Part shown: positions 1-64,000 of the stretch, in pieces
Layout of the letters: each line of letters begins with the position of its first letter
Numbering within the stretch: position 1 is the first letter of the stretch
DNA from: Thermoplasmatales archaeon
GTDB taxonomy: Archaea; Thermoplasmatota; Thermoplasmata; Thermoplasmatales; Thermoplasmataceae
DNA length: 64,000 nucleotides
Assembly: GCA_016806715.1 (NCBI GenBank)
Contig: CP060531.1
Coordinates: 1-64,000 of the forward strand
Direction of reading: 5' to 3'
Notes under the pieces: model-generated
Database searches by the model: none
What the model saw: the letters and a program-made list of their open reading frames with translations, nothing else
What the model was told of the DNA's origin: nothing
Program-made: the position numbers and the translations under genes

Positions 1-3000
1 ATGTTAATTGAATCGATTGAAATGGACAACTTCAAGTCCTTCGGACGCAAGAAGAAAATTGAGTTCAGGAAGGGACTCACTGTTATAAGTGGGCCTAACG
101 GGAGCGGAAAGAGCAATATCGGTGATGCTCTCCTCTTTGTTCTTGGGGTCCGATCTGCAAAGTCGGTTCGCGCTGACAGGCTCTCCGACCTTATTCACCG
201 TTCATCTGAAGATAAGACAGGAAGAAAGTATTGCAGGGTACAGATAAACTTCATATCTGGAGAGCAAGGGGCTGACGCGTCAGACCGCAGGATCAGCGTG
301 ATGAGGGAACTGACTGCGGATGGAGACGATTACAAGAGCAACTATTACATCAATGGATCAAGAGTCAAGCATTCAGATGTGGAACAGCTTCTAGATTCCC
401 TAAAGATATACCTGGATGGATACAGCTTTGTCCTGCAGGGAGACATCAACAACCTGGTCAAGATGACGGGTTTCGAGAGGAGGAAGCTTATAGAAGCAAT
501 TTCGGGGGTGGAGAGCTATGACAATCAGATTGAGAAAGCCGGCACAGACATACTTGGAATTAACGAACACGTTGTAAAACTGGAAGTCAGGACTCAGGAC
601 GAGGGAAGGCACGTGGAAGAACTCCGCCACGATAAGGATATAGCAGAAAGGTACAGGGAAATTTCCGGGAGGATACTGAACCTGAGATCAACCCTCATGG
701 AACGGGAAATTGCACGCAACAACCTCGAGATCGCGTCAATGAATACGCAGGTGAATGAACTTAATGGCCAGGTTTCTGAACTTGAGGCTGAAAACAAAAG
801 GTTAGCGGGGAAAATTGCAGAATTACTCGAGCACAAACATAAAGTTGAGGTGCAGAGGGAGTCCGTAAGCGGTTCAGAACTTAATGAAATAAGGAAGACC
901 ATTGAGAGGTACCGGCTCGACATAGCGGGAAATAAGATGCGAATACAGAATATAGGCGTCAAGATCGAGGAAAAAAAATCAAGAAGCGAGGCTGCGGCAT
1001 CTGAAATAGCTGCTCTATCAGACCAGAAGAAGAATTTTGAGGTAAAACTGAAGACGAATTCTGATGACATGGAACAGATCACTGCCGAGATCAGGGATTC
1101 TGAAAAATCTCTTTCTGCTATGAAAAGCCGTAACAATGCCACCAACGGCAAGCTGAATGAACTGAAGAAAAAATATTCAGACCTTGATGCTGAAGTTGAA
1201 AGACTTAGTATTGAAGTGGGAGATCTGGAGGTCGATTTCACCGAGATCAACAACAGGAAGATCAGGAAGACAATTGAGCTTTCCGCACTGGAGGAGAAAA
1301 AAGGCAGTCTGGAATTCCAGATCAAGGACTCCCTCTGGCGAAGCAAGGATTCCGAATCTGTCGCCGCAGAGGAGAGACGCAAGCTGAAGGAGTTGACAGA
1401 CCGGTATTACTCCCTAAGGAACAGCACCCAGGACATGATTGATGAAAAGGAAGGGCTATTGAAGAAGTTGGTGGAACTTAACAAGGAGTATACTAAATTA
1501 CAGGCCCTGACACAGAACCAGAAATTTAGCCAGAGCAAGGGATTAAGCCTGATCATTGGTGCCAGGAACCAGAATTACATTTCAGGGATTCATGGTCCCC
1601 TAAGGGACCTGATCAGTTTTGACGAGGAATTCCGTACCGCCCTGGAAGCAACAGCCGGAAATAGGCTTAACTCAGTAGTAGTTGAGGATGATGAAACTTC
1701 GCAGAAATGCATAGAACTCCTCAAACGCGAGAAAGCCGGGCGCATCACCTTTCTTCCGATCAACAAGATGACCATGGGCAGGCCAAGAGGAAAGGCCATC
1801 ATCGTACACAACTCACCCGACTCCCTTGGCTATGTCATGGAGAGAGTCAGCTACGACAAAAAATACGAGGGATGCATCTGGCACGCTTTCCAGGATACGG
1901 TCATAGTGGAAACAGTTGAGGTTGCCAGGAAATACATGGTTGGCGTGAAGCTCGTGACCATGGATGGGGACATATTTGATCCCAGTGGAGCTATTACCGG
2001 CGGATTCATGGAGAAAAAGCGCGAAAACGTTGTTTCGGAAAAGAGAGTGGCGGATCTGTCCGCAGATATACTTTCCACGAATTCGCAGATAGATGAACTT
2101 ACCTCAATCATAAAGACAAGGAACGCTGAACTTTCCAAACTTACTGAAGAACTCGGCGCAAAGTCAAGGGAAGAGGGTCAGAAGAAGGCAAATCTTGAGA
2201 GCATAGACGTGGATCTTGTAAAGACAAGAGAAGAATTGCAAAATATGCAGGGAAAAATCCTGCAGTGCACTGAGGAACTTCATTCAATCACTGATGAACA
2301 CGAGAAAAAAAGGTCAGGTATAGAAAAGATAAAAGCAGATATGCGCACAAAGCAGCGCGAAAAATCGACCATAATGGATGAGATGAAAACGCAGAACCCC
2401 GAGGAGGCAGAATTGCAGGAATCGATGGAAAAGAAACTGGCTCTCCTGCGCAATCAGCAGTCGCAAATAGCCGCGGAAATTTCTGCAATAACAGTTGAAG
2501 TAAGGCATAATGCGGAAAGAACAGGTGATCTGAGCAGCGAGATACGAGACATTGAAAAGGAATCAGGTGACCTGATGAAACAGGTCGATTCTCTTGAGTC
2601 AAAACAGAAGGTGCTTGATGCAGAACTTACCAAGTCACAGCTTATAGAAGCTGAGCTCGATAAAAACAGCAGGGAATTTACTGAGGCTATAGCAAAAATA
2701 GACCTGGAGATGCAGAAGATAAACCAGTTGATAGAGTCTAACAGGTCACTGTGCACAACAAAGCGGGATGTTACAATTTCTCTTAATGCAAAGATCGGGA
2801 GCATAAGGGATAAGGTAATGCAACTGTCAGAGGACATGAGAAATCTCGGTGGAAAACCCGTTGTTGAGGACATTTCAGACCAGGAGATCAGGAAAACCAT
2901 TCTGCAGCTACAGGGTGAGGGGGAGAACATGGGACCGATAAATTACAAGGCAATTGATGAGTTCTCTGTGGCCTCTTCAGTTCTGGAAGAACTTAAGACA

Positions 3001-3540
3001 GAGCTGGAAAGCCTTACCAGCGAAAGGAAAGAACTTGAGGATCTCATGGAAAGGCTCAACCGCCAAAAAGAGATTATTTTTGTCAAGACATTCAACAGCA
3101 TTAACGAGGGGATGAACGTAATTTATGGAAAACTGTCCGGCGGAGGAGAGTCGCAACTGATCCTGACAGACCCGGGAAACCCCCTGGATTCAGAGGTCCA
3201 TATAAAGGCACGACCCAAGGGGAAAACCTTTGCAAAACTGCAATCTCTCAGTGGTGGTGAGAAGAGCCTTACTGCCCTGGCTTTCATAATGTCGGTGCAG
3301 AGGATAACGCCTTCCCCGATCTACTATCTGGACGAGGTCGACATGTTTCTTGATGGCTCCAACGTTGAGAGGATGGGCCAGATGTTCAGGGCAAACTCTG
3401 AAACCTCCCAGATACTTATGGTGTCGCTCAAGAAAGCAATGCTGAAGTATGCTAACAACATAATTGGAGTAACCAGTTTTGACCAGGAGAATACGGAAGT
3501 GTATGGAAAGAGCCTGGCGTCCGATCTGGAGGAATACTGA
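1..3540 (+). CDS. smc: Chromosome segregation SMC ATPase
   Basis: SMC subunit of archaeal condensin; it dimerises, entraps DNA and drives chromosome organisation with ScpA. The 1179-residue length is typical. The N-terminal head has the Walker A motif GPNGSGKSN (about residues 31-39). Two long charged coiled-coil arms flank a hinge near residues 525-690 (rich in Gly, with GIHGPLRDLI). The C-terminal head has the ABC signature LSGGEKS near residue 1083 and the Walker B segment YYLDEVD near 1110. The first base of the window is the start codon. The stop codon overlaps the start of scpA, so the two are translationally coupled. Family assignment is secure. Confidence 0.97.
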   Translation: MLIESIEMDNFKSFGRKKKIEFRKGLTVISGPNGSGKSNIGDALLFVLGVRSAKSVRADRLSDLIHRSSEDKTGRKYCRVQINFISGEQGADASDRRISVMRELTADGDDYKSNYYINGSRVKHSDVEQLLDSLKIYLDGYSFVLQGDINNLVKMTGFERRKLIEAISGVESYDNQIEKAGTDILGINEHVVKLEVRTQDEGRHVEELRHDKDIAERYREISGRILNLRSTLMEREIARNNLEIASMNTQVNELNGQVSELEAENKRLAGKIAELLEHKHKVEVQRESVSGSELNEIRKTIERYRLDIAGNKMRIQNIGVKIEEKKSRSEAAASEIAALSDQKKNFEVKLKTNSDDMEQITAEIRDSEKSLSAMKSRNNATNGKLNELKKKYSDLDAEVERLSIEVGDLEVDFTEINNRKIRKTIELSALEEKKGSLEFQIKDSLWRSKDSESVAAEERRKLKELTDRYYSLRNSTQDMIDEKEGLLKKLVELNKEYTKLQALTQNQKFSQSKGLSLIIGARNQNYISGIHGPLRDLISFDEEFRTALEATAGNRLNSVVVEDDETSQKCIELLKREKAGRITFLPINKMTMGRPRGKAIIVHNSPDSLGYVMERVSYDKKYEGCIWHAFQDTVIVETVEVARKYMVGVKLVTMDGDIFDPSGAITGGFMEKKRENVVSEKRVADLSADILSTNSQIDELTSIIKTRNAELSKLTEELGAKSREEGQKKANLESIDVDLVKTREELQNMQGKILQCTEELHSITDEHEKKRSGIEKIKADMRTKQREKSTIMDEMKTQNPEEAELQESMEKKLALLRNQQSQIAAEISAITVEVRHNAERTGDLSSEIRDIEKESGDLMKQVDSLESKQKVLDAELTKSQLIEAELDKNSREFTEAIAKIDLEMQKINQLIESNRSLCTTKRDVTISLNAKIGSIRDKVMQLSEDMRNLGGKPVVEDISDQEIRKTILQLQGEGENMGPINYKAIDEFSVASSVLEELKTELESLTSERKELEDLMERLNRQKEIIFVKTFNSINEGMNVIYGKLSGGGESQLILTDPGNPLDSEVHIKARPKGKTFAKLQSLSGGEKSLTALAFIMSVQRITPSPIYYLDEVDMFLDGSNVERMGQMFRANSETSQILMVSLKKAMLKYANNIIGVTSFDQENTEVYGKSLASDLEEY

Positions 3541-4319
3541 TGGAATTTCAGGAGATAATGAACAGCCTTATTGTGCAGGGAGAGCTGCTGGAGGTCAACA
3601 CCGCAGAATACGAAAAGGTACTGCAGAATTTCGAGAACACCAATGCAATAACCGACCCGGTATCGAAGGCAAGTTCACTGGTTTTCCGCATGTGCCAGGA
3701 TGGTACCCTCGACCCTTGGAATGTCGACCTGGTTGCCTTTGCAAGATTCTTCAAGGAAATAATAACCGAGGATTTCAGCAATCTTGGCTTCGCTGGATAT
3801 ATAGTGGGTGAAGCATGGAGGATTCTCTACATGAAAACACTCTCCACCGTCGATTCCGAGGAAGCCGAGGAAGTAGAGATTGCTGATACAGATATAACAG
3901 AATATTCCGTACCCCAGATGGTACCGGATGACCTGGACCTCAAGATTCCAGTGTCAGGCCATATCCAACGGCCAATACGGATGATAGAGCTGCTGGACGC
4001 AATGCGGACAGCTTATATAAAAGATCAAAGAGCCGGTTCCAGGCGTAGGGCTGAATCGAATGAAATCACGTCACTGGAGGCTATAGTAAGCAACCTCAAC
4101 CTGGACGAACCTGAAAGGGAAATTGCAAGAGTATTCCAGTTGATCTCCGGCGCCTATAAGGACACCTTTTACATGGAGGATTACTGGGGAAAAACACCCG
4201 AAGAGCAGGCTTCCTTTTTTGTGTATTCACTTTTCCTTATGAGGGAGCGCAGGATCCAGCTTCACCAGGAGAAACCATATGCTGAGATTATTATTAACAG
4301 GATAGATATGGGATTATGA
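3540..4319 (+). CDS. scpA: Segregation and condensation protein A (kleisin)
   Basis: Kleisin subunit that bridges the SMC heads. The 259-residue acidic protein has the usual ScpA pattern: an N-terminal segment with DPWNVDLVAFARFF (roughly residues 58-71), a variable acidic middle, and a C-terminal winged-helix-like segment. Its start overlaps the smc stop by one base and its stop overlaps the start of the next small gene by four bases, so smc, scpA and the split nuclease genes form one tight operon. No scpB is seen in the window. Assignment rests on sequence pattern plus adjacency to smc. Confidence 0.9.
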   Translation: MEFQEIMNSLIVQGELLEVNTAEYEKVLQNFENTNAITDPVSKASSLVFRMCQDGTLDPWNVDLVAFARFFKEIITEDFSNLGFAGYIVGEAWRILYMKTLSTVDSEEAEEVEIADTDITEYSVPQMVPDDLDLKIPVSGHIQRPIRMIELLDAMRTAYIKDQRAGSRRRAESNEITSLEAIVSNLNLDEPEREIARVFQLISGAYKDTFYMEDYWGKTPEEQASFFVYSLFLMRERRIQLHQEKPYAEIIINRIDMGL

Positions 4320-4582
4320 GTCAACTCCTACAGGGCAGCGGGTCTGCAAAATCGAAATATGTAAGTGCCTCAGAAATTTCCCAGTACGAATTCTGCAATG
4401 TAGCATGGTACTACCAGAAAGAGGGGTATCCAAGAAGCAAGATATCATCAAGGCGTATGGCCAGTGGAAGGGAAAGCCACAAAAAAGTGGAGAAGTCTTA
4501 TGTTTCCCTCACCCTGATAGTCAGGATTCTGGTAATCGCGCTTGTCCTGGTCATCGCAGCTCTCGCACTGTTGTCGTTCTGA
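4316..4582 (+). CDS. Cas4-like nuclease, N-terminal half with C-terminal membrane anchor
   Basis: An 88-residue protein that matches only the beginning of the Cas4/RecB-like PD-(D/E)XK nuclease family. SASEISQYEFC supplies the first iron-sulphur cysteine (C27), and GRESH (about residues 51-55) is the family GrelH motif with the catalytic-region histidine. The protein then ends in one hydrophobic helix (about residues 63-88). The rest of the nuclease is encoded by the next ORF, which starts one base after this stop codon in another frame. It overlaps scpA by four bases. Seen: split motifs and membrane helix. Inferred: the two halves assemble. A frameshift artefact or programmed frameshift is the alternative. 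Confidence 0.7.
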   Translation: MSQLLQGSGSAKSKYVSASEISQYEFCNVAWYYQKEGYPRSKISSRRMASGRESHKKVEKSYVSLTLIVRILVIALVLVIAALALLSF

Positions 4583-4583
4583 T

Positions 4584-5111
4584 ATGCAATTTCTGCTTTT
4601 TCTTATACCACTGGCAATCCTCGTTATCCTGCTGGTTGCAAGCAGGAAGAGAAGATCATACAGAATCCCCCGTGGAAAGAAGATCTACGGGGATATGCTG
4701 ACAAAGGGAAAGGTACTGAAATCCGACAGATACATGTTATCAGGAAAACCAGACATGATAACCAGGAAAGGCCGGGCGATCATACCATACGAGTATAAAT
4801 CGGGACACGCAAACGAACCAAGAACAGGACATCTGCTGCAGATGGGGGCGTATTTCATAATTCTAGGCGATTTATATCCGAAGAGCGTGATAAGATACGG
4901 GATATTGAAATATGGTGATTCTGCATTCAGGATTGAGAACTCACAGGGACTCAGGAACAGGGTGCTCTCCATAGCGGATGAAATTCGAGGAAACCATGAG
5001 ATTCCCGTCAGGAACCATGACAGCAGGGTCAGGTGCTTCCGCTGCCCTTACAAGGAAGTGTGTTCGCAAAATCTGGCCTATGGCGGGCGGAATTCCTCAA
5101 TCAGCAAGTAA
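4584..5111 (+). CDS. Cas4-like nuclease, C-terminal catalytic half with N-terminal membrane anchor
   Basis: About 175 residues when started at the ATG one base after the preceding stop. It opens with a transmembrane helix (about residues 2-20) followed by a basic stop-transfer run RKRR. It then carries the catalytic part of a Cas4/RecB-like nuclease: KPD (metal-binding Asp), EYK (Glu and Lys), and QMGAY (QxxxY motif). It ends with CFRCPYKEVC, three cysteines that would complete a four-cysteine iron-sulphur site with C27 of the upstream half. Translation is probably coupled to the upstream gene, as no Shine-Dalgarno site is obvious. Position in the smc-scpA operon suggests a DNA-maintenance role; substrate unknown. 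Confidence 0.7.
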   Translation: MQFLLFLIPLAILVILLVASRKRRSYRIPRGKKIYGDMLTKGKVLKSDRYMLSGKPDMITRKGRAIIPYEYKSGHANEPRTGHLLQMGAYFIILGDLYPKSVIRYGILKYGDSAFRIENSQGLRNRVLSIADEIRGNHEIPVRNHDSRVRCFRCPYKEVCSQNLAYGGRNSSISK

Positions 5112-5372
5112 AGTAAAGCTTGCCAGAATGGTTAAGTATGGAGGCATGATCACTCTGATACCCCGTCCGGACCATACAGGTTTCGGCTATATCCAGAAGT
5201 AAAGAGGAAAACTAGGGTTAAAGGCGCATCCGATCATGCAACTGTATCTGTAATCTCTCCGCTGACCTGCCGTGAGATAAATGTCAGGTGAAGGCGCAGA
5301 CTGCAATTCGATGCGTTCAATGCCCGTGTAGGGGTTATTTCATTTAACCATACATTTCAGGAGACACCTAAA
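5112..5372 (+). other. Intergenic region and tyrS leader
   Basis: 261 bases without a convincing gene. A 24-codon open frame (ATG near 5129) has no family resemblance. CGCATC (5225-5230) and GATGCG (5310-5315) could pair around an inner ACCTG/CAGGT pair (5265-5269 with 5285-5289), so a folded RNA or leader is possible but weakly supported. An AGGAG Shine-Dalgarno-like sequence lies about nine bases before the tyrS start. Confidence 0.3.
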
Positions 5373-6404
5373 ATGGACAATATCGAAGCTATAACAGGGA
5401 ACATGGAAGAGGTTGTTACAATTGATGAACTCAGGGCACTGGATATCAGGGGTTCAAGATCATACATTGGATTCGAGCCATCAGGGATACCGCACATCGG
5501 GACAGCAGTTCTATGGCCCTTGAAACTGATGGAAGTTGCCGCAACGGGAATGCAGGTGACAGTACTGCTGGCTGACTGGCACGCGCTTATAAACGACAAA
5601 CTTGGTGGTGATATTGACATTATTCGGGAAAGCGGCAGGATGCTGGAGCAGAGCATGAAAGCGATGGGCCTGGTTGACAATGTAAAATTTGTTTGGGCGG
5701 CCGACATAGTCGATGATAGTGACTACTGGATGCAGTTCATTCACGTTGCAAAACACTCCAACCTTGCGAGGGTTACGCGTGCCCTCCCGATAATGGGACG
5801 CACTGAGGATGATGCAGAACAGGATTTCAGCAAATACCTCTACCCGCTCATGCAGGTCAATGATATTTTCTACAATGACTTTGATGTAGCCTTTGGCGGA
5901 ATGGATCAGCGCCATGCCCACATGCTGGCACGTGATATAGCTGAAAGAATGCACCGGAAGAAAGTCATATCGATCCATGGTCCGCTCCTTGGAAGCCTTG
6001 CCGGCAATGGCAGGATGGGTCCATTTGCCAAGATGTCGAAAAGCTCGCCGGATTCCGCAATATTTGTATCCGATAGTACGGATGAGATCAATTCCAAGCT
6101 GAAAAATGCCTACTGCCCTGCAGGTGAAATAGATGGAAACCCGGTATCAGACATATTACGCCACGTAATTTTTCCTTACTATAAAGGAGAGGTAGTTGTA
6201 GAGAGGCCCACAAAGTTTGGAGGTGACTTGCTGCTCAGGGACTTCGAGGATTTCAGGGCACAATATACACAGGGCAAGATACACCCCATGGATCTTAAAT
6301 CAACTGTTGGGCGTTATATAGACCGAATGATAAAACCGGTCAGGTCAATTTACAGTGAAAAGTCTGTGAAGGAAATGTTTGATGCAGTCAGGAAAAAAAC
6401 GTGA
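5373..6404 (+). CDS. tyrS: Tyrosyl-tRNA synthetase
   Basis: Class I aminoacyl-tRNA synthetase that charges tRNA-Tyr in the cytoplasm. At 343 residues it has the compact archaeal/eukaryotic form without the bacterial S4 tail. The nucleotide-binding HIGH motif is PHIGTA (about residues 40-45), followed by the tyrosine-pocket segment LLADWHALINDKL. The KMSKS loop is intact at residues 220-224. The ATG start is supported by an AGGAG sequence upstream. It is convergent with the small AbrB-like gene, with only two bases between the stop codons. Confidence 0.95.
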   Translation: MDNIEAITGNMEEVVTIDELRALDIRGSRSYIGFEPSGIPHIGTAVLWPLKLMEVAATGMQVTVLLADWHALINDKLGGDIDIIRESGRMLEQSMKAMGLVDNVKFVWAADIVDDSDYWMQFIHVAKHSNLARVTRALPIMGRTEDDAEQDFSKYLYPLMQVNDIFYNDFDVAFGGMDQRHAHMLARDIAERMHRKKVISIHGPLLGSLAGNGRMGPFAKMSKSSPDSAIFVSDSTDEINSKLKNAYCPAGEIDGNPVSDILRHVIFPYYKGEVVVERPTKFGGDLLLRDFEDFRAQYTQGKIHPMDLKSTVGRYIDRMIKPVRSIYSEKSVKEMFDAVRKKT

Positions 6405-6406
6405 GG

Positions 6407-6571
6407 TCAAATCATCTTCTCTATTGAAACGCGTCCCTCCTCTGTATAAAAGCCGACAATATCTCCCGGCGAAATGGTAAGGATATCCGCAACGCGCTTA
6501 GGAAGCGTTACCCTGAAAGAAGCGCCTCTCTTGGAAACGTGCGTGACCTCAATTAATAACTTGTTCCCCAT
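6407..6571 (-). CDS. Small AbrB/SpoVT-like DNA-binding protein
   Basis: A 54-residue ORF, MGNKLLIEVTHVSKRGASFR at its start, continuing VTLPKRVADIL and SPGDIVGFYTEEGRVSIEKM. This is the swapped-hairpin AbrB pattern (sensible beta strand, a V/TLPK-R turn, then PGD followed by a final strand). Such proteins dimerise and act as transition-state-type regulators or antitoxins; no toxin gene is adjacent here. A TATA box lies 28 bases upstream of the start, implying a leaderless transcript. The target is unknown; autoregulation is possible because the gene stands alone. Confidence 0.75.
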   Translation of the reverse strand: MGNKLLIEVTHVSKRGASFRVTLPKRVADILTISPGDIVGFYTEEGRVSIEKMI

Positions 6572-6592
6572 GAAAGTATATACGCAATGCCA

Positions 6593-6605
6593 CTATATAA
6601 ATAAA
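6593..6605 (-). promoter_or_regulatory. TATA box of the AbrB-like gene
   Basis: Read on the minus strand the sequence is TTTATTTATATAG, centred 28 bases before the ATG at 6571. That is the spacing expected for an archaeal TATA box and a transcript that begins at or next to the start codon. Confidence 0.6.
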
Positions 6606-6669
6606 TTCAAATTTAGCGATTTCATGTATTAAGTTAATGAATTGGCAAAAGTCACCGCTGTCATTAAGA

Positions 6670-7689
6670 TCAGAGGAATGTGTCCAGATTTGATTGCTTT
6701 TCCCTGTTGAAAAAAGTGTCGAGTTTGGCAACATATGGTTCAATTCTCTGCCTCGAAAAGTCGTGTTCATCGCAGAGGAATTCAAAGATCCTGTCCGGTT
6801 GGGGACGGTTGAAATTGATCCTGATATCCTTGTTTACCGGCGGGGACATGAAGAATTCCCTTATCTCATCAAGTTTCTCTATCTCCTGTGCCTTCTCCCT
6901 CAGAACAGCGTATATCGTGCCAAATTTCCTTATGAGGTTAAGTGCAGTTTTTGCACCCACACGGTCCAGCCCCTTGTTGAAGTCCGTGCCAACCATGATT
7001 CCCAGGTCAATGAGCTGTTCATAAGTTATATGGTTCATCGCGAGTACCTCGTTGAGATCTATGTATTCCGGCGTGACGTTTACATAGAGATTCCTCCCCG
7101 GCACCTTCCTTCTGCCATACATGGTAAAATTCCTGTATACCCGCCTGGCACCGAAAAGGAGGCAGTCGTAATCCTGGGAAACAACTCCTGAGACCAGCCC
7201 ATTTTTTGACATTACAGACGCCTGGGCCTCGCCCTCCGAAGGAGCGTCAACATAAGGCAGGCCCATGAAGGTCAGTATTTTCCTTGCATCATCTGCCACC
7301 TCACGGGTGACGTAATTTATCCTTGCAGACAGGGACCTCGCTCTTTCCTCGTCACCGGACTCAACAGCCGCCTGGAGTTCGAGAATGTTCTTCTCCTTTA
7401 TGAGCCTCCTCTCCTCCAGGGTCCTGTTCTTCAGATATGCTGGTTTCCCGTCAAACACATATACCGGCTTTATGCCCTGCTCCATTAGTGTTATTGTGCG
7501 ATAGAAAATGCCGGATATATGTGACGTTATCCGCCCCTTCATGTCCTTCAGCGGACTCCCGTCATATTCTCTTATGCTGCTCAGGAACTGGTAAATTATG
7601 TTGTAAGCGTCCACTGCGACTATTGACCCGGACTGCTCCTTCAGGTTCGTTCCATGCTTCTGGACAATATCTGATATGTTTACTCCCAT
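6670..7689 (-). CDS. fen1: Flap endonuclease 1
   Basis: Structure-specific 5' nuclease that removes flaps during Okazaki-fragment maturation and base-excision repair. The 339 residues contain the metal-binding acids expected of FEN1: D27, D80 (FDGKP), E152 and E154 (PSEGEAQ), D173 and D175 (SQDYD) and D236 (GTDFNKG). The C terminus QSNLDTFL (332-339) is a PCNA-interacting motif with Phe-Leu rather than Phe-Phe. The start is two bases from the radB stop, so the pair is one transcription unit with related repair functions. Confidence 0.95.
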   Translation of the reverse strand: MGVNISDIVQKHGTNLKEQSGSIVAVDAYNIIYQFLSSIREYDGSPLKDMKGRITSHISGIFYRTITLMEQGIKPVYVFDGKPAYLKNRTLEERRLIKEKNILELQAAVESGDEERARSLSARINYVTREVADDARKILTFMGLPYVDAPSEGEAQASVMSKNGLVSGVVSQDYDCLLFGARRVYRNFTMYGRRKVPGRNLYVNVTPEYIDLNEVLAMNHITYEQLIDLGIMVGTDFNKGLDRVGAKTALNLIRKFGTIYAVLREKAQEIEKLDEIREFFMSPPVNKDIRINFNRPQPDRIFEFLCDEHDFSRQRIEPYVAKLDTFFNREKQSNLDTFL

Positions 7690-7691
7690 CT

Positions 7692-8390
7692 CTACGCCTC
7701 ACATGATATACCGAAACTGGCAATCCTGAAATCCGAAAACTGCCCGTCAGCAATAGACCTGTGTTTCATGACCGTAAGTCTTCGCTTTCCGCTGTCGATC
7801 TTCGATACCTCAAGTATTGATTTCATAGCGTGGTTTATCACGTGCCCGCCGAATGGCTGTAAACCTCCGCCGTCCACATCCTGATATACCTGGTTGGTTA
7901 TCAGCGCAGGTATGTTGAATTTCAGTATGATCCTGGACAGGTGTGAAAGCTGTTTCTGGAAGCCTGCAATTCTTGCAGGAGCGTCCGATGTTTTTTCGAG
8001 CCTGAAGTATTCGGTGAAGGAATCAATAACTATCAGGCCTACATTGCCATAACGCTCTATCAGCTTCTCGCACCTCATTATTGCAAGTTCCTGGTCTTCC
8101 AGGCTGCTGACCCTGTATAGTATGAGGTTCTCCCCAAGTTTCTCTGAGCCATTTGAAATCTGGGAAAGTCTCTCGGATGAGACGCCCTCAGTATCTATAT
8201 AAATTACTCTTTTACCCTGCCTGATGCAGGAAATAGAGAAAAGCAAAGCAAGGTTTGTCTTTCCGGAGCCGCCTTCACCGTATATCTCGGTGATCACGCC
8301 GCTCTCCAGCCCCCCGCCGATAAGTGAATCAATGCAGCTTACCCCTATGGCAAGTTTTTTCCGGGGTTCGCTGATTTCAACTTTCTCCAT
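7692..8390 (-). CDS. radB: RadB recombinase paralogue
   Basis: RecA/RadA-family ATPase that in archaea assists recombinational repair. The 232 residues consist of the ATPase core only, lacking the N-terminal helix-hairpin-helix domain of RadA, as expected for RadB. Walker A is GEGGSGKT (38-45) and Walker B is LIVIDS (119-124). It heads a short operon with fen1. Upstream (8391-8436) there is an AT-rich stretch with TTTGATATATAG-like sequence read on the opposite strand that probably contains its promoter. Confidence 0.92.
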   Translation of the reverse strand: MEKVEISEPRKKLAIGVSCIDSLIGGGLESGVITEIYGEGGSGKTNLALLFSISCIRQGKRVIYIDTEGVSSERLSQISNGSEKLGENLILYRVSSLEDQELAIMRCEKLIERYGNVGLIVIDSFTEYFRLEKTSDAPARIAGFQKQLSHLSRIILKFNIPALITNQVYQDVDGGGLQPFGGHVINHAMKSILEVSKIDSGKRRLTVMKHRSIADGQFSDFRIASFGISCEA

Positions 8391-8436
8391 TTATTTGATA
8401 TATAGAATTAATATAAAAGGAGATTGCCCTGAATCA

Positions 8437-9093
8437 TTATAGATCGTCAACAAGCCTGATTATGTCCATAAGGTTGCCCGACATTATCTCGGCATCAGAG
8501 TATTTCGTGAGTTCCGCATGCCTGGGATTAAATGCTATGGAATAACCCGCTTCCTGGAACATTGAACGATCGTCAAATGAATCTCCTACGCAAACAGTCT
8601 TCTCCTTTGCTATTGCAAATCTTGACTGTATATCCCTCACATTCCTTTCCTTATGCTGAAAATCCACCTCCACCTTCCCTTCCGGGATCAGGTACCCGGC
8701 ACTGTCTGTGAGGAGATGGTTTGAGAGCACGCAATCAAAACTCACAGTGGATTGTATCCTGTCGGCAAGCCATGAAATACCGCCCGAGACAATTGCAACT
8801 TTCTTTCCACTCGACTTAAGCAGGTTTATGACCTCATCTATTCCCGGGCTCAACGGTATCTCGTTGAGTATGGAAACGATCTCATCCTTTGAAACCTTTC
8901 CGCGTTTGTCTATCCATAACTTCACATCACCCCTCAGAAATTCCTCATAGGATATTTTTCCCATCTCGAATTTCTGTCTCAGCTCGCGGTTATCAACAAG
9001 AAGTCGGTTGTGAACGTAATTCCAGCTGCTGGAGTTTGTTGTCAGCACGCCGTCCATATCAAAAACAAAGAGTTCAAAATCTCTTGAAGCCAT
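8437..9093 (-). CDS. HAD phosphatase, phosphoserine-phosphatase-like
   Basis: Haloacid-dehalogenase-superfamily hydrolase of 218 residues. Motif I is FDMDGVLT with nucleophile D12 and acid/base D14, motif II is VSGG (S102), and motif IV is VGDSFDDRSMF with D170 and D174. The helical cap between motifs I and II and the overall pattern resemble SerB, so dephosphorylation of phosphoserine or another small phosphate ester is likely. The exact substrate cannot be decided from sequence. It is encoded 12 bases downstream of proS and is probably co-transcribed with it. Confidence 0.8.
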   Translation of the reverse strand: MASRDFELFVFDMDGVLTTNSSSWNYVHNRLLVDNRELRQKFEMGKISYEEFLRGDVKLWIDKRGKVSKDEIVSILNEIPLSPGIDEVINLLKSSGKKVAIVSGGISWLADRIQSTVSFDCVLSNHLLTDSAGYLIPEGKVEVDFQHKERNVRDIQSRFAIAKEKTVCVGDSFDDRSMFQEAGYSIAFNPRHAELTKYSDAEIMSGNLMDIIRLVDDL

Positions 9094-9105
9094 TCACACC
9101 ACCCA

Positions 9106-10503
9106 TCAGTACGTCCTGGAAAAGCTGGCAATTTTTCCCGGTTTACCGCAAACCACGCATTTTGCTTCTCCAGGTGTGCTGACATTAATCCCCAGCACAA
9201 CCTTCTCCGTCTCCTTCTCAATGGTGTCGGAGCACTCCCTGCTGCCGCACCAGCCGGATAAGCTTATCCCTTCATAGGACTTCATCTCTTCAATTGTACT
9301 GTCCCTCCTGGACAGGTCGTGAAACTGTTTTATTGCCCGCTCGGTTATCTCCTCCTTTACGCGCTCAAGCAACATGTTGATCCCATCGGGAAGCTGATTA
9401 AGCTGGATTTTCTGCCTACCTTTCGATGTCCTTTTGGCCACTGTTACAAAAGCATCGCTGACCTCTCTTGTTCCAATTTCAATTCTTAAGGGAACGCCGC
9501 GCATCTCCCAGTCATTGAACTTGTATCCGGGGGTGTACGCATCCCTGTCATCAAGTTTTACCCTGATACCATGCTTTTTCAGGATGCTGCATACGGAATC
9601 GATAAAGCTCTTCTGGCTGGGATTTTCGGAAGGTATGGGAATTACCACTACCTGGAATGGAGCAATATCTGGGGGGAAGACCAGGCCGGTATCGTCTCCA
9701 TGTATTCCTATTACTGCCGCAAGGAGCCTCTCGCTCAGTCCAAACGTTGTCTGGAATGCATAAACCGGCTGTCCGTTCTCGTCAGAATACTTTATGTCGT
9801 AATTTTTTGCAAAGTTGTCGTCATACTGGTGGATCGTGCCGATCTGCAGTGACCTGCCGCTAGGGAGGGCCGTATCAAAAGCCAGGGAGTATACGGCTCC
9901 GGGAAACTTGTCCCATTCAGGCCTCCTGTCAACATGGAATGGCAGGCAGAGCATTGAACTGATCTTTTTCCATATGTCCATGTACTCGGACATCTGCTGC
10001 TCAGCTTCTTCGTGATTACGGTGCGCAGTGTGTGACTCAAAGAAATGGATCTCCCTTATGCGGATAAATGAACGGGTATGTTTTGTCTCATACCGATAGA
10101 CGCTTACTATCTGATAAATCTTCAGGGGAAGGTCTGCGTGAGTCCTTACCCACAAAGAGAACATAGGGTACATTGCTGCCTCGCTGGTGGGCCTTAAAGC
10201 GAGCTCAATGTCAAGTTGCTCCTTACCTCCCCTGGTAACCCAGTACAGTTCATTTTCAAATCCCTTAATGTGCTCAAATTCAACCGTGAGCATGTCTCTC
10301 GTGATGAGCACTGGAAAGTTTACCTCCTGGAACTCCATTGAATCAACATTCTCCCTAACGACATTATCAATGTTTTTCATGGCTCTCCAGCCATATGGGA
10401 GCCATACGTTCATTCCCTTGATTGGATATCGCTTGTCACTCAACTGGCTGACGTCAATGATTTCATTGTACCATTCGCTGAAATCTTTCTTCTTGTTCTC
10501 CAT
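9106..10503 (-). CDS. proS: Prolyl-tRNA synthetase, archaeal/eukaryotic type
   Basis: Class II synthetase that charges tRNA-Pro. The 465-residue length and lack of the bacterial editing insertion fit the archaeal/eukaryotic type. RPTSE (residues 104-108) binds ATP/proline, and motif 2 runs RYETKHT...IREIHFFESHTAH (137-161). The anticodon-binding domain starts near residue 285. A C-terminal region with cysteines (CGSREC and CVVCGK) looks like the zinc-binding domain of this class. The promoter lies in the divergent spacer with the M20 peptidase gene, where ATTTATAAG reads on the minus strand. Confidence 0.95.
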   Translation of the reverse strand: MENKKKDFSEWYNEIIDVSQLSDKRYPIKGMNVWLPYGWRAMKNIDNVVRENVDSMEFQEVNFPVLITRDMLTVEFEHIKGFENELYWVTRGGKEQLDIELALRPTSEAAMYPMFSLWVRTHADLPLKIYQIVSVYRYETKHTRSFIRIREIHFFESHTAHRNHEEAEQQMSEYMDIWKKISSMLCLPFHVDRRPEWDKFPGAVYSLAFDTALPSGRSLQIGTIHQYDDNFAKNYDIKYSDENGQPVYAFQTTFGLSERLLAAVIGIHGDDTGLVFPPDIAPFQVVVIPIPSENPSQKSFIDSVCSILKKHGIRVKLDDRDAYTPGYKFNDWEMRGVPLRIEIGTREVSDAFVTVAKRTSKGRQKIQLNQLPDGINMLLERVKEEITERAIKQFHDLSRRDSTIEEMKSYEGISLSGWCGSRECSDTIEKETEKVVLGINVSTPGEAKCVVCGKPGKIASFSRTY

Positions 10504-10587
10504 CTTTAGGTACTGATGTCTGATCTTCTTATAAATATTTGAGCACCGGTATCTGAAATAAAATATACGTGTAATGGATGATCACGC

Positions 10588-11787
10588 ATGGCAATCTTAA
10601 GTTCTGACCTTAGCGACAAAGATTTTATCGTGAATGTAGCCAGCAGGATAATTCCGGTTGAGGCAATTTCTCCAGAATCTGGCGGAAAGGGTGAATCGCA
10701 GAGAGCTGAACTCATTGGCAAGATACTCGCTGAACTGGGTTATGGTAAATTCACCAGATACGATGTGAAGGATGACCATGGCGTTGTGAGACCAAATATC
10801 GTGCTGAAGGTTGGAAAACAGGCAAAGACCTTCTGGCTCATCTCCCACATAGATACTGTCCCGGTTGGGGATCCTGCACTGTGGACAAAGAAGCCTTTCG
10901 AGGTCACTGTTGATGGAGACAGAATGTATGGCAGGGGAACATCAGACGACGGGCAGGCGGTATTTCTTTCCCTCCTGCTTCTTAAGCACCTTAAGGAATC
11001 TGATCTGAAGTATAACCTCGGACTGGCATTTGTAGCTGATGAAGAGGTTGGAAGCAAATACGGTATACAGTACCTGCTGAAGCAGGATATCTTTTCCAAG
11101 AATGATCTCCTCATTGTTCCGGATGCCGGGGCAAAGGACGGCATGTATATAGAAATTGCAGAAAAAAGCATTGTCTGGATACGGTTCAAGATAACAGGAA
11201 AGCAATATCATGCCAGCACCCCCTCTGAGGCAATAAACGCAAACAGGGAGGGCATGAAGTTCATGCTTGAACTGGATGAATTCCTCCATACAAAATACAA
11301 TGCAGTCAACCCCCTCTTTTCCCCAGATGTATCGACATTTGAGCCAACAAAAAGGGAAAAGAATGTGGACAACATAAACACTATTCCTGGAACTGAAGTA
11401 GTATATCTGGACTGCAGGATACTTCCCTCATACGACCTTGACCACGTTATTGATGACATTGATTCCCTGATCAAGAAATTTGAGAAGGAAAGTAAGGCCA
11501 GGATTTCATACACATTTGTGCAGAAAGAGCAGGCACCGCTCCCAACAAGCGAAACTTCTGAAATAGTGCAGAAACTGAAGGCCGCAATCACTGCAACGAG
11601 AGGGAAGGAGCCAAGGACGGTTGGAATCGGTGGTGGCACCTGCGCCGCTTTCTTCAGGAAGAAAGGTTTCCAGGCTGCAGTCTGGTCGACGACCATTGAT
11701 GAGGTTGCTCATCAGGCCGATGAGTACTGTCTCATAAGCAATATTGAGAAGGACAGGGACACTATTAACGAGTTATTATACCATTAA
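10588..11787 (+). CDS. M20 family metallopeptidase/deacylase
   Basis: Two-zinc amidohydrolase related to ArgE, DapE and carboxypeptidase G2. Metal and catalytic residues are visible: HIDTVP (H87, catalytic D89), GTSDDG (bridging D120), ADEEVG (catalytic E152, ligand E153), D179, and a late histidine in DEVAHQADE. The 399-residue length is normal, and a dimerisation domain sits between about 185 and 300. Substrate is not determined: dipeptides, acetylated amino acids or succinyl-diaminopimelate are all possible. It diverges from proS and converges with nadM. Confidence 0.85.
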   Translation: MAILSSDLSDKDFIVNVASRIIPVEAISPESGGKGESQRAELIGKILAELGYGKFTRYDVKDDHGVVRPNIVLKVGKQAKTFWLISHIDTVPVGDPALWTKKPFEVTVDGDRMYGRGTSDDGQAVFLSLLLLKHLKESDLKYNLGLAFVADEEVGSKYGIQYLLKQDIFSKNDLLIVPDAGAKDGMYIEIAEKSIVWIRFKITGKQYHASTPSEAINANREGMKFMLELDEFLHTKYNAVNPLFSPDVSTFEPTKREKNVDNINTIPGTEVVYLDCRILPSYDLDHVIDDIDSLIKKFEKESKARISYTFVQKEQAPLPTSETSEIVQKLKAAITATRGKEPRTVGIGGGTCAAFFRKKGFQAAVWSTTIDEVAHQADEYCLISNIEKDRDTINELLYH

Positions 11788-11814
11788 GATTTTGCGGCAG
11801 CACGAGCTGCAGGC

Positions 11815-12327
11815 TCATTCTTCATCGGTCTTCGAGAGGTCCCTTAGCCGCTGAACGCCGTCGATCTCTTCCACTATTTCCCTGACAGCATCCGGTACAT
11901 CCGCTTTCCAGGAGTCGTTCCGCAACATTTTCTCCCTTATGTGAGTTCCGGACCAGTTGCTCCTGTTTATCAGTTCCAGGGAATTTACCTCGTAACCTTT
12001 CTCAGTGAAGAGCCTTTTCACCAGGGGGTTATTGCTGTACACCCTGCTGAATTTAGGGGTGAGTGATTCCACATGGGCCACCCATAGTGGATTTGAGTTG
12101 ACATCCTCAATGGGCACCAGGTAAAAGTCAAAAATCTTTTCCCTCTCGAGCGATGTTGAGATCATGAGATGCCTTTCCCCTGCTGTAAACGGGTCTTTCA
12201 GGGTATGAGAATATTGGGCACTGCCAATGCCGATGATCAGGGACTTGTTTGTCTTGAGTATCTCTTTTATGACTTCAAGGTGTCCCCGGTGAAAAGGTTG
12301 AAACCTGCCAACTATAAACGCTCGCAT
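11815..12327 (-). CDS. nadM: Nicotinamide-nucleotide adenylyltransferase, archaeal NadM type
   Basis: Joins NMN and ATP to make NAD in the cytoplasm. The 170-residue protein begins with the nucleotidyltransferase motif GRFQPFHRGH (HxGH at residues 13-16). It has the GxGSAQ phosphate-binding segment (about 33-38) and ISTSLER near 56-62, as in archaeal NadM. The TATA box (12344-12358, minus strand) is about 25 bases from the start, giving a leaderless mRNA. The TnpB element inserted only 12 bases beyond this TATA box, so the core promoter is retained but anything further upstream was displaced. Confidence 0.93.
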   Translation of the reverse strand: MRAFIVGRFQPFHRGHLEVIKEILKTNKSLIIGIGSAQYSHTLKDPFTAGERHLMISTSLEREKIFDFYLVPIEDVNSNPLWVAHVESLTPKFSRVYSNNPLVKRLFTEKGYEVNSLELINRSNWSGTHIREKMLRNDSWKADVPDAVREIVEEIDGVQRLRDLSKTDEE

Positions 12328-12445
12328 TCACCATATATCCGATATGTGTAAATAAAAGTTTCAAAATTGAGGGCTTGTCAATTTTTCGTTGATTTTCCTT
12401 GAATCATTCAGGGAAGTTTTATTTAGGATAAGAATATAAGAACAT

Positions 12446-13579
12446 GTGTATGCGTACAAGGCTGTGAAGCAGGATTTCATTGCTTCTGACAACCTCATCG
12501 GATTGATGCATAAATTCACAGAGATGGTAAATCTCGTTATTGGCATCATGATCGAGAGGAATCTCACATCAAGGAATTCTGTAACACGGGAAACTTATCC
12601 CATGCTCAGGGAATATGACATACCGTCATACTATTATCCTGAAGCCATCAACAAGGCAGTTGCACTTGTAAAGACATACAGGAAGAGACTGAAGAAGAAG
12701 CAGAAAGCAACCATACCTCATGTTGAAAGGCCCATGCTTGCCACATATTACGGATTCAGGATAGTTGATGGCAATCTCATGATTCCCATTGCCGCAAGAA
12801 CATATGAGTCCATACCGCTTAATGCACATACACTGAAGGTCATATCAGCGGTGAAAGTGCATTCCTTTGCTTTGTCGGCATACACACTCTCTCTCACAAT
12901 TGGGAGAGAGGTCGATTCTGTGGAATGCACCACTACAGTTGGTATTGATCGGAATTTGAGGAATGCCACCGTCGGGAATGAATTCCATCATGATATCCAT
13001 GATCTCTCGGAGATCGTTGAGATCAAGCAGCGTTACAGAAGCAAGAACTCACATTTCCATAGGAGTGACATAAGAATACAGAAAAAGATTGCATCGAAGT
13101 ATGGGAAGAGGGAAAGGAACAGGACAGCACAGATCATCCATGAAACGAGCAAAAAAATAGTCATGAATGCTGTTCAGAACAGGGAAATGATCGTCCTTGA
13201 GAATGTGAAGGGTCTCATAAACATTACATGGAAGGGGGATGGCAATGCACATGATTTCAGGTTCCTCCTGCACAATGCCTTTCCATATGGTATGCTGGCA
13301 TCCCAGATAGTGTACAAGGGATCATGGGAAGGTCTCACTGTAATTGAATTAACAAGAAAGGAAACAGGGTATACCAGCAAGGAATGCTCGGCATGTGGGT
13401 CACTGACCCGAATAGAGCATGATAGAATACTGAAATGTGATTCCTGCGGTCTTGAGATAGACCGCGATGTGAATGCCTGCATTAACATTGCAGGCAGGGG
13501 TCGGACAAGGCTGAAACGATCCTCTAAAGGCCTGCCAGCTGAAGCTGTGAAGCAGTCAAAAGACGTGGAGCACCTATAA
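12446..13579 (+). CDS. tnpB: TnpB-family RNA-guided nuclease, copy 1
   Basis: TnpB (OrfB of IS200/IS605-type elements), the RuvC nuclease family ancestral to Cas12. Catalytic residues are intact: D168 in VGIDRN, E252 in VLENVKG, and D341 in DRDVNACINIA. A four-cysteine zinc finger (C314, C317, C331, C334) lies between them. The GTG start is about 25 bases after the TATA-like TTTTATTTAG (12417-12426). The last residues (VEHL) are encoded by or next to the IS110 insertion; copy 2 ends differently and nine residues later. No TnpA transposase is present. Confidence 0.88.
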   Translation: MYAYKAVKQDFIASDNLIGLMHKFTEMVNLVIGIMIERNLTSRNSVTRETYPMLREYDIPSYYYPEAINKAVALVKTYRKRLKKKQKATIPHVERPMLATYYGFRIVDGNLMIPIAARTYESIPLNAHTLKVISAVKVHSFALSAYTLSLTIGREVDSVECTTTVGIDRNLRNATVGNEFHHDIHDLSEIVEIKQRYRSKNSHFHRSDIRIQKKIASKYGKRERNRTAQIIHETSKKIVMNAVQNREMIVLENVKGLINITWKGDGNAHDFRFLLHNAFPYGMLASQIVYKGSWEGLTVIELTRKETGYTSKECSACGSLTRIEHDRILKCDSCGLEIDRDVNACINIAGRGRTRLKRSSKGLPAEAVKQSKDVEHL

Positions 13580-13636
13580 GAGGATTACGGGTGAGGTCAA
13601 GGAGAGGGATCGTACATTTCTTGAGACTATGCCACA

Positions 13637-14854
13637 CTACGTGGTTCCATTGGAATTCCCTCCCTCTCTCCCCCTGGGCATTCTCTCCCTGTAGGGCTTC
13701 CTGTTCTTCATTATGGAATATATGTGGTAAAGGAGACGCTTTCCAACCACAATATATGCCTGTGTCGGTTTCTTCTTCTTGTCTATCTCCCTCTGGTATA
13801 CTGCAAGGAATTCGGGATTCTTGTGCAGCACCAGGGAGACTGCGCATTCGTAAACGCTGTTTGACAGGTGCGGATTCCTGATCTTTGATGATCCCGTTGC
13901 CCAGGATTTGCCTCCCGATCCGGTCATGTCAGGCGTCTTTCCCCCGTATGCCTGAATCCTTACAGCAGAATCGAACTGCTCTATGCCCCCTATCTCAGAA
14001 ACAATTGCAGCTGCAGATGTTACACTGACGCCGTGGATGTCAGATATGTTCTTGACATCCGTATTTTCTGACATCCTGTGGTCAATCTCATCATCCAGCT
14101 GTCTTATGCGATCCTTCTCCTCCCTGAGCCTTGCAGCATTAATCCTGATCCTGTACGCGTATACATTTCCGGGATCGGGAATGCCGATGGATGTTTCCGA
14201 AACATGTATTAGGTTCCTGGCATCGTCCATACTGTAGTGGCCCTTGCCTGTATTCATCAGTGCAAACAGTTCATCCGGATCCGCGCCCTTTATATTTTCG
14301 GGAGTGGCATATTTCTCCAGTATTTTGAGTGATGTTTTTGATCCTGTGTCAAAAATGCCCGAATATTCCGGGAACACTGCTGCCAGATCAGATCCTATCA
14401 TGTTTGTTATGATGGTTGCGCTGTTCTTCAGCTGTTCAAGCATTCTGGTGAGCCCGGATTCCGGCATCCTTTCATGCCCCCTGGAATCCGTGGCCGACGG
14501 ATCAAGGCGTGCGGTGGAAGCAAGAACCGATGCATCCTCCGGATCGGATTTCTCCTTCCCGAGATTCTGTATTATTCTCAGATGCTCAGTCCTTCGGGCA
14601 TCTATCACATATACAGGGTAACTGTTTGATTCAAGAAAGTGTTTGACTGGCATGTGATAATTTCCAGTTGGATTCATGAATATTCCCATGACCTTCTGGC
14701 TGTTGCTGTTCTCCACTGTTGCTATCTTTTTCAGCAGGGAATCAAAGCCATCCCGATCGTTATTGATCCTCCCTTTCCACATCCTCTTTCCATTTTCATT
14801 CTGGATCTCCACCTCATGTGTTTTCAGGTGCGTATCGATCCCAATCCATAGCAT
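13637..14854 (-). CDS. IS110-family DEDD recombinase
   Basis: 405-residue transposase with the two IS110 domains. The N-terminal RuvC-like domain has D6 (WIGIDTH) and the third and fourth acids in KSDPEDASVLA. The second acid of the family DEDD set normally lies in GMEPTGHY; here the segment reads FMNPTGNYH, so Asn replaces Glu. The C-terminal Transposase_20-type domain has IHGVSVTSAAAIVSEIGG and a serine in TGSGGKSW that aligns with the family catalytic Ser. It acts with a structured RNA made from the element end. Activity is uncertain because of the Glu-to-Asn change. Confidence 0.85.
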   Translation of the reverse strand: MLWIGIDTHLKTHEVEIQNENGKRMWKGRINNDRDGFDSLLKKIATVENSNSQKVMGIFMNPTGNYHMPVKHFLESNSYPVYVIDARRTEHLRIIQNLGKEKSDPEDASVLASTARLDPSATDSRGHERMPESGLTRMLEQLKNSATIITNMIGSDLAAVFPEYSGIFDTGSKTSLKILEKYATPENIKGADPDELFALMNTGKGHYSMDDARNLIHVSETSIGIPDPGNVYAYRIRINAARLREEKDRIRQLDDEIDHRMSENTDVKNISDIHGVSVTSAAAIVSEIGGIEQFDSAVRIQAYGGKTPDMTGSGGKSWATGSSKIRNPHLSNSVYECAVSLVLHKNPEFLAVYQREIDKKKKPTQAYIVVGKRLLYHIYSIMKNRKPYRERMPRGREGGNSNGTT

Positions 14855-15083
14855 TTATATCTCTTCCTGCCCATATCCACCTGTTGGGGAGAAACGATCA
14901 GCATCGCAGACACCTATAACTTTCCCCACAGGAAAGAGAATGCCTATTGGCGATTGTGATCAGGGCAGATTCAGATCGAAGCAGGTCCAAACCTGCAGCT
15001 TCACGTAACTGCCCCTCCCCATATCCTGGATTTGGCTCGACTCAATCGCAGAGGAATATAGGTTAATTCCCTTATAGCATTCA
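14855..15083 (-). ncRNA. Candidate bridge (seek) RNA locus of the IS110 element
   Basis: The 229-bp noncoding end upstream of the recombinase is where IS110-group elements encode the RNA that pairs with target and donor DNA. Two perfect hairpins are visible: GCAGGT/ACCTGC (14981-14996) with a four-base loop and CTTTCC/GGAAAG (14920-14936) with a five-base loop. Near the recombinase start the minus strand reads CAGGTGG followed by GGGCAGGAAG, resembling the CAGATGGCAGGAAG to the right of the CA core in the target. The last match may be chance. No expression evidence can be seen. Confidence 0.45.
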
Positions 15084-15157
15084 GATGGCAGGAAGTCAAA
15101 TATCAACGATTATTTGACAAAGTCCCGAGTGACACCGGGGAATTAACACTAAAAAAA

Positions 15158-15212
15158 TTTAAATAGTTTAAATTAATGCATAGTTGACAACTATAAGTTG
15201 TTAACTAGGTGA
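15158..15212 (+). promoter_or_regulatory. hsp20 promoter, palindromic operator and ribosome binding site
   Basis: TATA-like TTTAAATAG (15158-15166) is followed at start-site distance by a near-perfect 25-bp palindrome: AGTTGACAACT (15182-15192), ATA, AGTTGTTAACT (15196-15206), with 10 of 11 arm bases complementary. A palindrome over the transcription start is a typical archaeal repressor site. AGGTGA (15207-15212) is five bases before the ATG at 15218 and decides the start codon. Confidence 0.65.
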
Positions 15213-15217
15213 TTAAA

Positions 15218-15772
15218 ATGGTAGGAAAGAGAAATAAGGATGACGACTGGGACGACAGCTTCTTTGGAGACTTCTTTGACGACTTCGGATTCGACTTTAA
15301 GAGGATGAACGAGAAGATGCAGAGAATATTTGAGAATCTGATGAAGGAGGGTAACCAGGGCTCTGATGAGAAGGGTCCCTTTGTCTACGGGTTCTCATAT
15401 CGCGTTGGTCCGGATGGGAGACCTCAGTTCCAGGAATTCGGGAATGTGCCAAGTGGAAGGAGAGGATACACAAACCAGCTTGAAAGCGACACCAGGGAGC
15501 CAATGACGGATTTCAATGAAGATAAGGACAAGGTATATGTAACCGTTGAATTGCCCGGGGTTTCAAAGGAGAATATTGATCTGAAGATATCCGAACGGAA
15601 CATAACGGTTGACGCAAAGGAAGAAGAGAGGAAGTACCATAAGTCAATTGATTTCCCATACAGAATACTGACCGAAAGCGCAACTGCAAAATTCAAGAAC
15701 GGCATCCTTGACGTAGTGGTGAGCAAGGAATCCTCAGCATCCATGTCCGGAAAGTCAGTGAAAATAGAGTGA
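15218..15772 (+). CDS. hsp20: Small heat-shock protein, Hsp20/alpha-crystallin family
   Basis: ATP-independent chaperone that holds unfolding proteins as large oligomers. With the ATG at 15218 the protein has 184 residues. An Asp/Phe-rich N-terminal arm (DDWDDSFFGDFFDDFGFDF) is followed by the alpha-crystallin domain from about residue 85: VYVTVELPGVSKENIDLKIS, then the A-x-x-x-n-GxL-type segment FKNGILDVVVSK near the C terminus. An upstream GTG at 15209 is in frame but the Shine-Dalgarno position favours the ATG. It is followed after seven bases by an ArsR-like regulator gene, probably in the same operon. Confidence 0.93.
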   Translation: MVGKRNKDDDWDDSFFGDFFDDFGFDFKRMNEKMQRIFENLMKEGNQGSDEKGPFVYGFSYRVGPDGRPQFQEFGNVPSGRRGYTNQLESDTREPMTDFNEDKDKVYVTVELPGVSKENIDLKISERNITVDAKEEERKYHKSIDFPYRILTESATAKFKNGILDVVVSKESSASMSGKSVKIE

Positions 15773-15779
15773 ACAAAGA

Positions 15780-16382
15780 ATGGAAGACGACGATCTGGAT
15801 GATATAATAAGTGCCCTCCTCAACAGTACGAGGAGGGAAATTCTTAAATTGCTTACAATTGACGATTCTTACGCCCTGGAGATGAGCCGATGGCTTGGAG
15901 TCTCACAGCAGGCAATAAACAAGCAACTTGAAATGCTAGAGAGGGCAAAACTGATCAGTTCTGCAGGATTTGTTCCCAGCAGCGAAGGCGCTTCGAGGAA
16001 GATCTACCGGCCTTCCGGGTTTTCCACAATAACCATCGATTATTCGAGGAATTTCTTTGAGATCAAACGCATGGGGCTGGAGTACAGTGATGAGGGGAGA
16101 AAGACATCCGTTTTGAGCAACGGAGAACTTCTCGACGACCTTGCCATGGTTAACCGGAGCATAGATGACCTGATGATGAAACGGACCGAGTTGCTAAACA
16201 CGAAAGACGAAATCCTGGAATCACTGCATGAACGTGTATCACAGTCGGCTAATTCGATCATTGAAAAAAACATTCTCCTGAATTACCTGGATTCTTTCAG
16301 CCTTGAGGCTTCCGCTTCCAAGCTTGGTATACCCGTTGACTTCGTGAAGAGTGTTGTCTCCAGATTTATCAGCAAGAGCTGA
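15780..16382 (+). CDS. ArsR-like winged-helix regulator, probable heat-shock regulator
   Basis: A 200-residue protein. An N-terminal winged helix (about residues 8-75) has STRREILKLL and the recognition-helix segment EMSRWLGVSQQAINKQLEMLERAKLI, typical of ArsR-type regulators. A central and C-terminal helical part (about 115-200) may mediate dimerisation. It is seven bases downstream of hsp20 and shares its promoter, whose palindrome is a plausible binding site. Control of hsp20 and autoregulation are inferred from position; Phr of Pyrococcus is a functional precedent rather than a demonstrated orthologue. Confidence 0.75.
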   Translation: MEDDDLDDIISALLNSTRREILKLLTIDDSYALEMSRWLGVSQQAINKQLEMLERAKLISSAGFVPSSEGASRKIYRPSGFSTITIDYSRNFFEIKRMGLEYSDEGRKTSVLSNGELLDDLAMVNRSIDDLMMKRTELLNTKDEILESLHERVSQSANSIIEKNILLNYLDSFSLEASASKLGIPVDFVKSVVSRFISKS

Positions 16383-16383
16383 T

Positions 16384-17148
16384 TCAATTTTCATTACTGG
16401 CCCGGAATGGTGCCAGGTTTTCTTTTTCGAAAGTGTCCGGGTTACTGGGTATTACTATAGATGAAGGAGATCCGAAATGCATCGTTTTCAGTTTTTCAAT
16501 GCTGCCGTAAATTATTTTTTCACCGGGTTGCCTTACGCGCGATGCGACACATATTTCTTCTTTTGATAGGATACTGTCTCCTCCTGCTCTTTTCTCCATT
16601 TCCTGCAGCCATTCAAGTGCCTGAAGGATATCTATGGTCTGACCGGATTTGAGGTCAAGAAGAACAATGGTATGCATTCCGTTGCTATGATTCCGTATTA
16701 TCTTGGAGAAAACGCTTGTGGGAAAAAAGGAACCTGAAAGGAATGGGAGTGACACTGGCGGGCCCATCTTATAGGCATACAGTCCAAGTCTCCATGGTAT
16801 GACATTAAGTATGGAGGCATTTTCGTACACACGCACCTTTACCCCGCTTGATGCACAATTTTGCTCGAGAATCTTATGGGTCGTTGCCGACATCCCGTCT
16901 CCAACTACGAGAAGAGATATGTTTCTTGTTCTGCACATATCCAGGATCGGGGATGGGCCCTCAATGAAATCTCTTTCAACAGGGATTATTTTCCTGTCAA
17001 AGTATTCAGAGATCTCCTTAAGAGAATCTGGCTGCAGGACTGAAGTGTAGCTGTCAAGATACACCTCATCGCTGGATCTTATTGCATCTGCCCCGCCGAT
17101 TGTGATGCTGTTGAGTCCCTGTAATCCAAGCCCCACTATATTAAGCAT
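16384..17148 (-). CDS. dphB: Diphthine synthase
   Basis: S-adenosylmethionine-dependent methyltransferase that methylates the modified histidine of elongation factor 2 during diphthamide formation. The 254 residues start with the tetrapyrrole-methylase-like [15 protein letters not shown]. They include YLDSYTS, ERDFIEG and [11 protein letters not shown], followed by [20 protein letters not shown], a run characteristic of DphB. The start codon overlaps the end of the enolase gene by eight bases, so the two are co-transcribed. Confidence 0.92.
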
Positions 17149-18361
17149 TATTTGTTCCCATGTTTTCCTCTATGGCGGCAAGTTCGTTGAGCTTGGCAAG
17201 CCTTTCTCCCCCGACAGTTCCTGTTTTTATGAACACCGACCCGAATGCAACAGCAAGATGTGCTATGAAGTTGTCCGTGGTTTCTCCACTTCTGTGTGAT
17301 ATCACTGTCTTCATCCCGGCATTCTTGGCTGCCTCCACCGCGCGGTACGTTGCACTGAGGGTTCCTATCTGGTTTACTTTTATAAGAACTGCATTTGACG
17401 ATCTTTTCTCTATACCTTTCAGTATGCGCTTCTCGTTTGTAGTGTAGAGATCATCACCTACCACCAGGGCCTTTGACCCTATACGGTCAGTCAGGGTGGC
17501 AAAGCCGTCAAAATCATTCTCTTCCAGCGGGTCTTCAATGAAATAGAATTTATGATCCCGGACCAATGATTCTGCATAATCAATCTGCTCGTCCCTGCTG
17601 ATCTTCCCTCTATGATATACATACTTTCCATCTTCATAGAACGAAGTTGCAGCGAAATCCACTCCAAGGAGCACCTTAACCCCGTGTTTTGCCGAAATCT
17701 CTCCTGCGGCTTGCTTAACCGTGTCAATTGCGTCCTCGTCTGATATATTTGCAGTCCATGCCCTTTCGTCGCCGACGCCTACGCTCTGGCCCTTGAGCTT
17801 CTCAGACAGTAACTCCCCAATTCTCCGATGAACCAGGGAATTCAGGTATATGGAGTCCAGGAATGTTTTTCCCTGTGAAGACACAAGAAATTCCTGGATC
17901 GTTGTGCCGTTTCGCGAGTGCTTTCCTCCGCCAATTACGTTACCCATCGGGCGAGGTATGGATCTTGTAAGTGTTCCCCCAACGTAAGCGTATAGCGGTA
18001 TAGACAGCAGATTCGCGGATGCCTTGGCAGCAGCCATTGAAATTGCTGTTGCCATGTTCCCGCCAAGTCGAGAGAAATTGTCAGTTCCATCCATCTCTCC
18101 AAGAAGGTTATCAAGTTCTACCTGGTTTCTTGCGTTGAAGCCTATCAGGGCTTTCCTGACCTCCCTGTTAAAGAATTCCATGGATGAGTCTATGCCCTTC
18201 GATGAGAAAGCTATGACCTCAGTTGCGCCGGTGCTTGCTCCGGCCGGAGCCGATGCAATGCCAGTCGCACCGTTCAGGAGAACCTCGGCCTCTATTGTGA
18301 AATTTCCTCTAGAGTCAAGCACCTTACGTGTACGCACATCCCTGATTGAAAAATCTTGCAT
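17141..18361 (-). CDS. eno: Enolase
   Basis: Glycolytic/gluconeogenic enzyme interconverting 2-phosphoglycerate and phosphoenolpyruvate. The 406-residue sequence has the N-terminal [16 protein letters not shown], the mobile loop [11 protein letters not shown], and the [11 protein letters not shown] and [10 protein letters not shown] segments carrying metal-binding acids. The C-terminal signature is [12 protein letters not shown] followed by [20 protein letters not shown]. The length is near the lower end for the family. A TATA-like AACTATTTATG lies upstream on the minus strand. dphB follows in the same transcription unit. Confidence 0.95.
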
Positions 18362-18404
18362 GATTTAAGTAATGAATTGAATTCATAAATAGTTAATTGG
18401 CACC

Positions 18405-18923
18405 TCAATACTCTACCATGTTATTGCGGTACCTTTCAACAAAGGTATTGTAGTTGTTCTTGTAGGCAGTCCAGAGTTTTTTGTATTCAGCATCTATTTT
18501 TCCCACTACCTTGGCCGGAACGCCGACCGCAATGCTTTCATCCGGGATCTCAAACCTGTTCCTGACAACCGCCCCTTCTCCCACAACTGCCCATACTCCA
18601 ACCGTTGCAAAATCAGAAACCGTTGATCCCATACCGATGACGGCCCATTCTTTCACGTGACCTGTGTGTATAACCGAAAGGTGACCAATTGTAGCGTGTT
18701 CTTCTATGACTGTCTTTTCGCCGGGCCTGGCGTGAACGACACAGTTGTCCTCAATTGCCGAGAAACTCCCAACCTCAATTCTCCCGTAATCTCCGCGTAA
18801 CACTGCTCCAGGGCCCACCCATACGCCATCTCCTATCTTGACATTTCCAATAATTGTCGCATTTGGGAATATATACGACTTCCCTATCTCCGGCCTCTGT
18901 CCTTCAAATGCATAAACTGGCAT
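18405..18923 (-). CDS. Gamma-class carbonic anhydrase-like protein
   Basis: 172-residue left-handed beta-helix protein with repeated hexapeptides (for example IIGNVKIGDGVWVGPGAVLRGD). Three histidines match the metal ligands of gamma-class carbonic anhydrases: H64 (CVVHARPG), H81 (TIGHLS) and H86 (VIHTGH). A C-terminal helix closes the fold. CO2 hydration is plausible, but many family members lack detectable activity, so the family rather than the reaction is what is secure. It sits between eno and a PfkB kinase on the same strand, with separate short spacers. Confidence 0.85.
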   Translation of the reverse strand: MPVYAFEGQRPEIGKSYIFPNATIIGNVKIGDGVWVGPGAVLRGDYGRIEVGSFSAIEDNCVVHARPGEKTVIEEHATIGHLSVIHTGHVKEWAVIGMGSTVSDFATVGVWAVVGEGAVVRNRFEIPDESIAVGVPAKVVGKIDAEYKKLWTAYKNNYNTFVERYRNNMVEY

Positions 18924-18958
18924 AATCCTGAAATACCTGAGCGCTTATAAATTGATTT

Positions 18959-19855
18959 TCAATGGATGAGGGCTTCAGCTTCGCTACGGATCAATTGCAG
19001 ATCCGGGACGAACTCGTCAATCTTCGTTGTTATTGCGTGCGCAGCTACAACTGATCCAAGCGCCATGGACTCCCTGATCTGCATACTGTTTGACAATCCG
19101 AAATAGAAACCAGCCCGGAATGAATCGCCTGCTCCAGTGGTATCTCTTGGTTCACCGGCGTAAAATGAGGGTATATAAAATTCGGTTCCACTCGAATAAA
19201 AATATGTTCCGTTCTTTCCTCTGGTTTCGATCACGTCTATTCCCATTTCAACTAGTTCTTTTATCCCAATGTTTGTTTTTTCACGCAGAATTTCAATTTC
19301 ACCTGCATTTCCCATAAAAATATCCGTATTAGTGAGCATTTCCAGAATTGCAGCACGATCGTAGTTGTATGATAACTCCTGGCTCGGATCGAACACTACC
19401 ATGGAACTGCCCTTCTTTTTTTCTGCTATACGTATGTATTCTTCGGCTGGTCCAGTGGAAAAGTGCAGGTACTCATATCCGTTATTGCTGAAATCTATGG
19501 ACGGCTTCCATTTTTCCATGGGCCCCTGGAACACGTACGCGATCTGGTCAGTGCCGTCCGAGACAAGATAGCACACTGGACCATCATCTTTTTTGTCCAC
19601 CATAACATGATCCGTGCTTACACCAATACTTTCAAGTTTTTTCAGGTAAGACTCATGCGTCCTCTGTGATACTGCAGAATAGAGATCGAATGTAAACCCA
19701 AGTTTGGAAGATACGAACGCGAAATTGCCGGCTGTTCCGCCGTAATTTTCTGATAGCTCATTAACGCCAACTGATCCCCTAACCGGCAAGGAAGATACCT
19801 TCATCAATATATCAATGTTGATGTGACCAAAGTACGCAAGAAATTTTTCTTTCAC
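18959..19855 (-). CDS. PfkB-family sugar or nucleoside kinase
   Basis: Ribokinase-superfamily kinase of 298 residues. The N-terminal region has GHINIDILMKV and NYGGTAGNFAFVSSKLG (about residues 38-53, substrate-binding). The C-terminal anion hole and catalytic base are in DTTGAGDSFRAGF with D244. Related thermoplasmatal enzymes phosphorylate nucleosides, so a nucleoside or ribose substrate is most likely, but the sequence does not settle this. The gene has its own upstream spacer of about 70 bases before the ATPase gene. Confidence 0.85.
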   Translation of the reverse strand: MKEKFLAYFGHINIDILMKVSSLPVRGSVGVNELSENYGGTAGNFAFVSSKLGFTFDLYSAVSQRTHESYLKKLESIGVSTDHVMVDKKDDGPVCYLVSDGTDQIAYVFQGPMEKWKPSIDFSNNGYEYLHFSTGPAEEYIRIAEKKKGSSMVVFDPSQELSYNYDRAAILEMLTNTDIFMGNAGEIEILREKTNIGIKELVEMGIDVIETRGKNGTYFYSSGTEFYIPSFYAGEPRDTTGAGDSFRAGFYFGLSNSMQIRESMALGSVVAAHAITTKIDEFVPDLQLIRSEAEALIH

Positions 19856-19927
19856 CTATGTGGATAAGGATTCAGTTCATATTATTTACCAATAAATTGC
19901 TGAAACGCTTGGAATACGGACCAAACA

Positions 19928-22573
19928 TTACATGGTAACTTCTGCATTCTTTCCTTTTCTCCCCCTACTGACTATTAGCTTCCTGATTTCGATCCACGAA
20001 CCTGACAGGAATGAAGCCAGGATAATCAGTCCCCAGTTCCTGTATTCTATGGTTGAGGTATCTATGACTGCGTGTAGAGGCGCATAAGCGGTTATGACTA
20101 TAAGTGAGCCAACGATTATCAGCCCCCACAGCAGGATCACCGGGTTCGAAAACAAACCTCTCCTTGAAACAGGTTCATGTTCTGTCCTAAGATTCTGGGC
20201 AAGAACCACCTGAGAAAGTATCCAGGTTGCGAAAGCAGCTGTCTGCGCCTGGGTGACATCTGCCTCGCCATAATAGATGTAAAGGTATATCAAAGTGACA
20301 GCAAGAAAAACTCCAAAGGCACTCGCCAGTATGGAACCTATCATTAACCTATCCATGAAATCTACGCTTCTCTTCCGAGGTATAGCATGAAGAATGCTGG
20401 GTTCATCCCGTTCATATAGAAATCCCCAGAGAGCGCCAACGTCCATGAACAGCTCCATGATTATGATCTGGATCGGCATAAAAGGGAAGGGAATGATCAG
20501 TATGATCGGGACAAGGAGAATTGAAATAAGAGAAATCTTCACCGCAATATAGTACCTGATGCCCTTTCGCAGTGTATACTGCATCTTCCTCCCTTCAAAA
20601 ACAGCCTCTGCAATGGTTGGAAAATTGTCATCCTGCAACACCATATCTGAGGCTTCCTTGGCAACTTCAGTGCCTCTCTTTCCCATGGATATGCCAATCT
20701 CCGCGGCCCTCAATGCAGGTGCGTCATTGACACCATCTCCCGTAACTGCAACGATCTCACCCTTTTTCTGCAGGGCCTTCACGATCCGCAGCTTTTCACC
20801 GTGAGTTATCCTGGCGAAGATCGAAGTATTTTCAATAGCTCGAGAAAGTTCATCATCAGACATTGCACTGATTTGATCCCCTGTAAGTAATAATTTCCCG
20901 TTTTTTATGCCAACCATTCCTCCAATTGTTGCTGCAGTTACAGGGTGGTCACCGGTAAGCATAATAACTCGAATTCCGGCGTTCTGACAGAGTTTTATAG
21001 CCTCCTTTACGCCTTTCCTTGGAGGATCGATGAAACTGATCATTCCTACGAAGGTCATACCACTTTGAGCGTTGTCTCTATTGATCGTGCCATCACTGAT
21101 TCTTTTGTACGCTATGGCCATGGCCCTTTCACCAAGTTTTGCCACGTCATTTACAGCTTCCCTGACAATTTTTGAATAACTTTCAGATATTGGATCATCG
21201 GAAGATTCTCCCGCCGGTACTCTTGTGCATCTGGAAAGGACAACTTCAGGGGCACCACTGGTGTAAGCAATATAGCCACCGGCAGTTGAATAAATATAAC
21301 TCGCCATTTTTGTGTCGCTGTCAAAAACGAACCGGCTGGTTGGCCGGTATTCGCTGTCCAATTCATGGATATTAAGTCCGGAATCAATTGAATGTTTGAG
21401 AATGGAAACCTCCATCGGGTCTCTGTACTCCTCGGAAAATCTCTGTTCGACTTCCAAACTCCCCGTTGCAAGTAGAGCGGATTTCAGGAAAACCTGGTCT
21501 GTCTTTTGACCGGACTCATATAATTCTCTGCCATAAAGAATGTGGCTGACATGCATCGTATTCTCTGTAATAGTTCCCGTTTTATCGGTGGCAATTACGG
21601 TGACGCTTCCAAGCGTTTGGGCAGCAGTAAGGCCCTTGACCACCGCTTTCTTCTTTGAGAGCGAATATGCTCCTATTGCCAGGGTGATGGTAATTAAGAT
21701 TGGTATCTCCTCAGGCACTGTCGCAAACGCCATGGAAAGTCCAATAAGTATCATCTGATCCGGAGGGTCTCCATGCACAAAGCCGATCAGTGGAATCAGG
21801 AAGCTGAAAAATATTGCTATTATTATCAGGAGCTTGGCAGTTTTTTTCAGTGATATTTCTAGCGGTGTTGGAGTCACTTCGTCACGCTTGACAGATTCCG
21901 AAATCTTTCCAATTTCAGTCTCCATTCCTGTCGCAGTAACTGCGAACTTTCCATTTCCCTGCACAACAAGTGTTCCGGAAACTACTCTGTGAATATTGAC
22001 GCCTGATAAGCCTTCATCAGGATCTTTATAGCTGATCTTGTGCACAGGAACTGATTCTCCGGTCATTGTAGATTCGTCGATGTCCAGACCAGACGAACTT
22101 ATGACAATACCGTCGGCAGGCACCATGTCCCCTGTTCTGAGATACACTATGTCACCAGGGACTATCATGCTGGAGGGTGTTTCGGACAGCAAACTGTCCC
22201 TCAAAACCCAGGACTTCGAGGAAACCATGTTTTGTAGTGCCTGTATCGAGATCTGTGCCTTCCTTACATTATAAACCTCAATTAAAATTACAGTAAACAC
22301 TATGACGATGACGGTAAAGGATTCAAATGGTGTTCCGATTAAGAAGTATATTATTCCGATTACTACCAGAACAAAGATCAGAGGTTCCTTGACCTGTTCC
22401 AAAAGGATCTGTAAAATTCCATGTTTTTTTGTCTCGGGAAGCGCATTGCGTCCATAGCTTCTAATTCTACTTGTCGCTTCTGCTTTTGTCAACCCATTTT
22501 CTATGTCGACTCCGAGAGATTTGAGAATGCCCTCTTCATCTCCAGCCTCGTGGTCATGAGTTTCCTTTTCCAC
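19928..22573 (-). CDS. P-type cation-transporting ATPase, P2-like
   Basis: 881-residue membrane pump. It has the N-terminal cation-ATPase domain, membrane helices around residues 45-95 and 245-305, and the phosphorylation motif DKTGT with D330. The P-domain signature TGDGVNDAPALR follows, and a C-terminal transmembrane bundle covers roughly residues 675-865. The M4 motif reads PEEIP in place of PEGLP, as in calcium/SERCA-like and proton-type P2/P3 pumps. The transported ion is not certain (calcium, proton or sodium). The lack of CPx motifs argues against heavy metals. Confidence 0.88.
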   Translation of the reverse strand: MEKETHDHEAGDEEGILKSLGVDIENGLTKAEATSRIRSYGRNALPETKKHGILQILLEQVKEPLIFVLVVIGIIYFLIGTPFESFTVIVIVFTVILIEVYNVRKAQISIQALQNMVSSKSWVLRDSLLSETPSSMIVPGDIVYLRTGDMVPADGIVISSSGLDIDESTMTGESVPVHKISYKDPDEGLSGVNIHRVVSGTLVVQGNGKFAVTATGMETEIGKISESVKRDEVTPTPLEISLKKTAKLLIIIAIFFSFLIPLIGFVHGDPPDQMILIGLSMAFATVPEEIPILITITLAIGAYSLSKKKAVVKGLTAAQTLGSVTVIATDKTGTITENTMHVSHILYGRELYESGQKTDQVFLKSALLATGSLEVEQRFSEEYRDPMEVSILKHSIDSGLNIHELDSEYRPTSRFVFDSDTKMASYIYSTAGGYIAYTSGAPEVVLSRCTRVPAGESSDDPISESYSKIVREAVNDVAKLGERAMAIAYKRISDGTINRDNAQSGMTFVGMISFIDPPRKGVKEAIKLCQNAGIRVIMLTGDHPVTAATIGGMVGIKNGKLLLTGDQISAMSDDELSRAIENTSIFARITHGEKLRIVKALQKKGEIVAVTGDGVNDAPALRAAEIGISMGKRGTEVAKEASDMVLQDDNFPTIAEAVFEGRKMQYTLRKGIRYYIAVKISLISILLVPIILIIPFPFMPIQIIIMELFMDVGALWGFLYERDEPSILHAIPRKRSVDFMDRLMIGSILASAFGVFLAVTLIYLYIYYGEADVTQAQTAAFATWILSQVVLAQNLRTEHEPVSRRGLFSNPVILLWGLIIVGSLIVITAYAPLHAVIDTSTIEYRNWGLIILASFLSGSWIEIRKLIVSRGRKGKNAEVTM

Positions 22574-22782
22574 AGATGCTAATCATTAACTTCGATAAAA
22601 AATAAGCGAGTCTCTGTAAAACTTCAGGTTAGGGAAAATGATCAAAAATATCGAACAATGATGCAAACACGAATCAATTCATCGAGATTGAGAAAACCCC
22701 GAAAGTTTATGTGACGTCGAACGGATAATGTATTCAAATGCTAACTGTCTTATCACACGAGTTGATCTGTTGAGGTACAATA

Positions 22783-23574
22783 ATGAATGAAAAGGCCAGA
22801 TTGTCTGAAGACCTCAAGTCCGTTATCGGATTTTTCACATTGGTGCCAGTGAAAACTCATCGTTACCCTACAGCAAGGGGATTGTATTTCCTTTCCACGC
22901 TCGGCCTCTTCTTGGGACTGTTGGCAGGCCTGATTTTTTTCGCAATGTCTTCGTATGTCGGAACGGTTTCTGCGGTAATCGTATATATTGTTTTCATAAT
23001 CGCAATCTCAGGTTTCCATCACCTTGACTCTGTCCTTGATGTAGGAGACGCACTGATGGCAAGGGGTGATACTGACAGGATGCTGCGGATTATGAAAGAT
23101 CCTGCTACCGGTGCCGGTGGAATAGGTTTTTTCATTGCAGTTTACGGCATCCTGGCTGCATTCGCGCTATCAATAGGTGCAGTTCAGGCGCTTTCAGTAC
23201 TGGCGCTGGCGGAGGCCACATCAAAACTGTCCTTCTTGATTTCGGCATATGGCAGGAAACCTCTGGGTTCTGGTATGGGTGCACATTTCATAGATTCAAT
23301 TTCCGGCGCCGGGATTCCGCTGCTGGTCGCAAATTTTGCTGTTCCTGCAATTATTTCATTATTCCTTGGCATTGATTACCTCATAACCTTGGTCCTTGCG
23401 ATCCTGATTCCAGCAGCTATTACTTCGTACCTTGAAAAAAGGCTGTCGGGTATAAATGGAGATGTTATAGGTTTCTCAGGGGAAATTTCAAGGATGATCT
23501 ATATTTTCACCTTTGTAGTGGTTTCGATTCTTGCGTTTCACATTGGAATACTAGGGCTGAAAATCAACATATGA
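22783..23574 (+). CDS. cobS: Cobalamin synthase (adenosylcobinamide-GDP ribazoletransferase)
   Basis: Membrane enzyme joining adenosylcobinamide-GDP with alpha-ribazole in the last steps of cobamide assembly. The 263-residue protein is mostly hydrophobic. It has the CobS pattern: GFFTLVPV at the start, GFHHLDSVLDVGDALMARGD (about residues 76-95, metal-binding acids) and MKDPATGAGGIGFF. Five or more membrane segments are visible. Together with cbiZ at 43.6-44.2 kb it points to cobamide salvage or remodelling. Its last 24 bases overlap the 3' end of cgi121 on the other strand. Confidence 0.92.
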   Translation: MNEKARLSEDLKSVIGFFTLVPVKTHRYPTARGLYFLSTLGLFLGLLAGLIFFAMSSYVGTVSAVIVYIVFIIAISGFHHLDSVLDVGDALMARGDTDRMLRIMKDPATGAGGIGFFIAVYGILAAFALSIGAVQALSVLALAEATSKLSFLISAYGRKPLGSGMGAHFIDSISGAGIPLLVANFAVPAIISLFLGIDYLITLVLAILIPAAITSYLEKRLSGINGDVIGFSGEISRMIYIFTFVVVSILAFHIGILGLKINI

Positions 23575-23988
23575 CATTGCGAAAAATACTTCGCTGTCCT
23601 TTGCTGGATTATCGTGAGGCAAAGGCGAGGGCAATATTTGCTCGACCATGCCCTGAAATTCCTTCAGGAATTTTTCCAGTTCATCTCTCTCGTCGTATAC
23701 TATCATCGCCCTGCTTGTACGCATAGATATCCCTGCTGCCTTTATTCCATTCCCAACCTGTGGCTGGCCTGAAATATACATGAGGACAAGAGGCCCCAAT
23801 TCCCTGACTCTTGAGTTGTTTTCCATTCTCCTCCTTGCCCTCTTCAGGGATACTTCGACCTGTATCTCAGAGACTACGGAGTCCAGATCTATAATCAGAA
23901 AAAAATTCCTGCTTTTCCCGGAGAACTCGATCAGGTCGTTCAGGCAATCGTGCTTTAAAATTGAGATATAAAAAAAATTATCCGACAT
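23551..23988 (-). CDS. cgi121: KEOPS complex subunit Cgi121
   Basis: A 145-residue protein with the CGI-121 hallmark [16 protein letters not shown] (about residues 72-87), close to the SGQ-QI--AIK--G pattern of archaeal Cgi121. Cgi121 is the tRNA-binding subunit of KEOPS, which makes N6-threonylcarbamoyladenosine at position 37 of tRNAs. The start overlaps the lonB stop by 11 bases (23978-23988), so expression follows lonB. The 3' end overlaps cobS convergently. Other KEOPS genes are not in the window. Confidence 0.75.
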
Positions 23989-25927
23989 TGGCTCCTACAC
24001 GACCGGGTCCGGGGCCAAGGTTCTTTGGTTTAAGGAATTGGGATATCCTGTCAAGGAATTTCTGCCTGTCAGGTCCCGAAACAAAGGCGTTCTCAAGAAC
24101 CTCCTGAATGTTATTCACCGGAATTATTTCTATGCGATCCTTGTGTAACTCATCGAGAATGATGTCACCCAGGTTCGATCCAGGGACTATAACTTTCTTC
24201 AGTCCGGACTCAATTGCCGCTTCAACTTTTGCTGTTACCCCTCCAACCGGAAGCACTGCCCCTCTCACGCTGAGAGACCCTGTCATGGCCAGTGTCTGGT
24301 CTATGGGTATATCCTCAATGGCTGAAATGACTGCAGTTGCTATGGATACGCTGGCTGAATCACCCTCTACACCGTCGTAAGAACCGACAAACTGTATGTG
24401 TATGTCCATGTCAGAAATGTCCTTCCCGCTGATCTTCTTGAATACCGCTGATACATTTTCCACAGCCTCCTTTGCGATCTCGCCCAATTTTCCGGTTGCC
24501 ACCACGCTTCCGTTTCCCTTCTTCTGGGCAGGCGTAACTTCCGCGACAATGGGCATGACCACTCCTGTATAATCTGCCATTCCGCTATTGGCACCCATTA
24601 CAGCAAGGCCGTTTACCATTCCAACTGCCTCGCCTTCAGTGAGGAAAGTCTTGTAATTTTTTCTCACCTCAATCATCTTGTCAGCTACCTGCTGCTCTAG
24701 AGGTTTGCTGAGATTTTTGGCTGCCATTACGTGTTTTGATGTGACCAGGTCGGCCTTCTCACTTATTGCTATGTCCCCAGCAACCCTGATCAGTCCGCCT
24801 AGTTCTCTCAGCCTCAGAGTGAGCTTTCCCTTTCTTCCGGAACGCTTCTGGGCTTCTTTTATGATTTCAATGACTGCACCCTTGTCGAGATGGGGGATCT
24901 TCTTGTCTTTCTGGACTTCCTGCGCAATGAACTGAACTATCTTTTCCCTGTTGCCATCATTGTCGTCGAATGTATTGTTTACATAAACTTCGTAACCATA
25001 ACCGCGTATACGCGATCTCAATGCAGGGTGTATTCCCTGGACTGCATCAAGATTCCCGGCAGCGACAAGGACAAAGTCACAGGGCACAGGTTCGGTCTGA
25101 ACCATGGCACCTGCGCTGCGTTCACTCTGGCCGGATATGGAGAACTTCTTTTCCTGCATTGCCGTAAGCAGAGCCTGTTGGCTCTCAGGGCGAAGAAGGT
25201 TCATCTCATCTATGAACAGCACCCCTTTATGGGCTTTATGTATGTTTCCAGCTTCAACCCTGTCGTGCGACGGTGTCTCCAATCCTCCGGACTGGAACGG
25301 ATCGTGTCGGACATCCCCAAGCAAAGCTCCCGAATGTGCCCCCGTAGAGTCTATGAATGGGGGTTTCTCATTTGGCGTATGCGTAACAAGCAGCTTGGGG
25401 ATCATCGCTTTTTCCTGCCTGAAGCTGGGATTCATTGCAAGTGCGACATAGAGTATGGCTGCAGCTATTATTGCATAGAAAAGGATTATTACGCCGTACA
25501 GAAAAGCAAAGATTATGCCGATGAAAATAATCGAGAATATTATCAGCATCACGGTCCGTGCCCTGTCTCTCTTGACCCGTTCTGCCTTGATCTGGTACTG
25601 TTTGACAACTTCCTTTCCCTTGCCGGCAGGGAGTGTCTTTATTTTTGGTCTGTTTGAGTCCTCTGGATTCGGGAATACCAGAATGTCCTCAAGATCTTCC
25701 TTTGGCAGAAAGTCTACCATGGATTGCGCTAGCATGGATTTGCCCGTCCCCGGGTCTCCTATCAGGAGAACATGCCTTTTCTGAAGAGCGGCTTTCTTCA
25801 CCACGTCTCCTGCGCTTTCCTGACCTATTACCTGGTCAAAGAGAATTGGGGGTACCTTCACATCCTTTGTTGTGGTTATCTGTAACTTATTTACCCAATT
25901 CTCAACATTATCGACTGTATCTTCCAC
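23978..25927 (-). CDS. lonB: Membrane-anchored ATP-dependent protease LonB
   Basis: Archaeal Lon: an AAA+ unfoldase and Ser-Lys protease tethered to the inner face of the cytoplasmic membrane. Walker A is GDPGTGKS (57-64). A hydrophobic insertion with two membrane helices (about 125-165) interrupts the AAA+ domain, the hallmark of LonB. Walker B is LFIDEMNLL. The proteolytic dyad is S524 (EGDSAS) and K567 (GGVTAKVEA), spaced 43 residues apart as in Lon proteases. The 649-residue length is normal. Confidence 0.96.
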
Positions 25928-26103
25928 AACTACGTATCTAAATTCAATAATTAAGCCTTTTCAATATTCAGTCAATATTAAACAACCTGCCTGATTAAGT
26001 ACACAGACTCCGGCATATACTAAAAACCGGATATATGGCAGCTCAGGATAACTTTGAACGCCTAAAGAAAAGAGGGTATATTTTGGAAACGGCACTAAAA
26101 AAA

Positions 26104-26460
26104 TTAGCCTATTTCTACTGCAAATATCTTTTTCTGGGTAAACATGGCTTTCATGGATCTGACTTCATCTACCACATCCGGGTTTATCTTGAAATACTTG
26201 AATCCGTTCTTTGTCTGCTCAACCTTGACGAGTGCCAGTCCCACAAGGCTCTCTTCCACTGTGTACCTGACGCCAAGCCCTTCTAGGCATCCCTTCACGT
26301 TCGAGGGATCTGACTTTATTGCCCTTGATATCTCAGAGAGGTATGACCTGTACGGGTATATGCTCAATAGATAAAACAGAGCTTTCCTTCTAAGCTCACT
26401 CCTGTTTAATGACCTTATTACGTTTCCGTCTGCTACCGTTTCCATAACGTTGTATTCCAT
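26104..26460 (-). CDS. Winged-helix transcriptional regulator with IS-disrupted promoter
   Basis: About 118 residues from the ATG at 26460 (a second ATG at 26445 is equally possible). The segment ELRRKALFYLLSIYPYRSYLSEISRAIKSDPSNVKGCLEGLG looks like an archaeal winged helix, followed by a wing and a C-terminal helix. Targets are unknown. The ISL3 element lies three bases upstream of the ATG. The pre-insertion promoter, reconstructed by removing the IS, had TATTAAATATT next to a TTTGTCTGACAAA palindrome and is now 1.27 kb away. Read-through from the transposase gene on the same strand is the only obvious remaining source of transcription. Confidence 0.6.
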   Translation of the reverse strand: MEYNVMETVADGNVIRSLNRSELRRKALFYLLSIYPYRSYLSEISRAIKSDPSNVKGCLEGLGVRYTVEESLVGLALVKVEQTKNGFKYFKINPDVVDEVRSMKAMFTQKKIFAVEIG

Positions 26461-26470
26461 AAACAATATT

Positions 26471-27735
26471 GGATCTCTTCAACATTGTGGGGGTAATTTC
26501 AGACCTCCTGCCACCAGATAGATGATCGTGTCCCTGTACTCATGGGCCTTGAACCCATAAGAACGCTTGAATGCTGTCCGGATCTTGTTGTTCAGTCCCT
26601 CAACAACAGCGGAATTTATTCCGGATCGTATGGCTTCCATTATGCCAGCAAGATGCCGATTTATGGTCTTTCCAAGCTTGATGATATCCGGCATCCTTGA
26701 TCGGGATGCCCATGATATCCATTTCCTCAGGTATGATTCAGCAATGCCTGCATTGACCTGCCATAATCTCTGCAGGGCGATCTTGAAATGATATGCATGC
26801 GATGTCTGCAGATCAAGGGATTTCACGGACATGAGGCGATCTCTCTCCTTTTGTAAGAGATCACTGAAATTCTTCAGCCAGTCATATCTTGTGTGTTTGA
26901 GGATTTCATTCTCCCTTGACTCCTTACGCCTGATCCTGTCAAGTGCATCATTCATCATCTTTATGACGTGGAAGTGATCGAAGACAATTGATGAATCCGG
27001 AAAATACCGTTTAGCGCCGGATATGTATGGCGGGCACATGTCCATTGTGATGTGCTCTATGTTCCTGACATCAAGGAATGGATTCTTCTGCATGAACTTC
27101 ATGAAAACATCGGAATCCTTTCCCTCCTCGATGTGTATGACCCTGCTGTTCTTTATGTCGTAAAAGAGAGTAACATAGACATGATGCTTCTCCACGGAGA
27201 ATTCGTCTATTCCCAGCACTGATATGCCAGAGAGATCCTGATCTTTCCTGGCCTCATCCACATAATGTTTCAGGATTCTCCAGACAGAATCCTCATTGAT
27301 TCCCACAATCCTTGCAACTGAAGATACCGGCATCTCTTTGCCCATCTCCACAACCATTGCTTCAAAGTGCAGCGAGAATCCCGATCCCTTTCTTGCCCAT
27401 GGCAGATCAGCGGTCTTCTTTCCATGCTGATCACATTTTATTCTGGGTTCCCTTGCATGCACGTATGTGGGATACTGGAATACGTTCAGGTGCCTCCATG
27501 TGCGTTCCTCAGTGTCGTGTACTCCATATGGTATTCCACAGACAGGGCATGGGAATCTAGATCCCTTCGGAAAATCTATGAAGATATCCACCCTCTTTTC
27601 CTGGTGATCGAACTTTATTTCCTTAATGATCCACGGCTCCTCTAAACCTAGAAGTCTCCTGAACAGTTCCTCAGAATTCATGAAATGTAAATGAATGAGG
27701 GTATATTACTTACCCCCAAAGAGTTCAAGAGATCC
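26471..27735 (-). mobile_element. ISL3-family insertion sequence
   Basis: Complete 1265-bp element. The ends are inverted repeats of 26 bp matching at 22 positions, beginning GGATCTCTT and ending TGGGGGTAA. A perfect 8-bp target duplication, ACAATATT, flanks it (26463-26470 and 27736-27743), as expected for ISL3. The single transposase gene has its stop codon inside one terminal repeat. Because ends, duplication and ORF are all intact, insertion looks recent. Confidence 0.95.
26479..27681 (-). CDS. ISL3-family DDE transposase
   Basis: 400-residue transposase. The N-terminal zinc-binding region has CPVCGIPY and RIKC (about residues 44-85), followed by a helix-turn-helix (VSSVARIVGINEDSVWRIL, about 118-136). 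The DDE catalytic residues are in LGIDEFSVEK, HITMDMCPPY and VVEGLNNKIRTAF, with the helical insertion expected for ISL3 between the second Asp and the Glu. The reading frame is uninterrupted, so the protein is probably active. Confidence 0.93.
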   Translation of the reverse strand: MNSEELFRRLLGLEEPWIIKEIKFDHQEKRVDIFIDFPKGSRFPCPVCGIPYGVHDTEERTWRHLNVFQYPTYVHAREPRIKCDQHGKKTADLPWARKGSGFSLHFEAMVVEMGKEMPVSSVARIVGINEDSVWRILKHYVDEARKDQDLSGISVLGIDEFSVEKHHVYVTLFYDIKNSRVIHIEEGKDSDVFMKFMQKNPFLDVRNIEHITMDMCPPYISGAKRYFPDSSIVFDHFHVIKMMNDALDRIRRKESRENEILKHTRYDWLKNFSDLLQKERDRLMSVKSLDLQTSHAYHFKIALQRLWQVNAGIAESYLRKWISWASRSRMPDIIKLGKTINRHLAGIMEAIRSGINSAVVEGLNNKIRTAFKRSYGFKAHEYRDTIIYLVAGGLKLPPQC

Positions 27736-28002
27736 ACAATATTTAATACTTTTTGTCAGACAAATTGTAGATAAGCACCAGTACATCTGAGGAGCACGTT
27801 TTACCTACATAAGGGTTTATAAGTCAGACAAAAATTAAATTGGTGCTGCTTCCCCCACCCTAATGGGGTGGTTTCGTTATTTTCAGGAGTTTGTAGTTCC
27901 TGAAGTAACGTCAGGGTAGTCAACATTGATTGCTATCCTTAGAGTATGCTTTTAATCCAGTGCTTTACCCGGGGAACTTTTTGGCCTGCCAAATGTAAAC
28001 TA
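27736..28002 (+). other. Intergenic region with a TnpB/IS605-like right-end remnant
   Basis: 267 bases between the ISL3 element and ilvE. The first part is the displaced promoter of the winged-helix gene, including the palindrome TTTGTCAGACAAA (27752-27764). GTCAGACAAA recurs at 27823-27832. At 27855-27871 CCACCC-TAATG-GGGTGG forms a hairpin of the kind found at IS200/IS605 right ends. It is followed by a 13-bp stem with one bulge (27875-27888 with 27898-27910). A U-G pair in that stem favours a plus-strand RNA. No open frame remains, so this looks like an element relic. Confidence 0.4.
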
Positions 28003-28917
28003 TTAGTGTATCTTGGTCAGCCAGTTTTCGTATTTCTTCACCTTGCCGGTTACCGTATCATTATAGAGCTTTGCTATTTTTGTGGTAATACTGCCTGCTA
28101 CCCCTCCAGATATTGAAACTCCATCAACTTCCACAATCGGGGAAATTTCTGCTGCCGTTCCCGCAAAAAAGAGCTCATTTGCGGTATACAATTCCTCCCG
28201 GTGAACAAAACGTTCTGTGACCGTGAGCCCACTGTCCACAGCCAGTTTCATTACGGTATCCCTGGTTAAGCCGATAAGAATGTCTGAATCCCTTCCGGGG
28301 GTTATAATCTCGTTTCCCGACACAAGGAAAATGTTTTCGCCAGGCCCCTCTGAAACATAGCCGGACGTACTCGTGAGTATTGCTTCATCGTAGCCTGCAG
28401 ATACAGCTTCGCGGTTTGCGAGAACAGAGTTGAGATAGTTTCCGCTTGCCTTTGCCTCAATGGGCAGATACGAAGATCCGGGCCTGTGCCAGGATGATAC
28501 TTTGCATCTCAGTCCCTTTGATTTTTGTTCGGAGAAGTAACTCTTGAACGGCACCGCTACAATGTAAACGCTGATTTTCTTACCCGTGGTTCCGAGCCCG
28601 ATACGATCGTCGTTGTAAAAGGCAAACGGCCGGATGTAAGCATCAGTAAGATGATTGACTGATACGACTTCTACTATGGCTTTAACGATTTCCTCTTTCG
28701 TGAAGTCCGTTTTCATGGAATATATCTTCATGGATCTGAAGAAGCGTTCAACGTGGTCCTGCAGCCTGAATATGGATGCTGTTGTCCCATAACTATAGCT
28801 CCTGATGCCCTCAAAAATCCCGCTGCCATACTGGAGTGAGTGGGTGAGTATTGGAACTGTCGCGTCACGGTAATTCATCATTTGCCCGTCAAGCCATACC
28901 CTGCCTTCATTTACCAT
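28003..28917 (-). CDS. ilvE: Branched-chain amino acid aminotransferase
   Basis: Fold-type IV PLP enzyme that transfers amino groups to the keto acids of valine, leucine and isoleucine. The 304-residue protein has the substrate-pocket segment GSGIFEGIRSY (about 31-41), IRPFAFY, and the PLP lysine K156 in EAKASGNYLNSVLA. The phosphate-binding segment LTSTSGYVSEGPGENIF and GLTRDTV follow. It diverges from aroC across about 90 bases that must hold both promoters. Confidence 0.95.
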   Translation of the reverse strand: MVNEGRVWLDGQMMNYRDATVPILTHSLQYGSGIFEGIRSYSYGTTASIFRLQDHVERFFRSMKIYSMKTDFTKEEIVKAIVEVVSVNHLTDAYIRPFAFYNDDRIGLGTTGKKISVYIVAVPFKSYFSEQKSKGLRCKVSSWHRPGSSYLPIEAKASGNYLNSVLANREAVSAGYDEAILTSTSGYVSEGPGENIFLVSGNEIITPGRDSDILIGLTRDTVMKLAVDSGLTVTERFVHREELYTANELFFAGTAAEISPIVEVDGVSISGGVAGSITTKIAKLYNDTVTGKVKKYENWLTKIH

Positions 28918-29006
28918 TTTGATCAGACATACAATCCCATGGAAGTATATCTGATTTCACGGCAGTATTTGCAAATTTAATTATAACGCGGAAGAGATAT
29001 GGAGTT

Positions 29007-30095
29007 GTGTCCTTCACAGTGGGAAGCAACGTTAGGTACACTGTATTCGGCGAGTCACACGGCCAGGCCATTGGCGGCGTTCTTGACGGAATGCCATCGG
29101 GTTTTAGAGTGAACCTTCCGGAAATTACAAAATGGATGGAACGGAGAAGGCCCGGGCAAAGCGAAATCACCACACGTCGCACCGAGCAGGATATTGTGAA
29201 TATAATCTCTGGAATTACCAATGAATACACCAATGGTGGACCGATTGCCTATTACATTGAAAATTCAGATGCGATAAGCGAGCATTACTCTGAACTGGAG
29301 TTCAAGCCGAGACCCGGACATGCGGATATAACCATGTATGAGAAATACGGCAGTCACCGGGCATTCGCCGGAGGCGGGTTTTCATCCGGAAGGTTGACCG
29401 CATCACTGGTCGCAGCTGGAGCGATGTGCATGCAGGTTCTTGACGGCCTTGGAATCGATATAGTGTCTTACATAGACCGGATCGGAGATGTATCCCTGAA
29501 CGCTGAAACCAAGTTCGATCAGGATTATCCATACTCCTTCAAGACAAGGATTCCGGATAACGAGAAAGATAACGAGGCACACCAGTCAATAATCAGGGCA
29601 ATGGGCGAAGGTGACAGCCTTGGGTCCTCAATTCAAACAGAAGTGCGTGGCCTGAAGCCTGGAATTGGCGAACCTTACTTCAATTCCATGGAGAGTGAGA
29701 TCAGCAGGATGATGTTCTCCATACCAGGGATAAAAGGTATTGAGTTTGGCAGAGGGTTCGGCTTCTCCGGGGCTCTTGGCTCCCAGGTGAAGGATGAGAT
29801 GTATGTGAAGGATGGAGGGGTTGGATTCATGGCAAATAATAACGGAGGGATACTAGGCGGAATCTCAAACGGAATGCCGGTAAAGTTCAGGGTAGCAGTC
29901 AAGCCGACTTCCTCCATCAGGAAGGAGGAAAAGACAGTCGATCTCAGGGATATGACAGATTCGGCGATCCGCATTCAGGGCAGGCATGATCCATGCATCG
30001 GTATCAGGGCGCTTCCCGTGGTACAGACTTCAACAGCAATCGTGATTCTTGATTTGATAATGACCGGAGGCTTTGCCAAAAAAGTGATCTCCTGA
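29007..30095 (+). CDS. aroC: Chorismate synthase
   Basis: Last step of the common aromatic pathway, an FMN-dependent elimination of phosphate from EPSP. The 362-residue protein has the first family signature FGESHGQAIGGVLDG (about residues 14-28) and RRRPGQSEITTRRTEQD, followed by GRHDPCIGIRALPV near residue 325. The start is a GTG with GGAG just upstream (29001-29004). TTTAATTATAACG some 30 bases earlier is a possible TATA region. Confidence 0.95.
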   Translation: MSFTVGSNVRYTVFGESHGQAIGGVLDGMPSGFRVNLPEITKWMERRRPGQSEITTRRTEQDIVNIISGITNEYTNGGPIAYYIENSDAISEHYSELEFKPRPGHADITMYEKYGSHRAFAGGGFSSGRLTASLVAAGAMCMQVLDGLGIDIVSYIDRIGDVSLNAETKFDQDYPYSFKTRIPDNEKDNEAHQSIIRAMGEGDSLGSSIQTEVRGLKPGIGEPYFNSMESEISRMMFSIPGIKGIEFGRGFGFSGALGSQVKDEMYVKDGGVGFMANNNGGILGGISNGMPVKFRVAVKPTSSIRKEEKTVDLRDMTDSAIRIQGRHDPCIGIRALPVVQTSTAIVILDLIMTGGFAKKVIS

Positions 30096-30148
30096 ATCAA
30101 CTGTTCACAATTTCTTACCATTACAGGTTCGCGGTATTTTCAATCGTA

Positions 30149-31888
30149 TCAGAAAAATAGTGAGAATGGGACTAAAAAGATCAGATACGAAATGACCAGC
30201 GCCATGGGCAGCGTACCGGCAATTGCGTACTTGGCTTTCCTGACTGTAGAGAGGACATTCTCGGTAAGCTTGTGGTAGCTGTTCTCCTCTCCCATCTTTA
30301 CCATGACATTGGCAGATCCCATCCCGACTTTCACTTCATTCACATCCTTGACGGCTTCCTTAATGGTACCTACTATAAGTTCAGATATCAAGTCAATGTC
30401 CCCCTTTATGCCGAGCGGAAAGACATCAAGAGTGCTGGCGTTTACGATGTGATTATCGGTAGTATATATTTCAACGTTGGATACGATATTTGCTGACTTC
30501 TTCCTCACCTTTTCTATTGTTGACGACGTTATGTTGTTCGAGTCGGTAAGAACAATGGCATCCAGCCTCTCGCCGGTTCGGAAGGCAAGTGTCTGTATGC
30601 CCATGCCAGCCAGGCCTGGAAAGCCGGTTTTAAGGCTCGAAAACCCAATCATTGCCGGAGAATTAGGAATATTCCTGCCGAACTCCCTGGTGAATGGCTT
30701 TATGAGGTCGTCACAGTCCCTGAGCTCCTTTGCGCCTTTGGTGAAATTGTTCTGTGCATCTATCAGCGCGAAATCGCGGGCCCCGTGCGTCTTGATGGAT
30801 TCCATAACCCTCATTCCCTCACCGAGTTCCACATCATCGAATGGTTCCCGCTCAGGAATTATGCTTCCAAACCCGAAGTCACCGATACGTATCATTCCTA
30901 TGGAGTATTTTCCGGCATTAAGCTTCCTGAACCTGGACATCGTGTCCACGTACTGTATTTTACTGAGAGCCTTCTTTATTCCCTCTGCAAGTCGTTCTAT
31001 GTCGTCTTCTCCCTGGCAGTTATTGCTATGGGTTGTAGTTGTATGGAATACCATCAGTTCCCTTCCAATGTCCGGTAATTTCTCCTGCAGCCTTATTGGC
31101 AGATCACTGCATCCCAAACGGCCAAATGGCCCGGGATGTACGTACGGAAACACCATGGTAACCTTGGATTTCTCTCCGCTCAGAATGTCTATAACCTTGA
31201 CCGGGACGACCTGTTCCTTTCTGTATATTCTTTCAAAGAATTCCTTCCCAACCTGGTCTGTGTCTCCAACGGATCTGAAGTTGAGAAAGAACTGAAGCAG
31301 CTTTGTAGCGCTTACTCCATAATCCTTTGAAAACTTTGAAAGCACTATTTTTGTGAACACCACAGCGATTAAGGCGCTGGCGAGGGAGGCCAGCAAGAAA
31401 GGAATAATTAGCGGGTACCCTCCATATATGTATGCAAAGGACACAATTCCGGCATAGGTGTAATTCAGAGAAGGTAGCAGGAGGCTGGTGACTTTCTCGG
31501 AATAATAGACATAGAAGATCAGCAGCCTGAAGAAAGAGACGAAGGCTATTGAAAAGAACACCTGGCTTTCGGTCCCAACCAGCAAATTCAGGAAATGTAC
31601 AATCCAGAAAATAATGGTCCAGATGCCGAAGCTGACAAAGTCAAGGTATGCGATCCTTCTCATTGGAAAGACAAATTTACCCAGTAAGATGAAGATCCTG
31701 TCAAAAACAAGCACAAAGACAAATGAAAGAAATATCCCGATCAGCACGTCCCTCAGTGAGCGTATCAATAGATAGTCGATGCCCATTATGAATATGAGTG
31801 GAACGATATAAAACTTCCATCCGGGCGCTCCCCTGACAAACCTTGTCAGGTCTTCAATGGATCTATGCTTCGCTGAATTATCTGACAA
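30149..31888 (-). CDS. DUF2070 family membrane protein
   Basis: 579-residue archaeal membrane protein of unknown function. About six hydrophobic segments lie within the first 200 residues, then a large soluble domain contains PYVHPGPFGRLGCSDLP (about 250-266) and HTTTTHSNNCQGEDD (about 284-298), and a last membrane helix closes the C terminus. The conserved His, Asp and Cys residues in those two motifs suggest metal binding or catalysis, but this is inference. It may follow the glycosyltransferase gene in the same transcription unit (63-base spacer). Confidence 0.75.
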   Translation of the reverse strand: MSDNSAKHRSIEDLTRFVRGAPGWKFYIVPLIFIMGIDYLLIRSLRDVLIGIFLSFVFVLVFDRIFILLGKFVFPMRRIAYLDFVSFGIWTIIFWIVHFLNLLVGTESQVFFSIAFVSFFRLLIFYVYYSEKVTSLLLPSLNYTYAGIVSFAYIYGGYPLIIPFLLASLASALIAVVFTKIVLSKFSKDYGVSATKLLQFFLNFRSVGDTDQVGKEFFERIYRKEQVVPVKVIDILSGEKSKVTMVFPYVHPGPFGRLGCSDLPIRLQEKLPDIGRELMVFHTTTTHSNNCQGEDDIERLAEGIKKALSKIQYVDTMSRFRKLNAGKYSIGMIRIGDFGFGSIIPEREPFDDVELGEGMRVMESIKTHGARDFALIDAQNNFTKGAKELRDCDDLIKPFTREFGRNIPNSPAMIGFSSLKTGFPGLAGMGIQTLAFRTGERLDAIVLTDSNNITSSTIEKVRKKSANIVSNVEIYTTDNHIVNASTLDVFPLGIKGDIDLISELIVGTIKEAVKDVNEVKVGMGSANVMVKMGEENSYHKLTENVLSTVRKAKYAIAGTLPMALVISYLIFLVPFSLFF

Positions 31889-31951
31889 TCTCAGGGATGA
31901 TGTTTAAAGCCGTTATAATAATTATTGCTGTGAACAAATCCTGCGCTTGAT

Positions 31952-33079
31952 TCATGAAGTTCCGGATCTGTGTTCCTTTATAAGTCTGGAGTAATGTTCC
32001 TCCAGCATTTCGGCGTGCGCAGTGGCGTTATAGTTGCCAGATACATATTTCCTTGCCTTGCCGCAGAGTTCCTGGTGATGATTGCAATCCTGTTTGAGAT
32101 CCAGAATCTTCTTTGCCACGGCCGAAGGGTTTGAAAAGTCGACTCCTATCATCCCGTTCTGTGATGAACCCTCATTCAACAGGGGGAATCTGCTTGATAC
32201 AAATGCAGGTTTGCCGCAGGACATCGCCTCAAGAACTGCTATGCCGAACGTATCGGTTTCAGAAGGATGCATGAATACAGAGGCGTTGGCCAGGGCATTC
32301 ATCTTGCCAGCCTCGTCCAGGTATCCTGTCATCTCTACAATGTCCTGGAGATCCATTTTCCGGATCATCCGCTTGACAGGTTCTTCTTCCGGCCCCGTTC
32401 CGGAAATCACGAATTTTACGCCGTCATTTCTTGGAAAATTATCTGCAACCTCGAGTATATTGTATATGCCCTTATCCTTCGTTATTCTGCCTATATACTG
32501 TACGATGAATTTATTGTCCCTGCTAGTGCTGGGTTTGAATCTGTCTGTGTGGACAAACAGCGGCAGCTCAACTACATTTGATATCTTGTTTTTCTTCAGG
32601 AATTCAACTGCAGAAGGGCTCGGTGCGGTAACAAGGTCGCACCTGTTGTAAAGGTATATATTGTATCGCCATGATAGTTCGAAAAGTTGTTCCCTGAATG
32701 GAACCCGGATGGATTCCTTCATCCTTATGAAATCAGTGTGGAACGTTGCGATGACCGGTATCTTCTTGTGTTTTGCCACTCTGAACCCAACAGATCCCAT
32801 GTAAAATGGATCATGAATGTGGATAATGTCCAGTGGAATCGACTTCACCTTCTCGTAAAGGAAAAAGGGTATAGGGTTGAGGGGCCACCTGTACTGGGAA
32901 TAGATAAACATCGGTACGGAAGGGCTGAGGAGTACATTCGCCTCATTCTTGTCACCGCTCAATGAAAATACAAATACTTCATGCCCGCGATTTTCCAGCT
33001 CTTTCTTGAGATCATGAAGATAGTGCGACACGCCGTCAGGGGTTGGATAGTATGTTTCCGTGAAGAAACCAATTCTCAT
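31952..33079 (-). CDS. Glycosyltransferase family 4
   Basis: GT-B fold enzyme of 375 residues. The N-terminal domain starts MRIGFFTETYYPTPDGVSHY with IHDPFYMG and TFHTDFIR. The C-terminal nucleotide-sugar domain has FIVQYIGRITKDKGIYNILE and the retaining-GT signature ETDTFGIAVLEAMSCGKP. Donor and acceptor are unknown; lipid or surface glycan synthesis is likely. It is seven bases downstream of the NAD-kinase-like gene. Confidence 0.9.
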   Translation of the reverse strand: MRIGFFTETYYPTPDGVSHYLHDLKKELENRGHEVFVFSLSGDKNEANVLLSPSVPMFIYSQYRWPLNPIPFFLYEKVKSIPLDIIHIHDPFYMGSVGFRVAKHKKIPVIATFHTDFIRMKESIRVPFREQLFELSWRYNIYLYNRCDLVTAPSPSAVEFLKKNKISNVVELPLFVHTDRFKPSTSRDNKFIVQYIGRITKDKGIYNILEVADNFPRNDGVKFVISGTGPEEEPVKRMIRKMDLQDIVEMTGYLDEAGKMNALANASVFMHPSETDTFGIAVLEAMSCGKPAFVSSRFPLLNEGSSQNGMIGVDFSNPSAVAKKILDLKQDCNHHQELCGKARKYVSGNYNATAHAEMLEEHYSRLIKEHRSGTS

Positions 33080-33086
33080 TTAATTC

Positions 33087-34160
33087 TCAGCCTTCCAATT
33101 CCACTATTTTGAACATGCCATAACCTGTGATGACTCTTATATATCGCGGTATGGTGATAGAGGCGCTAGTATCCAGATCGATATATAACCTTTTTGTATA
33201 GGTCAGTTTTTCCGGTGCAGATACGACGATGACGTTCTGGAAGTCCAGAGCCTTAATCACTCTTGATGAAATCTGTTTATTCCCCCGACCCAGAAGAAAA
33301 TTCTGCCCGCCTACCGGTGAAAGAACGAGTTTGCAGCTACCCTTATCTGCCAGCTCGTATATTCTCTGCTCACTAATATCTGATTCCAGCACTTCTCCTG
33401 CCTTTACTAAATCGAAGCCAAGGAGGCCTGTCTCCTTACCTAATCTGGCGATGATTGACTTGCACGTAGACCCTGGGCCAATTATGTAATTTATGGAAGG
33501 GTCCATGGTTTCTATCACGTAGTCCACAATTCCCTCCCGGTTTCCCTGATAAAAGTCGAGTTTCGGTGAGGAAACCATATCCTGGCTGTTCGGCGTTGTC
33601 AACTCCCCGTAGAATTTGGGAGAGGGATGCAAGGTATCCAGATCCGATTCGGGGATATCCACCACCTCTCCTACAACGGTTTCAACGGTTCCACTCACAG
33701 TAATTTCCCTTGTAATGAATATTGCATGCTGTAAGCTTATTGCAAAGACTGAACTCTCCATCTTTATTCCCGCCGGAACGCCTAAAACCGGAACATTGCC
33801 GGTTCCTGCCGACAATATATCCCTGGCAGTACCGTCCCCTCCACAGAATATTATAAGCTGAGGTTCCATTTTTTTCAGGGACCGAATGAAGGAAACGGTG
33901 TCAGATGCATCTGTATTTTTTCCCGGGAATGAAGTCACCTCATAATCCTTAATTCCAAGCGCATCCAGCTCCTCGGATCCCATAATCCCGGAAGGCACAA
34001 GGAAGTGAATTCCCAGGTCGCGAACCCCGTTGAGGAATTTCTTTCCGACAGTTACTGACGTGCTCAGGTTAGGGTCTATATCTGGCAAGCTGTCAGAACC
34101 TTTCCTGTTAAGTATGACGCCGTACCCTGCACGTGGGTTGATGAAAAACCCCACCCTCAT
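33087..34160 (-). CDS. NAD-kinase-like protein (ATP-NAD kinase superfamily)
   Basis: 357-residue protein with an N-terminal segment FINPRAGYG and the diagnostic GGDGT motif (107-111), followed by VPVLGVPAGIKMESSVFAISL. This corresponds to the larger archaeal/bacterial relatives of NAD kinase rather than the short canonical enzyme. Phosphorylation of NAD or another substrate is possible and not decided here. It lies between the M50-like gene and a glycosyltransferase, on the same strand, with a seven-base gap to the latter. Confidence 0.8.
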   Translation of the reverse strand: MRVGFFINPRAGYGVILNRKGSDSLPDIDPNLSTSVTVGKKFLNGVRDLGIHFLVPSGIMGSEELDALGIKDYEVTSFPGKNTDASDTVSFIRSLKKMEPQLIIFCGGDGTARDILSAGTGNVPVLGVPAGIKMESSVFAISLQHAIFITREITVSGTVETVVGEVVDIPESDLDTLHPSPKFYGELTTPNSQDMVSSPKLDFYQGNREGIVDYVIETMDPSINYIIGPGSTCKSIIARLGKETGLLGFDLVKAGEVLESDISEQRIYELADKGSCKLVLSPVGGQNFLLGRGNKQISSRVIKALDFQNVIVVSAPEKLTYTKRLYIDLDTSASITIPRYIRVITGYGMFKIVELEG

Positions 34161-34217
34161 AGCATAGGGATTCCTGCCAGGCTAAAGAATTTGGCGCATT
34201 ACAACAACAGCCGTCAA

Positions 34218-35930
34218 TCAGGTGAAAGATATGTACTCAACCGCAGCATAATATTCCGGGTCCATTGCTATCACCGTCAACTTTCCATAGACCTCTATTG
34301 GAGTTATGACGATGTTTATGGTATTAGAAGCCTGAAGTATTCCGGGCGGCATGATTATAGCTGAACCGTTTGCATGATAAGAGACGTTTGCAATTTTGTA
34401 ACTATAGGAATTATTTGCTTCAGTGAAAATGAAAGTACTGATACTGATATTCGTATCTCCATTATTGGTGATTGAAACATTAATCGTTTCATTATGTCTC
34501 ACCGATTCGGAAATTGGATTTGTGGATTTCGTTCCCAAGGTAATGAGTCCGGTAAATTTCTGTACCATCAGGACGGTGAGTTTGGTATCGGAGCTGGCTC
34601 CTCCATAATACGTCCTGAGGGTGTAATTATGGTATCCGGTCGTGTTCAGCGATTGCGTATCCAGGGATAGATTGTACAGGGCACTGCCGCCTGATCCGAT
34701 CGGGGAATCACTTGCCGCGGATAAAGTGTAACCTATTGACGGAGTAACGATGAACGCAGGAACAATTGAAGAAATTCCGGTATTTCTAACATACAACGAG
34801 AATGTTGCATTAGTCGCTGTACCGTTAACGATCAGGAAATTAGGATCTTGTACTGAAGTAACTATCTGGTTCTCAGTAACGTGGAATGGGAACGGAACTA
34901 CGCCTACAAATAGCACTATTATTGCAATGGCTGCGACTACCCGGGATAAGGGGAGCGGCCTATATACGTTACTCAGAGGTTCCGGCCCCCGCAAGCCGAG
35001 TATGAGGACAAATACCGCAAGTATTATCCATGGCGGGTATGTAATTCCCAGTACGACAAGTGCAATTATGGAGACGTAGGATATATAACGCGAATATTTG
35101 CCAAAAAGGCCGACAGATATAAGACCGCCATCAAGAAACCCAGCAGGAATTGCGTTAAACGAGTTGACGATCAGCGCAACCCAGCCGCTGTAGGCTATTA
35201 TATTTGGCACCGCTGAAACCGGGTATATTGAGTTGAGCAACAGTGGATAAATTAAGGGAAGGCTGACAGTGTTAATTGGAGAATTGACCGTGGGAGTGAA
35301 GGATGTGGATGATGGGAGCACAAAATTTCCAGCAATTATCAGGGCTATTGAGCCAATGAAACCTGCAATTATGGGAAAAGAGCCCACTTCAAGCAAAGCC
35401 CTTCTTGTCTTGAAAGGGTGTGAAGGGATATTGATAACGCCCATAGTTCCTATTCCGAGAGGGTCGGGGACATACATTGGTGATTCATATTTCATTCGGT
35501 TCCTAAGGAATGCCCAGTATCTCGCAATTTCCCTAAAACCAATAATTAACATTATGGGAAAAACGAAAAGAACAAGTCCGGTGCCGAGGTTTTTCAGCAC
35601 GTTCATAGAGCCGGTATACTGGGCCTCATAGGAATAACCTGTGTACCAGAGGCTTAAAATGGTAAGTACGAGCATTATAACTTTTATGGTCCGCCGCCCC
35701 TGGTGCCTCGAGACCTTCTTTATCACAAAAAGTTCCTCGCCAAGCAGCCCGGAGGTAAAGGCAACATATCCCTGATCAGACAGCTTGTCAATGAGTTGTG
35801 AAAATCTCTCCTCCGGATATGATGAAAGTTCCGGTATCCTGAAATAGAATGAACTCTCCCTGCTCCTTGTCTCTGAAAACTCGTAGAGAGAAGATACTAT
35901 CTTCTTTATCTTCTCGTATTCTTCATCCAT
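34218..35930 (-). CDS. M50-like membrane protein with degenerate protease site
   Basis: 570-residue protein resembling archaeal site-2-protease homologues. An N-terminal winged-helix-like cytoplasmic part is followed by several membrane helices between about 80 and 350 and an extracytoplasmic beta-rich tail. The zinc motif HExxH is replaced by REIAR (133-137), losing both histidine ligands while keeping Glu. The second motif FLDGG (265-269) is retained. The downstream context PMYVPDPLGIGTMGVINIPS still follows the family. It is probably a non-proteolytic relative acting as scaffold or regulator. It begins 12 bases after alaS. Confidence 0.75.
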   Translation of the reverse strand: MDEEYEKIKKIVSSLYEFSETRSRESSFYFRIPELSSYPEERFSQLIDKLSDQGYVAFTSGLLGEELFVIKKVSRHQGRRTIKVIMLVLTILSLWYTGYSYEAQYTGSMNVLKNLGTGLVLFVFPIMLIIGFREIARYWAFLRNRMKYESPMYVPDPLGIGTMGVINIPSHPFKTRRALLEVGSFPIIAGFIGSIALIIAGNFVLPSSTSFTPTVNSPINTVSLPLIYPLLLNSIYPVSAVPNIIAYSGWVALIVNSFNAIPAGFLDGGLISVGLFGKYSRYISYVSIIALVVLGITYPPWIILAVFVLILGLRGPEPLSNVYRPLPLSRVVAAIAIIVLFVGVVPFPFHVTENQIVTSVQDPNFLIVNGTATNATFSLYVRNTGISSIVPAFIVTPSIGYTLSAASDSPIGSGGSALYNLSLDTQSLNTTGYHNYTLRTYYGGASSDTKLTVLMVQKFTGLITLGTKSTNPISESVRHNETINVSITNNGDTNISISTFIFTEANNSYSYKIANVSYHANGSAIIMPPGILQASNTINIVITPIEVYGKLTVIAMDPEYYAAVEYISFT

Positions 35931-35942
35931 TCATTAAACCTG

Positions 35943-38630
35943 CTAACCCAATCTATGGAAAATCTCTCTTATTAACTTTTCATCTACCAGAATTCCAGAT
36001 TCGGCATTGCTGTATCTTTCGTTTCCTTGAAGTGTATCTCCTTTCAGGCCAAGCATTTCTCCTAATTTGATGGCACTAATCCTGCCGCGGGAATATATCA
36101 TGTATCTGTTTGTATTTTCAATTCTCAATGCAACAACAACGGCATCTGCATTAATTCCATAGGCTGCCCTGGAGAGATCCTTTTCCGCCTCCTTCTCAAT
36201 CGATCCCTTAATCAGCACGATTCTGAATTTTGCATCCTCTATTGCAATTCCGGAATCTATCAGTGCCTTAACAGACTGTTTTAGGCTCTTCTCATGTTTT
36301 TTCCTCATTTCCAGGTTTTCCTGAACTAGCGAACTGACGTTTTCAACCAGGCTGCCTCCGGGCTTTCCTATGGCAGCCCTTATATCTCCTGCCTCGTTGT
36401 AAACAGAGTTGAAAAGATTAACTGCGGCGGGTCCTGCCACAAATGTTATTCTCTGTATACCCTCCTGGATATTCTCCACGCTCTTTATTTTCAGGACTCC
36501 GATCTGTGAAGTCAGTGAAAGATGTGTCCCCCCGCATCCCTCGGCATCGATCCCATCAATTTCTACTACCCTGAGCTTATCCGATAATGGAACACCGCCC
36601 TGGAAGAGCCTGAAACCGTATTTTTCTATTGCGTGATTCCACTCTATGTTCTTCACGGTAATCTTTCTGCTCTCAGTTATTATCCTGTGGCACTCCTTTT
36701 CTATTTTCAGGATCATGTCTCTGTCTATTTTCCTGTAATTTGTGATATCTATCCTTGATTCTGTAACCTCTTTCTGGACTCCTGACTGCCAGACGTGGTC
36801 TCCTATAATCCTGCGCATCACACCCAGCAAGAGGTGTGTTGCAGAATGGTGCACCATTAACTGCCATCTCCTGTCATAGTCTATCACGCCCCTTACCCGG
36901 GACTTTTCAGGAATTTTTCCATCTATGTAATGAACGATAGCCCTGCCGTGCTTCTCGACCCTTACCACGGGAATGTTCTTCCCTCCGTAGACGAGGAATC
37001 CAAGATCGTACGGTTGGCCACCGCCTTCAGGATAGAAAGCAGTTTGGTCGAGAATAACATAATTCTTTCCGGAGTGGAGAACGGACGCTGTGAATTCTCT
37101 CATGCTGACATCGTCATAGTAGAGCGGCCTGGTAAAAATCTCTGGAAAATGCTCCCTGGTCTCTTCTTTTCTCTTCTTTGTATCATGGAGAGAAACTATC
37201 AGGGTCTGAAAATTATGAGGAACTTTCAGTTCCCTGCCGGTAACTTCTCTGTATAAATGCGATGCAAATTCAGGGTAAATTCCGTAAGAATCATACATCT
37301 CGAGAAGGTTCTCTTCAGCAATCTTCCCATCCTTCTCTATGATTCTTCTCAGAACCGCTTCACCCTTGCTGAGCGCCGACTTGTACTTTTGCTCCTCCTC
37401 TGCGATTACCTCGCTTATGAATTCCGATGGATAATTCAGCTTCAGGTCTCCGAGGTTTTTCACCTGCATCTCCATCAGCTGTGTCAGGGAGAGATCCAGG
37501 CTCAGGTCGCCTATGAATCTCAGGGACCTGCGGATAAGAAGCCTGGCAAGGTAGCCTACCTTAACGTTTGAGGGTATAACATAATCACTGAACATGAAGA
37601 GGAGAGTCCTGCTATGGTCTGAGAGGATAAAGGCAGCCATGAGCTTCTCCATCTCCTTCATGGTCTCCTCTGCAACATCCCTATTATTTGCAGAGTGCCC
37701 CTCAACCATCCTTCTTATTACAGTGCGCGGTTCTGCAGATTCATCTGTGGCGAGTCCGGTCACTATCCTGGCAATCATGCTGTCATCAGGCCTCTTTATG
37801 CCGGCACTCCTGACGATTGAGGAAAGTATGCCGGGGAAAATGGCATCGTAAACTGTCGGGGTGCCGTTAGATAGCCAGACCAGCCTTTCGAGTCCGTAAC
37901 CTGTATCCACGATCCTCTGGCTCATAGGCGAATATTTCTTCCCTTCCACTTCAAATTCGCCATTTTCATCTTCTGACATATCCATGAAAACCAGTGTCGC
38001 CACCTCAAGGCCAAGGACAAAGACCTCCAGTGCATTTCCGGCATTTCCTCCTCCGGACCAAGGTTTTTCCTTATATGTGATCAAATTCTGGTTAATTCCC
38101 AGAGCCCCCGTGAGGAAAGAGTTGCAGTACCTGACCGTTTCCTCTTTCCAGTATATCTCCTTTCCTTCCCTGTTGAAGGCGTCGTGGCATAGCATCTCGA
38201 AGCTCGTAAGATGCCTGCCTGTAACTCCGACCTGGTCAATATCATTCATTCTTATGCACGGCTGGGACATCGCTATTGGGTTGCCCGGTGGCGCTACCAC
38301 ACCAGATGTTACGTGCGGCTGAAAGTCGTAAATGGAAGCGTTTACCAGAAGAACATCATCCCTCCATCTTGGCACGACCGGATAGGGAGAAAGGATGCTG
38401 TGCGTATCGCTGAAAAATCCAAGGAACTCCTTTCTCATATCGTCCAGGTTGTACCTCCTTGAAGTGGGCGGATGCCCTATGAAGCCATACTGGTCGCACG
38501 GGGGGTCACCACAGGTCTCTCTTTTCATGTCTGAAGTCCAGAAAAAAGAGGAACAAGACCTGCATTTTTTTCTTACCATTGAATTAGATCTGAAGAAATC
38601 GAGTTCAAGGGGATTAATTGAATTAGCCAT
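35943..38630 (-). CDS. alaS: Alanyl-tRNA synthetase
   Basis: Class II synthetase of 895 residues with the archaeal layout. An N-terminal CRSCSSFFWTSDMKRETCGDPPC zinc-like region is followed by the aminoacylation domain, with DIYDF-type and RMNDID motifs and SFEMLCHDAF. The editing domain has MVHHSATHLLLGVMR and CGGTHLS, and a C-terminal oligomerisation domain completes the protein. It is the first gene of a minus-strand run through the M50-like, NAD-kinase-like and glycosyltransferase genes, whose products are functionally unrelated to it. Confidence 0.95.
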   Translation of the reverse strand: MANSINPLELDFFRSNSMVRKKCRSCSSFFWTSDMKRETCGDPPCDQYGFIGHPPTSRRYNLDDMRKEFLGFFSDTHSILSPYPVVPRWRDDVLLVNASIYDFQPHVTSGVVAPPGNPIAMSQPCIRMNDIDQVGVTGRHLTSFEMLCHDAFNREGKEIYWKEETVRYCNSFLTGALGINQNLITYKEKPWSGGGNAGNALEVFVLGLEVATLVFMDMSEDENGEFEVEGKKYSPMSQRIVDTGYGLERLVWLSNGTPTVYDAIFPGILSSIVRSAGIKRPDDSMIARIVTGLATDESAEPRTVIRRMVEGHSANNRDVAEETMKEMEKLMAAFILSDHSRTLLFMFSDYVIPSNVKVGYLARLLIRRSLRFIGDLSLDLSLTQLMEMQVKNLGDLKLNYPSEFISEVIAEEEQKYKSALSKGEAVLRRIIEKDGKIAEENLLEMYDSYGIYPEFASHLYREVTGRELKVPHNFQTLIVSLHDTKKRKEETREHFPEIFTRPLYYDDVSMREFTASVLHSGKNYVILDQTAFYPEGGGQPYDLGFLVYGGKNIPVVRVEKHGRAIVHYIDGKIPEKSRVRGVIDYDRRWQLMVHHSATHLLLGVMRRIIGDHVWQSGVQKEVTESRIDITNYRKIDRDMILKIEKECHRIITESRKITVKNIEWNHAIEKYGFRLFQGGVPLSDKLRVVEIDGIDAEGCGGTHLSLTSQIGVLKIKSVENIQEGIQRITFVAGPAAVNLFNSVYNEAGDIRAAIGKPGGSLVENVSSLVQENLEMRKKHEKSLKQSVKALIDSGIAIEDAKFRIVLIKGSIEKEAEKDLSRAAYGINADAVVVALRIENTNRYMIYSRGRISAIKLGEMLGLKGDTLQGNERYSNAESGILVDEKLIREIFHRLG

Positions 38631-38703
38631 CTTGACACCTTTATTGTTATTTTCCAGCTAAAATATTACGGCAATATTATAAGGTTCCCTATTTTCGGGC
38701 AGG

Positions 38704-39357
38704 TTATTTTCTTTCCAGGTAGAGCATATAATTTGCCTTGTCGTATGGAACGAGGTTCACCTTCTGCACCACCCTGAAATCCTTTATTTCAGATATTGCC
38801 TTATTGAGGATCTCGTCTTCATTCTGTCTTGAGGATATGGCCCTGATTTTTACAACAAGCATCGCTTTTCGTGCCTCGTGGAATACCTCTGCATTCTCGT
38901 TGAAAATCTGCACCTGGTTTCTCTGGGAAATGTCTTGGTATATTATGTCCGCCTTCTCAACAAAGAATGAATAACGTTCAACCATGTTCGCGTCCTCAAG
39001 GATTGGGTAGACATTCGTTCTGTTCTCTGCGAGTGACACAAGTTTCATGAAAGGCTCATACGAGAGCTCCACGGCATAGATTTTTCCAAGGACACAGATG
39101 TCGGAAAGATGGCTGACAGTCGTTCCTGTGGATGCACCGAGATAGAGCACATTGCTGGTCTCGGTGAACGGGAAATACCTCAACCCCTTTATGAAAGCCG
39201 CGGAAAGCTTGCTCCTCTTTGGATTCCAGTAGCGGTAGTAGTTGCCGGATATTTTCGTAGTTATCTCACCATACACGCTTCTGTTTGTTTCAGACTGCGT
39301 GTATAGCTTCTTTCCCTCAATGTAAATCCTCCTGGAATCAAACGTAGACAACTTCAA
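38704..39357 (-). CDS. flpA: Fibrillarin-like rRNA/tRNA 2'-O-methyltransferase
   Basis: SAM-dependent methyltransferase of C/D-box RNPs. The 217 residues include WNPKRSKLSAAFIKG (about 44-58), the SAM-binding LYLGASTGTTVSHLSDI (about 72-88), AVELSYEP, and DIIYQDISQRNQ with the catalytic-region Asp. The C-terminal half has VVKIRAI. The usual partner gene nop5 is not adjacent. An independent promoter is likely in the roughly 75 bases shared with the divergent aMBF1 gene. Confidence 0.93.
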   Translation of the reverse strand: MKLSTFDSRRIYIEGKKLYTQSETNRSVYGEITTKISGNYYRYWNPKRSKLSAAFIKGLRYFPFTETSNVLYLGASTGTTVSHLSDICVLGKIYAVELSYEPFMKLVSLAENRTNVYPILEDANMVERYSFFVEKADIIYQDISQRNQVQIFNENAEVFHEARKAMLVVKIRAISSRQNEDEILNKAISEIKDFRVVQKVNLVPYDKANYMLYLERK

Positions 39358-39431
39358 TAACCTCCGATAATAATCTTTAACAGAATGTTGAAAGTGGTAA
39401 AAGATATTTAGCCTTTTAGAAATATGGGTTC

Positions 39432-39893
39432 ATGGCCAGTATGGAATGTGAGATGTGCGGGAAGAAGACTACAAAAACAACGAAGATAAGGGTGGATGGA
39501 GCCATCCTCAATGTTTGCGACGACTGTGCCAGATTCGGGAAGCCAGTCGATGCAGTAAGAAGCTACAATTCCACACCCACGAATCACGACACCACGGTTC
39601 AACCTGTAACTATGCCGGAGAAGGCAAGACCTTTTAGCCCTCCACTCAGAGCAAAGCCGGTATACCGGAAGCCAAAGGAGGATCTGGAATCCATAGATAT
39701 AGACCCGGATTATGCCATCATAATCAAGGAGGCAAGAGAAAAACTTTCATGGACGCAGGAAGAACTTGCGAAGAAACTCCAGGAAAGGAAGAACGTGCTA
39801 TCAAGCATTGAAAGAGGAGAACTTATGCCTGATATCAGGATTGCACGGAAAATGGAGAAATTGCTGGATGTCAAATTGGTTCAGAAAGCGTAA
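39432..39893 (+). CDS. Multiprotein bridging factor aMBF1
   Basis: Archaeal MBF1 homologue, 153 residues. An N-terminal zinc ribbon has C6, C9, C29 and C32 (CEMCG and CDDC). A variable linker with prolines follows. The C-terminal Cro-type helix-turn-helix (about 95-150) contains REKLSWTQEELAKKLQERKNVLSSIERGELMPD. Archaeal MBF1 associates with ribosomes and may act in transcription or translation control. A 17-bp palindrome lies downstream at 39933-39949. Confidence 0.93.
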   Translation: MASMECEMCGKKTTKTTKIRVDGAILNVCDDCARFGKPVDAVRSYNSTPTNHDTTVQPVTMPEKARPFSPPLRAKPVYRKPKEDLESIDIDPDYAIIIKEAREKLSWTQEELAKKLQERKNVLSSIERGELMPDIRIARKMEKLLDVKLVQKA

Positions 39894-39932
39894 TTAACCA
39901 ATTCCGTAGTAAATTAGAGATTTTTCTCATTG

Positions 39933-39949
39933 TGTGATAATGTATCACA
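39933..39949. promoter_or_regulatory. Palindromic candidate operator
   Basis: TGTGATA-ATG-TATCACA is a perfect 7-bp inverted repeat. It sits about 15 bases before a TATA-like GGTTAAATAAC (39964-39974) and some 57 bases before the next ORF, so it could be an activator or repressor site. No second copy was noticed elsewhere in the window. Confidence 0.45.
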
Positions 39950-40005
39950 TACCTATGAAAAAAGGTTAAATAACTATGTTTTTATCTATTAGATAGGTAC
40001 CAGAA

Positions 40006-40293
40006 TTGAAAATAGAAATAGGTCAACGACTGGAATTCGAAGTGGACCGCGAGGACATTCTTGGCACTAGCAACAGATCTATAATTGCGACATGGTATCA
40101 CCTTGGAACACCTATATTCGTGGAACTGGCGGTCGGTAAAACCCTGATGGCAGAACTGAGTAAACTCTTCAAGGGCAACGACAGGAAAACTGCCCTTGTC
40201 TCGATTTCAAGAGTTTCAAAGGCAAAGTACATTGTTGAGCCCACAATGGTGCTCATTAACAGCCAGAGAAAGAATATCACGCCTCTGAAGTGA
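40006..40293 (+). CDS. Small conserved-looking protein of unknown function
   Basis: 95-residue ORF starting with TTG (no in-frame ATG near the start). The predicted protein is basic and beta-rich (MKIEIGQRLEFEV, then VGKTLMAELSKLFKG), with no motif I recognise, no signal peptide and no membrane segment. A TATA-like element at 39964-39974 and a 17-bp palindrome upstream suggest a real, regulated gene. It is convergent with the hydroxyacyl-CoA dehydrogenase gene. Confidence 0.5.
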   Translation: MKIEIGQRLEFEVDREDILGTSNRSIIATWYHLGTPIFVELAVGKTLMAELSKLFKGNDRKTALVSISRVSKAKYIVEPTMVLINSQRKNITPLK

Positions 40294-40336
40294 TATGATA
40301 GTTTTTCACTAGGAAACTGAGGGGGCTGTACTCCCC

Positions 40337-41299
40337 CTACCTGTATTCATAAAAACCCTTTCCGGTTTTTCTCCCGAGCATTCCTGCCGAAACCATTCTC
40401 TTTAAAAGATTTGATGGCCTGTATTTAGGATCACCATACTCCTCGTACAGAATACGTGCAACATCATAAGTGATGTCAAGCCCGACCATATCTGCCAGTT
40501 CGAGCGGCCCCATTGGCAGACCAGCCCCCGCCTTCATTGCATGATCTATCTCATCAGGCTTTGCGACACCTTCATCAAGCATAAACACGGCCTCGTTCAT
40601 CATGGGGACAAGCATTCTGTTGACAAGGAATCCGGGCACCTCCTTGACTTTTATTGGAACCATCTGCGTCCTGTGGTTCCGCAGGGATGATATAAATTCC
40701 AGTACAGTGCTCACTGTGTTTTCAGTTGTCTGCAGGGCCGGGACTATCTCAACAAGAGGCAAAGTGTAAGGTGGATTGAAGAAGTGTGTTATCACCACCC
40801 TCCCTGGTTTCAGCACATTGCCGGCCATTGCACTGATGCTGAGGGAAGATGTGTTAGACGCGATTATTGTGTCTTCTCCACAATTTCCTGAAATGGCAGA
40901 GAAAATCTCCTTCTTCACAGCCATATTCTCAAAAGCCGCTTCTATTATCAGATCGACATCGCTGAATTCAGAATAGGAATCGGTTCCCTTAACCAGCTTC
41001 ATGGTCTCTTCAATAAAGCCATGGTCGTACCTGGGTTTCATTTTACTCCTTATGGTTTCCTTCTGCCCATCCGTAAGCTTGAGGCCAAGTGACTCAATTC
41101 TCGAGATTTCCTTCTCAGGTCTTGAGCCCTCGAATGCAACCAGATCGCTAAGTATCTTCCGAATACGTGATTTTCCTTTCTCCACAAGTTCATCATTTAC
41201 GTCTTTCAGTATCACTTCTCTGCCATTGAATGCCATAAGTTCAGCTATGGCGGACCCCATGCTTCCGGCACCAACTACTGCAACTTTCCTTACGCCCAT
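40337..41299 (-). CDS. 3-hydroxyacyl-CoA dehydrogenase
   Basis: NAD-dependent dehydrogenase of fatty-acid or hydroxybutyryl-CoA metabolism. From the ATG at 41299 (AGGT seven bases upstream) it has 320 residues; a longer in-frame start at 41350 is less likely. The dinucleotide fold begins with VAVVGAGSMGSAIAE. Active-site segments include SNTSSLSI and THFFNPPYTLPLVEIV (catalytic His), followed by PGFLVNRML and the C-terminal domain with GLPMGPLELADMVGLD. It may function with the acyl-CoA dehydrogenase at 45.9-47.6 kb. Confidence 0.92.
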   Translation of the reverse strand: MGVRKVAVVGAGSMGSAIAELMAFNGREVILKDVNDELVEKGKSRIRKILSDLVAFEGSRPEKEISRIESLGLKLTDGQKETIRSKMKPRYDHGFIEETMKLVKGTDSYSEFSDVDLIIEAAFENMAVKKEIFSAISGNCGEDTIIASNTSSLSISAMAGNVLKPGRVVITHFFNPPYTLPLVEIVPALQTTENTVSTVLEFISSLRNHRTQMVPIKVKEVPGFLVNRMLVPMMNEAVFMLDEGVAKPDEIDHAMKAGAGLPMGPLELADMVGLDITYDVARILYEEYGDPKYRPSNLLKRMVSAGMLGRKTGKGFYEYR

Positions 41300-41380
41300 A
41301 ATAGTTACCTGGTGAATATCACGCGGGATTCTATGAACGTTTCCAGCCATGTCAGTGTATCATGCGGTCTATGGTTCGTA

Positions 41381-42310
41381 TCACTTTGTGAGCAGGTCCT
41401 TCAGTGCAGCTTCCAGATCCGTGAACTTGAACCTGAAACCGCTGTCAAGCGTAGCTTTCGGATATACTTTCCTTCCCTTTGAAATGACTGAAGAACCCTT
41501 CCCTATCACGATCCTGATAAGAAAGGAGGGAATTGCAAGGTTGCCGCGTTTGTGCATCACTCTACCAAGTTCCAATGCAAACTGCTTCATGGTCGGTATA
41601 TTTGGCGACGAAGCATTCATTGGGCCAGAAACATTCTTGTGTTCAATTGCAAATTTTATAAGTGATATTTCATCGGATATATGGATCCAGGGAAACCACT
41701 GCGTTCCAGGCCGAACGTACCCGCCGATGTTCTTTCTGAACACGGATTCCAGCTGTCCGAGCGCACCCTCTCCTTCCGAAAGAACGACACTCGTTCTTAT
41801 CATTACCACCCGGACTTTCAACTGCTCAGCCTTTTTTGCCTCCGTTTCCCAGTCCACAACCAGCTTTCCCCAGAAATCGTTTCCTGGTGCGGTGGACTCA
41901 GTTACCATTGAATCGTCAGATGTTTCATAACCATAGTAACCTTCGGCGGACGCGTTGATGAGAAACTGAGGTTTTGTTCTGGCCTCCTGCATTCCATCCA
42001 CTATGGCTTTCGTTGACCTGACCCTGCTATCAATGATCTCCCTGACATATTTTGCAGTCCACCTCTTGAATACAGGTGCTCCTGAGAGGTTAATCACTCC
42101 AAGACAACCGTCAAGTTCCCGTACCCAGTCTCCATGCGCATTGTAATCAAATTTAACGTACTTTGAAGCGTATGGAACTTTTGCCCGGGCACTTTCCGGG
42201 TTACGTGAAAAAACTATCACTTCATAGCCGGAATCTTTCAGTTCCTTGCATAGCCTGCTTCCAATCGAACCGGTTGCACCAGCGATAACAACTTTCCTGT
42301 TCTGATACAT
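41381..42310 (-). CDS. NAD-dependent epimerase-like protein, TIGR01777 family
   Basis: Extended short-chain dehydrogenase-like protein of 309 residues. It has the nucleotide-binding VVIAGATGSIGSRLCKEL, GVINLSGAPVFKRWT, NASAEGYYGY (the tyrosine region) and IRTSVVLSEGEGALGQL, which together match the TIGR01777/SulA-like family. The true substrate of this family is unknown. It is upstream of the hydroxyacyl-CoA dehydrogenase on the same strand, separated by about 80 bases. Confidence 0.85.
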   Translation of the reverse strand: MYQNRKVVIAGATGSIGSRLCKELKDSGYEVIVFSRNPESARAKVPYASKYVKFDYNAHGDWVRELDGCLGVINLSGAPVFKRWTAKYVREIIDSRVRSTKAIVDGMQEARTKPQFLINASAEGYYGYETSDDSMVTESTAPGNDFWGKLVVDWETEAKKAEQLKVRVVMIRTSVVLSEGEGALGQLESVFRKNIGGYVRPGTQWFPWIHISDEISLIKFAIEHKNVSGPMNASSPNIPTMKQFALELGRVMHKRGNLAIPSFLIRIVIGKGSSVISKGRKVYPKATLDSGFRFKFTDLEAALKDLLTK

Positions 42311-42456
42311 TCATAAGGAAATATAATTCTAGCTTAATAATGTGACTAACTCTTGTCATGGGCATAGGCTAAGCAGTTCAAGCTCAAAATGAAAATGAAG
42401 GGAGGTGTAAACGAAACCGATATGAGAGTGTAGATTATTTCTTGGAGGTAATGGTT

Positions 42457-43566
42457 ATGAGTGACAAGGGGAAGAGAGCTTCGCATATCGTTCCAGAAGA
42501 GAAGGCTATGCTCTCAGAGGGTAGTATTTCCTTGCTGAAAGAGAAACTTCCTCTTATCATTGAACAGCGAGATGTCCAAATTATAAGGGATATAGCGCGC
42601 GATCTCCTTACAATTCTGCCTGAGGCTGGATCCAACCAGGCTGATGCAAGAAAGCCCGTAAAGCCTATTTCGCTTGAGATTGTGACGGGGGAAATCAACC
42701 AGATTGCAGAATCACGGACACCGGAAAGAGCCATCTATTACGCAAACAGGCTGTACAATAGCCTAAGTTCAACCGGATCTGGCAGGATGAATGATATAGA
42801 TCTTTCCCGGTGGAAGGAATATGATGAAGTCATAACGGACAGTCTCTGGATAGAGGAACACAGGGACAGGGTATCGGGCCATAGCGCCTGGTACTGGGGA
42901 AACTTTATACCACTGATTCCTCGGCAGATGATGATGCGCTACACCAGGAAAGGTGACTGGGTGCTCGACCCATTCATGGGAAGTGGCACGACCCTGATAG
43001 AGTGCCGGCGCATGGGCAGAAACGGTATCGGCATCGACCTGAATGCAGAAACTGTTAACAGAAGTGCCCGAATTATTGAAGATTCCGAGAATACGGAAAA
43101 CGTTTCCACGAGGTCGTATATAGGTAATGCCCTTTCTATTGACTACTCACAGATAATGATGGAGAATGGAATAGGGAGTTTCAAACTTGTGATAATGCAC
43201 CCACCGTACCAGGACATAATAAAGTTTTCAGATTCTCCGGAGGATCTGTCCAATATTGCGGATACCGATGACTTTGTGAAGAGAATAGGCGACATTGCCG
43301 GGAAAATGAGAGTAATCCTGCAGAGAGGAGGTCACCTTGTCCTTGTCATCGGGGACAAATACTCGCGTGGAGCTCTTACGCCGCTCGGCTTTTACTGCAT
43401 GAATGAGATTATGCAAAGGGGGTTTACCCTCAAGAGCATGGTTGTGAAGAATTTTGATGTGACCCGGGGGAAAAGAAACAGCGAACAGTTGTGGAGATAT
43501 CGTGCTCTTAGTGGGGGATTTTACGTATTCAAGCATGAATACGTGTTTATTTTTACCAGGGGGTAG
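42457..43566 (+). CDS. Orphan DNA methyltransferase (N4-cytosine/N6-adenine, beta type)
   Basis: 369 residues from the ATG at 42457, chosen because GGAGGT (42444-42449) is seven bases upstream. The SAM-binding motif is DPFMGSGTTLIECRRMGRNGIGIDLN (near residue 170). The catalytic motif IV is HPPYQD (near 245) instead of DPPY. Their order has not been resolved into a firm class, though the C-terminal placement fits beta-type amino-methyltransferases. An extra N-terminal region of about 110 residues has no recognised domain. No restriction enzyme gene is adjacent. Confidence 0.82.
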   Translation: MSDKGKRASHIVPEEKAMLSEGSISLLKEKLPLIIEQRDVQIIRDIARDLLTILPEAGSNQADARKPVKPISLEIVTGEINQIAESRTPERAIYYANRLYNSLSSTGSGRMNDIDLSRWKEYDEVITDSLWIEEHRDRVSGHSAWYWGNFIPLIPRQMMMRYTRKGDWVLDPFMGSGTTLIECRRMGRNGIGIDLNAETVNRSARIIEDSENTENVSTRSYIGNALSIDYSQIMMENGIGSFKLVIMHPPYQDIIKFSDSPEDLSNIADTDDFVKRIGDIAGKMRVILQRGGHLVLVIGDKYSRGALTPLGFYCMNEIMQRGFTLKSMVVKNFDVTRGKRNSEQLWRYRALSGGFYVFKHEYVFIFTRG

Positions 43567-43571
43567 GATTA

Positions 43572-44222
43572 TTAAAGTGCTTCCTTGCATTTTTTAATTG
43601 CCATTTCCATATTTTCATACACTATTGTGGAAATTTTCTTACCTATTTCAGTCAGCCTTCCTCCATATAACTCATCGGTATGGCGGCTATCGACAAAGAC
43701 TGAAACCGTGTCTGTAGACGTACCCGGGGATAATTTTCCCGTATCCCTGTCCCTGATTCCCATGTCGTTGAAGGCCTGTGCTTTTGCCTCAACCACTGTC
43801 TGGACCAGGTTTATGGCTGCAGGGTCCCCGGCCGGGTAATCCGTGAATACGCCTATGTTGACAGTACCATGACCGTCCCTACCCGCACTGCCTATGCTCA
43901 AGGCATTTCCTGCACCGGCTGTCATACAAACTGTAACGTAATATTCATTCACGCGATCTTCCACGAGGATAAAATCCTCAAGCAGGCAGGCAGTAAGTGT
44001 TACAGTAACTGTTTTAGAATCTATCCCGTTCTTTGCCAGGAAAATAGGCACATCCAACGCAGGATCGCCATCATAATCAATGTCAACATGCCAGTTAAGG
44101 TAGCCTCCCGAGGTGCCAGTGCCGCCATTGAACGGGGCAGAACTGAACCTTCTCATGGGACTGCGAAAATAGATGAAATAAAAATCAGTGTGCCTTTCTA
44201 TTGCATAGCCACTATCGCTCAT
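43572..44222 (-). CDS. cbiZ: Adenosylcobinamide amidohydrolase CbiZ
   Basis: Removes the aminopropanol tail from adenosylcobinamide so that salvaged corrinoids can re-enter the archaeal cobamide pathway. The 216-residue protein has the CbiZ segments CMTAGAGNALSIGSAG (about 98-113), GTVNIGVFTD, VVEAKAQAFNDMGIRD and SPGTSTDTVSVFVD. It pairs logically with cobS. The gene ends five bases from the methyltransferase stop (convergent) and follows the peptidase-like gene on its own strand. Confidence 0.88.
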   Translation of the reverse strand: MSDSGYAIERHTDFYFIYFRSPMRRFSSAPFNGGTGTSGGYLNWHVDIDYDGDPALDVPIFLAKNGIDSKTVTVTLTACLLEDFILVEDRVNEYYVTVCMTAGAGNALSIGSAGRDGHGTVNIGVFTDYPAGDPAAINLVQTVVEAKAQAFNDMGIRDRDTGKLSPGTSTDTVSVFVDSRHTDELYGGRLTEIGKKISTIVYENMEMAIKKCKEAL

Positions 44223-44256
44223 TTATCCATCCGTTCATATGGTTGGTCGGCAAAAA

Positions 44257-44853
44257 TTAAGCAATGTATGAGGTTGCGGATGAATCAAACTTGCTGACTA
44301 TTCTCAGGGAGTTTCCGTTCCCATTTCCTGCGTACTTCAACTGTGGATACATGTTCCATATATCTCCGGAACTCATCCTTGCAGCGTGATGTTTTTCCCC
44401 AAATGCAGCTCTGGCAACTCTTGCAGTCATTTCCCTTGCTTCCATTTCATCTATGTACCCAAGTGAGTGAATATACTCGTGTGCAAGGATCATATAGACA
44501 AATGAGTTAAATTCACGCTCGGATGATGAAAGCCTGAGCATTGCCCGGACAAGATTTTCATTCATGACTATGTAATTTCCGCCAACCTGCCAGTACGCTC
44601 CCAGTGTTGGAGGAAGGTCTGAAAGGGCAAGTCCTATGCCGGAACGCACTTTTCCTGTTACCAGCTTAACCGATTCCTTTACGACTTCAAAAATGCTGTC
44701 GTAATCCATCTTGGAATCCAGAGAGGTCACGAAAAGCCCCTCTCCCGGAGGTATGTTAGAGAATTTTCCCCTCGAAACGCTCGCAGATAAATCTCTGGCT
44801 TCCGAACCTGGTGACGCTGAATAACCTGTAAATAATTCATTGAATTTTATCAT
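44257..44853 (-). CDS. HExxH zinc-metallopeptidase-like protein
   Basis: 198-residue soluble protein with HEYIHSLGYIDE: H125, E126, H129 and a later D135/E136 that could be the third ligand, resembling HExxHxxGxxD/E zinc proteases. A helical N-terminal half and a C-terminal tail carry no further recognised motif and there is no signal peptide. The family is not one I can name. A divergent promoter region of about 180 bases separates it from the next gene. Confidence 0.6.
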   Translation of the reverse strand: MIKFNELFTGYSASPGSEARDLSASVSRGKFSNIPPGEGLFVTSLDSKMDYDSIFEVVKESVKLVTGKVRSGIGLALSDLPPTLGAYWQVGGNYIVMNENLVRAMLRLSSSEREFNSFVYMILAHEYIHSLGYIDEMEAREMTARVARAAFGEKHHAARMSSGDIWNMYPQLKYAGNGNGNSLRIVSKFDSSATSYIA

Positions 44854-45034
44854 TGACTCACATAAAATAAGTTTGAACTTCTATAATAACTTGTTGTTAA
44901 TTTAGATTATTATTTACTCTAGAGTGGTCTAAGTTGAACTGATACCCTGGCAAATAATTCTGCGCCGTGCAATAAAGATTAATATATAAATGATAATATA
45001 ACGCTAGTATATACAGAAGGGCCGCCTGAATGAA

Positions 45035-45907
45035 ATGATAGTCATAAGTCTTGGGAACCTGATTTATTTTCTCCCGGAGTATGTCATCGCAACCGCCCTT
45101 TCACTTATTGCCTTTGAACTGGTAGACCGCATAAGGAAACCACGGGTCAAGTTTATTCTTCAACGGAAAGAAAGTTTTAATGCATGGATAAAACACTGCA
45201 GTGTGCTTTTTTCCCCCCTTCCGCCCGCCACAGAACTAATTAGCGCACCGGAATGTACCCTGTCAGTGGTTTCGGGTAGCTCATACCTTTCATCATCGTA
45301 CAGGAAGCGTGATCCCTCATATTTTATTGCCATATTTATGCCATATCTGCATAAGTTTTCTCAAGAGCAGGCGGCAAAAAATGTTCCACGCGAAAAGTTA
45401 CTTCCTATGGAGCATTTCTATAATGATACAACATTTTACGTCTACAGGACAGCCTTTTCGATCATAGTTTGGAGCGGGGCATTCCTCCTGATAACTCCGT
45501 TCAGATACCTGCGCTTATTTCTTCCCAACTTTGGAACTGGCATTGACCTCCTGGTTGACGTTATCATGGGTGTTTCAATATTCGAAGCAATAGTAACTGC
45601 AATCGCCACATCGAAGGGCAGGAATTATTCGTGGATTCTTGTTACGGAACTCCTTGTTATAGTTGTTGCATCAGCATCACTTTTCTCTCCCGCGATGTCG
45701 TGGTTCAGGCTTGAACCCATCCTGACCCAGGTTGAGATATATTCGCTGCTTATCGTATTTATATCATTGATCACCGTGCTAGCTTTCCTTATAGGAAAGA
45801 AATTATACACATTCAGGGTTTCGTTCGTCCTCACAATACTGGTATATTCATTATTTACACTGACAACAGTGATAAACATAATCATTTTTATAAAGGGTAA
45901 AATCTGA
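45035..45907 (+). CDS. Multi-pass membrane protein of unknown function
   Basis: 290 residues. One N-terminal hydrophobic segment (about 8-28) is followed by a soluble stretch of about 100 residues, then roughly five membrane helices between 135 and 288. No transport or enzyme motif was recognised. A TATA-like TTAATATATAAATG at about 44979-44992 precedes it. Convergent with the acyl-CoA dehydrogenase gene, with a four-base gap. Confidence 0.65.
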   Translation: MIVISLGNLIYFLPEYVIATALSLIAFELVDRIRKPRVKFILQRKESFNAWIKHCSVLFSPLPPATELISAPECTLSVVSGSSYLSSSYRKRDPSYFIAIFMPYLHKFSQEQAAKNVPREKLLPMEHFYNDTTFYVYRTAFSIIVWSGAFLLITPFRYLRLFLPNFGTGIDLLVDVIMGVSIFEAIVTAIATSKGRNYSWILVTELLVIVVASASLFSPAMSWFRLEPILTQVEIYSLLIVFISLITVLAFLIGKKLYTFRVSFVLTILVYSLFTLTTVINIIIFIKGKI

Positions 45908-45911
45908 ATTA

Positions 45912-47552
45912 TCAGTCACTGGGTCCAATGCCTATCAGGTCACCATGGGTCGTAAGCGTTCCGGTTTTATAATCCAGCTTGGCTACAAATCTTCTGTAAT
46001 ATAGTTCTGCAACCCTGAAGATGCGATCAGAGCCCAGTTTATCAGATGCATCGAGGAGCAGAACGACAGCAGTGGCATGTCCAATTGAATTGAGGGTGTC
46101 CTTTGCAAAGAACTGCACATTCGCTTCATCCATTTTAGATAATGAGTTCGAGGTATTCTTTATGCTTGAAAGACATGCGTCAAGCATATCCTTGCCGTGT
46201 TTGATCCTTAATGACATTGATTCAAGATCCGCTATCAGCGTCAGGTGGGCACCTTTTTTGGCCATGGACTCCAGCATATCTATGGCCTGGATATTGCTCG
46301 GCCCTTCCCAGATCGGAGTTATCAAAGCTTCCCTGTGAAGTCTCTCGATTGGGAATTCTCTCAGGAACCCAATGCCCCCATGCAACTGCATCGCCATTTC
46401 CGTAACGTACGATGCCATATCTGCTGTCAGGTTCTTGGCAAGGTGGGTAAGCATCCTGGCGTAATGGTACCCCTGAGTGTACGGAGGGGTATCGGTGTAT
46501 GAATTCTGGAACTCATCAACTGCCTTGAGGGCCAGAATCATTGTGCCCTCAATGTAAATTTCCATGTCCAGCAGATCCCGTATGACCAGGGGATGATCGA
46601 TTAATTTCTTCCCAAAGGTACTTCTAAGCGTTGAATAATAGTAAGCTTCCAGATAGGCTTTTCTTGCGACCCCTAGTGCTCCAAACGCGTTTGACAGCCT
46701 GGATATCATAAGATTCTCCATTATGTAATAAATGCCCTTCGATAGCTCACCTACCGTTTCTGCTTCAGTGTCCCTGAATATCACCTCACCCGTAGGCACG
46801 CTTGCAGTCGCGCTCTTGTCCTTCAGCCTGCGGACCTCAAAATTTCTCTCTCCGGATTTTCTGAATTCGGGAATAAGGAACAGACCAAGTCCCTTTGCAC
46901 CTGAGGTGGAAGAATTGAAGCGAGCGGACACTATTGCGTAATCCGCGAGCCCCGCATCGCTTGCAAAGTATTTCGTGTCTCCATTCAGGACCCATCTACC
47001 CTCTCTGTTATCTGCTCTTACTGTATTTGCCCCCAGATCACTGCCTCCCTGTATTTCAGTGAACCATGTTGCTCCGTATTTTTCATCCGCTACCGAACCG
47101 GTCAGCGCCGGAATCAAGCGCTTCTGCTCCTTGCTGCCATACTTAAACAATGCGTAAGCTGTCTGGTTTGTGACTGTAAGAACACATGCAATGCCCGGAT
47201 CTGAGATGAGATATATACCTGCGAAGTGTTTGTGCCAGCTCCCCTCCTCATATGGAAATCTGTTTATCCCAAAATCACGGACCAGGTGCATAAGAGCATA
47301 CCTCTCTGCAGGATCAAGCAAGACAGCGTCGGTCCTGTTGCCATTTATGTCCCACACTACATGTTCAGGTCTGGCATGCTTGTCGACGTAGTCTGCAATC
47401 TCATAAAGGTCGGATCCTGCGTATTCTCCGAGGGCACTGAAACATGAAAAATTCTGGTTGAAATACCTGGCAAACTCATGGAGAGGGAGATCAATTTCAT
47501 AATGATTTTTTCCAAATATATTCGAAAGGCTAGAGAATGCAGTTTTTTTCAT
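45912..47552 (-). CDS. Acyl-CoA dehydrogenase family flavoprotein
   Basis: FAD enzyme of 546 residues, longer than the usual 380 and closer to AidB-like/long acyl-CoA dehydrogenases. It has ATWFTEIQGGSDLGANTVRA (substrate/flavin segment near 155), GLGLFLIPEF, FGKKLIDHPLVIRDLLDMEI and MQLHGGIGFLREFPIERLHREALITPIWEGPSNIQ, the latter typical of the C-terminal domain. Its TATA box (47572-47579) gives a leaderless transcript. The second TnpB element inserted a few bases beyond that promoter, its duplicated target starting at 47587. Confidence 0.9.
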   Translation of the reverse strand: MKKTAFSSLSNIFGKNHYEIDLPLHEFARYFNQNFSCFSALGEYAGSDLYEIADYVDKHARPEHVVWDINGNRTDAVLLDPAERYALMHLVRDFGINRFPYEEGSWHKHFAGIYLISDPGIACVLTVTNQTAYALFKYGSKEQKRLIPALTGSVADEKYGATWFTEIQGGSDLGANTVRADNREGRWVLNGDTKYFASDAGLADYAIVSARFNSSTSGAKGLGLFLIPEFRKSGERNFEVRRLKDKSATASVPTGEVIFRDTEAETVGELSKGIYYIMENLMISRLSNAFGALGVARKAYLEAYYYSTLRSTFGKKLIDHPLVIRDLLDMEIYIEGTMILALKAVDEFQNSYTDTPPYTQGYHYARMLTHLAKNLTADMASYVTEMAMQLHGGIGFLREFPIERLHREALITPIWEGPSNIQAIDMLESMAKKGAHLTLIADLESMSLRIKHGKDMLDACLSSIKNTSNSLSKMDEANVQFFAKDTLNSIGHATAVVLLLDASDKLGSDRIFRVAELYYRRFVAKLDYKTGTLTTHGDLIGIGPSD

Positions 47553-47594
47553 ACAGGCAAAATTGATTACAGTATTAACGGATTTCGATCCTGT

Positions 47595-48837
47595 GGGCTT
47601 GTCAATTTTTCGTTTATTTTCGTTGGATCATTCAGGGAAGATTTATTTAGGATAAGAATATATGAACATGTGTATGCATACAAGGCTGTGAAGCAGGATT
47701 TCATTGCTTCTGACAACCTGCTTGTATTGATGCATAAATTCACCGGGATGGTAAATCTCGTGATTGACATCATGATCGAGAAGAATCTCACATCTAGGAA
47801 TTCTGTATCCAGGGAGGTTTACCATGAACTCAAGGAGTACAATATACCCTCATATTATTATCCTGAAGCCATCAACAAGGCAGTTGCACTCGTAAAGACA
47901 TACAGGAAGAGACTGAAGAAGAAGCAGAAAGCAACCATACCCCATGTTGAGAAGCCCATGCTTGCCACATATTACGGTTTCAAGATAAGCAATGGTAATC
48001 TCATGATTCCCGTTGCAGCCAGGACATACGAATCCATACCGCTTAATGCACATACCCGGAAGGTCATATCGGCGGTGAAAGTGCATTCCTTTGCTTTGTC
48101 GGCATACACACTCTCTCTCACGATAGGGAGAGAGGTCGATTCTGTGGAATGCACCACTACAGCCGGTGTTGATCGGAACCTGAGGAATGCCACCGTCGGG
48201 AATGAATTCCATCATGAGATCCATGATCTCTCGGAGATCGTTGAGATCAAGCAACGTTACAGAAGCAAGAAGTCCCATTTCCACAGGAACGACATGAGAA
48301 TACAGAAAAAGATTGCATCAAAGTATGGGAAGAGGGAAAAGAACAGGACAGCACAGATCATACACATGACAAGCAAAAAAATAGTCATGAATGCTGTTCA
48401 GAACAGGGAAATGATCGTCCTTGAGAATGTGAAGGGTCTCATAAACATGACAGGGAAGGGCGACGGTAGAGGAAACAATTACAGGTTCCTCCTGCACAAT
48501 GCCTTTCCATATGGTATGCTTGCATCCCAGATAATGTACAAGGGGGCATGGGAAGGTCTCACTGTCATTGAATTATCAAGAAAGGAAACAAGGTATACCA
48601 GCAAGGAATGCTCGGCATGTGGGTCACTGACCCGAATAGAGCATGACAGGATGCTGAAATGTGATTCCTGCGGTCTTGAGATAGACCGGGATGTGAATGC
48701 CTGCATTAACATTGCAGGCAGGGGTCGGACAAGGCTGAAACGATCCTTTAAAGGCCTGCCAGTTGAAGCTGTGAAGCAGTCAAAAGATGCGGAGCAGATG
48801 GCAGGAAGTCAAGTATCAACGAGTATTTGACGAAGTC
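47595..48837 (+). mobile_element. TnpB element, copy 2, complete with 8-bp target duplication
   Basis: 1243-bp element, same length as copy 1 once its nested IS is removed. It begins GGGCTTGTCAATTTTTCG and ends TATTTGACGAAGTC. GATCCTGT occurs directly before (47587-47594) and directly after (48838-48845), a perfect 8-bp direct repeat consistent with a staggered-cut target duplication. The ends are imperfect inverted repeats sharing TTGTCAA and CGTTGAT-type blocks. Only the tnpB gene is inside, so mobility would have to be provided in trans. Confidence 0.88.
47670..48830 (+). CDS. tnpB: TnpB-family RNA-guided nuclease, copy 2
   Basis: 386-residue TnpB, nearly identical to copy 1, started at the same GTG (an upstream in-frame extension to 47478 lies outside the element and is not part of the gene). 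RuvC residues (D in GVDRN, E in VLENVKG, D in DRDVNACINIA) and the four zinc-finger cysteines are intact. The reading frame runs to within seven bases of the element's right end, ending VSTSI. Any guide RNA must therefore overlap the coding 3' end and continue into flanking DNA, as is known for IS200/IS605 TnpB. Confidence 0.9.
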   Translation: MYAYKAVKQDFIASDNLLVLMHKFTGMVNLVIDIMIEKNLTSRNSVSREVYHELKEYNIPSYYYPEAINKAVALVKTYRKRLKKKQKATIPHVEKPMLATYYGFKISNGNLMIPVAARTYESIPLNAHTRKVISAVKVHSFALSAYTLSLTIGREVDSVECTTTAGVDRNLRNATVGNEFHHEIHDLSEIVEIKQRYRSKKSHFHRNDMRIQKKIASKYGKREKNRTAQIIHMTSKKIVMNAVQNREMIVLENVKGLINMTGKGDGRGNNYRFLLHNAFPYGMLASQIMYKGAWEGLTVIELSRKETRYTSKECSACGSLTRIEHDRMLKCDSCGLEIDRDVNACINIAGRGRTRLKRSFKGLPVEAVKQSKDAEQMAGSQVSTSI

Positions 48838-48845
48838 GATCCTGT

Positions 48846-49053
48846 TTGATAGAGACACAAGCGGCAGGAAGCCCTTCCCCCAATAATATACGTTCAAGTC
48901 CCATAAAATATGAAGAATGCTGCTCTACCACTCCACATGCTGTTAACACGCATCACTATCTTTAGGTGTTCAACGAGTGAGATGATTGTTATATAGTTGC
49001 CATTTGCGAAAATAATGGATTAAACAGCAGTTCTCCCTTAGAATATGAAAAAG
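48846..49053. other. Intergenic remnant between TnpB element 2 and the permease fragment
   Basis: About 208 bases with no open frame of note. A GGAAGCCCTTCCCCC sequence near 48868 resembles right-end motifs of TnpB elements but without a paired hairpin. Otherwise I see nothing. Confidence 0.3.
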
Positions 49054-49506
49054 TCACTGATTTTCTGAATGGATATGAGTAACATACTTGGTATATACGA
49101 GTGAGAGAAGAAAGGTAGCAACGCTGACAAGGATAACGTAACCTATGAAAAACATGATGACTACTGATGTCACCAGCGATGCCCAGGGGAGGAGCCTCTG
49201 CAAACCATTCAGCTTTAGCAGGCGAACTCCGGCAGATGAGCCCGCTATATATGTTAACATACCCGCACCGCTTACTGCGAGAAACGATGTTGCTATTGAA
49301 ATGTCGAATATCCAATACATGACCAGCGAAATTACTGCAAGGCATGTGATAAGAAGTATAGATGCTGATGCTGACCCTGTGTGGGTATTACCTTTTGAGA
49401 AATACTTTGGAATTCCGTCATTCCGCGCTAGTGCCTGTACAAGTTTGCTGACCCCTGCGTAATAAGCATTCATTGTGCTGAATATGGTCAAGTCAAATGA
49501 TAACAA
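49054..49506 (-). pseudogene. Truncated APC-family amino-acid permease (C-terminal part)
   Basis: A 150-residue open frame covers only the end of an amino-acid permease. It begins near a segment reading NAYYAGVSKLVQALARNDGIPKYF, characteristic of the last third of APC transporters, and contains about four membrane helices. A full-length protein would need roughly 270-300 more residues at the N terminus. The DNA upstream on this strand (49507 onward) does not continue the frame or family. The gene was probably cut off by deletion or rearrangement in this accessory stretch. Confidence 0.7.
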
Positions 49507-49736
49507 TATGTATTCATATTATGTATGGAATTAACTTCGAAAGCGAAATAGAACATTACGGCGGGCCCGTAAAATCACATCAGCATACGCAATTTTTTAT
49601 ATCATGCAGATATTTGTTTTCCGTGAGCTTTTCTGCATAACTGCATTAGTCCAATTCCTTTGAATTTGGACAAAGGTGCCGGAAAGCCATGAACATAATG
49701 AAGTCTTCTGCGCAAGAGAAGATGGATGTGTATGGG
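49507..49736. other. Spacer beyond the permease fragment
   Basis: About 230 bases, AT-rich at first (a TTTTTTATATC run near 49593), with no recognisable gene. It may hold the promoter of the candidate RNA that follows. Confidence 0.3.
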
Positions 49737-49955
49737 GTTGGTGACCTACCGTAAAACACAGGCATAATAGGTCAGGCTAAGCGTCAAAAACGCAATCCCT
49801 GAACCGAAAGGGAACGGGATAGAGGGTATAGGGTTATATCCATGAAGTTTAAGCATCAGTCAGATGATAACTTCCAAAGGTCGAAGTTAAAATGGTTAAC
49901 GGAAACCGTAACCTAGATAGCCACTGCGTGCCTGAAAGTTATCGAGCGTTTTTGT
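49737..49955 (+). ncRNA. Candidate structured RNA, unknown family
   Basis: About 220 bases packed with helices. GACCTA/TAGGTC is at 49743-49748 with 49768-49773, and GCGT/ACGC at 49781-49784 with 49790-49793. ATCCC/GGGAT is at 49795-49799 with 49816-49820. GGGTATA/TATATCC lies at 49824-49830 with 49835-49841. An outer GATAACTT/AAGTTATC pair (49866-49873 with 49936-49943) encloses GGTT-A-ACGG/CCGT-AACC (49894-49913). The G-U pair in the fourth helix fits only the plus strand. A GTTTTTG run follows. No match to RNase P, SRP or tRNA was recognised. Confidence 0.45.
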
Positions 49956-49961
49956 TGAAGC

Positions 49962-51056
49962 TCAGTCATTTGTATCGCCAGTTGCTTTTGTCCTTTTCTC
50001 CAACTCAAGGATTTTTTTCTTCCTGTCTATTCCAAGGCCATATCCTCCTAATTCTCCGCTTTTTCTGATGACTCTGTGACAGGGGACTATCAGCGGTACC
50101 GGGTTTCTCCCGCATGCGTTTGCTACGGCTCGGACTGCTTTTGGCATTTCTATCATTTCTGCCAGAGCACTGTAAGTCACGGTCGTTCCGTGAGGTATGT
50201 TTTTGAGGGCACTCCATACTTTCACCTGAAACTCTGTTCCATGGAAGTCGAGAGGGAGGTCGACGCGTTTTCCATTCAGGTATCCAAGTATTCCTTTGAT
50301 GTAGTTGTTGGTGTCTTCAACCCGCACGAGAGTAGCCTTCCGGAATTCTCTCTTAAGATACTTCATGATCATTTCTTCTGAGTCTGCCAGGCTCACGCCA
50401 CAGATTCCATGACCCGTGTATGCAACGACCATTTCACCAAAATCAGTGTGACCCACCACATAAGAAATTACTTCTCCCGCTCCGCCATGCCGGTATTTTG
50501 AGGGAGTCATACCCAATCTCGAGCGGGAGTTCGTATATAGCCAGCTCAGCGAACTGTGACCGACACCATAAACGGCGGCGGTAACGGAATCCCCGGAGCT
50601 GAGTTTTTCCTTAAGCTTGGTTATCCGGTATTCGTCCATGTATTTTCTAGGCGAGACTCCTATTGTGCTGTTGAACATTGAATGAATGCGATGGGGACTG
50701 ATGTGAAACCTGGCTCCTAGTATGGAAAGAGTGACTTTTTCTGAATAGTGATCCTTCAGGTAATCGCATATCTCACTGATGGTTTCCAAATTCTCTTGTT
50801 TCCTTTGCTCCTCCGACCTGCAGTGGTTGCATAACCTGTATCCGGCCCTTTCAGCTTCACTTGAACTTCCGAATGTAACAATCCTGGATTCTTTGGGTCT
50901 CACCAGCTTGCAATCTGGGAAATAATATATTCTCGTTCTTCGGTTTGCGTTTATTTTTAATTTACCATATTGCCTCTTAACCTCTTGAAGTTCATTTGAA
51001 CCCACAGCAATTTCCGCGCTAAAAGAACTGCTTTTAGAAATAGTTCTGTTTCTCAA
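49962..51056 (-). CDS. Ada-like alkylation-repair protein with altered N-terminal site
   Basis: 364 residues, starting at TTG, with the three-part layout of bacterial Ada. The N-terminal zinc region (about 40-82) is followed by an AraC-type helix-turn-helix (about 90-190) and an O6-alkylguanine methyltransferase domain (200-355) with the active-site PCHRVI (C326). In the zinc region the usual C-x-x-x-C is YFPDC: the methyl-accepting first cysteine is Tyr45, while C49, C76 and C79 remain. DNA repair by C326 is likely; methylation-triggered activation is doubtful. Bacterial origin by transfer is plausible. Confidence 0.85.
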   Translation of the reverse strand: MRNRTISKSSSFSAEIAVGSNELQEVKRQYGKLKINANRRTRIYYFPDCKLVRPKESRIVTFGSSSEAERAGYRLCNHCRSEEQRKQENLETISEICDYLKDHYSEKVTLSILGARFHISPHRIHSMFNSTIGVSPRKYMDEYRITKLKEKLSSGDSVTAAVYGVGHSSLSWLYTNSRSRLGMTPSKYRHGGAGEVISYVVGHTDFGEMVVAYTGHGICGVSLADSEEMIMKYLKREFRKATLVRVEDTNNYIKGILGYLNGKRVDLPLDFHGTEFQVKVWSALKNIPHGTTVTYSALAEMIEMPKAVRAVANACGRNPVPLIVPCHRVIRKSGELGGYGLGIDRKKKILELEKRTKATGDTND

Positions 51057-51075
51057 CGGGTTCCCAAGTTACATG

Positions 51076-51096
51076 CAGACAAAAAGATTTTGTCTG
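51076..51096. promoter_or_regulatory. Inverted-repeat operator upstream of the ada-like gene
   Basis: CAGACAAAA (51076-51084), AGA, TTTTGTCTG (51088-51096) is a perfect 9-bp inverted repeat 20-40 bases before the gene start. It lies about 32 bases from a TATA-like TTTATACA (51114-51121 region, minus strand), i.e. over the predicted transcription start. Similar half-sites precede ssb and the winged-helix gene at 26 kb. Confidence 0.55.
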
Positions 51097-51263
51097 ATTT
51101 TTGCGCTCAAGCCTTCAATGTATAAATTCAAATTTCAGAAATTCCCACTCTGAATCCGGTACAAATTGCTCTTTGTTTTGAATTCTGACGGGCAATCTAC
51201 TCCTCTAATCTCTTAGGAATGGTTTTCAAATTTGGAAAACTATGTTGCCTAAAATATTTTTAA

Positions 51264-51482
51264 TCACTTAGCAGGTGTGGATTTCAGCTGAAGATAGGCT
51301 TTCTCATTGGAAGAGTTGATGAAGTTGGCAATATCATCATAAATTACCCCATCCTTTGGTTTAAATTTTACTTTTAGACTGTTCATTGGGGATAAGTTTC
51401 CTGTAGAAATTATAACTATTATGGGCACATCCGCTGGAAATCCTGGAATAATGTTATTGCCCTGTGGAGACCTGTTCTTCAT
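51264..51482 (-). CDS. Possible small protein, uncertain
   Basis: 72-residue ORF (MKNRSPQGNN..., ending LQLKSTPAK) in an otherwise gene-poor area. It has no recognisable domain, signal or membrane segment. No clear TATA box or Shine-Dalgarno sequence precedes it. It may be a relic of a longer gene or a chance frame. Confidence 0.25.
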   Translation of the reverse strand: MKNRSPQGNNIIPGFPADVPIIVIISTGNLSPMNSLKVKFKPKDGVIYDDIANFINSSNEKAYLQLKSTPAK

Positions 51483-51798
51483 TTGGGTACAATCGCACCC
51501 TGGGTTTTTTTATCACTACTAACACAAATGCAATAAGTTGTAGAGAACTATCTCATTCATTCCCTGGCTTGAGTTTGTGGGCTTCCTGCTTGGTTGGCAG
51601 TAAAAGGGTTTTATAATTCATCTCCTGTTGGAGCTTTCTCGCTCAATTTTCGTAAAAAATTTGACTACGCCAAAGTTTAAGGCATTGATGCACTTATTTT
51701 ATCCAACTATTATTATATTCCAAATTAAGGAAGTAATGCATGTAAGTAAAGCGTAAAAAAGGTACGAATTTTATTTAGAGAACTGAACTTTTATTAGA
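51483..51798. other. Gene-free stretch with a possible TnpB right-end relic
   Basis: 316 bases without a gene. Read on the minus strand, a segment around 51565-51605 gives GGAAGCCCACAAACTCAAGC followed by CAGGGAATGAATGAG, resembling right ends of TnpB-type elements. The hairpin is weak, so this is a low-confidence relic. The rest is AT-rich spacer before tRNA-Arg. Confidence 0.3.
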
Positions 51799-51872
51799 CG
51801 CCCGAGCCGGGATTTGAACCCGGATCTGAGGCTCCGCAGGCCCCTAGGATGTCCAGATTACCCCACTCGGGC
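51799..51872 (-). tRNA. tRNA-Arg (anticodon GCG)
   Basis: Minus-strand cloverleaf of 74 bases. The acceptor stem is GCCCGAG/CTCGGGC with discriminator G. The T arm is CCGGG-TTCAAAT-CCCGG. The anticodon stem GGGGC/GCCTC holds the loop CTGCGGA, with T33 and anticodon GCG reading CGC arginine codons. No intron and no encoded CCA are seen. It bounds the accessory stretch 47.6-51.8 kb; no duplicated 3' end fragment typical of an integration site was noticed. Confidence 0.92.
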
Positions 51873-51992
51873 AGGGGAGTAATAACCCATATTTTGGAAT
51901 CTTATGTATTTTTGCTAGAAATTGAGGCAGCGTGTTAGCATAGTGCAGAAGCAAGTGAGAAAGAATTAAAATTCAGTTCAAAATATCCCGCC

Positions 51993-53192
51993 ATGAATAA
52001 TGGCGTAAAGGCTCTCGCCTTCACCTCAATTGCGCATTTCGCAAACGATGGCACAGCCTTTATGTTTCCGGTTCTGATCGTATATTACACCGCACTTGTT
52101 CCTGTAACTGTTCTCGGGTCCCTTGCAATAATTTACGAGGTTATATCCGGTTTACTAAGCATGCGTGTCGGTTCCATGGCAGATGCAGGCGATCGTGACA
52201 ATTCGCTGATTGCGCTTGGCATAGGGATTCTTGCAGGTTCAGTAGTTGCATTTGCGCTTTCATTTGCCTTCAGGCAGTATCTCTATGAATTTCTCCTTCT
52301 CGGTATTGTAATGTTGGGAATTGGCCAGGCATTTTATCATCCGCTGGGAGCTACGGTACTTTCCCAGTCTTTCGGACGTGATAGAGCACCCTCGGCGCTT
52401 GGCTTGAATGGAGCAATAGCAAGTTCCGGTAGAGCAGTCATGCCATTCATATTGGTTTCACTTTTTGCAATTATAGGAATAGGGGCTGGGCTAGGAGTAA
52501 TCGCTATTTACATGTTTGCTGCTGCTTTGGCGATTTACTTTGGTTTAAAGTTCTTTCACAGAAAAAAGTCCAAGCCTCAAGTAATGGATGAACCTGTCAG
52601 CAAGCCATCACGGATAGATGCATACAGGGGCTTCCTACTCGTTCTGACAGTCATTGTTTTCATAAGATCCATGTTCATGATGGGAGTAACCACATTCGCA
52701 CCAACTTATCTCACATATGTGCTCAATTCGAAGAGCCTGATGAGCATCCTGCTCTCCGTGAGTCTTCTTACTTCGGTTTTTGGACAGCCAATTTTTGGAT
52801 ACCTTACCTCGCTTAAAGGCGGAAAATTCACGATTGCCATCAGTTCTCTTTTTTCTGTTATAGGGTTTTTCATATTCCTGTTTACAAAGAGCTTTGTCAT
52901 AATCTTTTTCGGCTATGCACTTTTCACATTCATGGCATTTACCGGATTCCCCGTGCTTCTGGGTTATGTGGGGCAGGTCGTTCCAAGCGAGTTCTCTACC
53001 CGTTCTAACTCAATGGTATGGGGGGTCGGAAATACGATCGGCGGCGCAGCGGGAATCGCAGTATACACGATCGTGTATCCATATATTGGTCTGGCAGATG
53101 CAATGTGGATAATGTTACTGTTTGCCATAATTTCCGGGTTGATGCTTCCCCTCTTGCCTTCAAAGGATAAAAAATATGAAACCGTGACATAA
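51993..53192 (+). CDS. Major facilitator superfamily transporter
   Basis: 399-residue membrane protein with about 12 predicted helices. The first half starts with AHFANDGTAFMFPVLIVYY, and the loop between helices 2 and 3 reads GSMADAGDRD, a variant of the MFS loop motif. HPLGATVLSQSFGRDRAPSALGL lies around helices 4-5. A basic central loop (HRKKSKPQ, near 190) separates the halves. Substrate unknown. No tight operon; the next gene starts 79 bases later. Confidence 0.88.
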   Translation: MNNGVKALAFTSIAHFANDGTAFMFPVLIVYYTALVPVTVLGSLAIIYEVISGLLSMRVGSMADAGDRDNSLIALGIGILAGSVVAFALSFAFRQYLYEFLLLGIVMLGIGQAFYHPLGATVLSQSFGRDRAPSALGLNGAIASSGRAVMPFILVSLFAIIGIGAGLGVIAIYMFAAALAIYFGLKFFHRKKSKPQVMDEPVSKPSRIDAYRGFLLVLTVIVFIRSMFMMGVTTFAPTYLTYVLNSKSLMSILLSVSLLTSVFGQPIFGYLTSLKGGKFTIAISSLFSVIGFFIFLFTKSFVIIFFGYALFTFMAFTGFPVLLGYVGQVVPSEFSTRSNSMVWGVGNTIGGAAGIAVYTIVYPYIGLADAMWIMLLFAIISGLMLPLLPSKDKKYETVT

Positions 53193-53271
53193 AGGTGAAA
53201 TGTTTATACAATGTTGAATTGGTTAGCAACATCCGGGGCATTGTTTACTGCCTCAGGAGGGGTGGTGAAAG

Positions 53272-54093
53272 ATGAGAAAGCTGCTGAGCTGTAACGGAAG
53301 CGAGATAACTTTACCCGAGGAAGTAAACAGGATAATAAGTTTCAGCCCTTCTGTTACTGAGATCCTGTTCCAGCTGGGCATGGAGGACAGGATAGTTGGC
53401 ATATCCGCTTTCTGTGCACGACCCGAAGGGACAAAAAAGAAGAGACGTGTTGGCAGTTATGGGTCCGCAAGGGTAGAAATACTGGACGAGCTCAAGCCCG
53501 ATCTTATTCTCACAATATCTGGATATCAGAAACAATTCTCCGATCGCATATCCGAAAAGTTCCCGGTTTACATGTTCGAGCTCCCTTCAACAGTGGCGGG
53601 TATAATTGACCTTGTATCACGGGTCGGAATTGTTGTGAACAGAAATGACGAGGCGCGGAAACTATCCAGAGGCCTTCTGAAAGCGATACCTACGGTCGGA
53701 GGAACACGAAGCCTGAGAGGTTACCTGGAAATCGACCTTGGTGGGCCGGTCTCATTTGGTTCCATGAGCTATATCACCGATGCTCTCCATCTCATGGGTG
53801 TCGAAAGCATTTACAGGAATTTCAGCAGCGAATGGTTGACTCCGGACGATAGATACATCATCGAGAATGACCCGGAGATCATTTTTTATGAGCATAAGAT
53901 GTACAGGGACTTCCCTGATAATGAGATGCAGAAAATTATTAAAGAAAGGAAGTGGGACAGGACCTTCGCGGGTAGGATGGGCTCAGTTTTCCCGACTCCT
54001 GGAACGCTTGACTTCTTCGCCCATCATGGGCCCTCCTTCATTACTGAAGTTATGCCGTGGGCAATGCGACATATCAGGGACTGCCTAAAATGA
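53272..54093 (+). CDS. BtuF-like corrinoid/metal-binding protein without signal peptide
   Basis: 273-residue protein of the helical-backbone metal-receptor family that includes the B12-binding protein BtuF. It has RIISFSPSVTEILFQLGMEDRIVGIS (about 20-45), LKPDLILTISG and the C-terminal GRMGSVFPTPGTLDFFAHHGPSF. Unlike exported ABC binding proteins it has no signal peptide or lipobox, so it is probably cytoplasmic. No ABC permease or ATPase gene is adjacent. With cobS and cbiZ in the window a corrinoid link is plausible, but ligand identity is inferred. Confidence 0.75.
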   Translation: MRKLLSCNGSEITLPEEVNRIISFSPSVTEILFQLGMEDRIVGISAFCARPEGTKKKRRVGSYGSARVEILDELKPDLILTISGYQKQFSDRISEKFPVYMFELPSTVAGIIDLVSRVGIVVNRNDEARKLSRGLLKAIPTVGGTRSLRGYLEIDLGGPVSFGSMSYITDALHLMGVESIYRNFSSEWLTPDDRYIIENDPEIIFYEHKMYRDFPDNEMQKIIKERKWDRTFAGRMGSVFPTPGTLDFFAHHGPSFITEVMPWAMRHIRDCLK

Positions 54094-54140
54094 ATTAACT
54101 GCAGGGCATTTACATATCAGAAAAACAAAATTCGATAGCA

Positions 54141-54181
54141 TTATATAGAGATGTTAAATAAGCAACTGTCTTTTTTAGACA
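54141..54181 (+). promoter_or_regulatory. ssb promoter with AGACA inverted repeat
   Basis: TATA-like TTATATAG (54141-54148) is followed by TGTCT-TTTTT-AGACA (54167-54181), centred about 30 bases downstream, i.e. at the expected transcription start. The AGACAAAA half-site is shared with the ada-like promoter. Confidence 0.5.
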
Positions 54182-54196
54182 AAAGGAAGTAATAGA

Positions 54197-54700
54197 ATGG
54201 AAGGAACTACCAAAATAAAAGACCTAACACCTTCTTCAAGACGTGTCAACGTTCTTGCAAAGGTTGTATCAGTAGGCGAGCCAAAATCGATCCAGACTAG
54301 ATTTGGAGAGGAAAAGTCGGTAACGGAAGTAATCATAGCAGACGAAACCGGAAAGATAATACTTTCACTTTGGGGAGACCAGGCAGTTCAGGCTACTGAC
54401 GGCGCGACGCTCTACATAGACAATGGATACGTTTCCCTTGTCAGGGGTCACATGAGACTCAATGTCGGAAAATACGGCACTTTGAGCGAGGGCACTGAAG
54501 AGGTCCCAAGCACAAACGAAGAACTCGACATGAGCGAAAAGGAATACGAAAACCAGTACAGAAGCGGTAGCGGAGGTTTCAGAGGCGGCAGCGGCGGTGG
54601 ATCCGGATCTTATCGCAGATACGGTAGCGGCGGCGGCAGCGGCGGAAACAGAAGTTACGGCGGAAGAGGAAGAAGAGATTCCGATAACAACGAGGATTAA
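54197..54700 (+). CDS. ssb: Single-stranded DNA-binding protein, single OB fold with Gly-rich tail
   Basis: 167-residue protein. One OB fold (about residues 5-105) contains VNVLAKVVSVGEPKSIQTRFG and ADETGKIILSLWGDQA, like crenarchaeal-type SSBs that also occur in Thermoplasmatales. An acidic linker leads to a Gly/Ser/Arg-rich flexible tail (about 120-160) ending in an acidic tip (DSDNNED), as in SSBs that recruit partners through the C terminus. It protects ssDNA in replication and repair. Monocistronic as far as can be seen. Confidence 0.88.
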   Translation: MEGTTKIKDLTPSSRRVNVLAKVVSVGEPKSIQTRFGEEKSVTEVIIADETGKIILSLWGDQAVQATDGATLYIDNGYVSLVRGHMRLNVGKYGTLSEGTEEVPSTNEELDMSEKEYENQYRSGSGGFRGGSGGGSGSYRRYGSGGGSGGNRSYGGRGRRDSDNNED

Positions 54701-54885
54701 ATTTAATCCTCATTTATTTTAAATAGTGTTTTTTAGATTTTCCCTGAATTTACGTTTACCGTTTAAACGGTTCTCTTGTTGAAGTTTTTCTTAAATTGGT
54801 GTAGTCAATTATTAAGTGTTGCCTGAAGTAATATCGTGGGCATATCCCTGGAAACCAAAAAATTTGGATAAAATATTTCATCGCA
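54701..54885. other. Convergent intergenic spacer
   Basis: About 185 bases between the convergent ssb and ligase genes. T-rich runs (TTTATTTTAAATAGTG TTTT-like near 54715-54735) could terminate ssb transcription. No gene seen. Confidence 0.35.
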
Positions 54886-56643
54886 TTAATCAGATACAGT
54901 CTTCTTCTGGCTAAGAAACATTTCCAGGATTTCTGAAGTTGTTGTGGCATCCTCCGGTTTTTTGTCATCTCTGACCATGCCGTTGAACCTTGGGAATCGT
55001 ATAGCAAGTCCAGAACTCTTCTCAACCAGGCCAAATGCACATGTGTGTACTGGGCTGACTGTTATCTCTGCTGCGATTATCTCCATAACCATTCTTGGGT
55101 TTAGCCAGACGTCCGGTTCAATGTTGGAAACAACCCGCGCCGGCCTTGACTCAACAGTTTCCTCTGAAAGCGTTTTTGACATTGATATCAGGAATTCATC
55201 AGTGAACCCCGACCCCAGCTTGCAGATAGTCTCGAATGTATCATTGTCCTGGTTATAGCTGGCCATCAGGAGTGCTCCGTATCTGCCTTTCCTCCTTCCT
55301 TGCCCGCCGAATGCACCCACTGCAACGAGGTCTAACGTGTCGGAGAGTTCAGCCTGATAATCCTTCTTCAGTTTTATCCATAGCCAGCCTCTTGCCCCGG
55401 CACGATAGATCGAGGTTTCACCCATGCTCTTTGCAACTACCCCTTCGCAACCATCATCTATTGACTGGTTGAAAAATGACTTGATCTCCTCCTCGTCGCT
55501 TGAGATAAGTCTCCTGGCGAGCTTGAACGATTGTCCCTCGGTGAAGGTTTTTTCTAATATTGTTCTCCGTTCACTGTATGGCATGCCGGCAAGTGTTTTC
55601 CCGTTCAGGTAGAGGATGTCAAAAAGAAATACGGTGATGGGTATCTCATTCTGCTTTTCTCCAAGATCATATTTCCTCCCTCTACGCTGCGAGACAACCT
55701 GGAACGGGTAAAGTTCACCAGTATCGGGGTTGTAAGGAACGGATTCCCCGTCGAGTATGCAGGTGTCGCATTGGAATGTATCGTGCATCGCTCTAACAAT
55801 GTCCGGAAACTGCCCGGTAACATCTTCAGTCCCACGTGAAAATATTTTGATCTCATTGCCGGATTTGTGTATCTGTGTCCTGAGCCCATCATACTTATAT
55901 TCAAAGGCAGCTCCACTTTCCATTTTTTCCATTATGGCTCTAATGTTTGGTAGCCGCTCAGCAAGCATTACCTTGAAGGGTACTAGTGGCTCCGGGCCTA
56001 TAGTGCGAATTGTCGTAATGTCCCCTTTCCTCAAGAGCTCGGCAATGTACCCGATGTCCGGGTGAAAATTGTAGGCAGTATCCACAGCCTGTTGATCCTC
56101 CTTGGATGCAAACGCAAGTGTGAGAGCATCCACTATTGTGGAGTCTGCTATACCTAAGCGTAATTTTCCCTCTATGATACGTGCTATGTACTTCGAGTCA
56201 GTCGGCGTACCGCTTATGAATATGCTCTTCAGGGTGTTTATCTTCAGTTCTATGCTGCCCTTGCCTTTTGACTGCGATAGTTTCAGCAAAGATTCATGAA
56301 CAGATTTCACGGTAAGTTCCCGAATCTCAAGCGATGCCTGCTTCTTTTCACTTAGCACCGACTCCACCAGTTCACCTATATCTCCCTCCTTCACAAGGCG
56401 CTTTCCCAGAACCGTTTCATGGGTTCCGGAAACCGCTGATAGTGCCTTGATTATGATCTTCTCTGAAACGCCCGTCTCTATACCAAGATAGTCTGGGGCC
56501 AGCTTACCCTGTATGAGATAGACCAGGATCTTCAGATCATCGCCGGCTTTTTTTAACAGTTCTACCAGGATGGAGCCAAGCTCAAGCCTCTTTGTAGTGT
56601 TCGAAAGCTCATCGAAGCTTCTGGTTACCTCAGAAAATTTCAT
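54886..56643 (-). CDS. lig: ATP-dependent DNA ligase
   Basis: Seals nicks in replication and repair. The 585-residue archaeal enzyme has a helical DNA-binding domain (1-215), then the nucleotidyltransferase domain. Motif I is EYKYDGLR with adenylated K250, followed by FSRGTEDVTGQFPD, ILDGES, VFLFDILYLNG, EGVVAKS and WIKLKKDY, and a C-terminal OB fold. The start overlaps the truA stop by four bases, so the two form one operon. Confidence 0.96.
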   Translation of the reverse strand: MKFSEVTRSFDELSNTTKRLELGSILVELLKKAGDDLKILVYLIQGKLAPDYLGIETGVSEKIIIKALSAVSGTHETVLGKRLVKEGDIGELVESVLSEKKQASLEIRELTVKSVHESLLKLSQSKGKGSIELKINTLKSIFISGTPTDSKYIARIIEGKLRLGIADSTIVDALTLAFASKEDQQAVDTAYNFHPDIGYIAELLRKGDITTIRTIGPEPLVPFKVMLAERLPNIRAIMEKMESGAAFEYKYDGLRTQIHKSGNEIKIFSRGTEDVTGQFPDIVRAMHDTFQCDTCILDGESVPYNPDTGELYPFQVVSQRRGRKYDLGEKQNEIPITVFLFDILYLNGKTLAGMPYSERRTILEKTFTEGQSFKLARRLISSDEEEIKSFFNQSIDDGCEGVVAKSMGETSIYRAGARGWLWIKLKKDYQAELSDTLDLVAVGAFGGQGRRKGRYGALLMASYNQDNDTFETICKLGSGFTDEFLISMSKTLSEETVESRPARVVSNIEPDVWLNPRMVMEIIAAEITVSPVHTCAFGLVEKSSGLAIRFPRFNGMVRDDKKPEDATTTSEILEMFLSQKKTVSD

Positions 56644-57449
56644 GGTCTCTCATCCCCTGTGAAGTTAAAAGCATAACTGAATTCCTTTCCCGACACGAAG
56701 TCGAGCAGGAATTTATCCCGCTCAAGTTTCACTGAGTAGAACGCAATATCTGCCTTGATTCGTTTCCCGTAGCTCAGAAGGGGTATCCTGGAGAACGTCA
56801 GTTTAGAATAAAGGATGTCCATCAGGACAAGCGGATATGGCTCTGCAAGGCCTGAAAACCTTGTCTTCATCTCAAAGGGATCAGCGTCTGCATTTGATTC
56901 ATGGTTCCGTAGCGCATAAGCAATTATATTGCGTATCTGGTTCCAGAGAAAACTCTGGCCATAAAAGTCGGCATATACCATTTGATCCGACTTGGTAACC
57001 TCTATCCGGTCAATGGTTCTTACCGGATTCCTGCCATCTGTCCGGGAAAAGGATGAGAAATCGTGAGTTCCCACAAAGTGTTGGAGCGTTTCCGAGAACT
57101 TCTCAATCTCCAGGTTCCACGCCTGCAGGATGTAGCGGTAAACTTTCATGTCACAGTGTCTTGGCTTGAATCCATCCTCGGCTGGAGAATATGAGTGAAA
57201 GATCATGTCCTTGCATCCTGCATTTATCACTCCGGCAATCTTATTCGGTTTCTCATCAGAATCAATGTAAACTGCGTTGCCCAACGCTGATACGCCTCTG
57301 TCTGTCCTCGCGGCTGACATGATTCTGCTGTTTATCCCAGCAGAGTTCAGATTATTCACGATCGTGTCCTCGATACTATTCTGTCCGTTCCCTTTCTGGT
57401 ACCCGGAAAATTTTGTGCCGTCGTATGCAAATTTAAAGACGTATCCCAT
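56640..57449 (-). CDS. truA: tRNA pseudouridine synthase A
   Basis: Isomerises uridines in the anticodon arm (positions 38-40). The 269 residues have the start YVFKFAYDGTKFSGYQ, the catalytic Asp D50 in SAARTDRGVSALGN, RYILQ near 107, and FLWNQIRNIIAYAL (about 168-181), all typical of TruA. It is upstream of and coupled to the DNA ligase gene. A divergent spacer of about 50 bases separates it from the reductase gene. Confidence 0.92.
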   Translation of the reverse strand: MGYVFKFAYDGTKFSGYQKGNGQNSIEDTIVNNLNSAGINSRIMSAARTDRGVSALGNAVYIDSDEKPNKIAGVINAGCKDMIFHSYSPAEDGFKPRHCDMKVYRYILQAWNLEIEKFSETLQHFVGTHDFSSFSRTDGRNPVRTIDRIEVTKSDQMVYADFYGQSFLWNQIRNIIAYALRNHESNADADPFEMKTRFSGLAEPYPLVLMDILYSKLTFSRIPLLSYGKRIKADIAFYSVKLERDKFLLDFVSGKEFSYAFNFTGDERP

Positions 57450-57498
57450 TCATAGTCACCTGAGCGATATTAATTATGTACCTTGATATTTGACTTCG

Positions 57499-58467
57499 AT
57501 GATAAATGTTGCTGGACTCGGATCGGCTGGATCCTACCTACTGAGGAGGCTCGATCAGGAAGGTTTTGAGTATCAGGGCTTTGATCCGAAGCGACCGGAT
57601 TATTACATACCATGTGGATACGCTACCAACCTTGACAGGATCAAAGTATTCGCCGACAGGGCCGGCCTAGAGATTGAGGATTATGCTCCAGTGCGTTCCA
57701 GAAATGTAACATTCGCTGGAAATGGCTTTAATCCTGTGTCCTTTCCTGGAAAGGGGATCGGAACATTTGACAAGAACCGCTTCGAGGCAGATCTGATAAA
57801 TGGATTGCGGTTTGTCAGGAAAACACTCGGAAAAAGGGATGAAGCTGAAATTTTCATTGATGCTACAGGCGTTTCCAGGCAATTGCTTGGCAGGGTAGAA
57901 GGTGATCGTTTGCTGTATGCAAAGGAATTCCTCGCTGATAGTGCCAAACATGATGATTTCTACTTCTACTTCTTCAGTAACGGATCTGGTTATTACTGGG
58001 AATTCCCACTTGAAAATGGTTACCATGTGGGTGCAGGGGCGCTCTCTCTTGACACAGTGAACGAAGCTCTGCTATCAGTAAAATCGGGCAAGGTAGCTGG
58101 CAGGAAGATCAGGATGAAGCCCTTATTCGATAACATCAGTTCCGGAAATACAATAGGAGTTGGCGAGTCCATAGGACTGGTTTCTCCACTTACAGGGGAA
58201 GGTATCATCCCTGCACTGGAATCAGCCGAGATGCTCATACAGTCCCTGAAGAAGCACGATGATCTTAGCACCATTACAAATGACTACAGGCGTCAGATAA
58301 TGAAAAAATACGGATATTATGAGCAGCTGTACGAACTGGTATCCGCAATTCAAAGCCAAAGAGCGCTGAAGGTTTCCAGTCTTCGGTCTGCGCTATTTGC
58401 AAGAAAAGACCTGTCGGGATTTGGGATTGGGTTCAGCATCAGGAAGGTCATAGGGCACTTTCTCTGA
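57499..58467 (+). CDS. Geranylgeranyl-reductase-like FAD oxidoreductase
   Basis: Flavoprotein of 322 residues from the ATG at 57499 (a TTG nine bases upstream is less likely). The N-terminal FAD fold is INVAGLGSAGSYLLRRL. Later segments include FIDATGVSR, YYWEFPLENGYHVGAGAL and GVGESIGLVSPLTGEGIIPALESAEML, which match geranylgeranyl reductases that saturate archaeal isoprenoid lipids. The protein is shorter than the usual 390-450, so it may act on a different isoprenoid. Lipid role is inferred. Confidence 0.8.
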   Translation: MINVAGLGSAGSYLLRRLDQEGFEYQGFDPKRPDYYIPCGYATNLDRIKVFADRAGLEIEDYAPVRSRNVTFAGNGFNPVSFPGKGIGTFDKNRFEADLINGLRFVRKTLGKRDEAEIFIDATGVSRQLLGRVEGDRLLYAKEFLADSAKHDDFYFYFFSNGSGYYWEFPLENGYHVGAGALSLDTVNEALLSVKSGKVAGRKIRMKPLFDNISSGNTIGVGESIGLVSPLTGEGIIPALESAEMLIQSLKKHDDLSTITNDYRRQIMKKYGYYEQLYELVSAIQSQRALKVSSLRSALFARKDLSGFGIGFSIRKVIGHFL

Positions 58468-58470
58468 TGG

Positions 58471-60486
58471 TCAGACCACACCGCCATCCACCGGTATCAT
58501 TGCATCGGTAGTTGCTCCGAATGTGTCTTCATCAAGCAGTGCAATGAGCACGTTTGCAACGTGTTCCGGCAGGACTTCCCGCTTCAGCAGATTCTGTGTC
58601 TTGTATTCCTCGACGGTCTGTCCCTTAGCCTTAGCCCTGGCTTCAAGGACTCCATTTTCCCATATTTTTGAACCCCGGAAGATCTTATCAGGATTTATTA
58701 TGTTGGATCTTATCCCAAACGGTCCGCCCTCCTTCGCGGCATAGTGGCAGACGTGTGCAGCAAATGCCTTTGCCGACCCGTAGGAAGTCATGCCTGGGCC
58801 TGGATGCAGGAGGTTTTTTGTGACGTTGAAGACCATGTTTCCACCGATATTCTGGGCCTTCATTATTTTCAGTGCTTCCTGCGTAATTATAAAACTCCCT
58901 CTTGCTATCACCGCATAATGCAAGTCCATGTCCTCAATCTTCACCTCCTCAATCCTGTCGCTTTTCAGGATTCCCGCGTTGTTGAATATTATGTCAATTC
59001 CGCCATACTTCCTGATTATGAGGCGAAACATATCCCTTATCTCCTTCACATTTGAAAGGTTCACAATGACAGCCAGGCTGGCAATTCCTGTTTTCCTGGT
59101 CACTTCAGCTGCTACTTCCTCAATCTTTCTGTCGACATCGCAGGCTACAACGACGCTTCCATTTTCTGAAAGTTTCCTGAACGACTCCAGCCCTATCCCG
59201 TTTGCAGCTCCAGTCACGAGTGATATGCTCCCCTGCAGTTTTTTCGGAGTGAACTTCCTCAGTTTTGCCTCCTCAAGCGGCCAGTATTCCATGTCATAGG
59301 CTTCCTGCCTGGAAATGAAGGAATGATGGGAGATTGTATCTGCATTTGTGTTCACGATAAATGTGTGAAGCGCCTGGTCGTGTATAATCCTGGCCTCCTT
59401 CTCTGTGATTCCGCATGTTATTATCCCATATCCTCTGATCACAACAATTGATGGATTTGGATCATGCATGGGATATCCATTTACGTATTTCCTGTACTCC
59501 TCTGAATAATTTTTTGCAAATTTCTCTACCTGGATCGCCACATTTTCTAAGCTTTCGAGATAGAGGTAATCGTACTTTGTCCTGATCAGCATATCCGGCG
59601 TGGCAGGACCGGCTGTTGAAAATTTCTCTCCCTCAATTGACAGCGCTATTTCTCTAGATAGGCCGGAGCAATCTACGTTTAGTATCTTCTTGCTATGCCT
59701 GGAGACTCCCCCTCTGATAACCGGGATAATGCGCTCCACTTCTGCTTCCGGCACTGGTTCAAATACCGGCTTGAACCTGGATTTCACCTTTTTCTCTATG
59801 TATCTGTTGGCAGCTGCCACAATCTTTGTATGTCTGTTCCACGCATCCTCCGCACTGTCAGAAAATGTGAACAGACCGTGCCTGGAAAGAACAATTCCAT
59901 CTACCTTTCCGATCGCGTCCTTTCCTATGGCCAGTATAGCTTTTGCCAGCTTGAATCCCGGCGGAATATAGGGCAGGACTATCACATTGCCAAGTATCCC
60001 GGCAACTGCATCCTCTTGAAGGTCAGTGTTGGTAATGGAAAGAATTGAATCAGCATGGGAATGCATTACAAATCTACTTGGTATGAAAGCGTGCAGAAAG
60101 GACTCCACCGATGGCGATGGTTCTGAAGGATCAACCATGCTCTTCCTGAGGTAGTCGGCCATGGATTCATCGGACATCACCGAAATTTTCTCTGCTGAAA
60201 CAAGATCATCGAGTCTCAGTCCCGTGAATCCCTTTTCACTGATAGTAGAAAGATCTGAACCGCTACCCTTTACCCTGAGAATCCTGCGTTTTACTCCCGT
60301 ATGATCGATTTCTTCTGTTTTTGCGGATGTGTTCCCGCCGCCATGCAAGACCAGATTTTCATCGGAGCCGAGCTTTCTAGAATAATTTACCAGATCGACC
60401 ATCACTTCTGAACGGGAGCCATTGGATTGCATTGTCATGGAATAACCTTGAACTTTATAATCGTTGATCTCACGGCGCCTAATCAT
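58471..60486 (-). CDS. Bifunctional class II aldolase/short-chain dehydrogenase
   Basis: 671-residue fusion. The N-terminal class II aldolase/adducin domain (about 30-400) has LVLHGGGNTSAK, MHSHADS and LSRHGLFTF, with metal-binding histidines. The C-terminal short-chain dehydrogenase domain (about 425-671) has TGAANGIG, FNNAG and the catalytic YGSAK, ending in PVDGGVV. This layout matches rhamnulose-1-phosphate aldolase/lactaldehyde dehydrogenase-type enzymes of sugar catabolism; the sugar is not certain. The start overlaps the leuS stop by eight bases. An internal ATG (60438) is an alternative. Confidence 0.88.
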   Translation of the reverse strand: MIRRREINDYKVQGYSMTMQSNGSRSEVMVDLVNYSRKLGSDENLVLHGGGNTSAKTEEIDHTGVKRRILRVKGSGSDLSTISEKGFTGLRLDDLVSAEKISVMSDESMADYLRKSMVDPSEPSPSVESFLHAFIPSRFVMHSHADSILSITNTDLQEDAVAGILGNVIVLPYIPPGFKLAKAILAIGKDAIGKVDGIVLSRHGLFTFSDSAEDAWNRHTKIVAAANRYIEKKVKSRFKPVFEPVPEAEVERIIPVIRGGVSRHSKKILNVDCSGLSREIALSIEGEKFSTAGPATPDMLIRTKYDYLYLESLENVAIQVEKFAKNYSEEYRKYVNGYPMHDPNPSIVVIRGYGIITCGITEKEARIIHDQALHTFIVNTNADTISHHSFISRQEAYDMEYWPLEEAKLRKFTPKKLQGSISLVTGAANGIGLESFRKLSENGSVVVACDVDRKIEEVAAEVTRKTGIASLAVIVNLSNVKEIRDMFRLIIRKYGGIDIIFNNAGILKSDRIEEVKIEDMDLHYAVIARGSFIITQEALKIMKAQNIGGNMVFNVTKNLLHPGPGMTSYGSAKAFAAHVCHYAAKEGGPFGIRSNIINPDKIFRGSKIWENGVLEARAKAKGQTVEEYKTQNLLKREVLPEHVANVLIALLDEDTFGATTDAMIPVDGGVV

Positions 60487-63208
60487 GCAGGACGATGATC
60501 GGTCTTCCAGGCCAGGCTATCTTCCCGTTGACTGGCGAATCAACCATTCTCACCGCGATCTGTGAACCAATGGTGGACTCAATGTAATTCCTGTTCGCCT
60601 CGATGGCAGAAAATTCGTCTATCATACTGAGGGAAATACCTTTCCTGTTCCTCATGAAGTCCTGTATCATGTGTTTGTGTCCCTTATCAATCCTGCTGTA
60701 ATCGCCACTCATGAGGATTTCTGTCACCTCTCTTGTTTCCCTGCCTGCAGTTGAAATTTCAATTGACTTCGGACTCATCCCGGTGACTGTAATAATTGAA
60801 CGTATGTCGGAAATGAGCTTCTGGATATAGTTATCCTCCTCTATGACATGTGCATCTATTTTTTCATCCGGATTCTGGTTTAACTGCTGAACTGATACAA
60901 AGGAATCCTCGATATATCTGTGCCAGTATTCCTCAGCTGTGTGTGGTATTGCCGGAGAGAGTGCCTTCAACCAGTCCTTCATTACTTCGCCCAAAACAAG
61001 GTTTGTCCTACCTCCTCTGGTTTCACATCTTCTCAGGTCATTCATCACTTCGTAAAATATTGATACAAAGGCGGATCTGATGTTGTATTTCTCCATGTTT
61101 TTCATATAATCCTTCAAATGCACATAGAAAGACGATATGAACCACTTTTCTGCACTGTTCATTTCGTTCTGCACCGGTGAAAAGGAATCGAGCATCTGGA
61201 CAAAGTTTTCATACTTCTTTCTCAGTGCGTTGACGTCCGCTTCATTCCAGTCCAGGGTGGAGGAAAAATCAGCACCTACAGCAACGTAGAGTCGATAGAT
61301 ATCTGCAGAATACTTCCTGGAAACCGCCAGGAGTGACTCGCCATTACCCTTGCTTTTGGAAATCTTACGGCCCTCAGCAGTAATTATGCCAGATATGATC
61401 AATGATGACGGGAGGTATTTACCACTGAATATGGCCACATGATTGAGGATGTAGAAGGCAAGATGGTTTGTAAGGTGAGGATATGAAGTCAGGCGGACAT
61501 CAACGCCGTACCAGTATTCCATCTCTTCTCTTGCTGAGTCAGCTAGATGCATTAGCTCAGCTGAATATTTGCGCTTTTCAGGCTTGCCTTCCCCGGTGAA
61601 AATGTAACCCAGCAAATCAGGTTCTATAGTACCGTTTATCTCCTTTATTTTTCTCAGGTATTTTGAGTTTGTATATACTGCAGGATAAATAGTTGAGTCT
61701 GAGAGAGACTCTATGATCCACCTCTCATCCATTGGAAGATGCGTTCCCAGCCCACGCAGTCTTGCGCACGGTCTCTGTTTTAACCAGTCTACTGTCTCTT
61801 GCATTGAACTCTTGTAATGATCCGGGATGAAAAGCATACCGTCTATCAGCTTGTGCGCCCGTTCTTTGAGCCATGCCGGGGAGTAGTCCAGGAACCACTG
61901 ATCCTTCAGGACAGCCACTATCACATGGTCACCGGTCCTAGTTTCAGCCTGCCTGGACGTCTCATAGAAAATGAATGCATCATTTTCGCCAATCAAGGAT
62001 TCGCGTATTTTCTCCCTTGCTTTTATCACTGTCTCATTTGAAATAACGGGAATATTGGAGATCATCCTTCCATTATAGTATTCTTCTCGGTAAAGTTCGA
62101 CGTTGACTTCTTTGAGCTTGCTGTAATCTGAAAGGTCAAGGGTTTTTGCACGGTTCAGAACCGTATTGGATACATTGTCAAGAGAGATTATGATCCTAGG
62201 CTCGATGCTGAGGCTCTGTTTCATGATCTCAGCGTAATCTATTATTGAATGTCCAGGCACGGAATAAACAACGCCCGTACCGTTTGCGGGGTCGACAAAA
62301 TCAGCTTCATAAGCCCTGACCTTTCTCCTCTCTATTGGGGTGTAGAACTCTCCTTCCAGTATCTCACGGTTATCAATGTCTCTGACAAACTTGACCCCAT
62401 CAAGCTGATAGGACAGTTTTGTGAATGCTTCTGACGATACTACGAGAGGATCCCCATCGATGTCTATAATTACATATTTCCCGGAGCGGTTAATCCAGAG
62501 GTTTGTTATTCCGAATATTGTTTCCGGCCTTATTGAAGCCGCCAGTAGAGTGAAGTTCTCAGACCTGAACTTTACGGCTGTAAATTCCTCTATGGATACT
62601 TTGTCTATGTCTCCGTCGCTTATGTCATCCTCTCCAACGGCATTTTCTTCTGCAGGACTAAAAAGGATAGGGTATCTATCCTGGCGGATCATGCCAAGGC
62701 TATCCAGTTTCAGGAACTGCCACCTGACAAAGTCCTGATAGAAGTCGTCTGCTGAGGTGAATCTTCTTGACCAGTCTATGGAATATCCCATTGAAGTGAA
62801 ATCCTTCACTGTAGCTTCCGAGAAATATCTGGCTATGTTCTTTGGGTCCACCATTGTCTTGAGTATCTCGCTGGTCCTTGCCTCTGACTCATATGTTGAT
62901 ATATCCCTGGTCAGTTGCGTAATGGCTTTTTGATCGCCGTTCTTAAGCCTGCTTGCCAGTGCCAAAATCGGGGTTCCGCTCTGGTGAAATCCCATTGGGA
63001 AGAGAACATTGTATCCGCTTAATCTTTTATACCTGGCTATTACATCTCCCAGCGTGTATGTTCTTCCATGTCCTACGTGTAGCGATCCGTTGGTATAAGG
63101 CCAGGGAACCGTGATGAAAAATTTTTTCCTTGCCTTATCAGGAGTTGGCTGAAATATCTTGTTTATGGACCAGGCTTCCTGCCACTTCTTTTCTGTGTTC
63201 TGGTCCAT
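60479..63208 (-). CDS. leuS: Leucyl-tRNA synthetase
   Basis: Class I synthetase with an editing domain, 909 residues, archaeal type. HIGH motif is HVGH (44-47) in PWPYTNGSLHVGHGRTYTLGD. The CP1 editing insertion lies at about 190-400, and the KMSKS loop is KISKSKGN near residue 615. A large helical anticodon-binding domain and C-terminal extension follow. It is located between pdaD and the aldolase fusion on the same strand; the start is ten bases after the pdaD stop. Confidence 0.96.
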   Translation of the reverse strand: MDQNTEKKWQEAWSINKIFQPTPDKARKKFFITVPWPYTNGSLHVGHGRTYTLGDVIARYKRLSGYNVLFPMGFHQSGTPILALASRLKNGDQKAITQLTRDISTYESEARTSEILKTMVDPKNIARYFSEATVKDFTSMGYSIDWSRRFTSADDFYQDFVRWQFLKLDSLGMIRQDRYPILFSPAEENAVGEDDISDGDIDKVSIEEFTAVKFRSENFTLLAASIRPETIFGITNLWINRSGKYVIIDIDGDPLVVSSEAFTKLSYQLDGVKFVRDIDNREILEGEFYTPIERRKVRAYEADFVDPANGTGVVYSVPGHSIIDYAEIMKQSLSIEPRIIISLDNVSNTVLNRAKTLDLSDYSKLKEVNVELYREEYYNGRMISNIPVISNETVIKAREKIRESLIGENDAFIFYETSRQAETRTGDHVIVAVLKDQWFLDYSPAWLKERAHKLIDGMLFIPDHYKSSMQETVDWLKQRPCARLRGLGTHLPMDERWIIESLSDSTIYPAVYTNSKYLRKIKEINGTIEPDLLGYIFTGEGKPEKRKYSAELMHLADSAREEMEYWYGVDVRLTSYPHLTNHLAFYILNHVAIFSGKYLPSSLIISGIITAEGRKISKSKGNGESLLAVSRKYSADIYRLYVAVGADFSSTLDWNEADVNALRKKYENFVQMLDSFSPVQNEMNSAEKWFISSFYVHLKDYMKNMEKYNIRSAFVSIFYEVMNDLRRCETRGGRTNLVLGEVMKDWLKALSPAIPHTAEEYWHRYIEDSFVSVQQLNQNPDEKIDAHVIEEDNYIQKLISDIRSIITVTGMSPKSIEISTAGRETREVTEILMSGDYSRIDKGHKHMIQDFMRNRKGISLSMIDEFSAIEANRNYIESTIGSQIAVRMVDSPVNGKIAWPGRPIIVLHD

Positions 63209-63218
63209 ATGCGCTCAC

Positions 63219-63764
63219 CTAAACAATCAGAACCGCGGCGGCTACAGTGGTTGTCCACTCCCCGGATTTCAGTACCACTGCTGTGGAGCATATATTGCGG
63301 GTCGTGAGTATCTTATCCTCGAGGACGTACTCCTTCTTTTTGTCGTCCCATACAAGCTTGTCCATGAGCCCCATCGTGCTGGCAAGCATTTCGGCTGCAA
63401 GTTTCTCTGCATAATAACCTGCAACTTTTTCAGTCTCCCCGAAACTGTGATGCTCACTGAGGTAGCCCCATTTGCTCTGGTCCCTCGGTATGGCATAACC
63501 GATCGCAGCAGATATCATCCGGTTTAGCTCGTTTGTGGAATTCCTGGCCAGAACGGAAAACAATATCTGCCCCGGGGAGAGCAACTTTAGCCCTTCATCC
63601 CGGGAGACAGTTTCGGCGAATGGCGGGAAGATGGAGCTGATGCTTGACAGGTTATAAGGAGCTATTCCAGCATCACGTAGGGCTTCTTCAAACGATTGAA
63701 GTTGACTTTCACCACGTCCTACACCACGAGTGAAAAATATCTTTTTCGGAACCAAGGCAGACAT
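63219..63764 (-). CDS. pdaD: Pyruvoyl-dependent arginine decarboxylase
   Basis: Makes agmatine, needed for polyamine synthesis and for agmatidine in tRNA-Ile. The 181-residue proenzyme is cleaved internally to create the pyruvoyl group; [11 protein letters not shown] (38-48) has the serine pair (S43-S44) where this occurs. The conserved start [14 protein letters not shown] and the GE-T----YAEKLA region match the family. It is upstream of leuS by ten bases and likely co-transcribed. Confidence 0.92.
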
Positions 63765-63860
63765 CAGGGTTGATCATTTTCCCTTTTAAATCCTTTTTCA
63801 TGGCATCACAGCTTTCCGCGGCTTTCTGTTAAATTTTATCGAACCAGGGAATCAGCTCGA

Positions 63861-64000
63861 TCAAATGTCAAAGATTATTCTTGCGTAGCCTTGAGTTTTG
63901 TTAATCTCCAGGTCATGATAAGTAACCGCCTTTATCACATACTCATAATTCATTCCATCACTGATCTTCATTCCGTTCAAATTAGCATTAATTTTTCCAT
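63861..64000 (-). CDS. Archease (SHS2 domain), C-terminal part, cut by the window end
   Basis: Open frame entering from the right edge and ending at a TGA at 63861-63863. The visible 45 residues end YVIKAVTYHDLEINKTQGYA-RIIFDI, the C-terminal pattern of archease, the small SHS2-domain protein that activates the tRNA ligase RtcB and accelerates tRNA splicing. The start lies outside the window. It reads in the same direction as pdaD, with about 97 bases between them. Confidence 0.75.
   Translation of the reverse strand, partial: GKINANLNGMKISDGMNYEYVIKAVTYHDLEINKTQGYARIIFDI

Follow-up and report, generated by a model that had tools for sequence, protein, structure and literature searches.

A predicted Cas4-like nuclease encoded in two open reading frames with putative membrane anchors, within the smc-scpA operon of a Thermoplasmatales archaeon

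The locus and its genes

The window analysed here is a stretch of 64,000 nucleotides (positions 1 to 64,000 of contig CP060531.1, assembly GCA_016806715.1) from the genome of a Thermoplasmatales archaeon, which is a single 1.96-Mb contig; it starts exactly at the ATG of smc. Two short open reading frames, ORF1 and ORF2, lie between scpA and a gene for a tyrosyl-tRNA synthetase-like protein (Table 1), the second in a different frame from the first. An earlier sequence-only reading had assigned the pair to an smc-scpA operon, and the junctions bear this out, being tightly coupled throughout: TGATGG between smc and scpA, ATGA between scpA and ORF1, and TGATATG between ORF1 and ORF2.

Table 1. Features of the smc-scpA locus (window coordinates)
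Feature	Coordinates	Strand	Evidence and remarks
smc, first operon gene	1..3540	+	SMC_N 2.2e-57, SMC_hinge 1.2e-29
scpA (ScpA/kleisin subunit of SMC)	3540..4319	+	Rad21_Rec8 E 0.0019, below cut-off; position after smc; overlaps ORF1 start by ATGA
ORF1, N-terminal half of Cas4-like nuclease, 88 aa	4316..4582	+	SASEIS, first Fe-S Cys C27, GRESH (H55), C-terminal membrane helix, predicted N-in
Junction TGA-T-ATG	4580..4586	+	ORF1 stop, one base, ORF2 start
ORF2, C-terminal half, 175 aa	4584..5111	+	N-terminal membrane helix, GKPD, EYK, QMGAY, CFRCPYKEVC
TyrRS-like gene (class I W/Y synthetase)	5373..6404	+	PF00579 1.6e-41; downstream neighbour of the pair

The catalytic residues of the RecB type (H, D, ExK and Q..Y) are present only jointly. 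ORF1 contributes the histidine H55, within GRESH (G51-H55) and ahead of a C-terminal hydrophobic helix; ORF2 contributes D57 (GKPD), E70 and K72 (EYK), and Q86 and Y90 (QMGAY). The four cysteines of the Cas4 family are divided likewise, one N-terminal (C27 of ORF1) and three in a C-terminal CxxC-x5-C (C151, C154 and C160 of CFRCPYKEVC in ORF2). Combined, the residues of the two ORFs make up the known Cas4 pattern. In 18 of 18 aligned split pairs C27, W31, G51 and H55 of ORF1 and D57, E70, K72, Q86, Y90, C151, C154 and C160 of ORF2 are invariant. The coordinates, starts, stops and motifs first proposed for the pair were all recovered on re-reading the sequence, and so was the division itself, in which neither half is complete and both jointly carry every family residue.

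ORF2 matches PF12705 (PDDEXK_1) [2.1e-8] and PF01930 (Cas_Cas4) [2.5e-7], both above the Pfam cut-offs, and scores 60.1 bits [2.4e-16] against TIGR00372, under the 65-bit cut-off of that model. ORF1 alone gives weak Pfam/NCBIfam matches to the Cas4 superfamily. One genome, G033, has a natural in-frame pair with TGA between the halves; when the TGA is read as Trp a contiguous chain (P0001) results, which scores 85.2 bits against TIGR00372, above the cut-off.

Conservation of the split

A search for homologues in 77 genomes of the window's family gave matches in 51. Three weak matches in genus g4 and a second, likewise weak, in genome G051 (about 556-569 aa), which from their length, their neighbours and the literature look like Cas4-Cas1 fusions of type I-G loci, were set aside, leaving 48 genomes. 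Both halves were resolved in 56 pairs. The window's family supplied 37 genomes, two further MAGs and a single genome from a different family of the order added three more pairs, and the distant family f33 gave 16; all 56 consist of two ORFs, not the single polypeptide usual for Cas4. The arrangement of the window is repeated in three other genomes of its genus and in about ten other genera, closed genomes included. Where dS was unsaturated, dN/dS was 0-0.21 for ORF1 and 0.04-0.11 for ORF2, which indicates purifying selection on both. Because the split is kept in dozens of genomes, with dN/dS of about 0-0.21 in the unsaturated pairs, chance is excluded. We regard a genuine division of the nuclease into two ORFs as established, with hardly any room for doubt. 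The notion of a sequencing error or recent frameshift pseudogene in the window genome, to which the single base between stop and start gives some colour, has next to no probability against the recurrence of the arrangement in the genus and some ten others, closed genomes among them, and the low dN/dS of related pairs. The genome is likely to be that of Ca. Scheffleriplasma hospitalis, whose replicons were rotated to begin at smc, as the window does; if so, its sequence had also been corrected with Illumina reads (PMC8975820).

The offset in frame between the halves varies. In the window's family it is 2 in 20 pairs, 1 in 14 and 0 in three, and in f33 it is 2 in 15 and 1 in one; the ORF1 stop may be TGA, TAG or TAA. 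With offsets of 0, +1 and +2 and three stop codons, no single frameshift or read-through signal can serve all the pairs. The sequence-only reading had pointed to related genomes as the arbiter between a real split and a one-base indel or programmed frameshift; with separate halves in 37 genomes of the family, variable offsets, three stop codons and independent starts, the relatives refute the latter two.

The same genome encodes a separate, intact Cas4 of 172 aa at 1.03 Mb (L149, G000:C1:1025500-1037500), beside Cas1, Csc2, a helicase and a long CRISPR array (about 59 repeats). That the pair is the Cas4 of CRISPR adaptation, moved and split, would agree with its Cas4-family residues and fold, but an intact Cas4 remains in the cas locus and the pair, which sits in smc-scpA-tyrS, has neither cas1, nor an array, nor other cas neighbours. 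This origin was rejected as highly improbable.

Translation start of ORF2

In most pairs the start of ORF2 abuts or overlaps the stop of ORF1 (TGANATG, ATGA, TGATG and TTGA, or a stop in frame with ATG or GTG immediately after it). The f33 pairs have ATA at this position in 12 of 16 cases, TTG in one and ATG in three; the ATA apparently overlaps the ORF1 stop in L055, L056, L059-L064, L066, L083, L127 and L128. A Shine-Dalgarno-like GRGGTG lies exactly 5 nt upstream, within the last codons of ORF1, in all 13 non-ATG pairs of f33 and is lacking in the three ATG-start pairs. A conserved AUA start codon for ORF2 in f33 is possible. ORF2 apparently starts with CTG in genus g5 (3/3: L011, L014, L019) and with ATC in L005. 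No ATG, GTG or TTG precedes the conserved part of ORF2 in L083, L019 and L005, and L014 has only a GTG inside the helix. Being related, the odd-start loci do not count as independent cases. These junctions would be explained most simply by coupled initiation from weak start codons.

A different reading is that the ORFs are separate in appearance only, and that programmed frameshifting or read-through of the stop yields a single continuous protein. It could draw on the three loci (L005, L019, L083) without a standard start for ORF2 and on the fused architecture known from other Thermoplasmatota loci, but the shift needed is 0, +1 or +2 according to genus and all three stop codons occur, so that no one mechanism fits; moreover, most pairs have ATG, GTG or TTG at the stop, and the GRGGTG 5 nt before every non-ATG start in f33 is what independent initiation would lead one to expect. 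We rejected a single chain as very improbable.

Membrane topology and predicted structure

The distribution of lysine and arginine beside the two helices is one-sided. Over the 16 pairs counted, there are 68 such residues within 15 positions before the ORF1 helix and one after it, and none before and 82 after the ORF2 helix. By the positive-inside rule the nuclease part of each half faces the cytoplasm, which agrees with the placement claimed at the outset.

For structure prediction the read-through chain P0001 stood in for the window pair, and the AlphaFold2 input comprised 38 relatives, mostly as separate halves. The model (pLDDT 89.7, pTM 0.85) folds as Cas4, with two long helices (34-81 and 87-115) forming a hairpin that interrupts the nuclease. 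Its best PDB matches with Foldseek are Cas4 structures (7mi4, 2.6e-7; 8d3l, 1.3e-6; then SSO0001; prob 1.00), the top ones being Cas4 in Cas4-Cas1-Cas2 complexes, and the alignment columns cover both halves. The TM-scores of 0.57-0.59 are moderate and the rmsd of 7-11 A is high because the helical insert differs. The model of a single chain with four helices (L089) shows this same nuclease carrying an insert of four helices; its confidence is lower (82.4).

Genomic context

The order smc-scpA-N-half-C-half-tyrS was found in 39 of the 39 window-family genomes in which scpA is visible, and tyrS lies downstream of the pair in 40 genomes. Most window-family loci have Fen1-like and RadB-like genes opposite. 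Outside this family none of the split pairs is beside smc-scpA, nor is any fused homologue inspected: the f33 pairs adjoin an ABCE1-like and/or eRF1-like (baeRF) gene in most loci examined (L080-L083, L086, L126-L127), and a TPD-family gene (PF14811, Pfam match in L096) is directly upstream of the fused form in several families of the class (L096-L102). A neighbour common to the whole phylum was not found in the loci examined. Since the pair is beside smc only in the window's family, the SMC link is a trait of that lineage. Four genera (g2, g4, g13 and g15) keep smc-scpA and have no pair, from which it follows that the gene is dispensable.

A role tied to SMC/ScpA, as put forward from the sequence, is thus upheld in part: the operon is universal among the members in the window's family, but f33 has the split form and other groups the fused form elsewhere, and whole genera are without the gene.

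ScpB is encoded at 1.728 Mb, remote from smc-scpA; its presence led us to reject the pair as a replacement for ScpB.

Single-chain homologues

A search with the ORF2 profile (E <= 1e-8) over 390 Thermoplasmatota genomes gave matches in 247, some of which may be to ordinary Cas4 or to Cas4-Cas1 proteins. Of the loci inspected, 41 are single chains, and in all of them the hydrophobic helices come after the GxxxH motif and before the catalytic D. By a simple scan of hydropathy, eight of these have two helices, most have four and two have eight; four loci score three and two score five or seven, probably through threshold effects. Seven to eight helices are predicted between the two nuclease halves of the single chains L107, L135 and L139. 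The split pair has its direct counterparts in the two-helix chains, such as L145, and is apparently one version of a wider, seemingly undescribed family of Cas4-like nucleases with inserted membrane helices.

In a tree of the C-terminal domain a single branch (98/93) divides the split from the fused forms, so that one event is enough to explain them. The outgroup sits on a long branch and the AU test does not reject a split clade (p 0.39); the direction may therefore have been splitting or fusion. Genome G181 carries both forms. No viral relative was confirmed by pattern scan, and a structure search among viral proteins returned generic Cas4-like and RecB-like proteins only.

Proposed enzyme and function

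From the conserved split, the residues, the topology signal, the predicted fold and the operon, all of them computational observations, the best reading is a trans-assembled, membrane-tethered [4Fe-4S] DNA nuclease, whose assembly in trans, Fe-S cluster, activity and substrate we infer. ORF1 and ORF2 would each cross the membrane once and keep the nuclease part in the cytoplasm. Pairing of the two helices as a hairpin, as in the single chain, would bring Cys27 and His55 of ORF1 together with the D-ExK-Q..Y residues and CxxC-x5-C of ORF2; the metal site and the [4Fe-4S] site would form only in the complex. Translation of ORF2 would be coupled to the ORF1 stop by termination-reinitiation, giving the halves in near equal amounts. 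The enzyme may cut or resect DNA near the membrane. Where it is expressed together with SMC-ScpA it may process ends or flaps of chromosomal DNA, and it may also, or instead, degrade foreign DNA that enters the cell. Assembly of the halves into one membrane-tethered nuclease is very likely, and we consider it likely that ORF1 and ORF2 are two subunits of a split, membrane-anchored Cas4-family nuclease with a function of this kind.

Assembled halves might instead serve mainly to bar DNA that crosses the membrane, by uptake or from viruses, the smc-scpA operon being a convenient housekeeping promoter. The location of the gene away from smc outside the window's family and its dispensability in several genera are in keeping with this, as is the lowering of plasmid transfer or maintenance in Synechococcus by a soluble Cas4-like nuclease (PMC10653904). 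The tight and, in the window's family, universal operon suggests a chromosomal link, however, and no defence or uptake genes were seen beside the pair in the loci examined; we hold a barrier role to be a real possibility, somewhat short of an even chance. Because the neighbours differ outside the window's family and several genera are without the gene, context does not fix the role of the assembled nuclease, and SMC-linked, membrane-proximal chromosome processing and degradation of foreign DNA are about equally plausible.

The most specific form of the proposal is speculative and, taken whole, rather unlikely: a two-subunit membrane nuclease, active only where its anchors meet and coupled to the SMC-ScpA condensin of archaea of the Thermoplasmataceae type, would process DNA ends or entangled DNA at the membrane during segregation and would represent a wider membrane-embedded Cas4 class across Thermoplasmatota.

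It is unusual for the catalytic core of a Cas4-type enzyme to be divided naturally, and for the division to be conserved, with two membrane proteins presumably completing the site in trans. The pair offers a ready test of why an enzyme should be kept in pieces, for example for safety or to confine it to the membrane. With the single-chain relatives, membrane-inserted Cas4-like nucleases extend over an archaeal phylum; several membrane-inserted relatives would be called simply Cas4 by profile annotation. The linkage to smc-scpA makes it possible to test, in archaea that lack a wall, whether DNA processing is connected with the membrane and with the organisation of the chromosome.

Comparison with known systems

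In the open-access full texts searched, no Cas4 that is split or has membrane helices inserted was found described, and we provisionally regard the arrangement as new. A survey of the Cas4 family, solo-Cas4 included (PMC5704561), has neither "transmembrane" nor "split" in its text. The pair shares with that family the catalytic H, D, ExK and Q..Y, the four-Cys pattern and the predicted fold, and differs from it in its two chains, in the membrane helices that separate the GxxxH motif from the catalytic D, and in its position outside a cas locus. The Thermoplasmatota single chains (L089/G110, L145/G089) have the same residues and the same insertion point for the helices, but consist of one ORF with two, four or about eight helices and lie away from smc-scpA in the loci examined.

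In Thermoplasmatales smc and scpA are adjacent and scpB is remote (PMC7055376), and the window conforms to this description of archaeal Smc-ScpA complexes; the word nuclease is absent from the main text of that paper, whereas the operon of the window encodes a predicted one. The nuclease fold of AdnAB, Dna2, Exo5 and MGME1 was matched by Foldseek to the modelled homologues, but AddB/AdnAB, Dna2, Exo5 and MGME1 (Fe-S or RecB-like) are single-chain modules without inserted membrane helices, several of them fused to helicases.
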